Of a stretch of DNA of 50,136 bases, positions 1-50,136 are shown piece after piece (positions within the stretch are counted from its first letter, which is position 1; the number at the start of each line of letters is the position of its first letter). Made by a program: the position numbers and the translations under genes. The notes under the pieces were generated by a model. It was not told the origin of the DNA and searched no databases. It saw nothing but the letters and a program-made list of their open reading frames with translations. The stretch is taken from assembly GCA_902761225.1 (NCBI GenBank), contig CACWJQ010000023.1, forward strand, positions 1 to 50,136. Reading direction: 5' to 3'. Source of the DNA: an uncultured Lachnospiraceae bacterium. Its GTDB lineage: Bacteria > Bacillota > Clostridia > Lachnospirales > Lachnospiraceae.

Positions 1-448
1 CCATGACAGTCTTATGCATGGTGTACTGGGGAGACCAGATATACTCGGGTCTTGCCAGCCTGTTCATATATTTCTCGGGGATGGAACCTACCCACTCGCC
101 TCCGTTAAGCTCCTGACATCTTGCCAGCTCGGAAACGATAAAGTCCAGCTTCACCTTAAGATCGTTATCCCCGTCTGTTGCAACAAACGCTGCAGCGGCA
201 GAAAGCCAGTGACCGAGGAAGTGCCCTCTGAGCTGACATACGGGAGTTTCCCAGCCCCAGTGCAGGTTTGCCTTTGCAGGATCCGGGACCATCTGAAGAC
301 CAGGCATGATGATCCCCGCTTCTATATAGAAATTCTGAAGAAGACACTGAGAATCGAGTTCAAGGAGATAACGCTTATCAACGTTCATCCTGTCCCTGAA
401 GACTCCTCCTGTTACCTTGACGTCTGATTTACTGAGTGGTTTTAACAT
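1..448 (-). CDS. GH127-family beta-L-arabinofuranosidase, partial (N-terminal 149 codons)
   Basis: The gene runs off the left edge, so only the N-terminus is visible. The start ATG at 448-446 is preceded by a strong GGAGG site 7 bases upstream. The translation opens MLKPLSKSDVKVTGGVF and carries family landmarks of the GH127/DUF1680 (alpha/alpha)6-barrel hydrolases: a WGWETP segment, a GHFLGHWLSA segment near residue 80, and a YTMHK motif just before the edge. Family members remove terminal beta-L-arabinofuranose from plant arabinan or hydroxyproline-linked arabinosides. There is no signal peptide, so the enzyme should be cytoplasmic and act on imported oligosaccharides. The related family GH146 is an alternative, because the catalytic Cys/Glu region lies outside the window. 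The context of GH51, GH43 and an ABC sugar importer in the same window supports an arabinose-releasing role. Confidence 0.85.
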   Translation of the reverse strand, partial: MLKPLSKSDVKVTGGVFRDRMNVDKRYLLELDSQCLLQNFYIEAGIIMPGLQMVPDPAKANLHWGWETPVCQLRGHFLGHWLSAAAAFVATDGDNDLKVKLDFIVSELARCQELNGGEWVGSIPEKYMNRLARPEYIWSPQYTMHKTVM

Positions 449-509
449 ATTTTTTCCTCCGGATATTCATTTAGTGACCCGGTTCCCCCTTCGGCCACGC
501 GCTGTTTCG

Positions 510-538
510 ATTATACCAAAGAAAGCTCCCCAAATGAT
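510..538 (-). promoter_or_regulatory. Promoter of the GH127 gene, weak -35, probably activator-dependent
   Basis: On the minus strand a perfect -10 box TATAAT lies at 515-510. With a 17-base spacer the -35 position (538-533) reads ATCATT, a poor match to TTGACA. A strong -10 with a weak -35 and repeats just upstream (548-592) is typical of activator-dependent promoters. Confidence 0.5.
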
Positions 539-547
539 ATAGAAGAC

Positions 548-592
548 TTGACTATTTCCGCTTTTTACTTGACCATTTGTGCTCAATTGACT
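548..592. repeat. Three direct TTGAC(T/C) repeats upstream of the GH127 promoter
   Basis: TTGACT at 548-553, TTGACC at 569-574 and TTGACT at 587-592 lie on the plus strand with start-to-start spacings of 21 and 18 bases. The last copy also serves as the -35 box of the divergent riboswitch promoter. The repeats sit roughly 45-90 bases upstream of the inferred GH127 transcription start, where an AraC-type activator would bind. Activator binding is an inference. Confidence 0.4.
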
Positions 593-615
593 TTTTTCTT
601 CGATTTTGCTATCTT
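587..615 (+). promoter_or_regulatory. Sigma-A promoter of the riboswitch-permease transcript
   Basis: The -35 box is TTGACT (587-592), followed by a 17-base spacer and the -10 box TATCTT (610-615). The predicted start falls around 622, exactly where the P1 stem of the riboswitch begins, which supports both calls. Confidence 0.7.
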
Positions 616-620
616 TGACG

Positions 621-747
621 TTGGTAAAAGGGAGTAGTTAGCACGCCGCAGGGTGTGTAACATGGTCCGTCAGTACGGGATTGTCCCCGGGCGTGTTGTT
701 TGGTCAGCGCAGAGATCACTGATCATCAGTAGCGAGACTTTTACTGC
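621..747 (+). promoter_or_regulatory. yybP-ykoY family riboswitch (Mn2+-sensing aptamer)
   Basis: The leader contains the family hallmarks: a GGGAGTAG element at 630-637 directly after the 5' side of a P1 stem (GGTAAAAG, 623-630), and a 3' element GCGAGAC at 732-738 running into the 3' side of P1 (CTTTTACT, 738-745). P1 pairs over eight positions with one G-U. The same 3' segment is the left arm of a terminator at 736-772, so aptamer and terminator are mutually exclusive. Known members bind Mn2+ and usually switch on Mn2+ efflux or related transporters, which matches this ON-switch geometry. The central helices (638-731) were not modelled in detail. Confidence 0.8.
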
Positions 748-772
748 TATTTGTGCAGTAAGGGTCTTTTTT
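736..772 (+). terminator. Intrinsic terminator forming the riboswitch expression platform
   Basis: GACTTTTACTGC (736-747) pairs with GCAGTAAGGGTC (755-766), with three G-U pairs and a 7-base loop, followed by six T. Its 5' arm overlaps the 3' strand of the aptamer P1 stem, so ligand-stabilised P1 should prevent termination and allow expression of the permease at 799. Confidence 0.75.
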
Positions 773-798
773 ATTTGTCTTTAACATAGGGAAAAAAC

Positions 799-2067
799 AT
801 GAAAATATTCGCAATAGTACTCTTCGTAGCAATGTATGTCGGTCTTATCGTGTTCCCGAAAAAAAGAGCCATCATCGCTCTCTGCGTGGCGGCAGTTTAC
901 ATAGTTTCGGGCATCCTGCCCCTTGGTGAGGTTATCTCAGCGGTGGACTGGAATGTTCTCCTTATGATATTCGGAACATTGCTTCTCGTTGACTATTTCA
1001 TCGACTCCAAGATGCCCAATCTCATCGCGGACAAGCTTCTGAAGATCGCCCCCAATGTACTCTGGGTAACCATCCTCATGTCACTTTTCTCAGGACTTAT
1101 CTCCGCGTTCATCGACAATGTGGCAACACTTCTCATGGTAGCTCCCGTTGGACTCGCCATCTGTAAAAAGCTCAAGATCAATCCCGTTCCCATGATCATC
1201 TGTATCGCCGTTTCATCAAACCTTCAGGGTGCGGCAACGCTCGTGGGCGATACCACCTCCATCATGCTGGGCGCATATGCGGGGATGGACTTCATGGACT
1301 TCTTCTGGATGAACGGAAAGCTCAGCATTTTCTTCGCAGTCGAGATAGGAGCCCTTCTCACCGTACCTATCATGATGGTCCTCTTCAGAAAGGACAAGCA
1401 GCCCGTTACCTCAACCGAAGTCACCAAGGTTACGGATTACGTTCCTACCATCATGATGCTGGCTCATATCATCCTCCTTATGGCTGCTTCCTTCATTCCC
1501 AATAAGCCCGAGCTTACCAACGGTATCATCTGTCTTGTATGCAGCCTTATCGGAATGGTCTGGGAATACTTCAAGGATCATGATAAAGAGAGAGTTAAGA
1601 GAGTCATGAAGAATGTTGACTATGATACGGTCCTCCTTCTTACCGGACTGTTCATGGTCATAGGCGGAATAACCCATCAGGGTGTTGTTGACGATCTTGC
1701 CGCTTTAATAGTAAAAGCAGGAGGCAACAATCTCTTCCTGCTTTATTCCATCATCGTATGGGGTTCTGTGCTGATCTCAGCATTTATAGATAACATTCCC
1801 TACGTTGCAACGCTCCTCCCCGTTCTTCAGGGAGTTACAGCCGCACTGGGAGTCGAGCCTTATCTTCTGTACTTCGGACTTCTCACCGGAGCAACCCTCG
1901 GCGGAAATATCACCCCCGTCGGTGCAAGCTGCAACATAGCCGGTGTCGGAATGCTCAGAAGGGAAGGACACGAAGTAAGCTTCTGGGATTTTGCAAGGAT
2001 TGGCATTCCCTTCACTCTCACCGCAGTTCTCGGCGGATATCTCTTCGTATGGTTCGTATGGAGATGA
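799..2067 (+). CDS. ArsB/NhaD/SLC13-like ion permease under Mn2+ riboswitch control
   Basis: This is a 422-residue polytopic protein with about ten to twelve hydrophobic segments. It shows the two-fold inverted pattern of the ion transporter superfamily (ArsB, NhaD, DASS/SLC13, CitMHS). Paired re-entrant-type segments are visible as FSGLISAFIDNVATLLMVAP near residue 100 and a second SAFIDNIPYVATLLP near residue 330. A GATLVGDTTSIMLGA segment and a GATLGGNITPVGAS segment follow the two halves. No close match to ArsB itself can be asserted. The gene is single, with the riboswitch upstream and the convergent HD-GYP gene 13 bases after its stop. Riboswitch control suggests a role in Mn2+ homeostasis, possibly efflux, but the transported ion is not shown by the sequence. 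Confidence 0.8.
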   Translation: MKIFAIVLFVAMYVGLIVFPKKRAIIALCVAAVYIVSGILPLGEVISAVDWNVLLMIFGTLLLVDYFIDSKMPNLIADKLLKIAPNVLWVTILMSLFSGLISAFIDNVATLLMVAPVGLAICKKLKINPVPMIICIAVSSNLQGAATLVGDTTSIMLGAYAGMDFMDFFWMNGKLSIFFAVEIGALLTVPIMMVLFRKDKQPVTSTEVTKVTDYVPTIMMLAHIILLMAASFIPNKPELTNGIICLVCSLIGMVWEYFKDHDKERVKRVMKNVDYDTVLLLTGLFMVIGGITHQGVVDDLAALIVKAGGNNLFLLYSIIVWGSVLISAFIDNIPYVATLLPVLQGVTAALGVEPYLLYFGLLTGATLGGNITPVGASCNIAGVGMLRREGHEVSFWDFARIGIPFTLTAVLGGYLFVWFVWR

Positions 2068-2080
2068 TCCTTAACGCCGA

Positions 2081-3463
2081 TCACTCGTGGAACCGGTATT
2101 CCTTATCCTCATCTATGATCTGTAACATTATATCCGCGATCTCCGGGTCAAACTGTGTGCCCCTGTTTCTTGCGATCTCTTCTCTTGCTTCATTCTGCGG
2201 AAGATAGCTTCTGTAGCTTCTGTTTGAAGTCATGGCATCATAGCTGTCGGCCACCGCTATTATCCTTGCAAGAAGAGGTATCTTTTCACCTGCAAGCCCT
2301 TCAGGATATCCCTTCCCGTCATATCTTTCGTGATGATATCTGGCACCAACTGCCATGTCGGGAAGACTCTTTATCTCACTCAGTATCTCAGCTCCGACAC
2401 TCGGATGGGTCATAACCATGGAGTACTCCGCATTGGACAGATCACCCTCGCCTTTGATTATCTCATCCGGTACGGCTATCTTGCCTATATCATGCAGCAG
2501 TCCCGAGTAATATACATTCTCCTGCTCTTTAGCGGACAATCCCATTTTCTCTGCGATCATTCTTGAATATTTCGCAACTCTCGTAGAGTGACCCCTTGTA
2601 TATTCATCCTTGGCATCGATAGTATGAGCCAGGGACTCCATGACTTCAACAGTCAGGGTCTTGATCTGTTCGTTGGCAGTTATGGCATCGTTCATGTACT
2701 TGATATTCTTGGTGATCAGATAGAATGCGATCATCAGAATGGAGAGGATGAAGGTGTTGGCTATGAATATGGTAATGATCACAGCAGACAGATACTGCGA
2801 CTCATTGAGTGCTATCGTCTCAAAGTATCTGTATACGGGGGACAGGGTATTGAGAGTCGATGCCATTTTGGTAATGGCAAACAGGGAACTGTCCGAAAGT
2901 CCGTCATAGTACATGTACAGGACGAGCATTGTCATGGAAAAGAGAAAGACCAGTATCGGGAGCACCAGGAAGATCCTTATGTCCGTCTGCCTTTCCTCTC
3001 TTGCAATCTCCGAAAGGGGCCTTACGGTCATAAAGTAAAAAGCAACAGACAGTGCCAGATATATTCCGAAGACTGCCATTGGATATGATGAAACTGCCAT
3101 CAGAAGGAAGCTGGGAACCAGCATTATGGAACAGACATAGGTAAAGATCGCTATCGATCTGTTCTTAGGCCTGACCAGCTTTATATACAGATAGGCACAT
3201 ATGATATACAGGACAACCTGCACAGTTGTGAAAAACAGCGAAAAAGAGATTATGGAATCTCTGTCATAAATGGAAAAATCCCTGAAGAACTTAAGATACA
3301 CCGCATAGGTGATGGAATTGGCTATTGTGGGCGATAAGAGAACAGAAAGAAAAGCCTTAAGCTTCCACTTATCGCCAAGGAACAGCTTCTTTGTTATAAA
3401 AGCGAAAAACAACGGAGTAAAAACATATAGCAGATTCGCTAAATAATCCGTTATAACAGACAT
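2081..3463 (-). CDS. Membrane-bound HD-GYP domain protein (c-di-GMP phosphodiesterase)
   Basis: The chosen start at 3463 (MSVITDYL...) has an AGAGGGGG site 8 bases upstream; an upstream in-frame ATG at 3487 lacks one. The 460-residue product has an N-terminal region of about seven to eight hydrophobic segments (residues 1-255). A short linker leads to a C-terminal HD-GYP domain with all signature elements: LLHDIGK, a HHERYDGKGYP segment with intact GYP, and AVADSYDAMTSNRSYR. Family members hydrolyse c-di-GMP to pGpG or GMP, so this is the only evident degrading enzyme beside four GGDEF proteins in the window. The membrane domain probably senses an unknown signal. A possible -10 TATAAT lies about 30 bases upstream of the start. 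Confidence 0.9.
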   Translation of the reverse strand: MSVITDYLANLLYVFTPLFFAFITKKLFLGDKWKLKAFLSVLLSPTIANSITYAVYLKFFRDFSIYDRDSIISFSLFFTTVQVVLYIICAYLYIKLVRPKNRSIAIFTYVCSIMLVPSFLLMAVSSYPMAVFGIYLALSVAFYFMTVRPLSEIAREERQTDIRIFLVLPILVFLFSMTMLVLYMYYDGLSDSSLFAITKMASTLNTLSPVYRYFETIALNESQYLSAVIITIFIANTFILSILMIAFYLITKNIKYMNDAITANEQIKTLTVEVMESLAHTIDAKDEYTRGHSTRVAKYSRMIAEKMGLSAKEQENVYYSGLLHDIGKIAVPDEIIKGEGDLSNAEYSMVMTHPSVGAEILSEIKSLPDMAVGARYHHERYDGKGYPEGLAGEKIPLLARIIAVADSYDAMTSNRSYRSYLPQNEAREEIARNRGTQFDPEIADIMLQIIDEDKEYRFHE

Positions 3464-3544
3464 ATTGCAATCCCCCTCTGAGGGCATCAGTCACCCCACA
3501 GTCTTATATTATATATCAGACGGAGGATTCTGAACAGAACCACT

Positions 3545-5953
3545 CTATACAGACTTCAGATACTTATCGGTAATATCCATCAGTTCACCGTAATCAACCC
3601 ACGGAACAAGGTATGACTTTCCCCACGGGGTAGTAACTATAAGATCATCATCCTCTTCTCCTGCCACAGGTCCCATTTCACATATAATGTCATAGTTTTC
3701 GTCCAGTATATATGAGTGTTCCATGGAAGTCAGTATATAAGTACCGGTAACATCGGACTTTCTCATGGAGAAGATATACTCATCAAAATCGCTGTACTCC
3801 TTAATACTCTCGTAAGTGTCCGCATCAAGTATCTTAAGCACATGATTTGAGAAATAGGCAACTATATATTCCTCGTCCTCCGAATACCATCCGTAATCAA
3901 GAAGGAGACTGTCAAAATCCTCATCCTCCATCAGTTCTTCCGTTGCATCTTCTCCCCAGAGATAAATGACATCTATGTCATCTTCGTACTCATCGAACTC
4001 CGGTATCTCTTCAGATGCGTATCTCGTAACATAGGAAGCTCTTTCGAACAGACAGAAGAATCTGTTATCGAACATCCAGATGTCTGCAATCCTCTGATCC
4101 GGCATTTCCTTAAACAGCTGATCCGTTATCTCATAGAGATCCCCTCCGTCGCACCGGTATACTTTTCCGTCCAGACCAAGGCATATCAGGGCATCATCCT
4201 TCACAAAGCCTTTGGTCATATCCGTTTCCGACTGATGAAATGCCACATCTCTTCCTGTCCGTATATCCAGCACTCTGATGCCGAATGATTCATATATGTA
4301 CAGATATTCCTCCGTTGCCCACATATCTTCAATGTAGGTGTCACCTGCATCCGCGGTCCATGCATACTTCGTATCGTTCATTCTCATCGCAAGAAGTCTT
4401 CTGCCGGCATAACCCTGTTCACTTCCGGAGTCATCCTGCGATGTATAAAACAGCATATTATTATATATGGCAAGCTGCACATTAAGATCGCTTCCCATGG
4501 AAAACAGGCCGAAGACATTTCCCGTAGAAAGTTCACCGATGAACATGTAGCTCTCTTCAAGATCAGTGATACTGCATGCGAACTGATCCCGGTCCGACAC
4601 CATTTCCGTAACGAAGAAATCTCCCGATGCTCTGGGGAACATGCCTGTTACGCTGAACTTATACACGGACTTTCCGTCCCGCACGCCGATAAACTCTCCG
4701 TCCGTATATACGATCACCGTATCACTGCCCGGAAATGAAAAGAGTGTACAGCCTTCATTGTAACCTCTTATCTCCGTCTCTTCGTCATCAGCTATGGAAT
4801 AGTACATGACAGATGTGTCACTTAAATAGACAATGCCTTCATTTCCGCAGAAGACACCTTCAAGATATCCGTCCTGTGCACTGCCCTCCTCTACGAATTC
4901 CCTGATCAGCTTACCTGTCGTGGCATCATACAGTTTCAGGGACAGCAGATCATTGATGAGAATATATCTCTTACTGTCTGTCACTGCGAAGCTGTACACT
5001 TCGGAATCGGTTTCATATGCATAGGTCGGAGCATATGAACCGTCAACATTGAACAGATCCATGGTCTTATACAGGCTTCTTAAGGCTGCAGCGTTATATC
5101 CTTCGGATCCATCATCCGGAAGCACGCTCCTCAGAGCCCTTGCCGCATCTGCCTTTCTGCCCGCATTCAGCAGCTTCATGGATGACTGTGCGACTTCATA
5201 TGCATATTTATCCTGAAGCTCTGTATACTGGGATGATATTACATCTATCTGTGAAGTGATGATGCTATTCTGTCTGCTTATCTTCATGAGCATGCCGGTG
5301 ACGACCGCCGCAAATATCAGCACGGCGGCCAGGATGACACTGAATATCGATATCATCCTGCGCATGGCTCTTTCACGATGCCTCTGTCTTAAGTCATCAT
5401 AATTAAGCCCGAAGATTGCCGCAGCAAGCTTTATCACAGCGATGTCCATAGCCTTGAGGATCTCTTTTCTGTTACCTCCTCTGGTATCTGCTGCAAGGGG
5501 TTCTATCTCCTTACGGACAAGATGCGGTATCCCGTTCTCATCCTTCAGCTCCACCATTTCATATGTCAGTATCTCAGGGAACGAATCTGCAGGCTCGGCA
5601 TCAGCCAGTACCACCAGGATATGATCTCTCGGATGTGTCTGAAGAAATACTTCTATCTCCTTAAGGCACCATCTCGAAAGAGGATATCTGGGAGTGCAGA
5701 TAGTAATAAGAAAATCCGAATTGGCAAGTGCATTGCTGATGGGATCGGACAGATCGTCCGATAAAGGAAGTTCATCAACATCGCGAAAAACCCTCTCAAT
5801 GCGGGTCTTTCCATTTTTTACCTTCTTAAGTACCGATTTGGGAAGCCTGAAGCTCTCAAGCTTTTTATGAAGGGATTCCGCCACAAAGCTGTCCAGCGGA
5901 CTGTGCCTGTAACTGATAAACGCATCATAATGAGTATTCTGTAACTTATCCAT
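3545..5953 (-). CDS. TIR domain protein with transmembrane helix and C-terminal propeller-like domain
   Basis: The N-terminal TIR domain (about residues 5-150) opens with YDAFISYRHS and has an SRWCLKEIE motif. E99 in that motif aligns with the catalytic glutamate of NAD-cleaving TIR domains. One hydrophobic helix follows (about 201-224), then a short coiled-coil-like stretch (about 228-260). The remaining roughly 530 residues are beta-rich and acidic, with repeated aromatic/DxxTG blade-like segments suggesting a WD40/PQQ-type propeller, probably outside the membrane. Start choice: ATG 5953 lies one base after the stop of the NUDIX gene (TGAGATG), with GGGGCG upstream. An in-frame ATG at 5974 with AAGGAA before it is an alternative. 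Family knowledge allows either NAD hydrolysis or scaffolding; activity is inferred only. Confidence 0.8.
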   Translation of the reverse strand: MDKLQNTHYDAFISYRHSPLDSFVAESLHKKLESFRLPKSVLKKVKNGKTRIERVFRDVDELPLSDDLSDPISNALANSDFLITICTPRYPLSRWCLKEIEVFLQTHPRDHILVVLADAEPADSFPEILTYEMVELKDENGIPHLVRKEIEPLAADTRGGNRKEILKAMDIAVIKLAAAIFGLNYDDLRQRHRERAMRRMISIFSVILAAVLIFAAVVTGMLMKISRQNSIITSQIDVISSQYTELQDKYAYEVAQSSMKLLNAGRKADAARALRSVLPDDGSEGYNAAALRSLYKTMDLFNVDGSYAPTYAYETDSEVYSFAVTDSKRYILINDLLSLKLYDATTGKLIREFVEEGSAQDGYLEGVFCGNEGIVYLSDTSVMYYSIADDEETEIRGYNEGCTLFSFPGSDTVIVYTDGEFIGVRDGKSVYKFSVTGMFPRASGDFFVTEMVSDRDQFACSITDLEESYMFIGELSTGNVFGLFSMGSDLNVQLAIYNNMLFYTSQDDSGSEQGYAGRRLLAMRMNDTKYAWTADAGDTYIEDMWATEEYLYIYESFGIRVLDIRTGRDVAFHQSETDMTKGFVKDDALICLGLDGKVYRCDGGDLYEITDQLFKEMPDQRIADIWMFDNRFFCLFERASYVTRYASEEIPEFDEYEDDIDVIYLWGEDATEELMEDEDFDSLLLDYGWYSEDEEYIVAYFSNHVLKILDADTYESIKEYSDFDEYIFSMRKSDVTGTYILTSMEHSYILDENYDIICEMGPVAGEEDDDLIVTTPWGKSYLVPWVDYGELMDITDKYLKSV

Positions 5954-5954
5954 C

Positions 5955-6452
5955 TCACGCCCCTGCAAGATCATTTATTTCCTTAACCAGCTGCCACGCA
6001 ATACCGCCTTCGCGGAGAAGCGCCGGCGCATCAGACAGCTTAACCCACTCCGCCGAATCCACCTCACCGGATAAAGCAAAGTCCTTCTTTTTAACATTGG
6101 TCTTATATCCGAGCATCAGCATCTGCTTTTTGTCGTAAGGGTAACTGCGGATGAACTCGATCTTCTCTGCGTCCAGTCCCAGTTCTTCCTTCACTTCCCT
6201 TATCACTGTTTCCTCCGCAGACTCTCCAACCTTGATGTATCCCGCAACACATACATGGTTAACGGTGGATACATAATCCTGACGGAGGAGCGCCACCTCC
6301 CCGTATTCATTCACCACGGCTGTGATGATGCTGGTACTGAACATATCGAAAAGGGGAATATCACACTTCTCACAATAGGGTACCATTCCCTCATCGCCAA
6401 GTTCCCTGTCTGCTGTTTTGTTCCCGCAATAGGGGCAATACTGAAAATGCAT
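5955..6452 (-). CDS. NudC-like NUDIX hydrolase with N-terminal zinc ribbon
   Basis: The 165-residue protein starts with a zinc ribbon (YCPYCGN near residue 7 and YCEKCDIPLF near residue 29). A perfect NUDIX box follows: G-x5-E-x7-RE-U-x-EE-x-G-U in the segment around GESAEETVIREVKEELG (about residues 76-97). After it a SYPYDKKQMLM stretch occupies the position of the SQPWPFPxS array of NADH/NAD pyrophosphatases. Likely substrates are NAD(H), NAD-capped RNA or another nucleoside diphosphate derivative. The start has CAGGAG 6 bases upstream. The stop is separated by one base from the TIR start, so the two are probably translationally coupled. The 228 bases upstream (6453-6680) hold no gene and no convincing promoter. 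Confidence 0.88.
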   Translation of the reverse strand: MHFQYCPYCGNKTADRELGDEGMVPYCEKCDIPLFDMFSTSIITAVVNEYGEVALLRQDYVSTVNHVCVAGYIKVGESAEETVIREVKEELGLDAEKIEFIRSYPYDKKQMLMLGYKTNVKKKDFALSGEVDSAEWVKLSDAPALLREGGIAWQLVKEINDLAGA

Positions 6453-6680
6453 TTTCTTCTCCTGTCTGTGGCTGCCCTGTATGTATACAGACAGCGTACA
6501 CCATCTCCTGCAAAGTCAGGCGGTTCAGTCTGTAAAATAATAACGTTGGTTATGCTTTATAGGCCTGATTCTGCATATTTTCCTGCATAATCATTGATAT
6601 CATCCGTTATTTTGTTGCATATGGATCATTTTTGCATGATAAGACGTCAAAAAAAGTGAAACCGCTCCCGGGCATCATCA

Positions 6681-7151
6681 TCACAGGACAACTTCCATGT
6701 ACGTCTTAAGCGGCTTCATCCCCATCTTTTCATAAAAGCGTTCTGCCCGTTCATTACCCGTCCATACATTGAGGGTCACGTGATAGCAGCCAAGCCTTAC
6801 AGCCTCTGCCTTTGCATGCTCAAAAAGTGCCTTTGAAACACCGCTCCCCCTGACTTCAGGGTCCACGCACAGATCATCTATATACAGGGTTGTAAACGGA
6901 ACCAGGCAGGCATCCTTCGGCTGCTCCTGAATCTGGCAGAAGCAATATCCGATAACCCTGTCAGCATCATCAGTCGCCACATATACAGGCCTTGAATCAT
7001 CTCCTATGATCTCTTCAAGGTCAGACACAGAGTATTTGGTGGTGCCTGTAACAAATATATCCGGTCTGATGGCTGCATGTACCTCAAGCACATCCCTGAG
7101 CAGCTCTGTCAGTCTTCCCGTATCCTTATTCTCAGCTCTTCTGATGTTCAT
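6681..7151 (-). CDS. GNAT family N-acetyltransferase
   Basis: The 156-residue protein has the single-domain GNAT layout. The N-terminus MNIRRAENKDTGRLTELL is typical, the central beta strand LYIDDLCVDPEVRG leads into the acetyl-CoA motif RGSGVSKALFEHA, and the C-terminus NERAERFYEKMGMKP is a motif B signature. The acceptor is unknown; the length fits RimI-like or small-molecule acetyltransferases. The ATG overlaps the stop of the upstream esterase gene by four bases (ATGA), indicating translational coupling. This is the last gene of the long minus-strand run, and no clear terminator follows its stop, only a T-run at 6650-6656 without a good stem. Confidence 0.85.
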   Translation of the reverse strand: MNIRRAENKDTGRLTELLRDVLEVHAAIRPDIFVTGTTKYSVSDLEEIIGDDSRPVYVATDDADRVIGYCFCQIQEQPKDACLVPFTTLYIDDLCVDPEVRGSGVSKALFEHAKAEAVRLGCYHVTLNVWTGNERAERFYEKMGMKPLKTYMEVVL

Positions 7152-7975
7152 TCGTTCACCTTTACATTTCCGCTGCCAAGACCGGAATCAGCTTCTCCAA
7201 GGGGAAGCCATTCAAGACATTTGAGGATCTGTGAATCCCAGAAATCCCAGTCGTGGGCACGGTCTTCCTCATCCCAGGTAACATCCGCTCCCTTACTCTT
7301 CAGAAAATCTCTCATTTCTGCATTTGCCTTATACAGAGGATCCCTGGTCCCGCATGACATATAGAATCTGGGAACAGGTCTTCCGGATGCGATCATCTCT
7401 TCATAGGCAACCTTCGGATTAAGATCGGTCTTTCCAGCAGCTTCAACATCTTCAAAAAGCTTCTTGTCGAACTCCTTCAATCCCTTGTCTTCTTCCTTCT
7501 TCTCAAAGAGATGAAGTGCACCGGAAAATTCCGCCACATGGCTGAATGTATCCGAATAAACGATGCCGTTTCTGAAGGCGCCGTATCCGCCCATTGAAAG
7601 GCCGGCGATGAAGTTGTCCTCTCTCTTTTCCGAAAGGGGGAACATCCTCCTCATTACCTCCGGAAGTTCCCTGCCTATGAAGGTCTCATAATCATCCATC
7701 GGCATTCTTCCGTCGAAGTAAAAAGAATTATCACCTGAGGGCATCACCACAGCAAGGTTTCTCTCTTCAGCCCATCTCTGTATGCGTGTTCCCGAAACCC
7801 AGTCGGTATAGTTGCCCAGAAGCCCGTGAAGAAGGTAAAGCGTCTTGAACTTAAGATCATTGCTTTTCAGATATTCGCCTGTCATATAGTCGATCTTGTC
7901 TGAAGGCAGTATCACATTGACAGGAACCGTTCTGAACAATGACTTCGAGAGATAATTGACCTGTATGAGTGCCAT
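7148..7975 (-). CDS. CE1/EstA-like carbohydrate esterase (alpha/beta hydrolase)
   Basis: The 275-residue protein resembles the esterase D / tributyrin esterase EstA / CE1 group. It has an oxyanion-region segment YLLHGLLGNYTDW, the nucleophile elbow GLSMGGYGA with serine about residue 125, and a C-terminal AHDWDFWDSQI with the catalytic His. No signal peptide is seen, so it should be cytoplasmic. Enzymes of this group remove acetyl or feruloyl groups from sugars, which fits an operon position directly after a GH51 arabinofuranosidase (21-base gap) and coupled to a GNAT gene. An AAGGAGG site precedes the ATG. An S-formylglutathione-hydrolase-like role is less likely in this context. Confidence 0.8.
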   Translation of the reverse strand: MALIQVNYLSKSLFRTVPVNVILPSDKIDYMTGEYLKSNDLKFKTLYLLHGLLGNYTDWVSGTRIQRWAEERNLAVVMPSGDNSFYFDGRMPMDDYETFIGRELPEVMRRMFPLSEKREDNFIAGLSMGGYGAFRNGIVYSDTFSHVAEFSGALHLFEKKEEDKGLKEFDKKLFEDVEAAGKTDLNPKVAYEEMIASGRPVPRFYMSCGTRDPLYKANAEMRDFLKSKGADVTWDEEDRAHDWDFWDSQILKCLEWLPLGEADSGLGSGNVKVNE

Positions 7976-7996
7976 ATCATGATCCTCCTTATCGCA

Positions 7997-9592
7997 TCAT
8001 GCTTCAAATACGTATACATTCCATGAAAGGGGCCTGATGCCTGCCTTGAATTCACCGTTTTCAAATGAAGAACCGGCGATCTCCTCAGGCTTTATGAATT
8101 CGTTGCCATATGAGTTGCTGACCTCAAGGTTCTCAGCCGTCATGTAGGTTGCCATCACCGGCTTATATCCTTCAAAGCCTTTAATCTCTATGGTAAGAGG
8201 GTACTCATTCTCCTCGCTCCTGTTTATCGCAAAGACTGTAAGTCTCTTATTATCCTTGTCCCATGCGCTCGCCGAGTCAATGAAGTTAACACCCTCTTTG
8301 CCTGTGTATTGTGATGTATCCTCGATGGCATATCCGGGCATATCGTAGGTCTCACTCTCAACCTTAGTATCCATCGAGGTTCCCTTTGCATACTGAAGAA
8401 GCTGCATATATGCAAAGTGAGATGCTGACTTCCAGACATGATCATGATCTGATGAAGCAATGATACCCAGGCCCGATGTAGCGCATCCTATCTTGACACG
8501 GTCGGCATGTCTGAGGAGTGCAAGCTGCACGGAGGAATTCGCAAGAGCATGGAGCATATCTCCTCCGGGGAAGCGGAATTCAGGCATCTTATCGGGATCG
8601 TGAAGGACATACTTTCTGTTTGGATCGAACCTGTAGTGGTTCCTTGCCATGTTATAGCGTCCGTATCCGGGATGGAGCTCCTGAAGAGGTCTGACCATGC
8701 AGCCGAACTCATCGAAGGACAGCATTACCTTCTTCGGTGATCTGTGCTTGGATGCCACATAATCGATCATTGATACTTCGGTGTTGATGAAGTCTTCATA
8801 GTACAGAGATCCCCCGAGAAGAGCTCTTATGTCTCCGGGAGGTGCGCTGTGATAGTGATGTACGGATACATAGTCAACCACGTCGTAGCACTTGTCCAGT
8901 ACAGCTTCATCCCATGCGGGGAAGCCTTCCATGAAGGGAGCCGAGGAACCGCACACCGCTGTTTCTATAGTCTCGTCTATCCACTTGACCGCTTTGGATG
9001 TCTCCAGAACCTTATGGCCGTAGCCCTCCGGATTCTTATCCCACGCACCCAGCTGCCATGGTCCGTCCATCTCATTTCCCAGATACCACATCTTCACATT
9101 GTAGGGATCTTCATGGCCGTTCTTTTTCCTAAGCTCAGACCAGTATGACCCGCCGGGATGATTGGTGTATTCCACAAGATCCATGGCATCCTGAATGGTG
9201 CCCGTTCCCATGTTCACTGTATAGAGTGGCTCAGTCCCAACCTTCTCGGCCCACTGAAGATATTCGTCATGTCCCACTTCATTGGTTATGTACTGATGCC
9301 ATGCAGGATCAAGTGCGATCTGCCTGTTTTCCCTTGGACCTATGGATCTCTTCCACTCCCATGCGGAACAGAAGTTACCTCCGGGAAGTCTCACGGCCGG
9401 AAGTCCCGAAGCCTTAAGAGCATCAATAAAGTCGGTCCTGAAGCCCTGATCGTCGGCGGCGGGGTGCTTCGGATTATACATTGTCCCGTTTACTATGGTT
9501 CCTATGGGTTCGAGAAATGCAGAAAAAAGTCTGTCAGAGATCTCACCGATCTCATAAGACGGATGAACCGTGATCTTAGCATTCTGTGCCAT
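7997..9592 (-). CDS. abfA: GH51 alpha-L-arabinofuranosidase
   Basis: The 531-residue length is usual for intracellular GH51 enzymes. The N-terminal segment PSYEIGEISDRLFSAFLEP and the VRLPGGNF motif (about 67-74) are family hallmarks. The acid/base glutamate is E174 in WYLGNEMDGPW and the nucleophile is E295 in LSFDEFG. A C-terminal beta-sandwich follows from about residue 400. The enzyme releases terminal alpha-1,2/1,3/1,5-arabinofuranose from arabinan, arabinoxylan or arabinogalactan oligosaccharides. It lacks a signal peptide and so acts after uptake. GGAGGGAG precedes the ATG. It lies between an aldo/keto reductase gene and a CE1-like esterase gene on the same strand with short gaps. Confidence 0.95.
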   Translation of the reverse strand: MAQNAKITVHPSYEIGEISDRLFSAFLEPIGTIVNGTMYNPKHPAADDQGFRTDFIDALKASGLPAVRLPGGNFCSAWEWKRSIGPRENRQIALDPAWHQYITNEVGHDEYLQWAEKVGTEPLYTVNMGTGTIQDAMDLVEYTNHPGGSYWSELRKKNGHEDPYNVKMWYLGNEMDGPWQLGAWDKNPEGYGHKVLETSKAVKWIDETIETAVCGSSAPFMEGFPAWDEAVLDKCYDVVDYVSVHHYHSAPPGDIRALLGGSLYYEDFINTEVSMIDYVASKHRSPKKVMLSFDEFGCMVRPLQELHPGYGRYNMARNHYRFDPNRKYVLHDPDKMPEFRFPGGDMLHALANSSVQLALLRHADRVKIGCATSGLGIIASSDHDHVWKSASHFAYMQLLQYAKGTSMDTKVESETYDMPGYAIEDTSQYTGKEGVNFIDSASAWDKDNKRLTVFAINRSEENEYPLTIEIKGFEGYKPVMATYMTAENLEVSNSYGNEFIKPEEIAGSSFENGEFKAGIRPLSWNVYVFEA

Positions 9593-9643
9593 TTAGTCTC
9601 CCTCCACAATACATAATATTTCATCAGGGTATCCGCTTTAGGA

Positions 9644-10501
9644 TCAGAACGGAACAGCATCGGGATTGCTGGCATTTCTGACACCCGCGTCAATTCCCGC
9701 GATGTAATTCATATCATCCTCATCTATCTCAAAATCGAATACCCGGAGATTTTCTTCGATCCTTGAAGGTGTTATGGACTTGGGAAGAGGGAGGTATCCT
9801 CTCTGCAGTCCCCACCTTATGCAGATCTGTGCGATGCTGCGGTCATACTTTTCGGAAAGAGCCTTCATCTCTTCGGATTCCAGCATCCTTCCCGTTCCGA
9901 GAGGACTGTATGCTTCAAGGAGCATTCCCTTTGACCTGCTGTATTCCTCAACCTCAGTCTGTATAACACCGGGGCAGTGCTTGATCTGGTTGACCATGGG
10001 AGGTATCTCCGCTGTTTCAAGCAGTGCATCTATATGATGCTTTCTGAAATTGCTGATACCTATGGCACGTACCCTGCCTGCCCTGTACAGCTCTTCCATC
10101 GCCTTCCAGGTCTCTGCGTTAGCAGCCTGCCAGCGGTCTCTGAGCGCCTGGGGATTGGGCCAGTGGATAAGGAGCAGATCCACATATGATGTATCGAGCT
10201 TTTTAAGAGACTCTTCAAATGAGCTCATTACAAGATCGTAGCTGTGAGCGTCATTCCATATCTTGGTAGTGATGAACACATCTTCCCTTTTGACGCCGGA
10301 TCTTCGAAAAGCTTCGCCCACACACTGCTCGTTTCTGTATGCCTGGGCCGTATCGATGTGACGGTATCCGGCTTCAAGTGCACTGAGGACGGATGCAACT
10401 CCAACCTCATCACTGGGAGTCTGCCACATTCCGAACCCTATGCATGGGATCTCCACACCGTTTGACAGTCTGAATGTGCTGTTTTGATCCTTGAAATCCA
10501 T
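9644..10501 (-). CDS. Aldo/keto reductase
   Basis: The 285-residue product is a classical NADPH-dependent aldo/keto reductase of the AKR5-like/YtbE group. GYRHIDTAQAYRNE carries the catalytic Asp and Tyr, VFITTKIW carries the catalytic Lys, LLIHWPNP holds the His of the tetrad, and the C-terminal LPKSITPSRIEENL binds the cofactor phosphate. Likely substrates are sugar-derived or other aldehydes; the specific one cannot be read. AAGGAGG lies six bases before the ATG. The location between GH43 and GH51 genes suggests a link to pentose metabolism, for example reduction of arabinose to a polyol, but this is inference. Confidence 0.9.
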   Translation of the reverse strand: MDFKDQNSTFRLSNGVEIPCIGFGMWQTPSDEVGVASVLSALEAGYRHIDTAQAYRNEQCVGEAFRRSGVKREDVFITTKIWNDAHSYDLVMSSFEESLKKLDTSYVDLLLIHWPNPQALRDRWQAANAETWKAMEELYRAGRVRAIGISNFRKHHIDALLETAEIPPMVNQIKHCPGVIQTEVEEYSRSKGMLLEAYSPLGTGRMLESEEMKALSEKYDRSIAQICIRWGLQRGYLPLPKSITPSRIEENLRVFDFEIDEDDMNYIAGIDAGVRNASNPDAVPF

Positions 10502-10537
10502 AATGCCTCCTTTTTGCAGGGGTGATAGTCAAATATA

Positions 10538-12262
10538 TCAGCTCATACGCACTTTCATCCTGACGTCCATATCGGGAACGTCATCTGCTGCAGCCATCTG
10601 GAAATAGGGACTTCCGTCTGCACGGAAGTGAACACGGCGGATACCGTCGCAGCGGAGACGGCTCTTTAATTCTGTCTCTCCATGATATGCGATCATCATC
10701 TCGCCCTCTTCGTTCATATAGAACGAGTTGTGGCCGGGACCATACTCACCTTCAACTGAACGGAAAGTGAGAACAGGAGTGATACTCTTTTTCCATGATG
10801 ACAGCTGTGTCAGATCCGCATCGGCACTTGCGGTGAGAAGCCCGAGAACATATGTATAGGCATTGGCCGAGCCTCCGGAATAGGTAATATAAACCGTCCC
10901 ATCCTTAACAAAACCGTAAGGTCCTTCATTGTTGATGGTACCGGATACATTCTCCCAGCCATACAGAGGCCTTGTAAGAAGCACCGGATCACTCGTAAGC
11001 TTCCAGGGTTCACTTTCATCTATCGATGCCACATAGAGCATGGAACCTGTATCGAGCGGAGTCATGATGTCCTTACGATATGACCAGATGACATAGGAGC
11101 CCTTATTATTCCTGATGTATGTCATATCAAGGGTTATGCCCTCACCTGTAAGAGGACTTCCATCCTTTCTGACAACACGGATGGGATCCTCCCAGCTTGC
11201 AGGATCGGTGATATGTCCTCCCTTTTTGAACTTCATCATATGGCACTGGGGTCCCCACTGATGACCGCTGACGGCAAAGAGTATATAGAGTTCTCCGCCT
11301 ATCACATGGAATTCGGGAGCCCAGAACGTCTTCTCAAGATTCCTCGAAGGATCGAAGTCGAGAATACAGTGAGCCTCAACACCATCCTCGAACAGTCCCT
11401 GTACGGTATCCGATTCTCTTACATAGAATCCCACATCATCAAGATTATCGTTGGTTGAGATGTAATACCATTTATCATCCCATCTGAAAATGACCGGATC
11501 ACCATAGCCGTCTGCAAGAGGGAACTTAAACCTCTGCTGGGTGATATGTCCGGTAATCTCGTATTCTCCGGGGCCTGTGATGTCAGATGTATCCCATGTG
11601 ACCTTCTTTTCACGGGATGAACCGTCACTGTAAGAAATAAGTGCCCTTACATTAGCGATATCATCTGCGGAAGATACGGTGATCTCCGTCGGAACAGTGA
11701 CACCGATACAGGTGATCTTAGACCAGTAGTTAAGCGCTGCAGAGACAATATCATCACTCACCTCGATACTGTCAGACAGTTCACAGCCTGCCTTGTCTGC
11801 ATGTTCATCACCCGCGCCTTCACTTCCGGACTTATCCCCGTTTATCCCTAGTGCATCCAGTAAAATGGATGCCGCATCAGGCTTTGAGATTCCGGAGGAC
11901 AACTTCGCGATCTCCTCGCATCCTGCTATCTCTTCTTCAGTAAATTCAATAAGATCTCTCGTCTTCCAGAGAACCATTTTCCCTGAAGTCAGTTCGTCAT
12001 CCTCTCCGTTTTCAAGGACTCTCCGGGCACAGATACAGATCTCTCCGTCTCCTGTCATGAAGATCTTCGGATCCTTTACTCCCATGGGACAGATGGTATT
12101 CTTATCCGTTATGATGCCTGACGCAAACAGAATACCGTAGTCCCTGTTCCAGGGCTGTTTTCCGTTTTCTTCCGCTTCGCTTGCAAAATGCACGCTCTGT
12201 GCAAGTCCTGCAGGATAGTCCTCCTCACTTACTTTTCCTGTGTACACATATACCTTAGCCAT
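10538..12262 (-). CDS. Composite GH43 glycosidase with N-terminal GH43-like fragment and Ig-like insert
   Basis: The 574-residue protein has three parts. Residues 1-115 resemble the N-terminal region of larger family-43-related proteins (YGILFASGIIT, GVKDPKIF) without a complete active site. Residues about 170-240 form a bacterial Ig-like (Big_4-type) module with VTVPTEITV and VTWDTSDITGPGEYEI. Residues about 245-574 form a five-bladed GH43 propeller with likely catalytic acids in YGDPVIF (base Asp), ITLDMTYIR (pKa-modulating Asp) and NEGPYGF (acid Glu). The likely function is alpha-L-arabinofuranosidase or beta-xylosidase activity on oligosaccharides. There is no signal peptide. AAGGGGG precedes the ATG. 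The stop lies 36 bases before the aldo/keto reductase start. Subfamily assignment needs a profile search. Confidence 0.85.
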   Translation of the reverse strand: MAKVYVYTGKVSEEDYPAGLAQSVHFASEAEENGKQPWNRDYGILFASGIITDKNTICPMGVKDPKIFMTGDGEICICARRVLENGEDDELTSGKMVLWKTRDLIEFTEEEIAGCEEIAKLSSGISKPDAASILLDALGINGDKSGSEGAGDEHADKAGCELSDSIEVSDDIVSAALNYWSKITCIGVTVPTEITVSSADDIANVRALISYSDGSSREKKVTWDTSDITGPGEYEITGHITQQRFKFPLADGYGDPVIFRWDDKWYYISTNDNLDDVGFYVRESDTVQGLFEDGVEAHCILDFDPSRNLEKTFWAPEFHVIGGELYILFAVSGHQWGPQCHMMKFKKGGHITDPASWEDPIRVVRKDGSPLTGEGITLDMTYIRNNKGSYVIWSYRKDIMTPLDTGSMLYVASIDESEPWKLTSDPVLLTRPLYGWENVSGTINNEGPYGFVKDGTVYITYSGGSANAYTYVLGLLTASADADLTQLSSWKKSITPVLTFRSVEGEYGPGHNSFYMNEEGEMMIAYHGETELKSRLRCDGIRRVHFRADGSPYFQMAAADDVPDMDVRMKVRMS

Positions 12263-12303
12263 ATTTACCCCCTTATATGTAATTAACTGACTTTAAGATC
12301 ATA

Positions 12304-13539
12304 CTATTTATCTGACTCCTGATAAAGCCACTCTCCGATAAACTGCAGCTCCGTCGGATTGAAATCATCCGCGTTACAGTACACGTAATAACAGCAGTCC
12401 CTGTCAGACAGAACCACACCTTTGCCTTTCACGCCGCGGTAATCGTACTCAGTCTGCACGGATTCTCTTATCTTGTGAGGAAAATGCAGAGTCCGGTACC
12501 CCGGCAGATCAAGGGTAAACTCTTTCTCATCCATCACCAGTTCTCCCTCGCCCAGATCCACAAAACCCTTCTCGCTCGGAAGCGCTTCAACCTTTACCGA
12601 AAATCTCTTAACGTATCCGGCACCTACCCTGCACTCTTCAATCTCCTGACTGCGTTCCCACTCATACCAGTCCGGTATCCTGAATGTTTTCCCCTCAGAC
12701 TTCAGCTCCAGCATCCCGTCTTCCCGCAGCAGAAACCTGCGACCGCATGCACTGCACTCAAGGGTATCTCCATGACTTGTCATCCTGTAACGCTCACCGC
12801 ATCCTATGCATCTGTACAAGGGCATATGCAGACCCTGAGCCCGAAAACTTTCGGTGATCCTTATGCCGCGAGAAGTCTGGTATTCATACTCATCATACTT
12901 AAGTCCGTCTTCTATCGCTTTCTGGATCTCCCCTGCAGCCTTGCTTCTTACATCATCTGTGGAAAACAGCAGCATCATCTTCGCTTCCATGGGGACTCTT
13001 CTTGTATGAAGCTCGTCCCAGAAAGGATTGGCAAGGTAGGATCCGTACAGGGTATACAGCACCACCGGCACATCCATCATCTTACACAGCTTTCCAAGAT
13101 TCTTCGGAATGTATGCGGTTGTTCCCACATTGGAATGGCGGGATTCGGGATACACCCAGACAGCCTGCCCCTTTGAAAGTGCATACTTCATGTTACGAAC
13201 GACACTGATGTCAGAAACAAACCGTCTCTTTCCGATGCATCCAAGGCCTCTGTACAGCCACTTTCCATACCATTCGAATCCCTCCATGTCGGACACAAAC
13301 ATTGCACGGTGCGGAAACATTGCAAGGGGTGCGGCGGAGTAGTCCGCAGGTCCCTGATGTGTGGCGATCACAAGATAGGGAGGCTTTACTCCCTTCATCC
13401 CGGAACGGTCGGTCTTTAATCCGAACTTCCTGGTATCAAGATATGCCGCAGTCCATATCAGCGGCATAAGGAAGAAATATTGCTTTGAGGGCTTCTCCGT
13501 CATATCAAACGGAGTCATATCATCGGTAAATCTGAGCAT
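12304..13539 (-). CDS. PlsC-like acyltransferase with C-terminal zinc ribbon
   Basis: The N-terminal half of this 411-residue protein is a lysophospholipid-acyltransferase (PlsC) fold. It has the HX4D motif in THQGPADYSA (about residue 60), GCIGKRRF in the second motif region, and YPESRHS in the position of the glycerol-phosphate-binding EGTR motif. Residues about 245-280 hold a zinc ribbon with CIGCGERY and CSACGRRF. The C-terminal 130 residues are beta-rich and not recognised. The enzyme probably acylates a lysolipid or related acceptor at the inner face of the membrane. The gene starts six bases after the stop of a MutS-like gene, with AACAGGAT just before the ATG. The PlsC/zinc-ribbon combination is unusual compared with the usual 200-250 residue PlsC. 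Confidence 0.8.
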   Translation of the reverse strand: MLRFTDDMTPFDMTEKPSKQYFFLMPLIWTAAYLDTRKFGLKTDRSGMKGVKPPYLVIATHQGPADYSAAPLAMFPHRAMFVSDMEGFEWYGKWLYRGLGCIGKRRFVSDISVVRNMKYALSKGQAVWVYPESRHSNVGTTAYIPKNLGKLCKMMDVPVVLYTLYGSYLANPFWDELHTRRVPMEAKMMLLFSTDDVRSKAAGEIQKAIEDGLKYDEYEYQTSRGIRITESFRAQGLHMPLYRCIGCGERYRMTSHGDTLECSACGRRFLLREDGMLELKSEGKTFRIPDWYEWERSQEIEECRVGAGYVKRFSVKVEALPSEKGFVDLGEGELVMDEKEFTLDLPGYRTLHFPHKIRESVQTEYDYRGVKGKGVVLSDRDCCYYVYCNADDFNPTELQFIGEWLYQESDK

Positions 13540-13545
13540 ATCCTG

Positions 13546-15180
13546 TTATCCTGCCGTATCTATCTCCCCTACGATCTCTCTGTACAGATCCAGTCCGAAG
13601 CTTGTAAGTTCGGGCTCGTGACGTATCATACGGAATGTACGTCTGCCATCTTCTTTTCTCTCCGCAGATAAAAACTCCACGACAGAATCCGGATCATTCT
13701 TCGATTCCTCGTGTACACGTCTTGCAAAGGAAAGCAGATGGGTAACGGTAAGCACCCTTACCCCCGCCTCGATCAGTGCAGTGATGATATCGTAAGCGAT
13801 CACCGAGCCTTCCTTCTCTGTGGTAGTGGCAAATGATTCGTTCAAAAGCAGAAGGGAACCATCCCCGATGTGCTCTATGATACCGTTCATACGGCTCAGT
13901 TCCTCGTCAAGCCTTCCGCTGTTCATCTCACTGTCCTCCCTGCGGGTAAAGTGGACGAATATATTGGGGAATATGCCTGCAGAGTAATAATCTGCCATGA
14001 CCATCAGCCCGCACTGCATCATCACCTGTGCGATGCCTATGCTTCGAAGGAACGTGGATTTTCCTCCCTGATTGGCTCCTGTAACGATGAGCAGATCCTT
14101 TTTTTCTATGGTGCATGTATTGCCTATGACATCAACATGCCTCTCTATTCCCATGACCAGCTCTCTAAGCTGAGTGAACTTAAGATCTCTTCTGTCACAC
14201 ACCTCCGGAAAGCACCATCCGCCGCCGAGCCGTTCCATCTGGGCCTTAAGCTGGACAGCCGCCAGATAGAAAGCCGCCTGGGATCTCAGTCTGTCGAAGA
14301 AGGACTGGAATTCCTCCATCATGTTTTTCAGTTCCATGACGAGGTAATTGACTATCCCGTATTCCAGCATCTGTGACTGTTCCTGGGTTCTGGGATCGTT
14401 TACGGTGGAAAAGGAATCCGGCACACGGGAATTGACGAACTCACGTATCCTGTACTTAGCACTTCCCGGTTTATAGAATTTCTCACCCCGGGAGGATACC
14501 TCTTCAAGCTTCAGGGAACTGAACTTAAGTCCGTCTTCAAGTCCGCATTCCATAACGATCCTCGGTCTTACGACCCTGTTGCGCCCCTCGTCCTCGTCAT
14601 CCGTACCGTCCGTATAGAAGGAAATATCCGCAAGAACGCTTTTCAGGAATTCTTCCTTTTCATCCGAAAAAGACTTAAACAGTTCATCACGAAATGCGGT
14701 CAGTCCCTCTGACTTCAGCTCTTCCTCCTGAGTAGCAAGGAGCTTCTTGATACTGCCAAGGGCATCGGCAAAAAGATGCAGCACTCTTATGTCTGAGGTG
14801 AGCCTCATGGCCTGATTGCTCTGCTTCATCTTCTCGCGGCCGCCTCTGCCAAGCTCATTCCACTTACGGATCAGTTCACTGCTGATGTTATACATATCCC
14901 GGATCATATCTTCATGCAGGATACAGTCCTTTATTACATCCTGCCTGAACCTGATCTCATCTGCGGTATGTAGGGGCGTCATCATCACCGCCCTGAGAGT
15001 TTCGATCAGATACTGATTTTCCTTCTCCACGCTCTTAACGCTTCCGTTCTCGTAGACAAGTCTTTTCGCCGCAGCCAGAAACAGGCTCTTTAATCCCAGA
15101 TCCTTGATGATGCTGGCCGTATCGTAATAGGTTTCTTCATTGGACCTTTCACGGTCTGAGTATAACAGACATACTTTCAT
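13546..15180 (-). CDS. MutS-like ATPase A (no mismatch-binding domain)
   Basis: The 544-residue protein has the MutS clamp/lever helices (about residues 60-330) and the MutS ATPase domain. Walker A is GANQGGKSTFL (about 368-378). Walker B is LLLLNESF, where Asn replaces the usual Asp. The conserved H-region reads VTHLLSFA. It lacks the N-terminal mismatch-recognition and connector domains of MutS and the Smr nuclease domain of MutS2, so ordinary mismatch repair is unlikely. Its ATG overlaps the stop of MutS-like B by four bases, so the two are probably made together and may form a heterodimer. Tandem genes of this kind occur in related anaerobes but their role is not established, as far as I know. 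Confidence 0.85.
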   Translation of the reverse strand: MKVCLLYSDRERSNEETYYDTASIIKDLGLKSLFLAAAKRLVYENGSVKSVEKENQYLIETLRAVMMTPLHTADEIRFRQDVIKDCILHEDMIRDMYNISSELIRKWNELGRGGREKMKQSNQAMRLTSDIRVLHLFADALGSIKKLLATQEEELKSEGLTAFRDELFKSFSDEKEEFLKSVLADISFYTDGTDDEDEGRNRVVRPRIVMECGLEDGLKFSSLKLEEVSSRGEKFYKPGSAKYRIREFVNSRVPDSFSTVNDPRTQEQSQMLEYGIVNYLVMELKNMMEEFQSFFDRLRSQAAFYLAAVQLKAQMERLGGGWCFPEVCDRRDLKFTQLRELVMGIERHVDVIGNTCTIEKKDLLIVTGANQGGKSTFLRSIGIAQVMMQCGLMVMADYYSAGIFPNIFVHFTRREDSEMNSGRLDEELSRMNGIIEHIGDGSLLLLNESFATTTEKEGSVIAYDIITALIEAGVRVLTVTHLLSFARRVHEESKNDPDSVVEFLSAERKEDGRRTFRMIRHEPELTSFGLDLYREIVGEIDTAG

Positions 15181-16691
15181 AGGCGCTCCTTCAACGATGC
15201 ATATGTCAGCCTGTATTTATTGACGACCGATTCTGCGCATGCAGCATCATCCGCTTCGCCCCTTACGATCTTAAATGAAGGTATATTATCATCCCCAAGC
15301 AGGGCTCTTAAGCTTACCACTCCATCACACGCTTTGGTAAGTTCCCTGAGATGCGTTACATAGATACCCATGCAGCCGAGCTCTATGAAATGCTTAAGCA
15401 CATTCCTGCCCATGATCTCCGCATCATAGCTGGCCGCTGTGGTAAAGAGTTCGTTGATAATGACAAATGTTCCCTTCTGATGGTCTGCCATCATGGGAGC
15501 AAGCCTTACCAGTTCCTCCTTGAGCTTGCCTCTTCCGGTCTCCACGCTTTCCTCAACGGAAAAATGTGTCTGAAGCGCCGGGAAGAAAGGAACATTTGCG
15601 GACTCTGCAGGCACGTCAAGTCCCATCAGTGACAGATAAACAAGCTGCCCCAGGCTTCTTGCGAAGGTGGTCTTTCCTCCCTGGTTAGGACCTGTAAGTA
15701 CAAAGAATCTTTCCCCTTCCTCATAGTCGAAATCATTGGAGACGATCTCTTCGCCGGATGACATGCAGTTAAGCGCAAGAGCAAGGTCATAGAGCCCCTT
15801 TGCCTCCATTCTCTTTTCCGGAAGGGAAGACGGTGTGGAGAAGATATATCCTGCACTTTCCATATCCTGCTGCAGGGTGCAGAACGACAGATAGAATATT
15901 ATCTCCCTCTCAAAGCGTCTCAGCACCGGCCTTTCATATCCCTCGCTCTGATCTGATGCTGCCTTGATCTCTGCGAAAAACTTCGGCTGTTTTTTCTCAA
16001 GGATCTCAAGGCAGGAATTCTCAAGTTCTGTCAGTGTGGGATCTGCTATGAAGGGATTCTGAAGATGGCGTATCTCCTTGCCGATCTTCTCATGAAGCAT
16101 CTCTTCATATGCGCCCTCCCCTTCGAGTGTACCCGGTTCAACGCTGATACGATCCTTGTCGTAGGTGATGATAAAGCGCATCTGCCTTATCTGTGCCATG
16201 ATCTTATCTATACGCTCCCTGAGCTGTCTGTATCCGCCGCTTTCAAGGATCTCCTTAAGTATGCGGAGGAATTCCAGCATTCCTTCCGAGGAAAGACCCG
16301 CGCTTTCAAGTGCCTTTCCGAGAGCTTCATATGCAGAACAATAAGCGCCTATCTCCCTGATGTGCCATACGCACTTCTGCAGGGGAATACGCGCTTTTTC
16401 TTTTTCCAGACGCAGCTTTGCGACTACGTCCAGATCCTCGGTAAATTTTATAAGTGACTTATATACTTCTTCTTTTCTGATATCTCCGTAGATATTGCGG
16501 CGGTATGTGACTTCATCGGATGACGACGGCAGATAGCGGTAATATTTCTTCATATCCTTACCCCATCTGACTGCCATCTTATCTATCACCTGATCAAGAT
16601 TCAGATCCTGATAGAAAGGCACGGATTCAAGAGGGACGAACTCCCTCGAACCCGGATTTAAGATACTGAATTCATCTGGTCTTGGCTGCAT
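15177..16691 (-). CDS. MutS-like ATPase B (no mismatch-binding domain)
   Basis: The 504-residue partner of the preceding ATPase. Helical lever/clamp regions span about residues 30-290, Walker A is GPNQGGKTTFA (about 334-344), Walker B is FVIINELF with Asn in place of Asp as in its partner, and the switch region reads VTHLREL. There is no mismatch-recognition domain, no Smr domain and no HNH domain. Sequence differs clearly from partner A outside the ATPase motifs, which fits an old duplication with specialisation. It starts 17 bases after the stop of a GGDEF gene. The ribosome site (GCGGTG region) is weak, so translation may depend on the upstream gene. Confidence 0.85.
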   Translation of the reverse strand: MQPRPDEFSILNPGSREFVPLESVPFYQDLNLDQVIDKMAVRWGKDMKKYYRYLPSSSDEVTYRRNIYGDIRKEEVYKSLIKFTEDLDVVAKLRLEKEKARIPLQKCVWHIREIGAYCSAYEALGKALESAGLSSEGMLEFLRILKEILESGGYRQLRERIDKIMAQIRQMRFIITYDKDRISVEPGTLEGEGAYEEMLHEKIGKEIRHLQNPFIADPTLTELENSCLEILEKKQPKFFAEIKAASDQSEGYERPVLRRFEREIIFYLSFCTLQQDMESAGYIFSTPSSLPEKRMEAKGLYDLALALNCMSSGEEIVSNDFDYEEGERFFVLTGPNQGGKTTFARSLGQLVYLSLMGLDVPAESANVPFFPALQTHFSVEESVETGRGKLKEELVRLAPMMADHQKGTFVIINELFTTAASYDAEIMGRNVLKHFIELGCMGIYVTHLRELTKACDGVVSLRALLGDDNIPSFKIVRGEADDAACAESVVNKYRLTYASLKERL

Positions 16692-16708
16692 ATTTCACCG
16701 CTTTCAGG

Positions 16709-18208
16709 TCACCTTCTTCTGTCAATGCCTTTTTCCTTATAGTACTTTGCCTTCTCAGAGTACATATCTTCGTCTGCGATACGCTCCAGCTCCTCAAGTG
16801 ATGCTTCGGGCTTATCCTTATGAACAGCGTATCCTATGGAGAGGGAGATCTCGTCGGAATATACACCATGCCACTCTCCGGCTTTTCCGCTGATACCCCC
16901 GCGAAGTCCCTCGGGATTCAGGGTATGAACTATCGCCATGAATTCATCTCCGCCTGTACGGTAGACCTTGCCCTGATTACCTACGGAAAGAGCAAGACAG
17001 TCAGCCGCACCCTTTATAAGCTCATCGCCTGCTGCGTGACCCTTTGTATCGTTGACTTTTTTCAGACCGTTGACATCTACTGAAAATATTACAAAATCCT
17101 CTGAAAGCCCGTTCTTTGCGATCTCCTTCAGATCCTCATCATAGCATCTGCGGTTATACAGCCTTGTCATCTCATCCGTCATGGAGATCCTGATGAGATT
17201 CTCCTCGCGTCTCTTTTCGTCATCCACATTTCGCTTGGTATAGATCACCACATTGGGAATCCCGTCAAGAGTGGAATCAACGGTTATATACTGTGCTCTG
17301 AACCATCCCGATACCACGTCGATAAAGTCGGCACTTATCAGTTTCTTATGTGAAAGTCTGGATCTGATGGTCTTGATATTGGTAAAGGTCATAAAGGCAT
17401 CAACCTGATCCGGCATGACCTGATTACTGATCTGCTGTGCCATGAGAGTATGTGTCTGGGCACTCATGTCTATACCATGCTTTTTCTGTTCCACATCACG
17501 GAGAGACATTTCGGTATTGTTCACAAAGTCGATCAGATTAACGTTATCGTAAATCTCAGCCATGGAATCCAGCAGCTTCATTTTCTCCGTCACGCTCTTT
17601 TCCTGCTCACTGATAACCTGATACTGTGAAAACAGCTTCTTGAAATACCTGGTGGTCAGCTTTCCGATGATATATCCCGAAGCGAACATGATAAGACTCT
17701 CAATGGTAAATCCGCCTATCCTGTCGGCAAAAAAAGCAACGCTGCTGTCATATTCCGACTGCAATGCAGCCTCATAGGGAGATATCGCCCATGTTGCGGA
17801 AACCATAAGGATATAATTCAGGATCATTGCATAGAAATAAATTGACCTGTCACAGAAAAGAATACTGAGAAGGGGAACAAGAAACCATGTCAGATAGATG
17901 CTCACATGGGAGCATGCCATATACACGATGAGCACATCCAGCGCTGTAAGGGCAAAAAGACAGGTCCAGGTGGATTTCGGGATGGTTTTAAGCATCAGAA
18001 GATGGATCCCCGAAAGAAGGATGACCACGACGGATATTCCGACACATGTGCTGTATCTGATATCCTTGAACACTCCGGCATGCACTCCCGCAGCTATGGC
18101 GGGTCCCGTTGCCACGAAGAACCACAGCACTATGTTGAGGTACTTATTTACATTGGCTCTGTTATCCACCAGAAACTGTTCGTATTTCGTCGGAAGTTCA
18201 TATTCCAT
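16709..18208 (-). CDS. Membrane-bound GGDEF diguanylate cyclase (no I-site)
   Basis: The 499-residue protein has about six transmembrane segments in residues 25-205 (MASE-like sensor) and a linker with a PAS-like segment (about 215-330). A C-terminal GGDEF domain begins at MTDEMTRLYNRRCYDED, with the active-site GGDEF near residue 420. The allosteric RxxD site five residues upstream is absent (GNQG instead), so the enzyme should not show classical c-di-GMP product inhibition. It makes c-di-GMP from two GTP. GAGGTAA lies upstream of the ATG. It is 14 bases from the other GGDEF gene and 17 from MutS-like B, all on one strand, suggesting co-transcription. Confidence 0.92.
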   Translation of the reverse strand: MEYELPTKYEQFLVDNRANVNKYLNIVLWFFVATGPAIAAGVHAGVFKDIRYSTCVGISVVVILLSGIHLLMLKTIPKSTWTCLFALTALDVLIVYMACSHVSIYLTWFLVPLLSILFCDRSIYFYAMILNYILMVSATWAISPYEAALQSEYDSSVAFFADRIGGFTIESLIMFASGYIIGKLTTRYFKKLFSQYQVISEQEKSVTEKMKLLDSMAEIYDNVNLIDFVNNTEMSLRDVEQKKHGIDMSAQTHTLMAQQISNQVMPDQVDAFMTFTNIKTIRSRLSHKKLISADFIDVVSGWFRAQYITVDSTLDGIPNVVIYTKRNVDDEKRREENLIRISMTDEMTRLYNRRCYDEDLKEIAKNGLSEDFVIFSVDVNGLKKVNDTKGHAAGDELIKGAADCLALSVGNQGKVYRTGGDEFMAIVHTLNPEGLRGGISGKAGEWHGVYSDEISLSIGYAVHKDKPEASLEELERIADEDMYSEKAKYYKEKGIDRRR

Positions 18209-18222
18209 GGCATATTACCTCA

Positions 18223-19563
18223 TCATGTATAGAATGTGTAGGTATTCTTACCCTTGCGCTTTGACTCATACATCGCCGCATCCGTCTTTTCAAAAAGATT
18301 CTCTGCGCCGTTTACGCTCTTTCCGTTGACGATACCGATACTGACAGAAACCGAAGGCAGTCCGTCCCCGGCATCTGCAAGTCCCTTCCTGATCTGTTCG
18401 ATCTTGGATTCAATCAGATTCTGCTGTATTCCCGAAGAATGGACCATGAAGACCACGAATTCATCTCCGCCGATACGACAGATACAGTCATCGTCACGGA
18501 ATACACTTTTGAGAACTTCAACCAGCCTGATAAGCACCTTGTCACCCACATCGTGACCGTAGTTATCGTTAACACTCTTAAAATCATCTACATCCATGAG
18601 CATCATGTAGGTCGACTCAAGATCCACGCTGGATAACAGAAGTTCATACCCTGCGCGGTTGTATGCGCCGGTCAGTTCATCGTGGGATGCCTTATAGTTC
18701 AGGTGCTCGAGACTGGATCTGTACCTTGCATACATCTTATTATAGGCCTGTGCCAGGTATTTGAACTCATTGGCTCCGACTTCGGGTATCGGGCTGTCAT
18801 CCCTGATCTTGTCCACAGCCTTAAGTATGGGATGTATCCCGAGGTGTGAAGTGAGCCTCTCCATTATAAAGATCGACAGGACCTGGATGATCAGAACTAT
18901 ACGTACGAAATAAAGTTCGCGGCGGAGTATCTTAAGCTCCTGTTGCTTTACTTTTGTCATCAGGATGTCTACCTCTTCAAGGCTTTCCTGCATATCCTTA
19001 CGTATATTGTCCTTCTGATCATAATAATCATCATTAAGGACCAGCTCCGTTGCCCGTCTTATCTTATCATCCGGAGAAAGTGCCATATCCTCTTCACTCA
19101 GGACCACGGTGTCCAGTATTTCGGGATATTCTGTATAGCCCTTTGCCTCTATCACAAGGCGCATGGCATAATACTCCTGTTCCATAAGGTTAACGGAATG
19201 TCCCATAGCCTCCTTAAGCTGTTCAAGGGCTGCTTCCGTATTCTCGTCCACATCCATTATGGCTATGGCTTCCTCACGTCTGTTTGATTCAAACGCTTCC
19301 GTAAAATACTGATCGAGAAAGCGCATATCCCCGCTTATGGTAAAGCGCTGCACTCTTTCGGTAAGATAGTCCGATGCATCCATCAGTTCATGTGCCGCTT
19401 TTTCAAGCTCCGAACGCTCTTCTGCCGCACCGGCAAGCCGCATATACGTATTGGTCAGGCGGAATGAGGCTATGAGCAGAGTCCCCGACCACAGTATCAT
19501 TGTTGCCACAAGCATAATATGAATTTTCCGAAGAGACAGATCAGTCTTTAAGTGCTTAAACAT
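18223..19563 (-). CDS. GGDEF diguanylate cyclase with extracytoplasmic helical sensor
   Basis: Start chosen at ATG 19563 (MFKHLKTDLSLRK); the frame also allows an upstream TTG at 19599. The 446-residue product has a transmembrane helix near residues 18-40, an acidic helical extracytoplasmic region of about 150 residues, and a second helix (FVRIVLIIQVLSIFIM). A HAMP-like linker follows, then a GGDEF domain with SHDELTGAYNRAGYE and IGGDEF. The RxxD I-site is intact (RDDD, five residues before GGDEF), so product inhibition is expected. A -10 TATAAT lies at 19629-19624 with a poor -35, and this may be the start of the long minus-strand operon. Confidence 0.92.
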   Translation of the reverse strand: MFKHLKTDLSLRKIHIMLVATMILWSGTLLIASFRLTNTYMRLAGAAEERSELEKAAHELMDASDYLTERVQRFTISGDMRFLDQYFTEAFESNRREEAIAIMDVDENTEAALEQLKEAMGHSVNLMEQEYYAMRLVIEAKGYTEYPEILDTVVLSEEDMALSPDDKIRRATELVLNDDYYDQKDNIRKDMQESLEEVDILMTKVKQQELKILRRELYFVRIVLIIQVLSIFIMERLTSHLGIHPILKAVDKIRDDSPIPEVGANEFKYLAQAYNKMYARYRSSLEHLNYKASHDELTGAYNRAGYELLLSSVDLESTYMMLMDVDDFKSVNDNYGHDVGDKVLIRLVEVLKSVFRDDDCICRIGGDEFVVFMVHSSGIQQNLIESKIEQIRKGLADAGDGLPSVSVSIGIVNGKSVNGAENLFEKTDAAMYESKRKGKNTYTFYT

Positions 19564-19697
19564 ATCCAGGTACCTATTTCTTATATCTCCGCTTCGCAAA
19601 AAAACGAAGAACCCGATTTATATATTATACTCTTTTCTCTGGATTTCTTCGAGAAAATGCTGTATAAAAATGATGGCATGTCACCGGTTAACATAAC

Positions 19698-19725
19698 AAA
19701 GCCCTCCCGCTACAGGGAGGGCTTT
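19698..19725 (-). terminator. Terminator of the gpx-marR operon
   Basis: A perfect 11-bp stem AAAGCCCTCCC / GGGAGGGCTTT with a 6-base loop lies 31 bases after the stop of the MarR-type pseudogene. The tail on the minus strand is short (TTTGTTAT), so termination may be only moderately efficient. Confidence 0.75.
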
Positions 19726-19755
19726 GAAAATCCCATATTATCCGGCTGCAAAAGG

Positions 19756-20069
19756 TCATCCTTCAAGGAACTTATAGAGCAACTTATACAACTGGGCTGC
19801 CTCCTTATCGCTCAGAGCCGTTCCTTCCTTAGCCAGTTCAAAGGGGATATCCTTACACTTTTCCTTAAGGTCCCTGCCTTTTTTGGTAAGAGCTGACCCA
19901 CATTGACGGTCTCCTCCTCCCACAGGACCATAAATACGATATACTGCGTATATGTAAGGCCCAGGGGCTTGAGGTAGGGTGTATATGCCGCCACGATCTT
20001 ACGGCTGCAGGCATAAAGCGGGAAGCATATCTGGTTTTTAAGAAGGAGCTGCTGATACTCTTGTGACAT
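19756..20069 (-). pseudogene. MarR/OhrR-type regulator, internally deleted and frameshifted
   Basis: The 5' part from ATG 20069 (AGAGG site upstream) encodes the OhrR-like N-terminus: NQICFPLYACSRKI with the family's reactive-type Cys, then LGLTYTQYIVFMVLWEEE. After VNVGQ the frame changes. In another frame the true C-terminus appears, LTKKGRDLKEKCKDIP through LYKLLYKFLEG, ending at a TGA at 19758-19756. The missing middle, about 40 codons, normally holds the recognition helix and wing (the LDSGTLTPLLKK and DERN region). The remaining length of 314 bases is not a multiple of three. A protein from this gene could still dimerise but could not bind DNA normally. It lies 76 bases after gpx, its probable former target. 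Confidence 0.85.
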
Positions 20070-20145
20070 TAGGGTGCCTCTTTTCCGGTCACGCATATGA
20101 TCTCATTATTCATGCGTTAACCATTTGATCATTATAGCCTATATA

Positions 20146-20688
20146 CTATATCAGTTCTGCAACACATTTTTCCACCTTTTCCATCTTTTCGGTGGGCTCA
20201 AATCTTGCCACTACATTGCCGCTTCTGTCGATGACGAACTTGGTGAAGTTCCATTTGATCTCGGGATTATTCTTGTAATCCCTGTCGATCTTGGAAAGCA
20301 TTGCGCTCATGGCAAATGCTGCAGGTCCCTTTCCGAAGCCTTCAAAGCCCTTCTGCTCCTTGAGATACTTGAAAAGAGGGATCGCATTTTCTCCGTTCAC
20401 GTCGGACTTCTTCATCTGAGGGAACTGAGTGTTGTACTTAAGGGAACAGAACTCGTGGATCTCCTCATCGGTTCCGGGAGTCTGTCCGGCAAACTGGTTG
20501 CAGGGAACATCGACGACTTCGAAGCCCTGATCATGGAACTTCTCATACATTGCCTCAATATCCTTGTAGTGAGGGGTGAATCCACAGCCTGTTGCGGTAT
20601 TGACAACAAGGACCACTTTTCCTTCAAAATTCTTCATGGATATCTCTTCGCCGTTTGCAGCTGTTACGCTAAGATCATAGAATCCCAT
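20146..20688 (-). CDS. Glutathione peroxidase family thiol peroxidase (Cys type)
   Basis: The 180-residue protein is a complete non-selenium glutathione peroxidase. The peroxidatic Cys35 is in NTATGCGFTP, the tetrad is completed by Q69 (CNQFAGQ), W146 and N147 (IKWNFTKF). A second Cys (C63 or C81) could act as the resolving residue with thioredoxin as donor, as in most bacterial members. It detoxifies hydroperoxides in the cytoplasm. The gene has a perfect promoter (20824-20796), a CA-rich unstructured-looking leader of about 100 bases, and AGGAGG before the ATG. It is followed by the MarR/OhrR pseudogene, the usual partner regulator for such peroxidases. Confidence 0.95.
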   Translation of the reverse strand: MGFYDLSVTAANGEEISMKNFEGKVVLVVNTATGCGFTPHYKDIEAMYEKFHDQGFEVVDVPCNQFAGQTPGTDEEIHEFCSLKYNTQFPQMKKSDVNGENAIPLFKYLKEQKGFEGFGKGPAAFAMSAMLSKIDRDYKNNPEIKWNFTKFVIDRSGNVVARFEPTEKMEKVEKCVAELI

Positions 20689-20795
20689 TTTTTCCTCCTG
20701 ATATTCCTGTTGGTTTATGGTGTGTTGTTAAGTTACGTGTTATGTGTTATGTGTGTTGGTGTTTTTGTGCTTTGCCATTCTTTATATCTGTTCAC

Positions 20796-20841
20796 ATTAT
20801 ATTTTATCAAATATGTATTGTCAATATATTTGATAAAATAT
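20796..20841 (-). promoter_or_regulatory. gpx promoter with a 16-bp perfect inverted repeat (probable operator)
   Basis: On the minus strand TTGACA (20824-20819), a 17-base spacer and TATAAT (20801-20796) give a consensus sigma-A promoter. ATATTTTATCAAATAT (20799-20814) and its exact reverse complement (20826-20841) flank the core, with an 11-base gap. The left arm covers the -10 region and the right arm lies just upstream of the -35, so a bound repressor would block RNA polymerase. A nearly identical promoter lies at 28590-28618. Confidence 0.85.
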
Positions 20842-20871
20842 TTTTCCTGATATCTTTACTCTTTCCGGACA

Positions 20872-20919
20872 TAAAAATACCCCCGGGCAGGTCACGGTTT
20901 TAAGTGTCCTTCCCGGGGG
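20872..20919 (-). terminator. Terminator of the HAD phosphatase gene
   Basis: CCTTCCCGGGGG (20908-20919) pairs with CCCCCGGGCAGG (20880-20891), with one mismatch, and a TATTTTTAT tail follows on the minus strand. It begins eight bases after the HAD stop codon. Confidence 0.85.
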
Positions 20920-20926
20920 CATGAGG

Positions 20927-21601
20927 TCACTGCCTCAGCAGCCGTTTAAAATAATACATCACTTCCGTCAGATCATCGCATACCACAACCGACTTATTCT
21001 TCATCTCATCGTCAGCTGGTATCATGTCAGGCACCATTATCGGCTTCATTCCCGCAGCATATGCGGATCTGATACCATTGTAGGAGTCTTCTATGGCAAA
21101 GGTTACGGAAGGATCCGCATTCATCGCGGCACAGGCAAGAAGATATATCTCAGGGTCAGGCTTTGATATCTTCACGGCATCTCCGCCTATTATCTCCTCA
21201 AAGTATCCGGCAAATCCCGCATCCCCGAGTTCTGCCTGGGCAGCTGCTTTTCTCGTGGATGATGCCACAGCGCATCTTATTCCTTCACCCTTCAGGTACT
21301 CCAGTATTTCCTTCACGCCGCTTTTGACCGGCAGCCTGCCACCATCATACTTTTCGTGGAAAAGCCTGCTGCTTTCCGCAAGAAGCTTATCCGAGATCCC
21401 CTCCCCGTATATTCCTGCGTAGGCATCTTCAACTATCTGTCTTGTCTGGGCCTTATTAGTCCCTATGCACCTGTAGAAAACGTCATGAATGTCAGGCATA
21501 CCATATTCCGCTGCTATCTCAGACCATGTACCCAGACAGGCTCTTTCGGAATCAAAGATGACGCCATCCATATCAAATATAACGCAGCCGATATTGCTCA
21601 T
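20927..21601 (-). CDS. HAD-superfamily hydrolase, beta-phosphoglucomutase/phosphatase type
   Basis: The 224-residue protein has the subfamily IA layout. Motif I is FDMDGVIFDSE with the nucleophile Asp and acid/base Asp. A helical cap spans about residues 16-90. Motif II is in AVASSTRK, motif III is the Lys of KISKPDPEIYLLA, and motif IV is AIEDSYNGIRSAYAAG. It should act on a small phosphorylated metabolite such as a sugar phosphate; a mutase role like that of PgmB is possible but not decided by the sequence. It is a single gene ending in a strong terminator, with GGTGACTT before the ATG. Confidence 0.9.
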   Translation of the reverse strand: MSNIGCVIFDMDGVIFDSERACLGTWSEIAAEYGMPDIHDVFYRCIGTNKAQTRQIVEDAYAGIYGEGISDKLLAESSRLFHEKYDGGRLPVKSGVKEILEYLKGEGIRCAVASSTRKAAAQAELGDAGFAGYFEEIIGGDAVKISKPDPEIYLLACAAMNADPSVTFAIEDSYNGIRSAYAAGMKPIMVPDMIPADDEMKNKSVVVCDDLTEVMYYFKRLLRQ

Positions 21602-21674
21602 AAGTCACCACATTCACATCTTCACAGAAACCGCATTTCATCATGCGATCATATTCACTGCAGGTTTCGATCAC

Positions 21675-23966
21675 TCAGTATTCTTTATCCACATGATCAA
21701 GACCGTATGTCTTCATGAACTCATTCAGCTCGCCCTGATCCTTTATCATCATAACCTCGTGGAATTCACCGGTCTCTTTATTCTTAAATCCCGCGACCTG
21801 TTCTCCGTTACAGATAGAAGCCCTGATGATGGGCTTTTCCTTTTCGGGATCGTAAGCGTATTTTAAGTCGTCATCCTTCTTCTCATACTTTTTCTTTGTA
21901 AAAAACCATACACAAAAGCCTACGGCTATGCAAAGGATGATCATTATCAGAATATAAGGGAACACAGACTTATCCTTGCCGGCCTGCACCGATCCGGCGC
22001 CGCCTGCATTATCCGGTGATGCACCGTCTGCAGAGGCAGTTCCGGCATCTGCCGATGCACCTTCCGAAGCTGTATCCGCCACAGCCGATGCCGCACCATC
22101 TGAATTGCTGCTTGCTGCATCCGCTGCTACATTTGCATTATTTCCGTTATCTGAAGCTGCAGTGTTCGAACCATCCGATACATCTGATGCATCTGATGCA
22201 TCCGTTACTCCGGAAACCTCCGCACCCGCTGAAGCATCCTGAGCCTGTACCGACACAGCTGTCACATCGGGAACGGGAAATGAAGCTCTGCGTGAAAGGC
22301 CGTTTACTTCCATCATCCGGTTGAACATATCCTGGAACTCTGTATAGGTAACGCTTCCGTGAGGATCTATCAGAAGTTCTGATTTCGGAGCCCCCGGTGT
22401 TCCCTTTCCGTCCATAAGGTTCCATGTGATCGCCCATGTGATCGCTTCCCATGCATACTGGTCAATATCATAATAATCCTTGAAATCATCGGATCTTCCG
22501 AAGTCTATCGCTCTCTTATAATCCATTACTTCGGAATATCTCATGAGCATAAGTGCCATATCCTGTCTTGTGAGAACTCTTCCCACTCCGAAGGTATCCG
22601 ATGATACATCGGGATATCCCAGGCATATGGAATTCTTCTCACCCCAGATGAGAGCATTCTCATACCATGCACCATGGGCAACATCACTGAATCTGGAAGA
22701 TCCGCTCACAGCCGGACTTCCCGCTATGGAGTAGAGGATCCAGGCAGCAGCTTCCCTTGATATCTGATCTCCGCTTGCAGTCTGGGCTGAGGTTGCCGTC
22801 TGGGCAGATGCGGATGCCGAAGAGTTACCCGCACTCAGGGTCACAGCATCATCGAAGCAGAGAAAGTACAGATTATCTCCGCCTGTGGAGGTATCACCGC
22901 CGTAATCAAGGGTCCAGGAATGACCGACACATACGTCATATTCGCTCTGCTTTACACCCTCGTTATATGTCTTAACAAGCAGCGGATTCGCTCCTATATC
23001 AAGTGAGGTGAAGCTGTTGGTAAATGCCTGCAGAAAGTGAAGTGAAGGATTGCCCGACAGATCGAGAGCTCCTATCAGGTTGCATGCACAGTCGAGATAG
23101 AAAAGCTTGGGATTGTGGGTCACATCCAGAGAAGTGATATGGTTGTAGCTGCATATCAGCTTCTGAAGTTCAGGATTATTGCTTACATTGATGGTATATA
23201 CATCATTATTGGCACAGTTGTAATACTGAAGCCCGGGATTATGGCTCACATCAATGCTTCCCAGTCCCGGATTATCCCAGATGTCCAGTCTCTTCATCTT
23301 CGGGCAGCCCGACACATCAAGATATGTAAGGCGGTTCCTGAAGGCGTCCAGATGGGAAAGGTTGGGATTATTGCTAAGATCAAGGGAAGTGAGCAGACAT
23401 GATCCGCAGGTCAGATGCTCCAATAGGGGGTTATGTGATACATCAAGTGCGGGAAGAGGATTGGTATTGCACTCGATGAAAGCCATTTTGGGATTGTTCG
23501 ACACATTCAGATATGAGAGATTGCAGTCATAGCAATATACCCATTCAAGCTCGGGATTGGCGGAAAAGTCCAGTGAAGTAAAGAGATTGCCCGAGCACCA
23601 TACACCGTGAAGGTCCTTATTGTTACTCAGGTCCATGTAGGAAATATAATTATCCTTACACCAGAGTCCCTGCAGAGCCGTGAAATACTCGACACCCTGT
23701 ATCGATGTGATGCCCATGCCCTCGCAGTAGATATTGATGGTAAGTGCGATCTCCGCATCATCAATGATACCGTTTAAGTCACGGTCATAGTCAGGTCCCG
23801 AGATCACCGCCCTGAACACGGGATCGGGGAAGGTACTTTCATCTATCACAACAGCAGCCCTGACATGGCCTGCACCGCCGGAATAGATGATGATCGCAGC
23901 AGCCATGACCAGCAACGCCATCAGCGGACGCATTATCATACGCAAGACAGATTCAAAAACTTTCAT
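21675..23966 (-). CDS. Secreted leucine-rich-repeat and SLH-like surface protein with C-terminal membrane anchor
   Basis: The 763-residue protein starts with a signal peptide (about residues 10-37, ending GHVRA). An EF-hand-like loop follows (DRDLNGIIDDAE, about 60-71). About eleven leucine-rich repeats of 21 residues with the LTSLDVSNNPxL pattern cover residues about 85-345, each with a Cys or hydrophobic strand position. Residues about 405-560 match two to three S-layer-homology-like units (FSDVAHGAWYENALIWG, YDIDQYAWEAITWAI). An Ala/Ser/Asp-rich low-complexity linker (about 585-660) leads to a transmembrane helix (about 664-685) and a charged 75-residue tail. This probably is a surface binding protein; the ligand is unknown. 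Carrying both SLH-like units and a C-terminal helix is unusual. GAGGGGG precedes the ATG. Confidence 0.85.
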   Translation of the reverse strand: MKVFESVLRMIMRPLMALLVMAAAIIIYSGGAGHVRAAVVIDESTFPDPVFRAVISGPDYDRDLNGIIDDAEIALTINIYCEGMGITSIQGVEYFTALQGLWCKDNYISYMDLSNNKDLHGVWCSGNLFTSLDFSANPELEWVYCYDCNLSYLNVSNNPKMAFIECNTNPLPALDVSHNPLLEHLTCGSCLLTSLDLSNNPNLSHLDAFRNRLTYLDVSGCPKMKRLDIWDNPGLGSIDVSHNPGLQYYNCANNDVYTINVSNNPELQKLICSYNHITSLDVTHNPKLFYLDCACNLIGALDLSGNPSLHFLQAFTNSFTSLDIGANPLLVKTYNEGVKQSEYDVCVGHSWTLDYGGDTSTGGDNLYFLCFDDAVTLSAGNSSASASAQTATSAQTASGDQISREAAAWILYSIAGSPAVSGSSRFSDVAHGAWYENALIWGEKNSICLGYPDVSSDTFGVGRVLTRQDMALMLMRYSEVMDYKRAIDFGRSDDFKDYYDIDQYAWEAITWAITWNLMDGKGTPGAPKSELLIDPHGSVTYTEFQDMFNRMMEVNGLSRRASFPVPDVTAVSVQAQDASAGAEVSGVTDASDASDVSDGSNTAASDNGNNANVAADAASSNSDGAASAVADTASEGASADAGTASADGASPDNAGGAGSVQAGKDKSVFPYILIMIILCIAVGFCVWFFTKKKYEKKDDDLKYAYDPEKEKPIIRASICNGEQVAGFKNKETGEFHEVMMIKDQGELNEFMKTYGLDHVDKEY

Positions 23967-24006
23967 TTTCAGCCCCCTCAGCTTAATCTATTGAAAGTAT
24001 ATACCT

Positions 24007-25152
24007 TCAGTATTCATCAAGGAAATGATGTCTGACACCATCCTTCTTATATGCTATCAGTGTATCGAGATTCACATTTTCAACACTCTTGAAAATATTG
24101 GACTCGATATACGGATTGTCTTTCTTAAGCGAAGCGATGAGCTTCTTGGTCTCAAGGCGCTTCGATGATGTGGTCCCGTCTTCATGACAGGTGGTACAGG
24201 TCTCCGTAAAATGACATGCACACTGCAGGAAATGCAGTTCATTATAGTCACGCCATGCACAGATATCACTTTCCCTGACAAGATAGAGCGGCCTTATCAG
24301 CTCCATCCCCTCGAAATTGGTACTGTGGAGTTTCGGCATCATGGTCTGGATCTGTGCTCCGTGAAGCATCCCCATGAGGATCGTCTCTATAACGTCATCA
24401 TAATGATGTCCGAGAGCTATCTTGTTGCAGCCCAGAGCCTGTGCCCTGCTGTACAGATATCCGCGCCTCATCCTTGCACACAGATAGCATGGATTCTTCT
24501 CTATTGTATCAACCGCATCGAAGATATCACTTTCAAATATGGTTACGGGAATCCCAAGGGTCTTCGCATTGCTCTCGATCAGCGCCCTGTTATCCTTATT
24601 GTAACCCGGGTCCATCACAAGGAAGGTCAGCTCGAAATTGCACTGCCTGTGCCTTTGGATCTCCTGGAACAGCTTGGCCATGAGCATGGAGTCTTTGCCG
24701 CCGGAGATGCATACCGCGATCCTGTCGCCCTCTTCGATGAGCTTATAGGTCTTACATGCCTTTGCAAATGGAGTAAAGAGCTGCTTATGGAATTTCTTCC
24801 TTATGCTTTCCTCTGCCCTGTGCTGCCTTTCTTCCCTGTCGCTCTCATCCGCGGCACGGAACCTGACATATCCTGTATATCCTCCCTCAAGGCTATAGCA
24901 TTCACGGCCTCCGGCAAAAAATGTCTCATCAAGTTCACCGGTCCTGCGTCCGATCTCACAGTAGAAGATCAGCTTCCTGTCCGCAGGTATCTCAGATATC
25001 CTGACAGCCGCCCCCTCAGGATCACTCTCCGGGTCAAGGGCGATGGCATCATGCATCATACCATATTCCCTCAGTCCCTCATCCCTTATATCTATCAGCT
25101 GATAGCTCTCCCGGGGAAGCTGCATAAATTGTTCAATAGATATTTCCTTCAT
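24007..25152 (-). CDS. Rhodanese domain fused to a TtcA-like PP-loop ATPase
   Basis: Residues 1-105 form a rhodanese domain (YQLIDIRDE, active-loop Cys in FYCEIGRRTG). Residues about 125-381 form an N-type ATP pyrophosphatase with the PP-loop SGGKDSM, paired cysteines CYLCARMRRGYL, the GHHYDDVIET segment, and a later Cys-rich stretch CACHFTETCTTC. This matches the TtcA/TilS-type tRNA-thiolation enzymes, where two Cys hold a 4Fe-4S cluster and sulfur comes from a persulfide donor. The fused rhodanese could deliver that sulfur directly. The likely product is 2-thiocytidine in tRNA, but another thiolation substrate is possible. The ribosome site before the ATG is weak. The 123 bases to the next gene hold no clear terminator. 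Confidence 0.85.
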   Translation of the reverse strand: MKEISIEQFMQLPRESYQLIDIRDEGLREYGMMHDAIALDPESDPEGAAVRISEIPADRKLIFYCEIGRRTGELDETFFAGGRECYSLEGGYTGYVRFRAADESDREERQHRAEESIRKKFHKQLFTPFAKACKTYKLIEEGDRIAVCISGGKDSMLMAKLFQEIQRHRQCNFELTFLVMDPGYNKDNRALIESNAKTLGIPVTIFESDIFDAVDTIEKNPCYLCARMRRGYLYSRAQALGCNKIALGHHYDDVIETILMGMLHGAQIQTMMPKLHSTNFEGMELIRPLYLVRESDICAWRDYNELHFLQCACHFTETCTTCHEDGTTSSKRLETKKLIASLKKDNPYIESNIFKSVENVNLDTLIAYKKDGVRHHFLDEY

Positions 25153-25275
25153 AACCCGTCACAATTCTGAATGATCAATGTAAATCCGAAGGTTTCTCAT
25201 AAAACCCACAGAATACAATCTACTCAAAAACCGGGATATTTTCAAGGGTCAACACAGGGACGGTTCTTTCGTTCA

Positions 25276-26379
25276 TCATGCTCCGGGCTTTTCCCTCATC
25301 AGCTTCTCCACAAGATCTCTCTTCTCATAAAGAACACATCCTCCGTCATGGTCATCCATAAGGATATCACCGCTCTGAAGCGCCATAAAAAGAGGCGATC
25401 TGATGGCATCACGAAGGGAGGTATTACTGACATTAACGTCAGAATATGGTGAGAATGGACATGGCTCTGCTCCCCCGTGGGAATTGATGTGGAAGAAGCC
25501 CCTTCCTGCCGCAACACATCCTCCCGAACCCTTCTCATCACCGGGAAATGAGATATATACCATCTCAGGCCTCTCATCTCTGAGGCGGGCGATCTCCTTA
25601 TTAAGATATTCCCTCTCTTCATCTCCGGGAGCAAGGTGCGTGCTGTCATCAGTAACAGGAACGAACTCCACGAAGATCACTGCCTTACAGCCTCTGTCCG
25701 CCAGCTCATTCAGGAATTCCTCCGATGTCACTTCATGTATGTTCTCAGTGGTCACCGTGACGGATGCTCCGAAGATCAGTCCGCGGGCCTTCAGCTCATC
25801 CATGTTGGATATGAGCCTGTCGTAAATCCCCGCTCCTCTTCTTGCATCCGTAACCTCTCTCTTTCCCTCGATGCTCATAATCGGAATAAGGTTACGGGAC
25901 CTGTCAAACAGTTCGAAGTATTTATCATCGATATATGTTCCGTTTGTAAAGATGGGAAACAGGATGTTCTTCTTCCTGCCTGCAGCCTCTATGACATCCC
26001 TTCTGAGCATCGGTTCACCGCCTGCAAGCAGTATAAAGCTGATTCCGAGATCATCAGCCTCATCGAATATCCTAAGCCACTCTTCATCGCTCAGCTGACT
26101 TACAGGTGCGGTATCCACCGTTGCATGATTGCATCTTGAATAGCACCCTGCGCAGTGCAGATTACACTTACTGGTTATGCTTGCTATAAGGAAGGGAGGG
26201 ATGTGCTCACCGTTTTTCTCAGCCTTTTTACGCTTCATCGAAGCTGCGGCACTTGCAGCAGAAAACCCAAGCATAAAAGCGCTCTCTTTGGGATTCTTAA
26301 GGGTTGCCTTCAGGGCATCTGACACAACCCTCTCGACACCCTTTGTCATATATTCCTGAATATCAAATTCTCTGTCCAT
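25276..26379 (-). CDS. Radical SAM protein with SPASM/twitch-like C-terminus
   Basis: Start ATG 26379 (MDREFDIQEYM) is preferred; an upstream in-frame GTG lies inside the flavodoxin gene. The 367-residue protein has the radical SAM cluster motif CNLHCAGCYSRC near residue 85, the GGEP motif (LAGGEPMLRRD), and later strand motifs (GASVTVTTEN). The C-terminal region has Cys residues in GGCVAAG, AEPCPFSP and GGCVLYE, consistent with an auxiliary cluster of the twitch or SPASM type. The N-terminal 75 residues are helical and not recognised. The substrate is unknown; no precursor peptide gene is visible nearby. The flavodoxin gene immediately upstream is a plausible electron donor for reduction of the cluster. 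Confidence 0.88.
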   Translation of the reverse strand: MDREFDIQEYMTKGVERVVSDALKATLKNPKESAFMLGFSAASAAASMKRKKAEKNGEHIPPFLIASITSKCNLHCAGCYSRCNHATVDTAPVSQLSDEEWLRIFDEADDLGISFILLAGGEPMLRRDVIEAAGRKKNILFPIFTNGTYIDDKYFELFDRSRNLIPIMSIEGKREVTDARRGAGIYDRLISNMDELKARGLIFGASVTVTTENIHEVTSEEFLNELADRGCKAVIFVEFVPVTDDSTHLAPGDEEREYLNKEIARLRDERPEMVYISFPGDEKGSGGCVAAGRGFFHINSHGGAEPCPFSPYSDVNVSNTSLRDAIRSPLFMALQSGDILMDDHDGGCVLYEKRDLVEKLMREKPGA

Positions 26380-26389
26380 ATCTGTTCTT

Positions 26390-26827
26390 TCAGATTTCCT
26401 CTGCACTCTTTACAAGCCTGGCATCAAGGGATGCCGCTCCCTTAAGTGAAGGTGAGAGCTTCTCCGCAGTCTTTCCTATGCCGCTTCCGCCTGATGTTGC
26501 AAATGCATGTACTGTCTTACCGCTCCAGTCATAATCCTTCGCAAAGGTATGGATAACTCTTGGTGCCTGTCCGTACCAGATGGGGAAGCCGATATATACG
26601 GTATCATACTTATCGAAATCCTCAATCCTGCCTGCAACAGGTACATCCCTGCCGCCGATCTGCTCCTTATTGCATCTTGAAAGCGGGTTCAGATAATTGA
26701 TGTCTGATTTCGTATAGGGAGTCACGGGTACTATCTCAAATACATCCGCTCCGGTCTTTACTGCGAACTCCTTCGCCACCTTTGCCGTGGTTCCTTCCGC
26801 ACTGAAATAAGCTATAAGTGTTGCCAT
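26390..26827 (-). CDS. Flavodoxin
   Basis: The 145-residue protein begins MATLIAYFSAEGTTAKVAKE, a flavodoxin phosphate-binding loop, with GGAGG placed 7 bases before ATG 26827; an upstream in-frame start overlaps this ribosome site and is unlikely. Further FMN-binding regions are IGFPIWYGQAP and FATSGGSGIGKT. The length fits a short-chain flavodoxin of the type found with oxidoreductases (Flavodoxin_4-like, PF12682). It is an FMN-containing electron carrier in the cytoplasm. It ends 10 bases before the preferred radical SAM start, so the two are probably one transcription unit, preceded 44 bases upstream by the lipase gene. Confidence 0.9.
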   Translation of the reverse strand: MATLIAYFSAEGTTAKVAKEFAVKTGADVFEIVPVTPYTKSDINYLNPLSRCNKEQIGGRDVPVAGRIEDFDKYDTVYIGFPIWYGQAPRVIHTFAKDYDWSGKTVHAFATSGGSGIGKTAEKLSPSLKGAASLDARLVKSAEEI

Positions 26828-26871
26828 TGTTTTTCCTCCGTTCCGCACAGTTCATACTGTGCAATCCATCA

Positions 26872-28515
26872 TTATTGTTCAGAAATATCTGCGATCATTT
26901 TTACAAGCTCCATATAAAAGGGCTTAACATTCGTCCTCCTGGTAAATCCTCCCTGAAGTGACATGTGATCACCATGATATACAGGCATTACATACCATCT
27001 CCCGGGAAGAAGACCCATTCCCTCATAATATGCTTCCTGCGGCGCACCAAATGGAGCACCTGCAGAGATAGTATTTACAAGTCCGTCATTAGCCTGCCAT
27101 GACTCATCCAGTACATATCCGCCCCGTGTGGAACCGGTGTATCTGCTCATATAGATGGCACCCTTCATGAACATATTCTCGGTTATGGCAGGATCCGGAG
27201 TCAGCCTTCCGCTTTCATCTGTCATCATGGAAGAACAGGGATATGCAAAATAATACACATCATCAAAGGTTGAGATCTTACCGTTAAGTGCCAGGGCATT
27301 ATCTATATGCATATCAAAGGATGCGTAATCCCAGCTTTCTCTTCCGTCCAATACAGGCTTTGTTCCGCTTGATACCGCGTTACTGTTCTTCTCGTATTCC
27401 TCCGGTATATCTATTGACGCAGGATCGAAGCCCTGATCCTCATACAGATCATATGCCGTGGTTCCATTGGTGGGTGCCGCAAGTGTTACCACCGCCACAA
27501 GTCTTTCACCGTTCCCTCCTCTGAAAAAGGGAGACAGATCCGATGCATCCGTAGCCGCTCTTTCCTCCTCGCTTCCGTTTACCAGCACTTCAGAGAATAC
27601 TCTTATGGTAGCTCCGCCAAAAGAATGTCCGATGAGCGCTATCTGTGAATGATCGAAATCCTCGATAAGAGCTCTGCCCGTATAGTCTTCCCCGAATCTC
27701 TCGTGACCTGCTGCCTGACTGTGGGCAACGCCGTAATCCACTCTGGTACCCGCAAGCTGGGCATACAGTTCACATGCCCTGTCCCAGGCACTTCCGGTAG
27801 GATCGACGGATGCAGCATAGCTTTCATATCCGCGGTCATTCAGATACCTGATAATGCTTCCTCCGGACAGACCCCAGTATGGAAAAAATTCGTTAATGGT
27901 ATCGTAGCTTCCCCAGCCTGCAAGACCATGTACAAATATATACTTAACTTCTGTCTGCCTACCCCTTCTGTATCCGACTCCCGCAGACAGCACTCCCGAC
28001 ACAGCTATCAGAGCCGCCATCCATATGACAGTCAGCTTCACTCCGTTATCCTTAATGCGGAAGAACGGGTAAGGACCATCGGCTTTATCCTTAGCATTAA
28101 GATACAGCATAAGGAGACCGTATATAAGAGTCACCGTAACAGGAAGCCATATCCAGGCAAGGGATACTTTATCCTCCGCAAACCGGTATGAGAGGAACGC
28201 AAGTACCGGAACCAGCAGATGATGATATATACAGCTTCCGGAAAAAAGCAGTTCCCTCACCCTTCCGGATGTGGGGACCAGTATGAACACCGTGACAAAG
28301 AAAGTCATGGCCAGCATACTGACAGACAGAAATCTGAGTACGCGGACGAAATAAAGCTGCCCCAGTATCACCAGCATAAGTGATGATATGAAAGCAAACA
28401 GGTTGGAGATCTGGGTATAGTATACAGCAAGTTCCTTAAGGCTTCTTTTTCTGATTGCCTTCGTGAACGCTATTATCTCCAGTATCACTATGATAAGATT
28501 AATTATCCTTGCCAT
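26872..28515 (-). CDS. Membrane-anchored staphylococcal-type lipase with AIG1/Pr6Pr-like N-terminal domain
   Basis: Residues 1-182 contain about six transmembrane helices with the pattern of Pr6Pr/FAR-17a/AIG1-like membrane proteins (VYYTQISNLF with T34, IYHHLLVPVL with H98/H99). Residues about 190-547 form a lipase of the Staphylococcus/Geobacillus family I.5/I.6. It has VHGLAGWGS, the segment WDRACELYAQL and YGVAHSQAAGHERFG with D245, H265 and H271 matching the structural zinc ligands, and the nucleophile S298 in GHSFGG. The catalytic Asp is in NDGLVN and the His in HGDHMSL. It should hydrolyse lipids at the membrane, with the lipase part probably outside. Its promoter (28618-28590) is almost identical to that of gpx. 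GAGGAT lies before the ATG. Confidence 0.85.
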   Translation of the reverse strand: MARIINLIIVILEIIAFTKAIRKRSLKELAVYYTQISNLFAFISSLMLVILGQLYFVRVLRFLSVSMLAMTFFVTVFILVPTSGRVRELLFSGSCIYHHLLVPVLAFLSYRFAEDKVSLAWIWLPVTVTLIYGLLMLYLNAKDKADGPYPFFRIKDNGVKLTVIWMAALIAVSGVLSAGVGYRRGRQTEVKYIFVHGLAGWGSYDTINEFFPYWGLSGGSIIRYLNDRGYESYAASVDPTGSAWDRACELYAQLAGTRVDYGVAHSQAAGHERFGEDYTGRALIEDFDHSQIALIGHSFGGATIRVFSEVLVNGSEEERAATDASDLSPFFRGGNGERLVAVVTLAAPTNGTTAYDLYEDQGFDPASIDIPEEYEKNSNAVSSGTKPVLDGRESWDYASFDMHIDNALALNGKISTFDDVYYFAYPCSSMMTDESGRLTPDPAITENMFMKGAIYMSRYTGSTRGGYVLDESWQANDGLVNTISAGAPFGAPQEAYYEGMGLLPGRWYVMPVYHGDHMSLQGGFTRRTNVKPFYMELVKMIADISEQ

Positions 28516-28589
28516 GAAAGCATATCCTCTATATGACCGGGATCCATATTATTCGAAGCAGAGAACGTGATCTTTTTATATTTGCTCAC

Positions 28590-28618
28590 ATTATATTTTA
28601 TCCAATATAAAATGTCAA
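28590..28618 (-). promoter_or_regulatory. Lipase promoter, near-copy of the gpx promoter
   Basis: TTGACA (28618-28613), a 17-base spacer and TATAAT (28595-28590) on the minus strand. The spacer and flanks match the gpx promoter: TCACATTATATTTTATC is shared without a mismatch, followed by AATAT and TGTCAATAT at identical spacing. An inverted pair ATTTTAT / ATAAAAT overlaps the -10 and spacer. Confidence 0.85.
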
Positions 28619-28634
28619 TATTCTCAATATCATA

Positions 28635-28674
28635 CCCTTCGGATGAGATCGGAGTCCCCCGGAAGTCCGAAGGG
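28635..28674. repeat. 9-bp inverted repeat upstream of the lipase promoter
   Basis: CCCTTCGGA (28635-28643) and TCCGAAGGG (28666-28674) are exact reverse complements with a 22-base gap. The pair lies between the GH27 terminator and the lipase -35 box. It could be an upstream protein site or a degenerate hairpin; no T-run follows on either strand. Confidence 0.45.
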
Positions 28675-28696
28675 ATTTAGAACTCGCCGGTCCCGG

Positions 28697-28730
28697 AAAA
28701 AAAAGAGTGCCTGTCACTGCTGACAGGCAC
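28697..28730 (-). terminator. Terminator of the GH27 operon
   Basis: A perfect 10-bp stem GTGCCTGTCA / TGACAGGCAC (28707-28716 and 28721-28730) with a CTGC loop is followed on the minus strand by eight T (28704-28697). It starts eight bases after the GH27 stop. Confidence 0.92.
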
Positions 28731-28737
28731 CTTAATA

Positions 28738-30000
28738 TTATGCGATATAGAATACCTTGGCACCATGCGCAGGAAGCGTGGCAGTGAAGGTATCTCCTAT
28801 CCTGACACTTTCTCCGCTCCACAGTTCCCTGGCATCGGACCCTGCAGAAAAGCCTTCCAGCTCTTCCATATCGAATCCGAACTCCCCGTCCTCATCCGAT
28901 GCATTGAATACTGCCATGTACTTTCCGCCATCACTGTCATCCGCAGTCCACAGTATGTATTCCTTACCGTCTGTCTCTCTCCTGAAGATCTGGCGTGCAT
29001 TTCTGGAATTGGCATGCATTCTCATAACCGCCTCGTTCGTGATAAGCTTCATTGTAAAATCATCAAAGCCCGTCATCTCACCGCCTATCATCAGCGGCGA
29101 ACGCATTATACCCCAGAGAGTCATCATGGTGATCTGCTCATCTTCGGTAAATCTGGTCCTGTTGTTTTTGTCATAATCCTGCTTTATGGGACCGATGGGA
29201 AGCATATCCGCATCAGGGAAGTGTCCGGCTCCCGCATGAATGCTCCACTTTTCAGCGCGCTCGAACATTGCATACAGCAGTTTCCAGTCATCCCAGAAAT
29301 CATCGGTGATACGCCACATATTCGCAACCTGCTTATAAAGCTCAGCCTTTTCAAGGAGGGCAGGTCCGGGTGAAAGTGAGAGCACCATCTCTCTTCCGCA
29401 GTCATTCAGCGCCCTGGAGAGGATCACCATCTCCTTCTCTTCACGAGGAAGCTCCCTGCAGATATCATCACACTTTATGAAATCCACGCCCCATTCAGCA
29501 TAGAGCTTAAATATCGAATCATAATATGCCTTACCGTTTTCATCAGGAGTCACGCCGTACATATCGGGATTCCAGTAGCATATGCTGTTGGACCTTGCCG
29601 CACTACGTGCGGTTATATCCGTTCCGAGTACGGGAAGATCCTTATGGACCGCCTGACGGGGAATTCCTCTCATTATGTGGATACCGAACTTAAGTCCCAG
29701 TGAATGCACATACTCTGCAAGAGGTGCAAAGCCTTTGCCTCCTTCAGCAGAAGGGAATCTGTTAGGTGCAGGGATAAGTCTTCCGTACTCATCCATGCAC
29801 AGATCCGCAAAGGGTCTGTATTCGTGGCTTGTTGCGCCGGGCTCATACCACTGTATATCCACAACGATATATTCCCATCCGTACTGCTTCAGATGCTTCG
29901 CCATGAACTCCGCATTCTGTCTGACTTCCTTTTCTGTTACGGCTGCTCCGTAGCAGTCCCAGCTGTTCCATCCTCTGGGTGCGATCTTCGGTCTGTACAT
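28738..30000 (-). CDS. GH27 alpha-galactosidase-like enzyme
   Basis: The 420-residue protein has the GH27/GH36 clan D signature at its start (RGWNSWDCYGA) and the nucleophile Asp in the segment VDFIKCDDICRE, close to the YDxC motif of GH27. A likely acid/base Asp is in the NMWRITDDFWDDW region. GIMRSPLMIGG and a C-terminal beta-sandwich complete the fold. It would remove terminal alpha-galactose (or beta-L-arabinopyranose, a known GH27 activity) from oligosaccharides. There is no signal peptide, so it acts in the cytoplasm. GGAGGAAA precedes the ATG. It is 24 bases downstream of a membrane HEYGH protein gene on the same strand, suggesting an operon. Confidence 0.9.
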   Translation of the reverse strand: MYRPKIAPRGWNSWDCYGAAVTEKEVRQNAEFMAKHLKQYGWEYIVVDIQWYEPGATSHEYRPFADLCMDEYGRLIPAPNRFPSAEGGKGFAPLAEYVHSLGLKFGIHIMRGIPRQAVHKDLPVLGTDITARSAARSNSICYWNPDMYGVTPDENGKAYYDSIFKLYAEWGVDFIKCDDICRELPREEKEMVILSRALNDCGREMVLSLSPGPALLEKAELYKQVANMWRITDDFWDDWKLLYAMFERAEKWSIHAGAGHFPDADMLPIGPIKQDYDKNNRTRFTEDEQITMMTLWGIMRSPLMIGGEMTGFDDFTMKLITNEAVMRMHANSRNARQIFRRETDGKEYILWTADDSDGGKYMAVFNASDEDGEFGFDMEELEGFSAGSDARELWSGESVRIGDTFTATLPAHGAKVFYIA

Positions 30001-30024
30001 TACATTTCCTCCGTTAACTTACAG

Positions 30025-30882
30025 TTATTTATATGCCTTCTCTCCCGTGACCTTCTCTCCCCACCGGGAAGCCCAGCTTTCACAAAAGAGCCATGTATAA
30101 TCTTTATTTTTCCGTTTACGGAATTCATTAAAGCACGGGAGGATTCCCCATGCAAGAGAAGGAATCCCTATCACTATCAGATAGAGCGGACCAAGGAGCA
30201 GCGCCTGGAATGTATGCCCGTACTCATGGACTGTGATCTCATTACAGTAATCTCTCCGAGACAGAGCTTCCGGAGTGTCATCACCCGCAGCAGGCCCGCG
30301 GGGAGTGAAGATAAACATACCGAGAGACAGACCGGAATCACTGTTCCATACCGTCCTTACGACGCCGCGGTAATAGCTGTGCGGACATCCGAAATTGACC
30401 AGATACACGATGAAGCCCAGCATTGTAGCGGCATAGCCCCAGGTCCAGTGCACGAAGACTGCAAGGGGATACCATCCCTTTTCACCCTTTACATCTCTTC
30501 TGTCTGCAATAAGCATGAGCCCGATAAGATACAGCCCCAGGAGATAAGCGAGTATATCCTTCGTATCGCATACCCCGCCTATGGCTATAGCCAGCACTGA
30601 ATCCCTGGGGATTCCCAGCCTTCCGACCAGGTCCAATGCCTGGAGCACTTCGGCATGTATCCCCAGAAAATAGACCAGTATCGGCAATACATATGCCGTG
30701 AAGATCCTGTCCCTGACGAAGATGATCCTTAGCAGAAAATAGATAGTTGGTATGACAAGCACATCACCAACAAACCCTCTGATGAAACCTCTTCCCCATG
30801 CGCCTATTGCTATCTCTGTCAACAGAAAGACAAGGAAGATGACCGCGTATTTTATTCTCTTCTTAAGTGAACTCATTTCCAT
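30025..30882 (-). CDS. Polytopic membrane protein with HEYGH metal-binding motif
   Basis: The 285-residue protein has about six hydrophobic segments in residues 10-165. A loop with a VNFGCPHSYYRGVVRTVWNSD segment follows, then an ITVHEYGHTFQALLLGPLYL segment near residue 225. HExxH followed by a hydrophobic helix suggests a zinc-binding membrane protease-like site, but the LDG-type third-ligand motif of site-2 proteases is not seen. The C-terminus CESWASRWGEKV is charged. I do not recognise a named family with confidence. The start (MEMSSLKK) has no ribosome binding site and a TATACT lies directly before the ATG, so expression may be leaderless or start elsewhere. It is probably co-transcribed with the GH27 gene. 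Confidence 0.65.
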   Translation of the reverse strand: MEMSSLKKRIKYAVIFLVFLLTEIAIGAWGRGFIRGFVGDVLVIPTIYFLLRIIFVRDRIFTAYVLPILVYFLGIHAEVLQALDLVGRLGIPRDSVLAIAIGGVCDTKDILAYLLGLYLIGLMLIADRRDVKGEKGWYPLAVFVHWTWGYAATMLGFIVYLVNFGCPHSYYRGVVRTVWNSDSGLSLGMFIFTPRGPAAGDDTPEALSRRDYCNEITVHEYGHTFQALLLGPLYLIVIGIPSLAWGILPCFNEFRKRKNKDYTWLFCESWASRWGEKVTGEKAYK

Positions 30883-30912
30883 AGTATAGTAACATGAAGG
30901 ACAGACTAATGT

Positions 30913-30940
30913 TTGACTAAATTTTAATTTTACATATACT
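30913..30940 (+). promoter_or_regulatory. Promoter of the LacI-type regulator gene
   Basis: TTGACT (30913-30918), a 16-base spacer and TATACT (30935-30940) lie 60 bases upstream of the ATG. The element TGACTAAA (30914-30921) overlaps the -35, and its reverse complement TTTAGTCA recurs at the importer promoter (32211-32218). Confidence 0.65.
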
Positions 30941-30999
30941 TATTACTGTAATTGCAGTTAGCCTGATCATTTACGACAGATCGGTTTTACGGAGGAGAA

Positions 31000-32022
31000 A
31001 TGGCAAAATCGGTAAAGCTCTCTGATATCGCAGAAAAGCTCGGTGTAAGTAAGGTCACGGTATCTAAGGCTCTTTCCAATCAAAAAGGCGTGAGCGAGGA
31101 GATGCGCCGCAAGATCAAGGAACTGGCGGCGGAACTGGGATACGTATCCCCGTCCTCTTCAAAGCTCTCCCGCGATGCAAAATCCTACAACATCGGAATC
31201 CTTGTGGCAGAGAGATATTTCGATCAGACACAGTCTTTCTACTGGTCAATGTATCAGGAGGCCGCTATATATGCTCTCTCCAAAAACAGCTTTACCATGC
31301 TTGAAGTTGTAAGCAGCACTGATGAAGAGGAATGCAACGTTCCCAAGCTCATAGAATCCGACAAGATAAACGGCATCATCATTATAGGCATCATGAACAG
31401 GGCTTATCTGGATATGATGGCAAGGCAGAATGATATCCCCGTTGTATATCTCGATTTTTACGAGCCCGAAGCAAGATGCGAATCCATAGTATCCGACAGC
31501 TTCTTCGGCATGTATTATATGACCGACTACCTGTGCAGGAACGGTCACAGGAAGATCGCTTATGTCGGAACGGTCCGTGCCACCAACAGCATAACCGACA
31601 GATACATGGGATACTGCAAGGCCCTTCTCGAACATGATATCGATCTTCGTAAGGACTATGTCATCGATGACCGTTATCCGGGCACCGGGAGCAGAACAGG
31701 CTATAAGCTTAAGCTTCCCAAGGACATGCCTACAGCCTTTGCATGCAACTGTGACGTGGTGGCACTTGAGCTCATTGATCTTCTCGAGGAAAAGGGGTAC
31801 AGGGTACCTGAGGATATCTCTGTAGTCGGCTTTGACAATTACGCCTTCTCCAACAAGGATCATATAGAACTCAGCACATATGCCGTGGATTTCAAGGCAA
31901 TGGCCAAGCTTGCGGTCAAGAAGCTCCTGAAAAAAATGGACGGGGACATGTTCGTACAGGCACCTTCCGTCGTAGAGGGAAGGATGATCCCCGGAAAGAC
32001 CGTCAAAAACATAGAACGATAA
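31000..32022 (+). CDS. LacI family transcriptional regulator
   Basis: The 340-residue protein starts with a LacI-type helix-turn-helix (VKLSDIAEKLGVSKVTVSKALSNQKGVS, residues 5-32) and hinge helix (MRRKIKELAAELGYVS). The sugar-binding core follows, with SYNIGILVAERYF, RNGHRKIAYVGT and EDISVVGFDNYAFS. The effector is probably a sugar or glycoside. It lies directly upstream of the sugar ABC importer genes on the same strand but has its own terminator, so it probably regulates them and itself. GGAGGAGAA precedes the ATG. The arabinose and galactose hydrolase genes nearby are candidate further targets. Confidence 0.93.
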   Translation: MAKSVKLSDIAEKLGVSKVTVSKALSNQKGVSEEMRRKIKELAAELGYVSPSSSKLSRDAKSYNIGILVAERYFDQTQSFYWSMYQEAAIYALSKNSFTMLEVVSSTDEEECNVPKLIESDKINGIIIIGIMNRAYLDMMARQNDIPVVYLDFYEPEARCESIVSDSFFGMYYMTDYLCRNGHRKIAYVGTVRATNSITDRYMGYCKALLEHDIDLRKDYVIDDRYPGTGSRTGYKLKLPKDMPTAFACNCDVVALELIDLLEEKGYRVPEDISVVGFDNYAFSNKDHIELSTYAVDFKAMAKLAVKKLLKKMDGDMFVQAPSVVEGRMIPGKTVKNIER

Positions 32023-32043
32023 GAAAGTATATGCATACCCCAG

Positions 32044-32073
32044 AAGATCCGGACAGGTTCCGGATCTTTTTTT
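32044..32073 (+). terminator. Terminator of the LacI-type regulator gene
   Basis: AAGATCCGGA (32044-32053) pairs with TCCGGATCTT (32059-32068), with seven T at 32067-32073. Confidence 0.92.
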
Positions 32074-32177
32074 GTTGTTCAGAAGACCTTTCTCAACCCT
32101 TATAGGGTATCTCTGCTAATTTTTAGTTTATTTATTTATCTAAAAATCCGAAATTTTTTAATTTTTGTTACTTAATA

Positions 32178-32232
32178 TTGACTTTACAAATAGTGGTAAA
32201 TAAAATTAATTTTAGTCAGTGAATAGGCTAAA
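32178..32232 (+). promoter_or_regulatory. Sugar importer promoter with downstream imperfect inverted repeat
   Basis: TTGACT (32178-32183), a 17-base spacer and TAAAAT (32201-32206). Around the expected start, TTTAGTC (32211-32217) and GGCTAAA (32226-32232) form an inverted pair with one G-T mismatch, a candidate operator for the neighbouring LacI-type protein. The 258 bases between the regulator stop and the lipoprotein start otherwise hold only the terminator and AT-rich sequence. Confidence 0.6.
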
Positions 32233-32281
32233 TATACTTAAAAACGCCTAAAATAATGACAAAATGTTAAGGAGGGTATTT

Positions 32282-33691
32282 ATGAAAAAGAAACTATTAT
32301 CTTATGTTCTGGCATCTGCCATGGTACTGTCTCTGGCCGGCTGCGGAGGAAGCGGATCGGGAACCGGCACCGGAAGCTCGGGCTCTTCAGGGAGCACAGT
32401 CTCCACTGCACCCGTCACGGAATCCGGAACTCTCAGCTACACCACACTGAACCTGGATGAGTATTCAGACTTTACCGCCTCTATCAAGTTCGTCCACCAC
32501 AAGACAGACCGTGAAGAGGACGGAACAATGGCCTCAATGATCGCAGAGTTCAACAAGGAATTCCCGAACATCACCGTAACAACCGAGGCAGTTACCGACT
32601 ACGCCGAGGATTCACTTCTCCGTCTCAACACCGGAGACTGGGGTGACATCATGTTCATACCCGCTGTTGATAAGAGTGATCTCGCCACATACTTCATGCC
32701 TCTGGATTCGCTGGATAACCTTTCCAAGGAACTGAACTTCGTAAGCTCATGGTCATACGACGGACAGTGCTACGGAATCCCCTACATGGCTAACGCACAG
32801 GGTGTTCTCTACAACAAGAAGGTATTCGCAGATGCAGGTATCACCCAGCTTCCCAGAACCGCATCAGAGTTCATCGCAGCACTTAAGCTCATTAGTGAAA
32901 AGACTGACGCCATCCCTCTTTACACCAACTACGCAGCAGGATGGACCATGGGTGCATGGGACGCTTACGTCGGAGTCGTATCAAACGGTGATGACGCATA
33001 CATGAACCAGAAGCTCGTACATACCGCAGAGCCCTTCTCAGATCCCGGCGACGGATCCGGCGCATACAATGTATATAAGATCCTCTATGATGCATGTGCC
33101 CAGGGACTTATCGAGGATGACTACACCACAACAGACTGGGAAGGCTGCAAGGGAATGCTTAACAGAGGCGAGATCGGAACAATGGTACTCGGCTCATGGG
33201 CATACGCTCAGATGCAGGAAGCAGGCGATACTCCCGAGAACGTTGGATATATGCCTTTCCCCATCACCGTAAACGGAACCCAGTATGTTGCTGCAGGCGG
33301 CGACTACAACTATTGCATCAACGCAAAGGCTTCTGATGACAACAAGATAGCTGCTCTCATCTTCGTAAAGTGGATGGTTGAAAGATCTAACTGGTGCTAC
33401 AACGAAGGCGGATATACCGTCGTAAAGGGTGGCGCTAATCCCGATATGTACGCAGCATTTAACGGATGTGAGGTCATGTCGGATCTCGATGCCCTTGCAG
33501 GCGAAGAGGATTACCTCAACCAGATGAACGCTGAGTCCGAGCTTTCCATCAATGCAGGAGGAAATGCCAAGGTTCAGGAGATCGTGGAAGCAGGCGCAAC
33601 CGGCTCCAAGAGCTTTGACGACATCATGGCTGACTGGAACAGCAGATGGCAGAATGCTCAGAGCGAACTGGGAATAAATGTCCTCTATTGA
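32282..33691 (+). CDS. Sugar ABC transporter substrate-binding lipoprotein
   Basis: Start ATG 32282 (MKKKLLSYVLA) is chosen because AAGGAGG lies 6 bases upstream; an earlier ATG overlaps this site. The 469-residue product has a lipoprotein signal peptide with lipobox LAGC (Cys at about residue 21) and a Gly/Ser/Thr linker. A family-1 extracellular binding domain follows (FNKEFPNITVTTEAV, PYMANAQGVLYNKKVF, GTMVLGSWAYAQM, VAAGGDYNYCINA). It captures an oligosaccharide outside the cell for the two permeases encoded next. The ligand cannot be read from sequence; the neighbourhood suggests arabinose- or galactose-containing oligosaccharides. Confidence 0.93.
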   Translation: MKKKLLSYVLASAMVLSLAGCGGSGSGTGTGSSGSSGSTVSTAPVTESGTLSYTTLNLDEYSDFTASIKFVHHKTDREEDGTMASMIAEFNKEFPNITVTTEAVTDYAEDSLLRLNTGDWGDIMFIPAVDKSDLATYFMPLDSLDNLSKELNFVSSWSYDGQCYGIPYMANAQGVLYNKKVFADAGITQLPRTASEFIAALKLISEKTDAIPLYTNYAAGWTMGAWDAYVGVVSNGDDAYMNQKLVHTAEPFSDPGDGSGAYNVYKILYDACAQGLIEDDYTTTDWEGCKGMLNRGEIGTMVLGSWAYAQMQEAGDTPENVGYMPFPITVNGTQYVAAGGDYNYCINAKASDDNKIAALIFVKWMVERSNWCYNEGGYTVVKGGANPDMYAAFNGCEVMSDLDALAGEEDYLNQMNAESELSINAGGNAKVQEIVEAGATGSKSFDDIMADWNSRWQNAQSELGINVLY

Positions 33692-33709
33692 TAAAAGAAG
33701 GTTATTCCG

Positions 33710-34708
33710 ATGAAGAAAAAAACAAATATCAGGGAGTGGTTAAGATCGCGGGATGGGCAAAGAGTTCTCGTAATCATCACATTCATGACCATCCCCCTTG
33801 TACTTCTGTTTGTATTCACATATCTCCCCTTCGGGAAGATGTTCGGATACAGCTTCTATGAAATGAAATACACAGGTGCCCGGAAGTTCGTGGGTCTCAA
33901 GAACTATCTCAAGGTCTTCCAAAGAGATGACTGCTTCAAGGCACTGAAACTCTCTCTGTATTATATGGTGGGTTCGCTTGTTCAGCTGGCGCTTGCGCTA
34001 TACCTTGCAACAGTACTCAGCTTTAAGGTAAAGTGCGGTGCATTTTTCAAGGGAGTCATGTTCTTCCCCTACCTGATCAACGGAATCGCCGTAGGTTTTA
34101 TCTTCAAATTCTTCTATACAAGAGGCTTTGTTTTTGACACTGTCCTTCAGTCACTGGGATTCGAGCTTGAAAATCTTCCCTACTGGCTGAAGGACCAGAG
34201 CATCAACAACTGGTCCCTTGTGGGCACCAGTGTTTGGAGATACTTCGGTCAGAATATGATCCTGTTCATTGGAGCGATAATGTCCGTAGACAGTGACCTC
34301 TACGAAGCAGCAATGCTGGATGGGGCCAATCGCTTTCAACAGTTTCGATATATTATCGTTCCCAGTATAAAAACGATAATCACCCTGAATGTCATACTGT
34401 CGATCACCGGATCCCTCAGCGCGTTTGAACCCCCTTACGTGATCACGAGCGGTGCCAACGGAACAGGAACATATTTTGTCATAATGCATGAGATAGCGCA
34501 CACGCAACAGAAGGTAGGTCTTGCATCCGCAATGGCCATAGTCCTCCTCGCCATCATACTTATAGCTACAGGACTGCAGAAGATATTCTTTAAGTATGTA
34601 TTCAGATCCGGCGAAGATGAGGATATAAATGCCGCAAAAAAGCGTGAGAAGAAGCTGGCAAGATACATTCAGCACCAGAGAAAGAAACAGGAGGCATCAG
34701 GACAATGA
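33710..34708 (+). CDS. Sugar ABC transporter permease (MalF/UgpA type)
   Basis: The 332-residue membrane protein has about six transmembrane helices starting near residue 18. The binding-protein-dependent transport EAA loop is visible in YEAAMLDGANRFQQFRYIIVPSI (about residues 200-222), which docks the ATPase subunit. AGAAGG lies upstream of the ATG, 18 bases after the lipoprotein stop. The charged C-terminal extension (KKREKKLARYIQHQRKKQ) is cytoplasmic. It pairs with the next permease, whose start overlaps its stop by four bases. Confidence 0.93.
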   Translation: MKKKTNIREWLRSRDGQRVLVIITFMTIPLVLLFVFTYLPFGKMFGYSFYEMKYTGARKFVGLKNYLKVFQRDDCFKALKLSLYYMVGSLVQLALALYLATVLSFKVKCGAFFKGVMFFPYLINGIAVGFIFKFFYTRGFVFDTVLQSLGFELENLPYWLKDQSINNWSLVGTSVWRYFGQNMILFIGAIMSVDSDLYEAAMLDGANRFQQFRYIIVPSIKTIITLNVILSITGSLSAFEPPYVITSGANGTGTYFVIMHEIAHTQQKVGLASAMAIVLLAIILIATGLQKIFFKYVFRSGEDEDINAAKKREKKLARYIQHQRKKQEASGQ

Positions 34709-35556
34709 ATTCCAAAGTCAAAAATGTAAAAATGCTTCCGCTTACGATACTTAAGTATTTCTCACTGATCTTCTTCTCGGTGGCGGCAGCACTTCCCGTA
34801 GTATCATGTGTCATCACGGCATTTAAGACAGATACGGAATATCAGAATACCAATGTGATGACCCTGCCGGAAAGCTGGCTGAACCTTGAGAACTTCAGAC
34901 AGGCATTCATGAAAGCAAATATGGGCAGAGCCTTCATGAACTCAGTGATAATACTTGTATTTGTTCTGCTTCTGTCGGCGCTCCTTGGCACGCAGCTTGC
35001 ATATGTTCTCAGCAGATTTGCATTTCCCGGAAATAAGATCATAAGGAATCTCTTTCTCTTCGCCTCACTCCTCCCGGGCGTGGCAATGCAGATAGCTGTT
35101 TACGAGATCATGTATAAACTGGGTTTCATCAACTCGCTTCCCGGATATATCATCATGATGTGCGGAACGGATGTAATATCGATATACATATATATACAGT
35201 TTATCGAGAACATTCCCGTATCCCTGGATGAATCGGCGATCGTGGACGGAGCAGGATACTTTACGATCTTCTACCGTATCCTCCTTCCCCTCATGAAACC
35301 CGCAATCGTCACAAGCTGTATCCTCAAGGGTGTCGGCACCTACAACGAATACTATGCCGCAAGCCTTTATCTGCAGGATAAGAAGAATTACTGCACCGTG
35401 GCAACCTCGTTATACACATTTGTGGGGCCTCTCGGCAGTAAATACAACCTGATCTGCGCAGGAGTCATCATCGCTCTGCTGCCGGCATTCATCGTGTTCA
35501 TAACATGCCAGAAGCAGATATACTCCGGCCTTACAGCAGGTGCGGTGAAGGGTTAA
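34705..35556 (+). CDS. Sugar ABC transporter permease (MalG/UgpE type)
   Basis: The 283-residue protein has six predicted helices. The first follows a short cytoplasmic N-terminus (LKYFSLIFFSVAAALPVVS), and the EAA loop is DESAIVDGAGYFTIFYRILLP (about residues 175-195). It overlaps the upstream permease gene by four bases (ATGA). No ATP-binding subunit gene follows, so the transporter probably uses a shared MsmK/UgpC-type ATPase encoded elsewhere, as is common for CUT1 importers in Firmicutes. No terminator is obvious directly after the stop. Confidence 0.93.
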   Translation: MNSKVKNVKMLPLTILKYFSLIFFSVAAALPVVSCVITAFKTDTEYQNTNVMTLPESWLNLENFRQAFMKANMGRAFMNSVIILVFVLLLSALLGTQLAYVLSRFAFPGNKIIRNLFLFASLLPGVAMQIAVYEIMYKLGFINSLPGYIIMMCGTDVISIYIYIQFIENIPVSLDESAIVDGAGYFTIFYRILLPLMKPAIVTSCILKGVGTYNEYYAASLYLQDKKNYCTVATSLYTFVGPLGSKYNLICAGVIIALLPAFIVFITCQKQIYSGLTAGAVKG

Positions 35557-35568
35557 ACCATAAAAACA

Positions 35569-35597
35569 TTGACACATTACATATCGTCCTATATACT
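35569..35597 (+). promoter_or_regulatory. Promoter of the attenuated ABC exporter operon
   Basis: TTGACA (35569-35574), a 17-base spacer and TATACT (35592-35597) form a near-consensus sigma-A promoter. The predicted start near 35604 gives a leader of about 218 bases before the first exporter gene. Confidence 0.8.
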
Positions 35598-35630
35598 TAC
35601 GACTAAATTATTTCTAAAAGCGTGAGGGCT

Positions 35631-35738
35631 ATGATCACTTTAACAAACTCTATTTCAAGAGAATATAAGCACCAGACCATGTGTTATACCCATGGATGCT
35701 ATTATATTGTCTTTGATGAGGATAGAAGCGGTACATAG
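35631..35738 (+). CDS. 35-residue leader peptide upstream of the ABC exporter pair
   Basis: ATG 35631 is preceded by GTGAGGG with proper spacing and opens a 35-codon frame ending at TAG 35736-35738. The peptide begins MITLTNSISREYKHQ, has a Cys/Tyr/His-rich middle (MCYTHGCYYIVF) and an acidic end (DEDRSGT). The last third of the frame contains TTTGATGAGG (35712-35721), identical to the 3' arm of the downstream terminator. Ribosome position on this frame would therefore decide whether the terminator forms. Leader-peptide control of a heterodimeric multidrug ABC exporter is established for bmrB-bmrCD of Bacillus subtilis; this peptide shows no evident sequence similarity to it. Confidence 0.65.
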   Translation: MITLTNSISREYKHQTMCYTHGCYYIVFDEDRSGT

Positions 35739-35771
35739 TCTCATACGGCATATGTATATGATCTGTTTTTA

Positions 35772-35805
35772 CCTCATCAGACTTTCGGGTTTGATGAGGT
35801 TTTTT
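35772..35805 (+). terminator. Attenuator terminator before the ABC exporter genes
   Basis: CCTCATCAGAC (35772-35782) pairs with GTTTGATGAGG (35789-35799), with one G-U and a 6-base loop, followed by six T (35800-35805). It ends 16 bases before ATG 35822 and just before the AGGAGG site. The 5' arm can instead pair with TTTGATGAGG at 35712-35721, which would act as antiterminator. Confidence 0.85.
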
Positions 35806-35821
35806 ATATGAGGAGGAAGTC

Positions 35822-37663
35822 ATGGAAGAAAAGAAAGAGAGCAAAAAGGAGAAAAAGCTTTCCCTGCGTGAAGTGCTTGACAATGCCTTTTATGCCCTGA
35901 AACTCGGCATCAGTTTTTCAAAGAAGATATTTTTCAACATCATATTCATCGCGATACTCGGCTATTTCCAATGGGTCTTCTTCTCATCTGTATTCATGAA
36001 GAATATCGTGGGAAGTCTGGACAGAGGTGACGACTACAGGAAGATACTTGCCTACATCGGTATATGCGGACTTTCGGTAGGTCTCATGAACCTCTATCAG
36101 CACTATTTTGAAAATGTCACTCTTCCCGTTGAACTGACACGCCTTTATGGCAAGCTCTACCATATGCTCTTCGACAAAGCGAGAAACGTGGAGCTGAGCT
36201 GCTATGAGAATTCAGACTTCTATAACAGATACACCATGGCAATGGACGGCGCGGACCAGAAGATATCGGACATCATGAGAAGATTCTGGGGTATCATCTT
36301 CGGAAGCATAGCAACCGGCTTTGTATTCAGTCTGATGTTCTCCATCGACAGATTTGCGGTCATCTTTATCATCTGCCCGCTGATAGGCAACTTCGTATTC
36401 GGAAGCATCAAGAACAGGTTCGAGTTCGTCCGCTATAAGGAACAGGTAAGCGGCAATAAGGTCATGAACTATGTCAGCCGTGCAATGTACCTTCCCGACT
36501 ACGCCAAGGAAATGCGACTGTTCGGTGTCTACAATCTCCTGAAAAAACAGTACACGGATGCAACTGACAGGAATGTGGATATCGCTTCAAAATACGCTTT
36601 CAAAAATGCATTCGTCAACTTCTGGAAGATAACCTTTACCTTCTCAGTGATATTCGAAGGTGTACTCTTCTATGCCATATACAGGAATCTGGTCACACAG
36701 TCCATCTCCCTTGCCGACCTTACCATAATGACAAGCATGATGGTATCCATGACCTGGATACTGATCGGACTCTTTGACGACATCGTCAACTTCATGAAGG
36801 ATGGAGTATTCATAAATAACCTCAGAGGATTTCTGGATTATAAAGAGAAGATCCCCGAAGATTACGACGGTTACGTTCCTGACAGCTTCGAATCCTTAGA
36901 ATTCGATAATGTCTCCTTCTCCTACACGGATGAAGAGACCATCAGGAATCTCTCCTTCACCATAAGAAACGGTGAAGTCGCAGCACTCGTCGGACATAAC
37001 GGAGCAGGCAAGACCACCATAATAAAACTGCTTCTCAGACTCTACGATCCGACTGAGGGAGTTATCAGACTGAACGGAAGGGATATCAGGGAATATAATC
37101 TCCACGCCTACAGAGAGATCTTCGCAACCACCTTCCAGGACTTTGCCATTATGGGAATGCCCATCAGGGACAACGTACTGATGGGACGCCACTATGAAGA
37201 CGAAGAAAGAATAGTGGAGGATGCTCTCAGGAAATCCGGAGTTTATGACAGGGTTGTCAGATTGGAAAAGGGAACCCGGACAGTCATGACCAAAGAGTTC
37301 GATGAAAACGGTGCGGTTTTCTCAGGCGGAGAAAGTCAGAAGCTTGCAGTCTCGAGAACCTTTGCCAAGCCCGCACCCGTCAAGATATTCGACGAGCCCT
37401 CCAGCGCTCTCGATCCCATAGCGGAGTATGAACTGTTCAATAACATTGCAAAAGAGGGAAGCAACCATACTCTCCTCTTTATCTCCCACAGACTTTCCAG
37501 CGTAAAGCACTGCGACAAGGTGTTCATGCTGGAAAAGGGACGGATCATCGAAGAAGGCTCACATGAAGAACTTATGAGCCTTGGCGGAAAATATGCCAAG
37601 ATGTACCGCCGCCAGGCCAATAACTATCTTGCTATCGAAGACGGAGAGGAGGTGGCAGAATGA
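35822..37663 (+). CDS. ABC exporter half-transporter 1
   Basis: The 613-residue protein has a six-helix membrane domain (about residues 35-340) and a nucleotide-binding domain. Walker A is GHNGAGKTT (about 391-399), the Q-loop is TTFQDF, the signature is FSGGESQKLAVSR, Walker B is VKIFDEPSSALDP and the switch His is in ISHRLSS. The catalytic Glu is present after Walker B. It forms a heterodimer with the next gene, whose start overlaps its stop by four bases. The substrate is unknown; the attenuator-controlled operon suggests export of a translation-inhibiting or similar toxic compound. The charged N-terminus (EEKKESKKEKK) is cytoplasmic. Confidence 0.9.
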   Translation: MEEKKESKKEKKLSLREVLDNAFYALKLGISFSKKIFFNIIFIAILGYFQWVFFSSVFMKNIVGSLDRGDDYRKILAYIGICGLSVGLMNLYQHYFENVTLPVELTRLYGKLYHMLFDKARNVELSCYENSDFYNRYTMAMDGADQKISDIMRRFWGIIFGSIATGFVFSLMFSIDRFAVIFIICPLIGNFVFGSIKNRFEFVRYKEQVSGNKVMNYVSRAMYLPDYAKEMRLFGVYNLLKKQYTDATDRNVDIASKYAFKNAFVNFWKITFTFSVIFEGVLFYAIYRNLVTQSISLADLTIMTSMMVSMTWILIGLFDDIVNFMKDGVFINNLRGFLDYKEKIPEDYDGYVPDSFESLEFDNVSFSYTDEETIRNLSFTIRNGEVAALVGHNGAGKTTIIKLLLRLYDPTEGVIRLNGRDIREYNLHAYREIFATTFQDFAIMGMPIRDNVLMGRHYEDEERIVEDALRKSGVYDRVVRLEKGTRTVMTKEFDENGAVFSGGESQKLAVSRTFAKPAPVKIFDEPSSALDPIAEYELFNNIAKEGSNHTLLFISHRLSSVKHCDKVFMLEKGRIIEEGSHEELMSLGGKYAKMYRRQANNYLAIEDGEEVAE

Positions 37664-39471
37664 GCAAAAAGGATGAAAACAAACAGCCCTTTAAGCAGGT
37701 ACTGTCGAATAACCTGTTTCTGATAAAGCTGTGCTTTGCCGCTTCACCAAGCTTCGTTATCTTCCCGGTGCTTGATGCGGTAAGAAACCAGGTCTCCATC
37801 TTCTTCGAGCACACTGTGGGTATCGGATATGTGCTGGAAGCCGCCGAGTTCCACTATCCGTTCAGAAAGGTTGCGGCGGTCATAATACTGCTGTTCATAT
37901 GCATATCCATCGGAATGGTCTTCACCGTATGGGTTGGCGATTATGTCAGGGAAAAGGAAGGGCCCAAGGTAAAGAGAAAGATCAAGCTGATGCTTTATGA
38001 TAAGGCGAAGGATCTTGACCTTGAATGCTATGACAATCCTGAATATTACAATGAGATGGTCCTTGCCATAGCAGAGGTTGACAAGCAGATAGAAAGGTGC
38101 ATCCAGTTTCTTTCCAATCTGTTCGGAGGTCTTGCGACCTTTATCACCACAGGGATCTACTTCGTGAAAAAGGATGCTGTTTCGATACTGTTTGCATTAG
38201 TGTCATTTTTACTTACCTTCTTTTTCATGCAGGCATATAACAAGCTTTCCTACAAGATAAGAGTGGCAAGGAATCCCTACGAAAGAAAGCGTGAATACGT
38301 AAAGCGTGTTTACTATCTCCCCGACAGTGCAAAGGAGATGCGACTGAATCCCGAAGTCAGCGATATCCTGTACAGGGAATTTGATGAAGCTAACGAAGAG
38401 ATAGTAAAGATTGAAAAGGAAAACGGAAAGAAGCACTTCCTCATGAGCTTCGTTGCAGGCTATATCGGAAATGATTTCTTCTGCGATGTTATATACATCT
38501 CATACCTCGTACTTAAAGCCACTGTACTCGGTGCTCTTTCCTTCTCAACAGTCGCCATACTGTACAACTCCTTCGGAAGGATGAAGAGAGGACTCAGGGT
38601 ATTTACCGAAACATATCCCTTTGCATGCGAGTCCAGCCTCTATGTCCAGAAGATCAGGAACTTCCTTGAATATGAGACGGCTATCACATCTTCCGAGAAT
38701 GCGATTCCCGAAAGCAGTGCCAAGGATGTACATGTGGAGGATATGTCCTTCTCCTACGGAAAGTCGGAGGATATGCTCCTCAGGAATATCAATATCGATA
38801 TAAAGCCCGGAGAAAAGATCGCACTTGTGGGATATAACGGTGCGGGAAAGACAACCCTGGTCAAGCTCCTTATGAGACTCTATGATCCAAAGAGCGGCAG
38901 GATCGTTATGAACGGCAGGGACATCAGAGAATATGATGTTGAAAAGTTCAGACGTTCCATCGGTGTGGTATTCCAGGATTTCAAGATCTTCGCCGGAACA
39001 GTTTCGGAAAATGTTGTGATGGATAATCTCCGGGGCGGAGAGGAAGAAAGAGTCAGAGAAGCACTTACGGAAAGCGGACTCATCAGGCGGATCGATAAGA
39101 TGGAAAAGGGAACGGACAGCTTCCTTACCACTGAAACAAGAGAAGACGGGATCGATCTGTCCGGCGGTGAATCACAGAAGCTTGCCATATCGAGAGTGTT
39201 CTACCAGAATGCCGGTCTCATGATACTTGACGAGCCTTCAAGTGCCCTCGACCCCATAGCGGAATACCAGCTGAACCACGCAATGCTGACATCCACTAAG
39301 GATAAGACCGTCATATTCATATCACACAGGCTTTCAACCACACGTATCGCAGACAGGATAATCATGCTTGAAAACGGACAGGTGGTGGAAGAAGGCACTC
39401 ATGCTCAGCTCCTTGAGCAGGGCGGAAAATACGCCGGAATGTGGAATGTACAGGCCGGCGCATATCAGTAA
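37660..39471 (+). CDS. ABC exporter half-transporter 2
   Basis: The 603-residue partner of half-transporter 1. A six-helix membrane domain precedes an ATPase domain with Walker A GYNGAGKTT (about 388-396), Q-loop VVFQDF, signature LSGGESQKLAISR, Walker B LMILDEPSSALDP and ISHRLST. Both halves keep the catalytic Glu, so neither site looks degenerate. The gene starts inside the stop of its partner, and GGAGG precedes it. Its 3' end overlaps the convergent tcdA gene by seven bases, so no separate terminator lies between them. Confidence 0.9.
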   Translation: MSKKDENKQPFKQVLSNNLFLIKLCFAASPSFVIFPVLDAVRNQVSIFFEHTVGIGYVLEAAEFHYPFRKVAAVIILLFICISIGMVFTVWVGDYVREKEGPKVKRKIKLMLYDKAKDLDLECYDNPEYYNEMVLAIAEVDKQIERCIQFLSNLFGGLATFITTGIYFVKKDAVSILFALVSFLLTFFFMQAYNKLSYKIRVARNPYERKREYVKRVYYLPDSAKEMRLNPEVSDILYREFDEANEEIVKIEKENGKKHFLMSFVAGYIGNDFFCDVIYISYLVLKATVLGALSFSTVAILYNSFGRMKRGLRVFTETYPFACESSLYVQKIRNFLEYETAITSSENAIPESSAKDVHVEDMSFSYGKSEDMLLRNINIDIKPGEKIALVGYNGAGKTTLVKLLMRLYDPKSGRIVMNGRDIREYDVEKFRRSIGVVFQDFKIFAGTVSENVVMDNLRGGEEERVREALTESGLIRRIDKMEKGTDSFLTTETREDGIDLSGGESQKLAISRVFYQNAGLMILDEPSSALDPIAEYQLNHAMLTSTKDKTVIFISHRLSTTRIADRIIMLENGQVVEEGTHAQLLEQGGKYAGMWNVQAGAYQ

Positions 39472-40235
39472 ATATATGAATAGGATATACCTGTCAGGTC
39501 ATTTATAACTTCACCTGCTATTATCAGCCCCACGACAGATGGAACAAAAGCAACAGAACCCGGGATACTCCTGCGTCGGGATGACCTTCCGTCGTCATCC
39601 GGATCGCAGGCAGGGTTCTGCTCAAGCCTGCTCATATCATCAGGAGTCTTCCTTGGTTCTTCCCTGGAATACACAACCTTAAGGGAATCGATCCCCCTCT
39701 TCTTACACTCACGTCTCATGACCTTTGCCAGCGGACATACTGAAGTCTTATAGATATCCGAAACCTCGAACATTGAAGCCTTTAATTTATTGCCCGCTCC
39801 CATGGAGGAAATGACAGGCACGTCAGCTTTCTTGGCCTTCTCGATGATCGCAAGCTTTCCCGTGACAGTATCTATTGCATCAACGACATAATCATAAACA
39901 CTAAAATCAAACTGATCCTGTGTCTCAGGCAGGAAGAATGTCCTGTATGCCCTTACCGTACAGTCAGGATTTATATCGTGCACTCTTTCCTCCGCCACAT
40001 CCACCTTGTATTGTCCGACGGTTTTATGTGTGGCGATGATCTGACGGTTGATATTCGTAAGGCAGACCCTGTCATTATCTATAAGGTCCAGAGCTCCGAC
40101 TCCGCTTCTTGCAAGAGCCTCGACCACATAACCGCCGACTCCTCCTATACCGAAAACGGCAACGCGTGACGCAGCCAGCTTCTCCATAGCCTCCGGGCCA
40201 TATAATAATTGTGTTCTTGAAAACTGGTTCAGCAT
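39465..40235 (-). CDS. tcdA: tRNA threonylcarbamoyladenosine dehydratase TcdA (ThiF/E1-like)
   Basis: Start ATG 40235 (MLNQFSRTQLLYG) matches the usual TcdA N-terminus and has AGAG 6 bases upstream; earlier in-frame ATGs at 40250 and 40274 are possible. The 256-residue protein has the adenylate-binding VAVFGIGGVGGYVVEALARSG, the IDNDRVCLTNINRQ motif, and an SMGAGNKLKAS segment. Family members adenylate the t6A carboxylate at tRNA position 37 and form cyclic ct6A. A C-terminal hydrophobic segment (VAFVPSVVGLIIAGEVI) is usual for the family. It is convergent with ABC half-transporter 2. Confidence 0.92.
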   Translation of the reverse strand: MLNQFSRTQLLYGPEAMEKLAASRVAVFGIGGVGGYVVEALARSGVGALDLIDNDRVCLTNINRQIIATHKTVGQYKVDVAEERVHDINPDCTVRAYRTFFLPETQDQFDFSVYDYVVDAIDTVTGKLAIIEKAKKADVPVISSMGAGNKLKASMFEVSDIYKTSVCPLAKVMRRECKKRGIDSLKVVYSREEPRKTPDDMSRLEQNPACDPDDDGRSSRRRSIPGSVAFVPSVVGLIIAGEVINDLTGISYSYIY

Positions 40236-40333
40236 ATTTTTCTCTTTCATTCCATGATCTCTGACAGGGAACATCCTCCCTTATCAGACGCAAGCAGAAA
40301 CATAATACCAAAAATATGCCGGCTATGCGACAC

Positions 40334-40358
40334 AAAAAACAACATCCGGACACCGGAT
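40334..40358 (-). terminator. Terminator of the MntP-ZIP gene
   Basis: On the minus strand ATCCGG-TGT-CCGGAT (40358-40344) forms a short perfect hairpin followed by GTTG and six T (40339-40334). It lies about 80 bases after the MntP-ZIP stop. Confidence 0.7.
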
Positions 40359-40408
40359 CAGTCTTCTCCATCCAGAATGTGCCCCACATGGCGGGTTTCG
40401 AAGAACAT
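40358..40408 (-). CDS. Possible 16-codon micro-ORF between MntP-ZIP gene and its terminator
   Basis: ATG 40408 is preceded by AAGAAGGAT and encodes MFFETRHVGHILDGED, ending in TGA that touches the terminator stem. The frame is too short for a statistical case. The ribosome site and the position between a stop codon and a terminator are the only support. It may be fortuitous. Confidence 0.22.
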   Translation of the reverse strand: MFFETRHVGHILDGED

Positions 40409-40437
40409 ATCCTTCTTAACAATGACTAATTTCCGAT

Positions 40438-41802
40438 CTAAAATTTCAGGAATATCATCAGCATTACCAGGGCAAAACCTGCTACAAATGCAAGTGTACC
40501 CTTGTCATTATCCTTACCGGATGCGATATGGGGTATCTCCTCTATGGTGGTAAAGATCAGTGCTCCGCCTGCGATTGACATTATGTACGGAAGGGCATAC
40601 GGGAACAGTACAGCAACCACAACGGTGATGATCCCCAAGAGAGGTATCGGAACGCCGGATACTATTCCCATGAAAAATGCTTTGCCGGCTTTTGTTCCCT
40701 GATCTCTTATGGGAAGTGCCACACAGATCGCTTCCGGAATATTCTGAAGTGCTATTGCCACCGCCAGAACAATCGCAACCGATGAAGATATCCACTCGGT
40801 CTTCATGAAATGAGCGGCATAGATCGCACCGATGGCTATTCCTTCCGGAACATGATGGATCACCTCCGTAAGCATAACCTTCATATCCGTGCCAAGTCCG
40901 CTTTCAGGTCCCTCTGTGATACTGGAATAAACATGTGTATGCGGGACCAGCTTATCAAGAAGGATCTGTATGACAACACCCATGCAGAAGCATATGGTCA
41001 CGGGAATGATCCCGTTCGCCATCTGCAATCCTTCGATAGCAGGATTTAACATTCCCCATACAGCGATTGAGACCATGATACCGGAGCCTGATCCAACCAG
41101 TATCATACGAAAATTCTCTGAGATCCGTTCCTTACGGGCATATATGACAGCCGAGCCGAGAAGAGTTCCTATAAGCGGGATGAGCATCCCGAATACCGTT
41201 TCACTGTCTGACAGGGTCTGTGATCTGTCCAGATGAGATAAAAGCGAGCGGAGTCCTATGAAGATAAGTATCGTTCCGCCCATGATCTCGGACCCGGACT
41301 TATAGCGGTCTCCGAAAATGCTGCCTATCTTAACGCCTGCTGCCGATATGGCGAAAGTGGTGACTCCGATAACCAGCACGGCAAGGATCACATTGGGCAG
41401 ATTTCCCGCATCCAGCACCTTTACCGGGACAGCCACAAATGTTATGCCCACCGCAAGTGCATCGATACTCGTTGCAACCGCCATCATGAACATGGTCTTA
41501 ACATCAAAGCCCGGCGACATCTCCTCTTCCGGTGACAGGGCTTCCCTGATCATATTCCCGCCGATCAGTGACAGGAGTCCGAATGCGATCCATGGTGCTA
41601 TCATGCTGATATATTTTTCAAAATTAGATCCTATCAGATATCCGATAAACGGCATTATCGCCTGAAAGGATCCGAACCATAAACCACATGCAAGATATTC
41701 TTTTGTAGTTGCCTTTCCCGATGCCAGGCCCTTGCATATGGATACCGCAAAAGCATCCATGGCAAGTCCCACCGCAAGGAGGATCAGCTCGAACAATCCC
41801 AT
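40438..41802 (-). CDS. mntP: MntP manganese exporter fused to a GufA-type ZIP metal transporter
   Basis: A single uninterrupted 454-codon frame. Residues 1-190 are a complete MntP: LAVGLAMDAFAVSICKGL with D16 and a repeat ATSIDALAVGI with D114, the acidic residues needed for Mn2+ export in Escherichia coli MntP, and the usual end near RSLLSHL. Residues about 204-454 are a complete ZIP protein of the GufA subgroup. It has LIPLIGTLLGSA, EVIHHVPEGIAIGA (metal-site H316/H317, E320), ALQNIPEAICVALP (Q353, N354, E357) and EEIPHIASG. About 14 transmembrane helices in all. MntP exports Mn2+, whereas ZIP proteins usually move Zn2+, Fe2+ or Mn2+ inward. GAGGTAG precedes the ATG. It lies 54 bases after the PAS-GGDEF gene. 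Confidence 0.92.
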   Translation of the reverse strand: MGLFELILLAVGLAMDAFAVSICKGLASGKATTKEYLACGLWFGSFQAIMPFIGYLIGSNFEKYISMIAPWIAFGLLSLIGGNMIREALSPEEEMSPGFDVKTMFMMAVATSIDALAVGITFVAVPVKVLDAGNLPNVILAVLVIGVTTFAISAAGVKIGSIFGDRYKSGSEIMGGTILIFIGLRSLLSHLDRSQTLSDSETVFGMLIPLIGTLLGSAVIYARKERISENFRMILVGSGSGIMVSIAVWGMLNPAIEGLQMANGIIPVTICFCMGVVIQILLDKLVPHTHVYSSITEGPESGLGTDMKVMLTEVIHHVPEGIAIGAIYAAHFMKTEWISSSVAIVLAVAIALQNIPEAICVALPIRDQGTKAGKAFFMGIVSGVPIPLLGIITVVVAVLFPYALPYIMSIAGGALIFTTIEEIPHIASGKDNDKGTLAFVAGFALVMLMIFLKF

Positions 41803-41856
41803 CCGTCACTACCTCAGCTTATTTAAATACAGACCATTTCATTACATGCATGGATA

Positions 41857-43317
41857 CTATATCTCCACCACAGTAAATGTATTCCTTACCTTCTTGGATT
41901 CATAAAGAGCCTTATCGGCGCTTCCTATCATGTTATTAACAAGTTCCGTTCCATAGGCTCCTCCGAAGCTCATGGTTATGCGAAGCTCCGGACAGCTCTC
42001 AAGGCGGATCTCACTTAATGACGACTTAATGGATGAGAGTTTGTTCTCAAGCCCTTCTTTCGTAATATCGAAAAACACCATCATGAATTCGTCACCGCCG
42101 TAACGAAGGACAACATCATTTTTACGGACGGACTGTTCCAGCATCTTAGCGACTTTCTGGATCACCACATCGCCACCCTGATGTCCTGCAGTATCATTTA
42201 TCGTCTTAAACAGATCTATATCACCCATGACAACTGCCTTACAGGGCTCATACACAAGCTTCTCGTCCAGGAACTTCCTGTTGCGGATCCCGGCAAGAGA
42301 ATCGGTATAGACCTTCTCCTCGAATTCGGAGATCTTCTTCTGCTGGGCAAGATTATGCAGCTTGGCATCCGTGGTATCCTGGCAGCCATAGACAATGTGC
42401 GCAAGCTTTCCGTTCTCGTCACGGTCTCCCACCATGAAGATTCCGTTGAACCAGCGGTGTGCGCTTTCACTGTAGAACTCATGGCTCGATGATCCGTGCT
42501 CCTCAACAGCTGCGATTATCGCATCCTTATCCAGCCACTTATGCAGACCCTCGCGAAAGCTCTCGGCAACCGTGGCATCCACATTGTTTTTCAGGAATAT
42601 GAATGCATCGGGATCTTTTTCAGCCTTCTCAACATACTCGTTGGTACTGATCATACGATAGCTCATATCGTTTACGTCAATGAACATGGAGAAATTGAAT
42701 ACCTTGCCGATAGCTTCGATGATCCTCAGATATTCCTCCAGCTCCTGCTGTGCGGTAATATCAAGATAACAGCCCATGTATATCTCCAGCGAACCGTCAT
42801 CGGGACGCCTGATGAATCTTCCCGCACCGGTAACCCATATGATCTTTCCGTCCTTCCTCTGCATACGGTAGGTGGCATGGGTTATATCCGGTAGTTCACG
42901 GTGAATGCGGACCGAATCCCAGAACAGCTTAACGATGGCCTCTCGCTCCTCAGGAACGAGTGTCTTGACCCAGCTGTCAAACTCATTGGGAAGATCATCC
43001 AGTCCGTTATAACCAAGCATCTGCCTGGTCTCATCGTTGAATTCGAAGCTGAGCATATTCTCATCTCGGTCAAAGGTACAGAAATACATGCCCGCCCTCA
43101 AGCCCTTGGCGAACATATCCTCCCTGTACTTTGCGACCCTGTACTTGGTATTTGCTTCCTCAATCCTCCGGTTACACTCATTTATGATCCCGCGCTGTTC
43201 CTCGGGATAAGCAGACACATCAAAAAGAGGTGTCAGATCTTCAACTCTGATACCGGCCTCTGCGGCAAATTTACCTACACCGTTATCAATACTGTCCACT
43301 GCTGAATTTCTATCCAT
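41857..43317 (-). CDS. PAS-GGDEF diguanylate cyclase, soluble
   Basis: Start ATG 43317 (MDRNSAVDSIDNG) has AAAGGAG 6 bases upstream; upstream in-frame starts lack this. The 486-residue protein shows no transmembrane helix. A PAS/PAC domain lies at about residues 75-200 (TYRMQRKDGKIIWVTGAG, YMGCYLDIT), a second PAS-like domain at about 205-325, and a GGDEF domain begins at YTDSLAGIRNRKFLDE with LRYGGDEFMMVFF. The I-site RxxD (RKND) lies five residues before GGDEF, so feedback inhibition by c-di-GMP is expected. It is probably a cytoplasmic sensor of a small ligand or redox state. Its leader contains a terminator-like hairpin (43391-43419). Confidence 0.92.
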   Translation of the reverse strand: MDRNSAVDSIDNGVGKFAAEAGIRVEDLTPLFDVSAYPEEQRGIINECNRRIEEANTKYRVAKYREDMFAKGLRAGMYFCTFDRDENMLSFEFNDETRQMLGYNGLDDLPNEFDSWVKTLVPEEREAIVKLFWDSVRIHRELPDITHATYRMQRKDGKIIWVTGAGRFIRRPDDGSLEIYMGCYLDITAQQELEEYLRIIEAIGKVFNFSMFIDVNDMSYRMISTNEYVEKAEKDPDAFIFLKNNVDATVAESFREGLHKWLDKDAIIAAVEEHGSSSHEFYSESAHRWFNGIFMVGDRDENGKLAHIVYGCQDTTDAKLHNLAQQKKISEFEEKVYTDSLAGIRNRKFLDEKLVYEPCKAVVMGDIDLFKTINDTAGHQGGDVVIQKVAKMLEQSVRKNDVVLRYGGDEFMMVFFDITKEGLENKLSSIKSSLSEIRLESCPELRITMSFGGAYGTELVNNMIGSADKALYESKKVRNTFTVVEI

Positions 43318-43390
43318 CAGGGCTCCTTTCATTCCGATGATAAGATCCCGGAAATCTGAAAACATATATAGGATTTTACCACTTTCAGGC

Positions 43391-43419
43391 AAAAAAGGGC
43401 AGGAATCTTTCGATTTCCT
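43391..43419 (-). terminator. Terminator-like hairpin inside the leader of the PAS-GGDEF gene
   Basis: On the minus strand AGGAAATC-GAAA-GATTCCT (43419-43401) with one bulged A is followed by GCCC and six T (43396-43391). An outer GGCAG/CTGCC pairing (43432-43428 with 43402-43398) competes with the lower stem. It lies 74 bases before the gene's ATG and downstream of a possible -10 TATACT (43500-43495), so it could be an attenuator of an unidentified leader element. Confidence 0.5.
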
Positions 43420-43532
43420 ACGCTATCTGCCAGTTTTCCGCCTCCTGTCCGATCTTTTAACATTGTTGCTCCGGCGATATTTACCTATACTGTTAGTATA
43501 TTATTTTATATCCTAATTGTATCAGCGGTGTA

Positions 43533-43561
43533 TTCACATCAGACAATCAATACTATACAAT
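43533..43561 (+). promoter_or_regulatory. Promoter of the XRE-TPR regulator and ABC exporter
   Basis: TTCACA (43533-43538), a 17-base spacer and TACAAT (43556-43561), 43 bases before the ATG at 43605. The 287 bases between the divergent genes hold this promoter and the leader of the PAS-GGDEF gene. Confidence 0.6.
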
Positions 43562-43604
43562 CAGGACAGTAATACATATACCGACAGAATAGGAGCAGGG
43601 CATT

Positions 43605-44672
43605 ATGAAAAGCAATCTTTCTTCAAATATCAGATCTCTTCGCAAGGAGAAGGGACTCACTCAGGAACAGCTGGCCGAGGTGTTCGGGGTGACGGTTGGC
43701 GCTGTTCACAAATGGGAAGCAGGGCTCTCCACTCCCGAGCTTACTCTCATGATGGAGATCGCAGATTTCTTTGATGTATCTCTGGATACTCTTGTAGGCT
43801 TTGATGTCAGGGATAACAGGATCGAGGTGCTGGCAAAACGCCTTCGAAAACTGACTGACAAAATGGATACGCAAGTCCTTACTGAAGCAGAAAAAGCGCT
43901 TAAAAAGTATCCCAATAATTTTAAGATAGTCTGTGAATGTGCTAATGCTTACAGAGCCTTCGGTATCATTGACGGAACCGACAAAAAGCTGCTGGACAGA
44001 GCAATAGAACTGTATGAACAGGCCATAAGACTTGCTCCGCAGAACAGCGATCCCAACATCGATGCCACCCTCCTTTACGGACAGCTTGCAAGCATCTACC
44101 AGATAAACGGAGAATTCAGGAAAAGTCTCGAGCTCTATAAAGCCCATAACGCCGGATATATATACAATACACAGATAGGTCAGGTTCTTCTGGGCATGGG
44201 CAATTATGATGAGGCAGAGGTTTATCTGTCATATGCTTTCACCGGTCATATGGGGAACAGGATCAATCTGATCACAGCCAAGGCATTATGTTATGCAAAG
44301 ACCGGCAGATATAAGGATGCAAGAGACATAGTAATGATGGGACTTAATGAAAATGAGTATCTTCGAAAGAGTAATGCTCCCATGTATCTAGACAGGATCG
44401 ACTGTATCTATCTCACCGGTCTTTCCTATATTGAGCTTCAGACAGGACATAAAAGAAAGGCTGCAGATCATCTGAAGCAGGCAAGGGAGAAGGCTTTAAG
44501 ATTTGATTCATCTCCTGATTACAATACCGGAAACGAACGCTTCATTGACATCGATGATGCATGTATGGCCTATGATACCATCGGAAGAACATGTATTGAG
44601 GGGATCACGAACTCCATAAAACAACTCGGTACAGATGAACTCAGAGCTCTCTGGGAATCCATAAACAAATGA
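43605..44672 (+). CDS. XRE-type HTH regulator with TPR domain
   Basis: The 355-residue protein starts with a Cro/C1-type helix-turn-helix (SSNIRSLRKEKGLTQEQLAE, VTVGAVHKWEAG, residues 3-60). A long array of tetratricopeptide-like helices follows (about 85-340), such as RAIELYEQAIRLAP and the YDEAEVYLSYAF segment. This layout is like Rgg/PlcR-type or other TPR regulators that bind peptides or partner proteins, though no close family is claimed. The exporter gene begins 11 bases after its stop, so the regulator probably controls its own operon. AGGAGCAGG precedes the ATG. Confidence 0.88.
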   Translation: MKSNLSSNIRSLRKEKGLTQEQLAEVFGVTVGAVHKWEAGLSTPELTLMMEIADFFDVSLDTLVGFDVRDNRIEVLAKRLRKLTDKMDTQVLTEAEKALKKYPNNFKIVCECANAYRAFGIIDGTDKKLLDRAIELYEQAIRLAPQNSDPNIDATLLYGQLASIYQINGEFRKSLELYKAHNAGYIYNTQIGQVLLGMGNYDEAEVYLSYAFTGHMGNRINLITAKALCYAKTGRYKDARDIVMMGLNENEYLRKSNAPMYLDRIDCIYLTGLSYIELQTGHKRKAADHLKQAREKALRFDSSPDYNTGNERFIDIDDACMAYDTIGRTCIEGITNSIKQLGTDELRALWESINK

Positions 44673-44683
44673 GGTAAGAAAAA

Positions 44684-46399
44684 ATGAATAAGAATACAAT
44701 ACGTGCGGAATTGGTATCCCAATTCCACAGGAAGAATCATTGCGCTTTTTTTCTGGCTCTGACCGTTTCAATCCTCACAGGCACCACCGGCCTCATCATA
44801 TCCCGGATCATCAAGGAACTCATCGATATTATCTCGGGAGAAAGTGATCATACGCTTGAGCAGATGCTCTTCATCAGTATCGCAGCGGCTGCATTTACCA
44901 TTATCCTCTCAATACTGAATTATATCTCAGAACCGGCATTCATCAGAAAAGCCATGAGACAGTATAAGGAAAAGTCCTTCGGAATCCTGGCTTCCAAAAG
45001 CATATCTGCATTTCGCAGTGAGAACACATCGACATATCTTTCTGCACTTACAAATGATGCTTCCGCAATTGAGACAGGCTATGTATCAGCCATTCTCCCA
45101 ATAATAACCAAGATAGTTTCATTCACCGGATCCATAGTCTTAATGCTCATATACTCCCCTCTGCTCACTGTGTTTGCATTACTGATAATGACTGTCCCCG
45201 CAGCAGTATCTGCCATCATGGGAAAGAAAATGGCAGCGGCACAGAAGGATGTCTCAGACAGCAATTCAGAATTCGTATCCACGATAACCGACTGCCTTGG
45301 AGGATTTCGTGTGATCAAAAGCTTCAAGGCCGAAAAAGAGGTGGAGACTTTATTCGAAGAACAGGATACGCTTCTTGAAAATAACAAGTACTGCCTTCGC
45401 AGAATCGCCGGACTCACCGGCTCTCTGGGACTGGTTACCGGCGGCATGGCTCAAGTGGGAGTATTCCTGTTCGGAACCTATCTGGCACTGAACGGAAGAG
45501 GACTTACAGCAGGAACTGTGCTCATGTTCGTTAATCTCATGAACTTCACCATAGATCCTTTATCCCAGCTGCCAAAGCTTCTTGCCGGCAGGAAAGCCGC
45601 ATCGGGACTTATCGATAAGCTTGCGGAATCCCTCTGCAGGAACAACAGCAAAGGGGATGAAGTCCCCATAAGTTCCATAGGCAGCGGCATATCTTTCAAG
45701 GATGTCTCCTTCAGATATGAAGGGAGTGACAAAGATGTCCTTCACGATATCAACTGTGAATTTCTCCCGGGAAGATCCTATGCGATAGTAGGCGGAAGCG
45801 GAAGCGGCAAATCCACTTTTCTTAATCTGCTCATGTCTGCAGGTGACGAATATGGAGGAAGCATCAAGGTAGATGATAAAGAACTGCGATCCGTGTCCGC
45901 TGATTCCCTCTTTGATATCATGAGTGTCATACAGCAGAATGTCTTTATCTTCAACGCATCAATAAGGGATAATGTAACGATGTTCCGTGATTTTCCGAAA
46001 GATAAGGTGGAGCAGGTTCTGAAGAAAGCCCACCTCGAAGATCTGATCACCGAGCGGGGTGAGCTCTACATGTGCGGAGAAAACGGCAAGGGTCTTTCCG
46101 GAGGTGAGAAACAGCGCATCTCCATAGCCAGATGTCTCCTTAAGGATTCTTCAATACTCCTTGCAGATGAGGCTACATCATCTCTGGATAACAAGACTTC
46201 ACACGATATTGCAAGTGCGATCCTTGAACTCGGATCCATGACAAGAATAGTGGTAACACATTCACTTGAGGAATCACTCCTCCGCAGATATGACGAAATA
46301 CTTGTCATAAAGGATGGAACCATAGAGGAAAGAGGAGATTTCCGGACTCTTATGGATAATGACGGGTACTTTAAAGCTCTTTATACGGTGGCAGGCTGA
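44684..46399 (+). CDS. ABC exporter half-transporter downstream of an XRE-TPR regulator
   Basis: The 571-residue protein has a six-helix membrane domain (about residues 20-300) and an ATPase domain. Walker A is GGSGSGKST (about 369-377), the Q-loop is VIQQNVF, the signature is LSGGEKQRISIARC, Walker B is ILLADEATSSLD and the switch region is VTHSLEES. It is a complete half-transporter likely to work as a homodimer, since no partner gene follows. It resembles lipid, peptide or drug exporters; the substrate is unknown. GAGGTAAG lies before the ATG. It ends 23 bases from a convergent GGDEF gene. Confidence 0.9.
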   Translation: MNKNTIRAELVSQFHRKNHCAFFLALTVSILTGTTGLIISRIIKELIDIISGESDHTLEQMLFISIAAAAFTIILSILNYISEPAFIRKAMRQYKEKSFGILASKSISAFRSENTSTYLSALTNDASAIETGYVSAILPIITKIVSFTGSIVLMLIYSPLLTVFALLIMTVPAAVSAIMGKKMAAAQKDVSDSNSEFVSTITDCLGGFRVIKSFKAEKEVETLFEEQDTLLENNKYCLRRIAGLTGSLGLVTGGMAQVGVFLFGTYLALNGRGLTAGTVLMFVNLMNFTIDPLSQLPKLLAGRKAASGLIDKLAESLCRNNSKGDEVPISSIGSGISFKDVSFRYEGSDKDVLHDINCEFLPGRSYAIVGGSGSGKSTFLNLLMSAGDEYGGSIKVDDKELRSVSADSLFDIMSVIQQNVFIFNASIRDNVTMFRDFPKDKVEQVLKKAHLEDLITERGELYMCGENGKGLSGGEKQRISIARCLLKDSSILLADEATSSLDNKTSHDIASAILELGSMTRIVVTHSLEESLLRRYDEILVIKDGTIEERGDFRTLMDNDGYFKALYTVAG

Positions 46400-46422
46400 T
46401 GGAAAGTATCGAATTCCGTTTT

Positions 46423-48429
46423 TCAGGATTTCAGTTTTTTCTTATCTTCATACATTTCTTTATCGGCGCGTTCAAAAATATCCGATACATATCTGTCAAC
46501 ATCAGGGTTATATTCCGATAACCCCGAAGCTAAGATCACACCTGCACCAAGTCTCTTGTTCTCAAGGACCCGGCTGCGCAGTTTATCCATAAGATCATGC
46601 CTTGCGGAGTAATCATTCCCCTGAAGGAATACCACAAACTCATCACCGCCGACCCTGAAAACCGGACTGTGTACAAAAACATCGCACAAAAGGCGCGCTG
46701 AAGCCTTGATATACTCATCTCCTGTGGAATGTCCCTGTGTATCATTTATCTGCTTCAGATTATTGGCATCGCATACAACCAGTGCAAATGTCAGATAATC
46801 CATGCCGCTGTCGATGTTACCCTGTACAGCCTCCTCCATTTCCTTATATGCGGTCTTATTCTTAACGCCGGTAAGCTCATCACGTCTTGCCAGTTCCTTC
46901 TCATTCCTAAGTTCCTTAAGGTGCTGCTTCTCCTTCAGAACCTCATCATTAACATTTTCAACACCGATTATAAAGTGGGTTCCGTCACTTGTCTTACGGA
47001 CAGTCATTCTCGTGTATTGAGGCTTGTCTGACACTATGATACGGTATATCGTGCTGTAATCCTTGCGGCTCTCAAGGGCAGCGATCATGTTATCTTTATC
47101 CACAAATCCGGTTACAATGTCACGATCATCCTTATGAACAACCTGTGGAATATTGACCAGGCAATCACTAAAGAAGTCATCGCCTGATTGACTGATCTCC
47201 AGCTGTCCATAAATATTATTCACTTCATACCCAACATAGCCGGAATCAGCTATGTCCACATAGTAGATAGCATCATAGTTGGAAGCCAGGCTCTCTGCGA
47301 TCCTGCCGAAGGTGACTGTTTTTTTCTGAGTCTCTTTCTGGACTTTTTCGGCATTCAGTTCATCCTGTATGTCTTTTTCATAGAAGATCAGATACTGACC
47401 GCTGCTTTCACGCATCACGGTGAACAGGAAGTATCTCGGTTCTTCATTAACCATAACCCTGTATTTAAATGAGAAGGAACGTCTGCCCTCAATATTCTTC
47501 AGCATTGTTTCCTTATCATAAAAGCCCTTGGCGTATTCACGGTCGTCCGGATAGACACAGTCGTCAATGCTGTCAAGAGCCTCCTTAAAGAAGTCCTTCC
47601 CTAGCGCCTCGGCATTTAATGTCATATACTTCCGGCTTCTTGCAAACGTAAGGAATTCACCCGTTCCTATTTCTATATAGAATATGGCTTCATAATCCTC
47701 TGCCATTGCGGAAGCGATGTGATCATGTATTTCCTTCTCTTTCTTCTCACCAAACTGCACAAAAGAATGAACAAGGCATATGCCTATCATAAGTCCAACG
47801 GCATAGGAAGGGAGAAAAGCAAAACTGATCTGAAAAATAAGGGACACTCCGAGAACAATGCTTGTGGCTGCCACTGCTTTGTATCTGGTTTTCTGACTCC
47901 CGTTACTCTTGTGGGCAACATACAGCATATGTACTGAGATAATGGTATAGAATGCGATCTGCAGGATAAAAGAAATATTGCTTCCGGACTCTCCGATATA
48001 TTCATGCGCATCATTATATGAAAACATGAAATGGTAAAACCGGTTTAGCATCAGGCATATTATGCCTATCACGACCATGGCCCATACGCCGTAGAGCATC
48101 AGGTCAGTACGAAAACCTCTCTTGTCAAGATACGCGGCTATATAACGTGTCCATGTAAGCATGGTAAACAGCATGAACAGGAAATAGAAAACCGTAAATG
48201 AGTATATTAACGGAAAGAGCTCCGGAATGTCACGATGCTCATATAACAGCCCCCAGATCATATCTATCAGGACATAGCAGGCCGCAGCAAGGACAAAGCA
48301 ATTAAAGCGCACCGGAACACGCTTCTTCTCATCCTGCTTCTTTTCGCGGAATCCGTATTTTCTGATGGATTCCCAGTTTAATATTAAGTTTATTATCAGA
48401 ACCGAAGCCGGAGCCATCGAGTAGAGCAT
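46423..48429 (-). CDS. 7TM-PAS-GGDEF diguanylate cyclase (no I-site)
   Basis: The 668-residue protein has about seven transmembrane helices in residues 5-235. Two PAS-like repeats follow at about 240-370 and 380-510; they share the pattern AEDYEAIFYIEIGTG / ASNYDAIYYVDIADS, showing internal duplication. The C-terminal GGDEF domain begins at ARRDELTGVKNKTAYKEME and has FRVGGDEFVVFLQG. The RxxD I-site is absent (FVHS five residues before GGDEF), so product inhibition is unlikely. It probably couples an extracellular or membrane signal to c-di-GMP synthesis. The ribosome site GAGGAG is rather far (12 bases) from the ATG. Confidence 0.9.
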   Translation of the reverse strand: MLYSMAPASVLIINLILNWESIRKYGFREKKQDEKKRVPVRFNCFVLAAACYVLIDMIWGLLYEHRDIPELFPLIYSFTVFYFLFMLFTMLTWTRYIAAYLDKRGFRTDLMLYGVWAMVVIGIICLMLNRFYHFMFSYNDAHEYIGESGSNISFILQIAFYTIISVHMLYVAHKSNGSQKTRYKAVAATSIVLGVSLIFQISFAFLPSYAVGLMIGICLVHSFVQFGEKKEKEIHDHIASAMAEDYEAIFYIEIGTGEFLTFARSRKYMTLNAEALGKDFFKEALDSIDDCVYPDDREYAKGFYDKETMLKNIEGRRSFSFKYRVMVNEEPRYFLFTVMRESSGQYLIFYEKDIQDELNAEKVQKETQKKTVTFGRIAESLASNYDAIYYVDIADSGYVGYEVNNIYGQLEISQSGDDFFSDCLVNIPQVVHKDDRDIVTGFVDKDNMIAALESRKDYSTIYRIIVSDKPQYTRMTVRKTSDGTHFIIGVENVNDEVLKEKQHLKELRNEKELARRDELTGVKNKTAYKEMEEAVQGNIDSGMDYLTFALVVCDANNLKQINDTQGHSTGDEYIKASARLLCDVFVHSPVFRVGGDEFVVFLQGNDYSARHDLMDKLRSRVLENKRLGAGVILASGLSEYNPDVDRYVSDIFERADKEMYEDKKKLKS

Positions 48430-48511
48430 TTTAACCTATACTCCTCATCATGAACATTTTATATATCACTCAGCGGAAATTCCCCCTTACATTGTATATC
48501 CTTAACGCAAT

Positions 48512-48895
48512 CTATATTCTGCTCCAAAAATCCATTGCAGCTGCAATATTTATAAACAAAAAAAGCGCCTCAAGAACTAAAGCCAATACAAGAATACCGC
48601 CTGCAAATTTCCATATAATAATTGTTCCGTTCTCGGCATGCCATATACACCTGCCTTTTTCCAGCATTCTTTTTTGATCTATAAATGTAAATATGACCGC
48701 CAGGATCATAAGGATCAAATGAATGGCTGAATGTATCATCAGAAAAACAGCCTTTTTATAGTTATCATCAATGGACAGGATAAAATAACTCAACCCCATC
48801 CCTCCGAAAAACAGCAAGAGGCATATCGCACCTCCTAACATTGATCTGATCTGATCAACCAGATTTTTCCCTTTATTTATGTTTTTTCTGCTCAT
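48512..48895 (-). CDS. Small membrane protein of unknown function
   Basis: The 127-residue protein has a basic N-terminus (MSRKNINKGKNL) and about three hydrophobic segments (about residues 18-40, 47-70 and 90-118) separated by short charged loops. I recognise no family or motif. The base composition looks more AT-rich than in most of the window. No clear ribosome site precedes the ATG. A -10-like TATAAT lies about 70 bases upstream (48967-48962). It follows another small membrane protein gene on the same strand, 96 bases away. Confidence 0.6.
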   Translation of the reverse strand: MSRKNINKGKNLVDQIRSMLGGAICLLLFFGGMGLSYFILSIDDNYKKAVFLMIHSAIHLILMILAVIFTFIDQKRMLEKGRCIWHAENGTIIIWKFAGGILVLALVLEALFLFINIAAAMDFWSRI

Positions 48896-48991
48896 ATATC
48901 GTTTAATGTGAGGAGCCTGCAGTTCCTCATCGATGTTCTGAAATGACAGCCCTCAATTTACATTATAAACCAGTCTTAGCATTTTGATATC

Positions 48992-49684
48992 TCATTTTCT
49001 ATTTTCAGAAACAGCCAGGCAAAATGCAAGACACATAAAAGCCCATCCCCACGATTCTCCGCATGCGACCAGGAACGCGTATTTACTTCCGAGAGCTATC
49101 AGCACCCCTCCGATGATCTTGGATACTATGCTCATTGCCATCGGACTGCAGACGACTGTGATCAGTGGAAGGTCCAGTTTGCGTTTTATGACAAAGTAAG
49201 TAAACGCAACGGTTGCAGGGATATCACATAAATAACACCAGATCAGGAACGGAAGCATGGAAGCTGCCACAGGCAATAAGAAAATGTCGTTTGCGGAATA
49301 AATATCAAGACCCGCTCTTAATGCTGCCTGTATCAAGAGGAGCACCACACAGCATACTGCATGAAAAGATACAAACATAAGCGGTGCAGACTTCAAAGCG
49401 AATTTCATCGTCTTAAACATCTTAGAATCTTCAGGAACACCTTTTTGTATGAGTACATTTAACATTTCGGGTGCGAACAGCATGCAGCCAAATCCTGAAA
49501 GGATCCCGAATAACATTGACAAAATATAAAACCAGGTTGGTACATCCGCTATGGTCGTTCTTGTTATCCCATAGATCAATTCCTGACCACCCTGCGGTTC
49601 ATATCCTATCAGCCAGTCACCCACTCCGCATAACAGAAGCGAGATAAAACCAAAATAAAAAATCCTTTTACTCTTAGCTTTCAT
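48992..49684 (-). CDS. Polytopic membrane protein, DUF6796-like
   Basis: The 230-residue protein has about six hydrophobic segments. The N-terminus contains GDWLIGYEP, resembling proteins annotated as DUF6796; the family name is from memory and unverified. A Cys/His-containing helix (FHAVCCVVLLL) lies near residue 110. The function is unknown. GGAGG lies 8 bases before the ATG. The transcript starts at a clear promoter with an inverted repeat over the start point (49773-49822), so it is probably repressed by a nearby or distant regulator. Confidence 0.7.
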   Translation of the reverse strand: MKAKSKRIFYFGFISLLLCGVGDWLIGYEPQGGQELIYGITRTTIADVPTWFYILSMLFGILSGFGCMLFAPEMLNVLIQKGVPEDSKMFKTMKFALKSAPLMFVSFHAVCCVVLLLIQAALRAGLDIYSANDIFLLPVAASMLPFLIWCYLCDIPATVAFTYFVIKRKLDLPLITVVCSPMAMSIVSKIIGGVLIALGSKYAFLVACGESWGWAFMCLAFCLAVSENRK

Positions 49685-49772
49685 ACGCCTACCTCCATTT
49701 AATAGATTTCCATGCCAACACTGCAGAAATGATTGCTTCTATCTTTTCACCTTTGGCATCTATTCCTCCTAA

Positions 49773-49822
49773 GTTAGCATTAGCTAACACTAGATGATAA
49801 CATCCGATCACGTCTCTGTCTA
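49773..49822 (-). promoter_or_regulatory. Promoter with palindromic operator upstream of the DUF6796-like gene
   Basis: On the minus strand TAGACA (49822-49817), a 17-base spacer and TATCAT (49799-49794). The perfect 6-bp inverted repeat GTTAGC-ATTA-GCTAAC (49773-49788) lies across the expected start point, which suggests a TetR/MarR/PadR-type repressor site. Just downstream an AGGAGG site and ATG (49759) open only a 6-codon frame. The region 49685-49772 otherwise holds no gene. Confidence 0.6.
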
Positions 49823-49834
49823 TAATCTACCGGC

Positions 49835-49871
49835 AAAAAAACGGGTAACTACGCACTAAACGCAGTTACCC
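49835..49871 (-). terminator. Terminator of the alpha/beta hydrolase gene
   Basis: GGGTAACTGCG and CGTAGTTACCC (49871-49861 and 49853-49843 on the minus strand) form an 11-bp stem with one mismatch, followed by a G and a run of seven T (49841-49835). It lies 43 bases after the hydrolase stop. Confidence 0.88.
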
Positions 49872-49913
49872 TCGCTTTGCCCGGATTTCCGTTGTCTTTT
49901 CATTCATCCGCCT

Positions 49914-50136
49914 TTATTTAAGATGCTCATTCATGAAATTCTCGATTTTATCGAATGGGATATAATCCCTGTCTCCGCCGTCATACAGATCTGTGTGTAC
50001 GGCATCAGGAATGATCATGAGTTCCTTGTTATCCACATACTTGCTGTCCTTTGTCATATCAGCATAGGCATCCTTTGAGAAGTAGCACGAATGCGCCTTT
50101 TCTCCGTGGATAAGAAGCACTGCGCTTCTGATCTCG
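49914..50136 (-). CDS. Alpha/beta hydrolase, C-terminal fragment at window edge
   Basis: The frame enters from the right edge and ends at TAA 49916-49914. The visible 73 residues include the late-strand segment SAVLLIHGEKAH, and the segment MIIPDAVHTDLYDGG with the likely catalytic His. The last helix is FDKIENFMNEHLK. This matches the C-terminal half of alpha/beta hydrolases of the dienelactone-hydrolase/YcjY-like type. The nucleophile Ser region lies outside the window, so substrate and exact family cannot be judged. A strong terminator follows. Confidence 0.8.
   Translation of the reverse strand, partial: EIRSAVLLIHGEKAHSCYFSKDAYADMTKDSKYVDNKELMIIPDAVHTDLYDGGDRDYIPFDKIENFMNEHLK

Follow-up and report, generated by a model that had tools for sequence, protein, structure and literature searches.

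MntP and ZIP proteins and the make-up of the joined chain

Metal exporters and importers usually belong to families encoded by separate genes, and the ZIP family usually brings metals into the cell. Members of the MntP family are described, in the portion of PMC4608589 consulted, as proteins of 188 ± 14 residues with 6 transmembrane segments (TMSs) and a fully conserved aspartate in helices 1 and 4. Bordetella bronchiseptica BbZIP and E. coli ZupT belong to the GufA subfamily of ZIP proteins (PF02535). BbZIP has its transport site at M1, which includes H177 and E211; M2 is an auxiliary site, disruption of which lowers zinc transport only modestly; and M3, on the intracellular side, belongs to the path of release (consulted portion of PMC11549095). 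In the part of PMC11952358 consulted, M2 is likewise described as auxiliary, and in ZupT it is reported to prefer Fe2+.

The window analysed in this study, a stretch of 50,136 nucleotides from an uncultured Lachnospiraceae bacterium, contains a complete gene on its minus strand (40438–41802; ATG at 41802–41800, stop at 40440–40438) in which members of both families are joined in a single chain of 454 residues. Translation of this frame contains no internal stops, and the plus strand of the same interval is interrupted by stops. On the minus strand, residues 1–190 (41233–41802) constitute the MntP half with six helices, as delimited by the Pfam match and the helices of the structure model; residues 191–202 (41197–41232) constitute a linker that is acidic and poor in Lys and Arg by charge counts and that would lie outside the membrane; and residues 203–454 (40441–41196) constitute a GufA/BbZIP-type ZIP half with eight helices, recognised by phmmer similarity to BbZIP and by AlphaFold and Foldseek. 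Pfam Mntp (PF02659) covers residues 31–184 (E = 3e-42; 144.4 bits, above the gathering score of 24.4), and Pfam Zip (PF02535) covers residues 313–448 (E = 7e-12; 45.7 bits, above the gathering score of 35.1). The NCBIfam MntP model covers residues 6–190 at 89.7 bits, under its equivalog cut-off of 214, and the ZupT model covers residues 210–448, also under its equivalog cut-off. The single-frame fusion of MntP with ZIP claimed in the original prediction is borne out by the 454-residue frame and both Pfam domains, and the coordinates and residues given for it (D16, D114, H316, H317, E320, Q353 and E357) were correct, the minus strand having been left unstated.

Like the MntP (YebN) family (TC 2.A.107, PF02659), the first half has six helices, about 190 residues, and D16 and D114, the aspartates of helices 1 and 4, which are invariant in all 54 distinct fusions collected here. 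In contrast to that family, a whole ZIP follows MntP, and the chain departs from the family pattern of ~190 residues, six helices and no further domain by having 454 residues including the ZIP. The second half shares the eight-helix core and the M1 and M3 residues with BbZIP and ZupT but sits behind MntP and carries His, Gly and Ile in place of N178, S106 and E240, respectively. A stand-alone GufA ZIP of the same genome (G000:C1:83156-83917) belongs to the same family and is 33% identical to the fusion ZIP half; unlike the latter, it is encoded on its own, on another contig, and has Asn at the N178 position and Glu at the E240 position. No single-chain MntP-ZIP protein was reported in the open-access papers retrieved on this subject, as judged by titles, the beginnings of abstracts and the consulted part of PMC7997004, and the words "fusion" and "fused" are absent from the part of PMC4608589 consulted on the MntP family. 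Both parts thus come from known families and the single-chain architecture is the new element, which is solid as to its existence and of moderate certainty as to its mechanism.

Distribution, origin and selection of the fusion

The search for the same fusion in other genomes, proposed together with the original prediction, was positive in the same family, in named Lachnospiraceae and in a second family of the same class (f66). After removal of identical proteins, 54 distinct fusions were obtained, the window protein included, with which the others share 42–85% identity along the full length. In overlapping samples, matches spanning both halves occurred in 11/397 genomes of the same family (the source genome among them), 12/31 of the same genus, 11/392 of an order sample and 4/391 of a class sample, and in 35 of the 115 genomes of f66, in which two further genomes carry MntP alone and one carries just a fragment of the ZIP half. 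A scan of 84,980 named species genomes with patterns for the fusion HH motif and the QN[IF]PE motif yielded 7 fusions among the best 80 loci kept, including one from the isolate Butyrivibrio sp. NC2007 and others from metagenome bins called Lachnospiraceae or Clostridiales. An f66 protein (L201) is identical to one of the named-genome proteins, L066, from "Clostridiales bacterium isolate RGIG8001" of water-buffalo rumen. An early C-terminal end is found in two of the 54 fusions, L145 (442 aa) and L197 (428 aa). The MntP-ZIP pairing is found in some rumen and gut clostridia, is common to many species and is kept by selection. As a side observation, L146 (G399:C90, a contig of 3469 bases) and L163 (G873:C6) are 97.3% identical over 1976 bases although they are assigned to two families, which reflects either recent transfer or a short mis-binned contig. 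Since L146 lies on a short contig and is near-identical across families, a mis-binned contig is the likely explanation, and 11, not 12, may be the correct count for the genus.

The junction corresponds to residues 187–203 of the window protein, comprises 15–17 residues and is in frame in 54/54 distinct fusions, among which the linker length is nearly constant. The sequencing error, or relatives with two separate genes, for which the original prediction had allowed is not what the relatives display. Mis-joining of two genes by sequencing or assembly was considered and ruled out, given the 54 distinct in-frame fusions, one of them from an isolate genome (L064), and such an artefact is left with a negligible probability. 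Neither did eight stand-alone MntP loci (L014–L018, L159, L160 and L165), chosen from more than 20 and inspected over ~1.5 kb on each side (less in L159), have a ZIP gene nearby, and neighbouring mntP and ZIP genes of a pre-fusion kind were not found among them.

In the MntP-half tree (37 fusions and 23 stand-alone rows), the fusions form one clade as drawn, with support of 100/97, and in the ZIP-half tree (37 fusions and 80 stand-alone rows), they lie on one side of a branch with an SH-aLRT value of 98. Both trees are unrooted, the ZIP tree was built by a quick method and has long branches, and L164 and the group of L149–L152 lie on long branches. One fusion event is the simplest reading of these trees, and the fusion is probably of single origin. 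Several fusion lineages coexist within one genus (L001, with L011 at 53% and L149–L152 at 47%), and in the MntP tree certain copies of the family are paired with copies of f66 (L007 with L162), and for these reasons gene transfer of the fusion between lineages appears likely. Carriage on plasmids or phages was not seen: in a protein search of 72,556 plasmid records and 50,697 phage records, no record covered 80% of the fusion protein, a DNA search of the plasmids gave no match, and a viral-contig scan with the MntP half found no relative.

Both halves are under purifying selection. By simple Nei-Gojobori counting in 12/12 disjoint close pairs, dN/dS was 0.00–0.13 for the MntP half and 0.00–0.27 for the ZIP half, and such low values show no decay of either half. 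Of the two, the ZIP half is more loosely constrained, with 30/256 invariant columns among the 54 fusions compared with 55/198 in the MntP half. It is also looser than its stand-alone relatives, having 33/256 invariant columns in 37 fusions versus 54 in 80 stand-alone ZIPs, while the MntP half is alike in both contexts (55 invariant columns in 37 fusions, 53 in 22 of 23 stand-alone MntPs, row S_L132 having been dropped).

Metal sites, fold and orientation of the two halves

The site residues of the ZIP half were mapped through the phmmer alignment of the fusion with BbZIP. M1 consists of H316 (40855–40857, minus strand), E320, Q353 and E357, corresponding to BbZIP H177, E181, Q207 and E211, of which we take E181 and Q207 to be M1 ligands as well; all four are invariant in 54/54 fusions and 80/80 stand-alone ZIPs. 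M3, formed by D283, H288 and H290 (40933–40956, minus strand; BbZIP D144, H149 and H151), is invariant in the same two sets. The auxiliary site M2 (N178, D208 and E240) is not kept in the window ZIP, where these positions are occupied by H317 (40852–40854, minus strand), N354 and I386 (40645–40647, minus strand). Thus, of the original prediction that both modules keep their metal-site residues, the part concerning D16 and D114 of MntP and M1 and M3 of the ZIP half stands, and the part concerning M2 does not.

The replacements in M2 differ in their distribution. The N178 position is His in 54/54 fusions and Asn in 80/80 stand-alone ZIPs, and the D208 position, N354 in the window ZIP, is also Asn in 80/80 stand-alone ZIPs. 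At the E240 position, Glu is retained in 16/54 fusions and replaced by Ile, Val or Thr in 38/54, and 80/80 stand-alone ZIPs have Glu. Because the named-genome scan relied on the HH and QN[IF]PE motifs, the stand-alone ZIPs taken from it are biased at residues 353–357 and not at 317 or 386; ~12 of the 80 came from a Pfam search of fusion genomes and the own-genome search instead, and two ZIP open frames of more than 330 aa (L088 and L120) lie outside the length filter of the set. On the MntP tree of 37 fusions, a single change accounts for the loss of E240, and the E422–P424 spacing is one residue shorter in 21/21 E240-lacking fusions versus 0/15 E240-bearing ones. The S106 position is Gly in 31 fusions, including that of the window, Ala in 9, Thr in 9, Cys in 4 and Ser in 1, and Ser in 80/80 stand-alone ZIPs. 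M408 is fixed in 54/54 fusions. A very divergent fusion, L164 (G1023:C28; 42% identity), has HHASEG in place of HHxPEG and keeps Glu at the E240 position. With His at N178 in all 54, Glu240 lost on one branch, and M1 and M3 fixed, the fusions amount to a natural experiment in remodelling of the ZIP binuclear centre.

The changes at M2 and S106 may be read as a sign that a working transporter has altered its metal preference, and not as the loss of a site. S106 is a front-line residue of the pore entrance, and added histidines were tied to zinc preference in work on ZIP8 (consulted part of PMC10372143); as the latter lie at other positions, the step from them to zinc in the fusion ZIP is a loose one. 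In BbZIP simulations with M2 empty, metal passed to the cytoplasm in 1/5 runs versus 4/5, and release from M1 was hampered (consulted portion of PMC11549095), which speaks against full activity without M2.

By sequence, BbZIP is the only convincing solved relative of the fusion (phmmer, residues 197–449, E = 8.5e-21), and the MntP half matched no solved structure up to E = 1. The AlphaFold model, based on an alignment of 36 rows, has a mean pLDDT of 84.7 and a pTM of 0.69, its MntP half being weaker because only 8 of the 36 rows cover it. Foldseek matched the model best to entries of BbZIP (best E = 4.3e-6, probability 1.00), with TM-scores by target of 0.62–0.81 and rmsd of 5.5–8.6. As a hydropathy cut-off by itself yielded a fragmented set of helices, these were assigned with the help of the model, which has six in the MntP half (the element at 33–89 being counted as a pair) and eight in the ZIP half. 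BbZIP has an extra helix before the core that is absent from many GufA members (PMC9873690, in the part consulted); on a speculative note, the last MntP helix may stand in its place.

Averaged over 37 fusions, the loops expected inside contain 2.8 Lys+Arg at residues 25–37, 3.1 at 219–236 and 2.9 at 357–379, with 2.6 at 84–102 and 3.2 at 282–320, the last two presumed-cytoplasmic loops being net acidic. The linker loop (188–202) has a mean of 0.4 Lys+Arg and 3.2 Asp+Glu. Taken with the model-aided helices, this pattern suggests that the linker lies outside the membrane and that both halves take the orientation usual for their families. An alternative, in which the ZIP half offers metal a second way out, or hands it to MntP or receives it from there, and the entire chain is an exporter of wider range, must be weighed against this pattern. 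Transport in either direction is possible in principle for elevator-type transporters, and MntP is the better conserved half and comes from an exporter family. The apparently normal ZIP orientation and the invariance of M3, the intracellular release site, oppose such a wider-range exporter, which we regard as decidedly unlikely, and the ZIP "used in the export direction" put forward in the original prediction finds no support, the Lys/Arg pattern fitting the usual orientation.

Possible mode of action and genome context

The complement of the fusion genomes bears on what each half may contribute. Another MntP above the Pfam cut-off is present in 2 of 11 fusion genomes (G004 and G277), and the fusion is the only MntP in 9/11. 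Within the genus, stand-alone MntP (E ≤ 1e-20) occurs in 6/19 genomes without the fusion and 1/12 with it, many fusion-bearing and genus genomes being incomplete. Since stand-alone MntP is mostly absent beside the fusion, the latter mostly stands in for MntP. A separate ordinary ZIP is present in 11/11 fusion genomes by Pfam search, so these genomes do not depend on the ZIP half as their only ZIP importer. An Nramp-type (MntH) importer was found at E ≤ 1e-10 in none of the 31 own-genus genomes, and manganese may thus reach the cell by a different route; a ZnuA-type binding protein is present in 27 of these 31.

Our main reading, to which we give a probability of about one half, is that of a Mn2+ exporter with an active, selectivity-shifted ZIP in one protein of 14 helices. 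Judging from its family and intact residues, the MntP half would pump Mn2+ out, mostly replacing stand-alone MntP, and the ZIP half would move a divalent metal inward via M1 by the elevator mechanism of its family. The metal preference of the ZIP half would be shifted, perhaps to Zn2+ or Fe2+ over Mn2+, as His at M2, the lost Glu240 and the change at S106 suggest. The fusion would then expel Mn2+ and let in another metal at a single spot in the membrane, in a fixed 1:1 amount. In favour of this reading stand the intact frame with both Pfam domains, the 54 distinct fusions and their grouping in both trees, the low dN/dS of both halves, the invariance of M1 and M3, the modest effect of M2 disruption in BbZIP, the Lys/Arg pattern, and the fact that in 9/11 fusion genomes no other MntP exceeds the cut-off. 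Several points count against it, among them the ordinary ZIP in 11/11 genomes, the faster change of the ZIP half, the partial loss of M2, the hampered release in the BbZIP simulations with M2 empty and the two acidic loops.

Faster change and partial M2 loss could also indicate a role of the ZIP half other than transport. The main rival explanation, which appears rather unlikely, holds that the ZIP half is a non-transporting, metal-sensing or dimer-forming partner that tunes MntP, with M1 and M3 binding metal as a receptor. The rebuilt M2 with E240 lost in 38/54, the lower constraint on the fusion ZIP than on stand-alone ZIPs with the MntP half alike in both, and the ordinary ZIP kept in every fusion genome are consistent with it, as are the dimeric state of BbZIP (PMC9873690) and the intracellular autoregulation of a ZIP (PMC10256678), each as given in the consulted part of the source. 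A mere scaffold, however, would not need M1 and M3, invariant in 54/54, or the eight predicted helices.

Kinetic coupling of the two movements is possible under that main reading, and the "metal exchange unit" of the original prediction would fit the data. A coupled exchanger proper, in which Mn2+ export and the entry of Zn2+ or Fe2+ through the ZIP half are linked, allosterically or by gating common to both, seems quite unlikely. If it were true, one protein would swap the metal stock of the cell, beyond just lowering manganese. One conserved chain that holds an exporter and a member of an importer family, each apparently in native orientation, makes the coupling of metal removal to metal entry testable.

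At the other extreme, the halves might be independent transporters tethered for co-production and equal dose, with no functional interaction. The short linker of nearly constant length agrees with a tether of this kind, as does a genome context that is mostly variable: in a BLASTP comparison of 32 fusion loci, in which families present in at least 3 loci were listed, broad sharing of neighbours was limited to four close relatives (L181–L184). Fusion ZIPs nevertheless lie on their own side of a branch, and H317 and M408 are fixed in 54/54, suggesting a specialised role and not a plain joined copy; mere tethering therefore appears very unlikely.

Downstream of the fusion in the window lies a gene for a ThiF-family protein. 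Upstream, a gene for a PAS-GGDEF protein (41857–43392, minus strand) ends 54 bases before the fusion start on the same strand, and the two are possibly on one transcript. Neither neighbour is among the families common to at least 3 of the 32 fusion loci. In the whole window, Rfam yielded no match at gathering score, the sole match with E ≤ 1 being a sub-threshold rnk leader (28.4 bits versus a gathering score of 55), and the riboswitch permease invoked in the original prediction as a second manganese-linked locus is thus unsupported by Rfam. Nor was a match at gathering score found in 20 fusion loci. An mntP leader was likewise not found by Rfam in 20 stand-alone mntP loci, so its absence near the fusion is not special; a lysine riboswitch is present elsewhere in one stand-alone mntP locus (L031).

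The neighbouring genes in the 32 fusion loci do not reveal which metal the second one would be. Those that recur are, by our assignment, presumably ABC-transporter-like genes (5 and 6/32 loci), a regulator-like family (4/32), and enolase-like and xylose-isomerase-like genes (3/32 each). An ordinary ZIP lies within 10 kb of the fusion in 3/32 loci (L171, L180 and L188). In L171 (G116:C7:126000-145000), from a genome of the same genus, the fusion is ~3.7 kb from an ordinary ZIP gene, and the vicinity contains presumable genes for FeoB, for enolase, for two regulators of the DtxR/MntR type and for two phosphoglycerate mutases.
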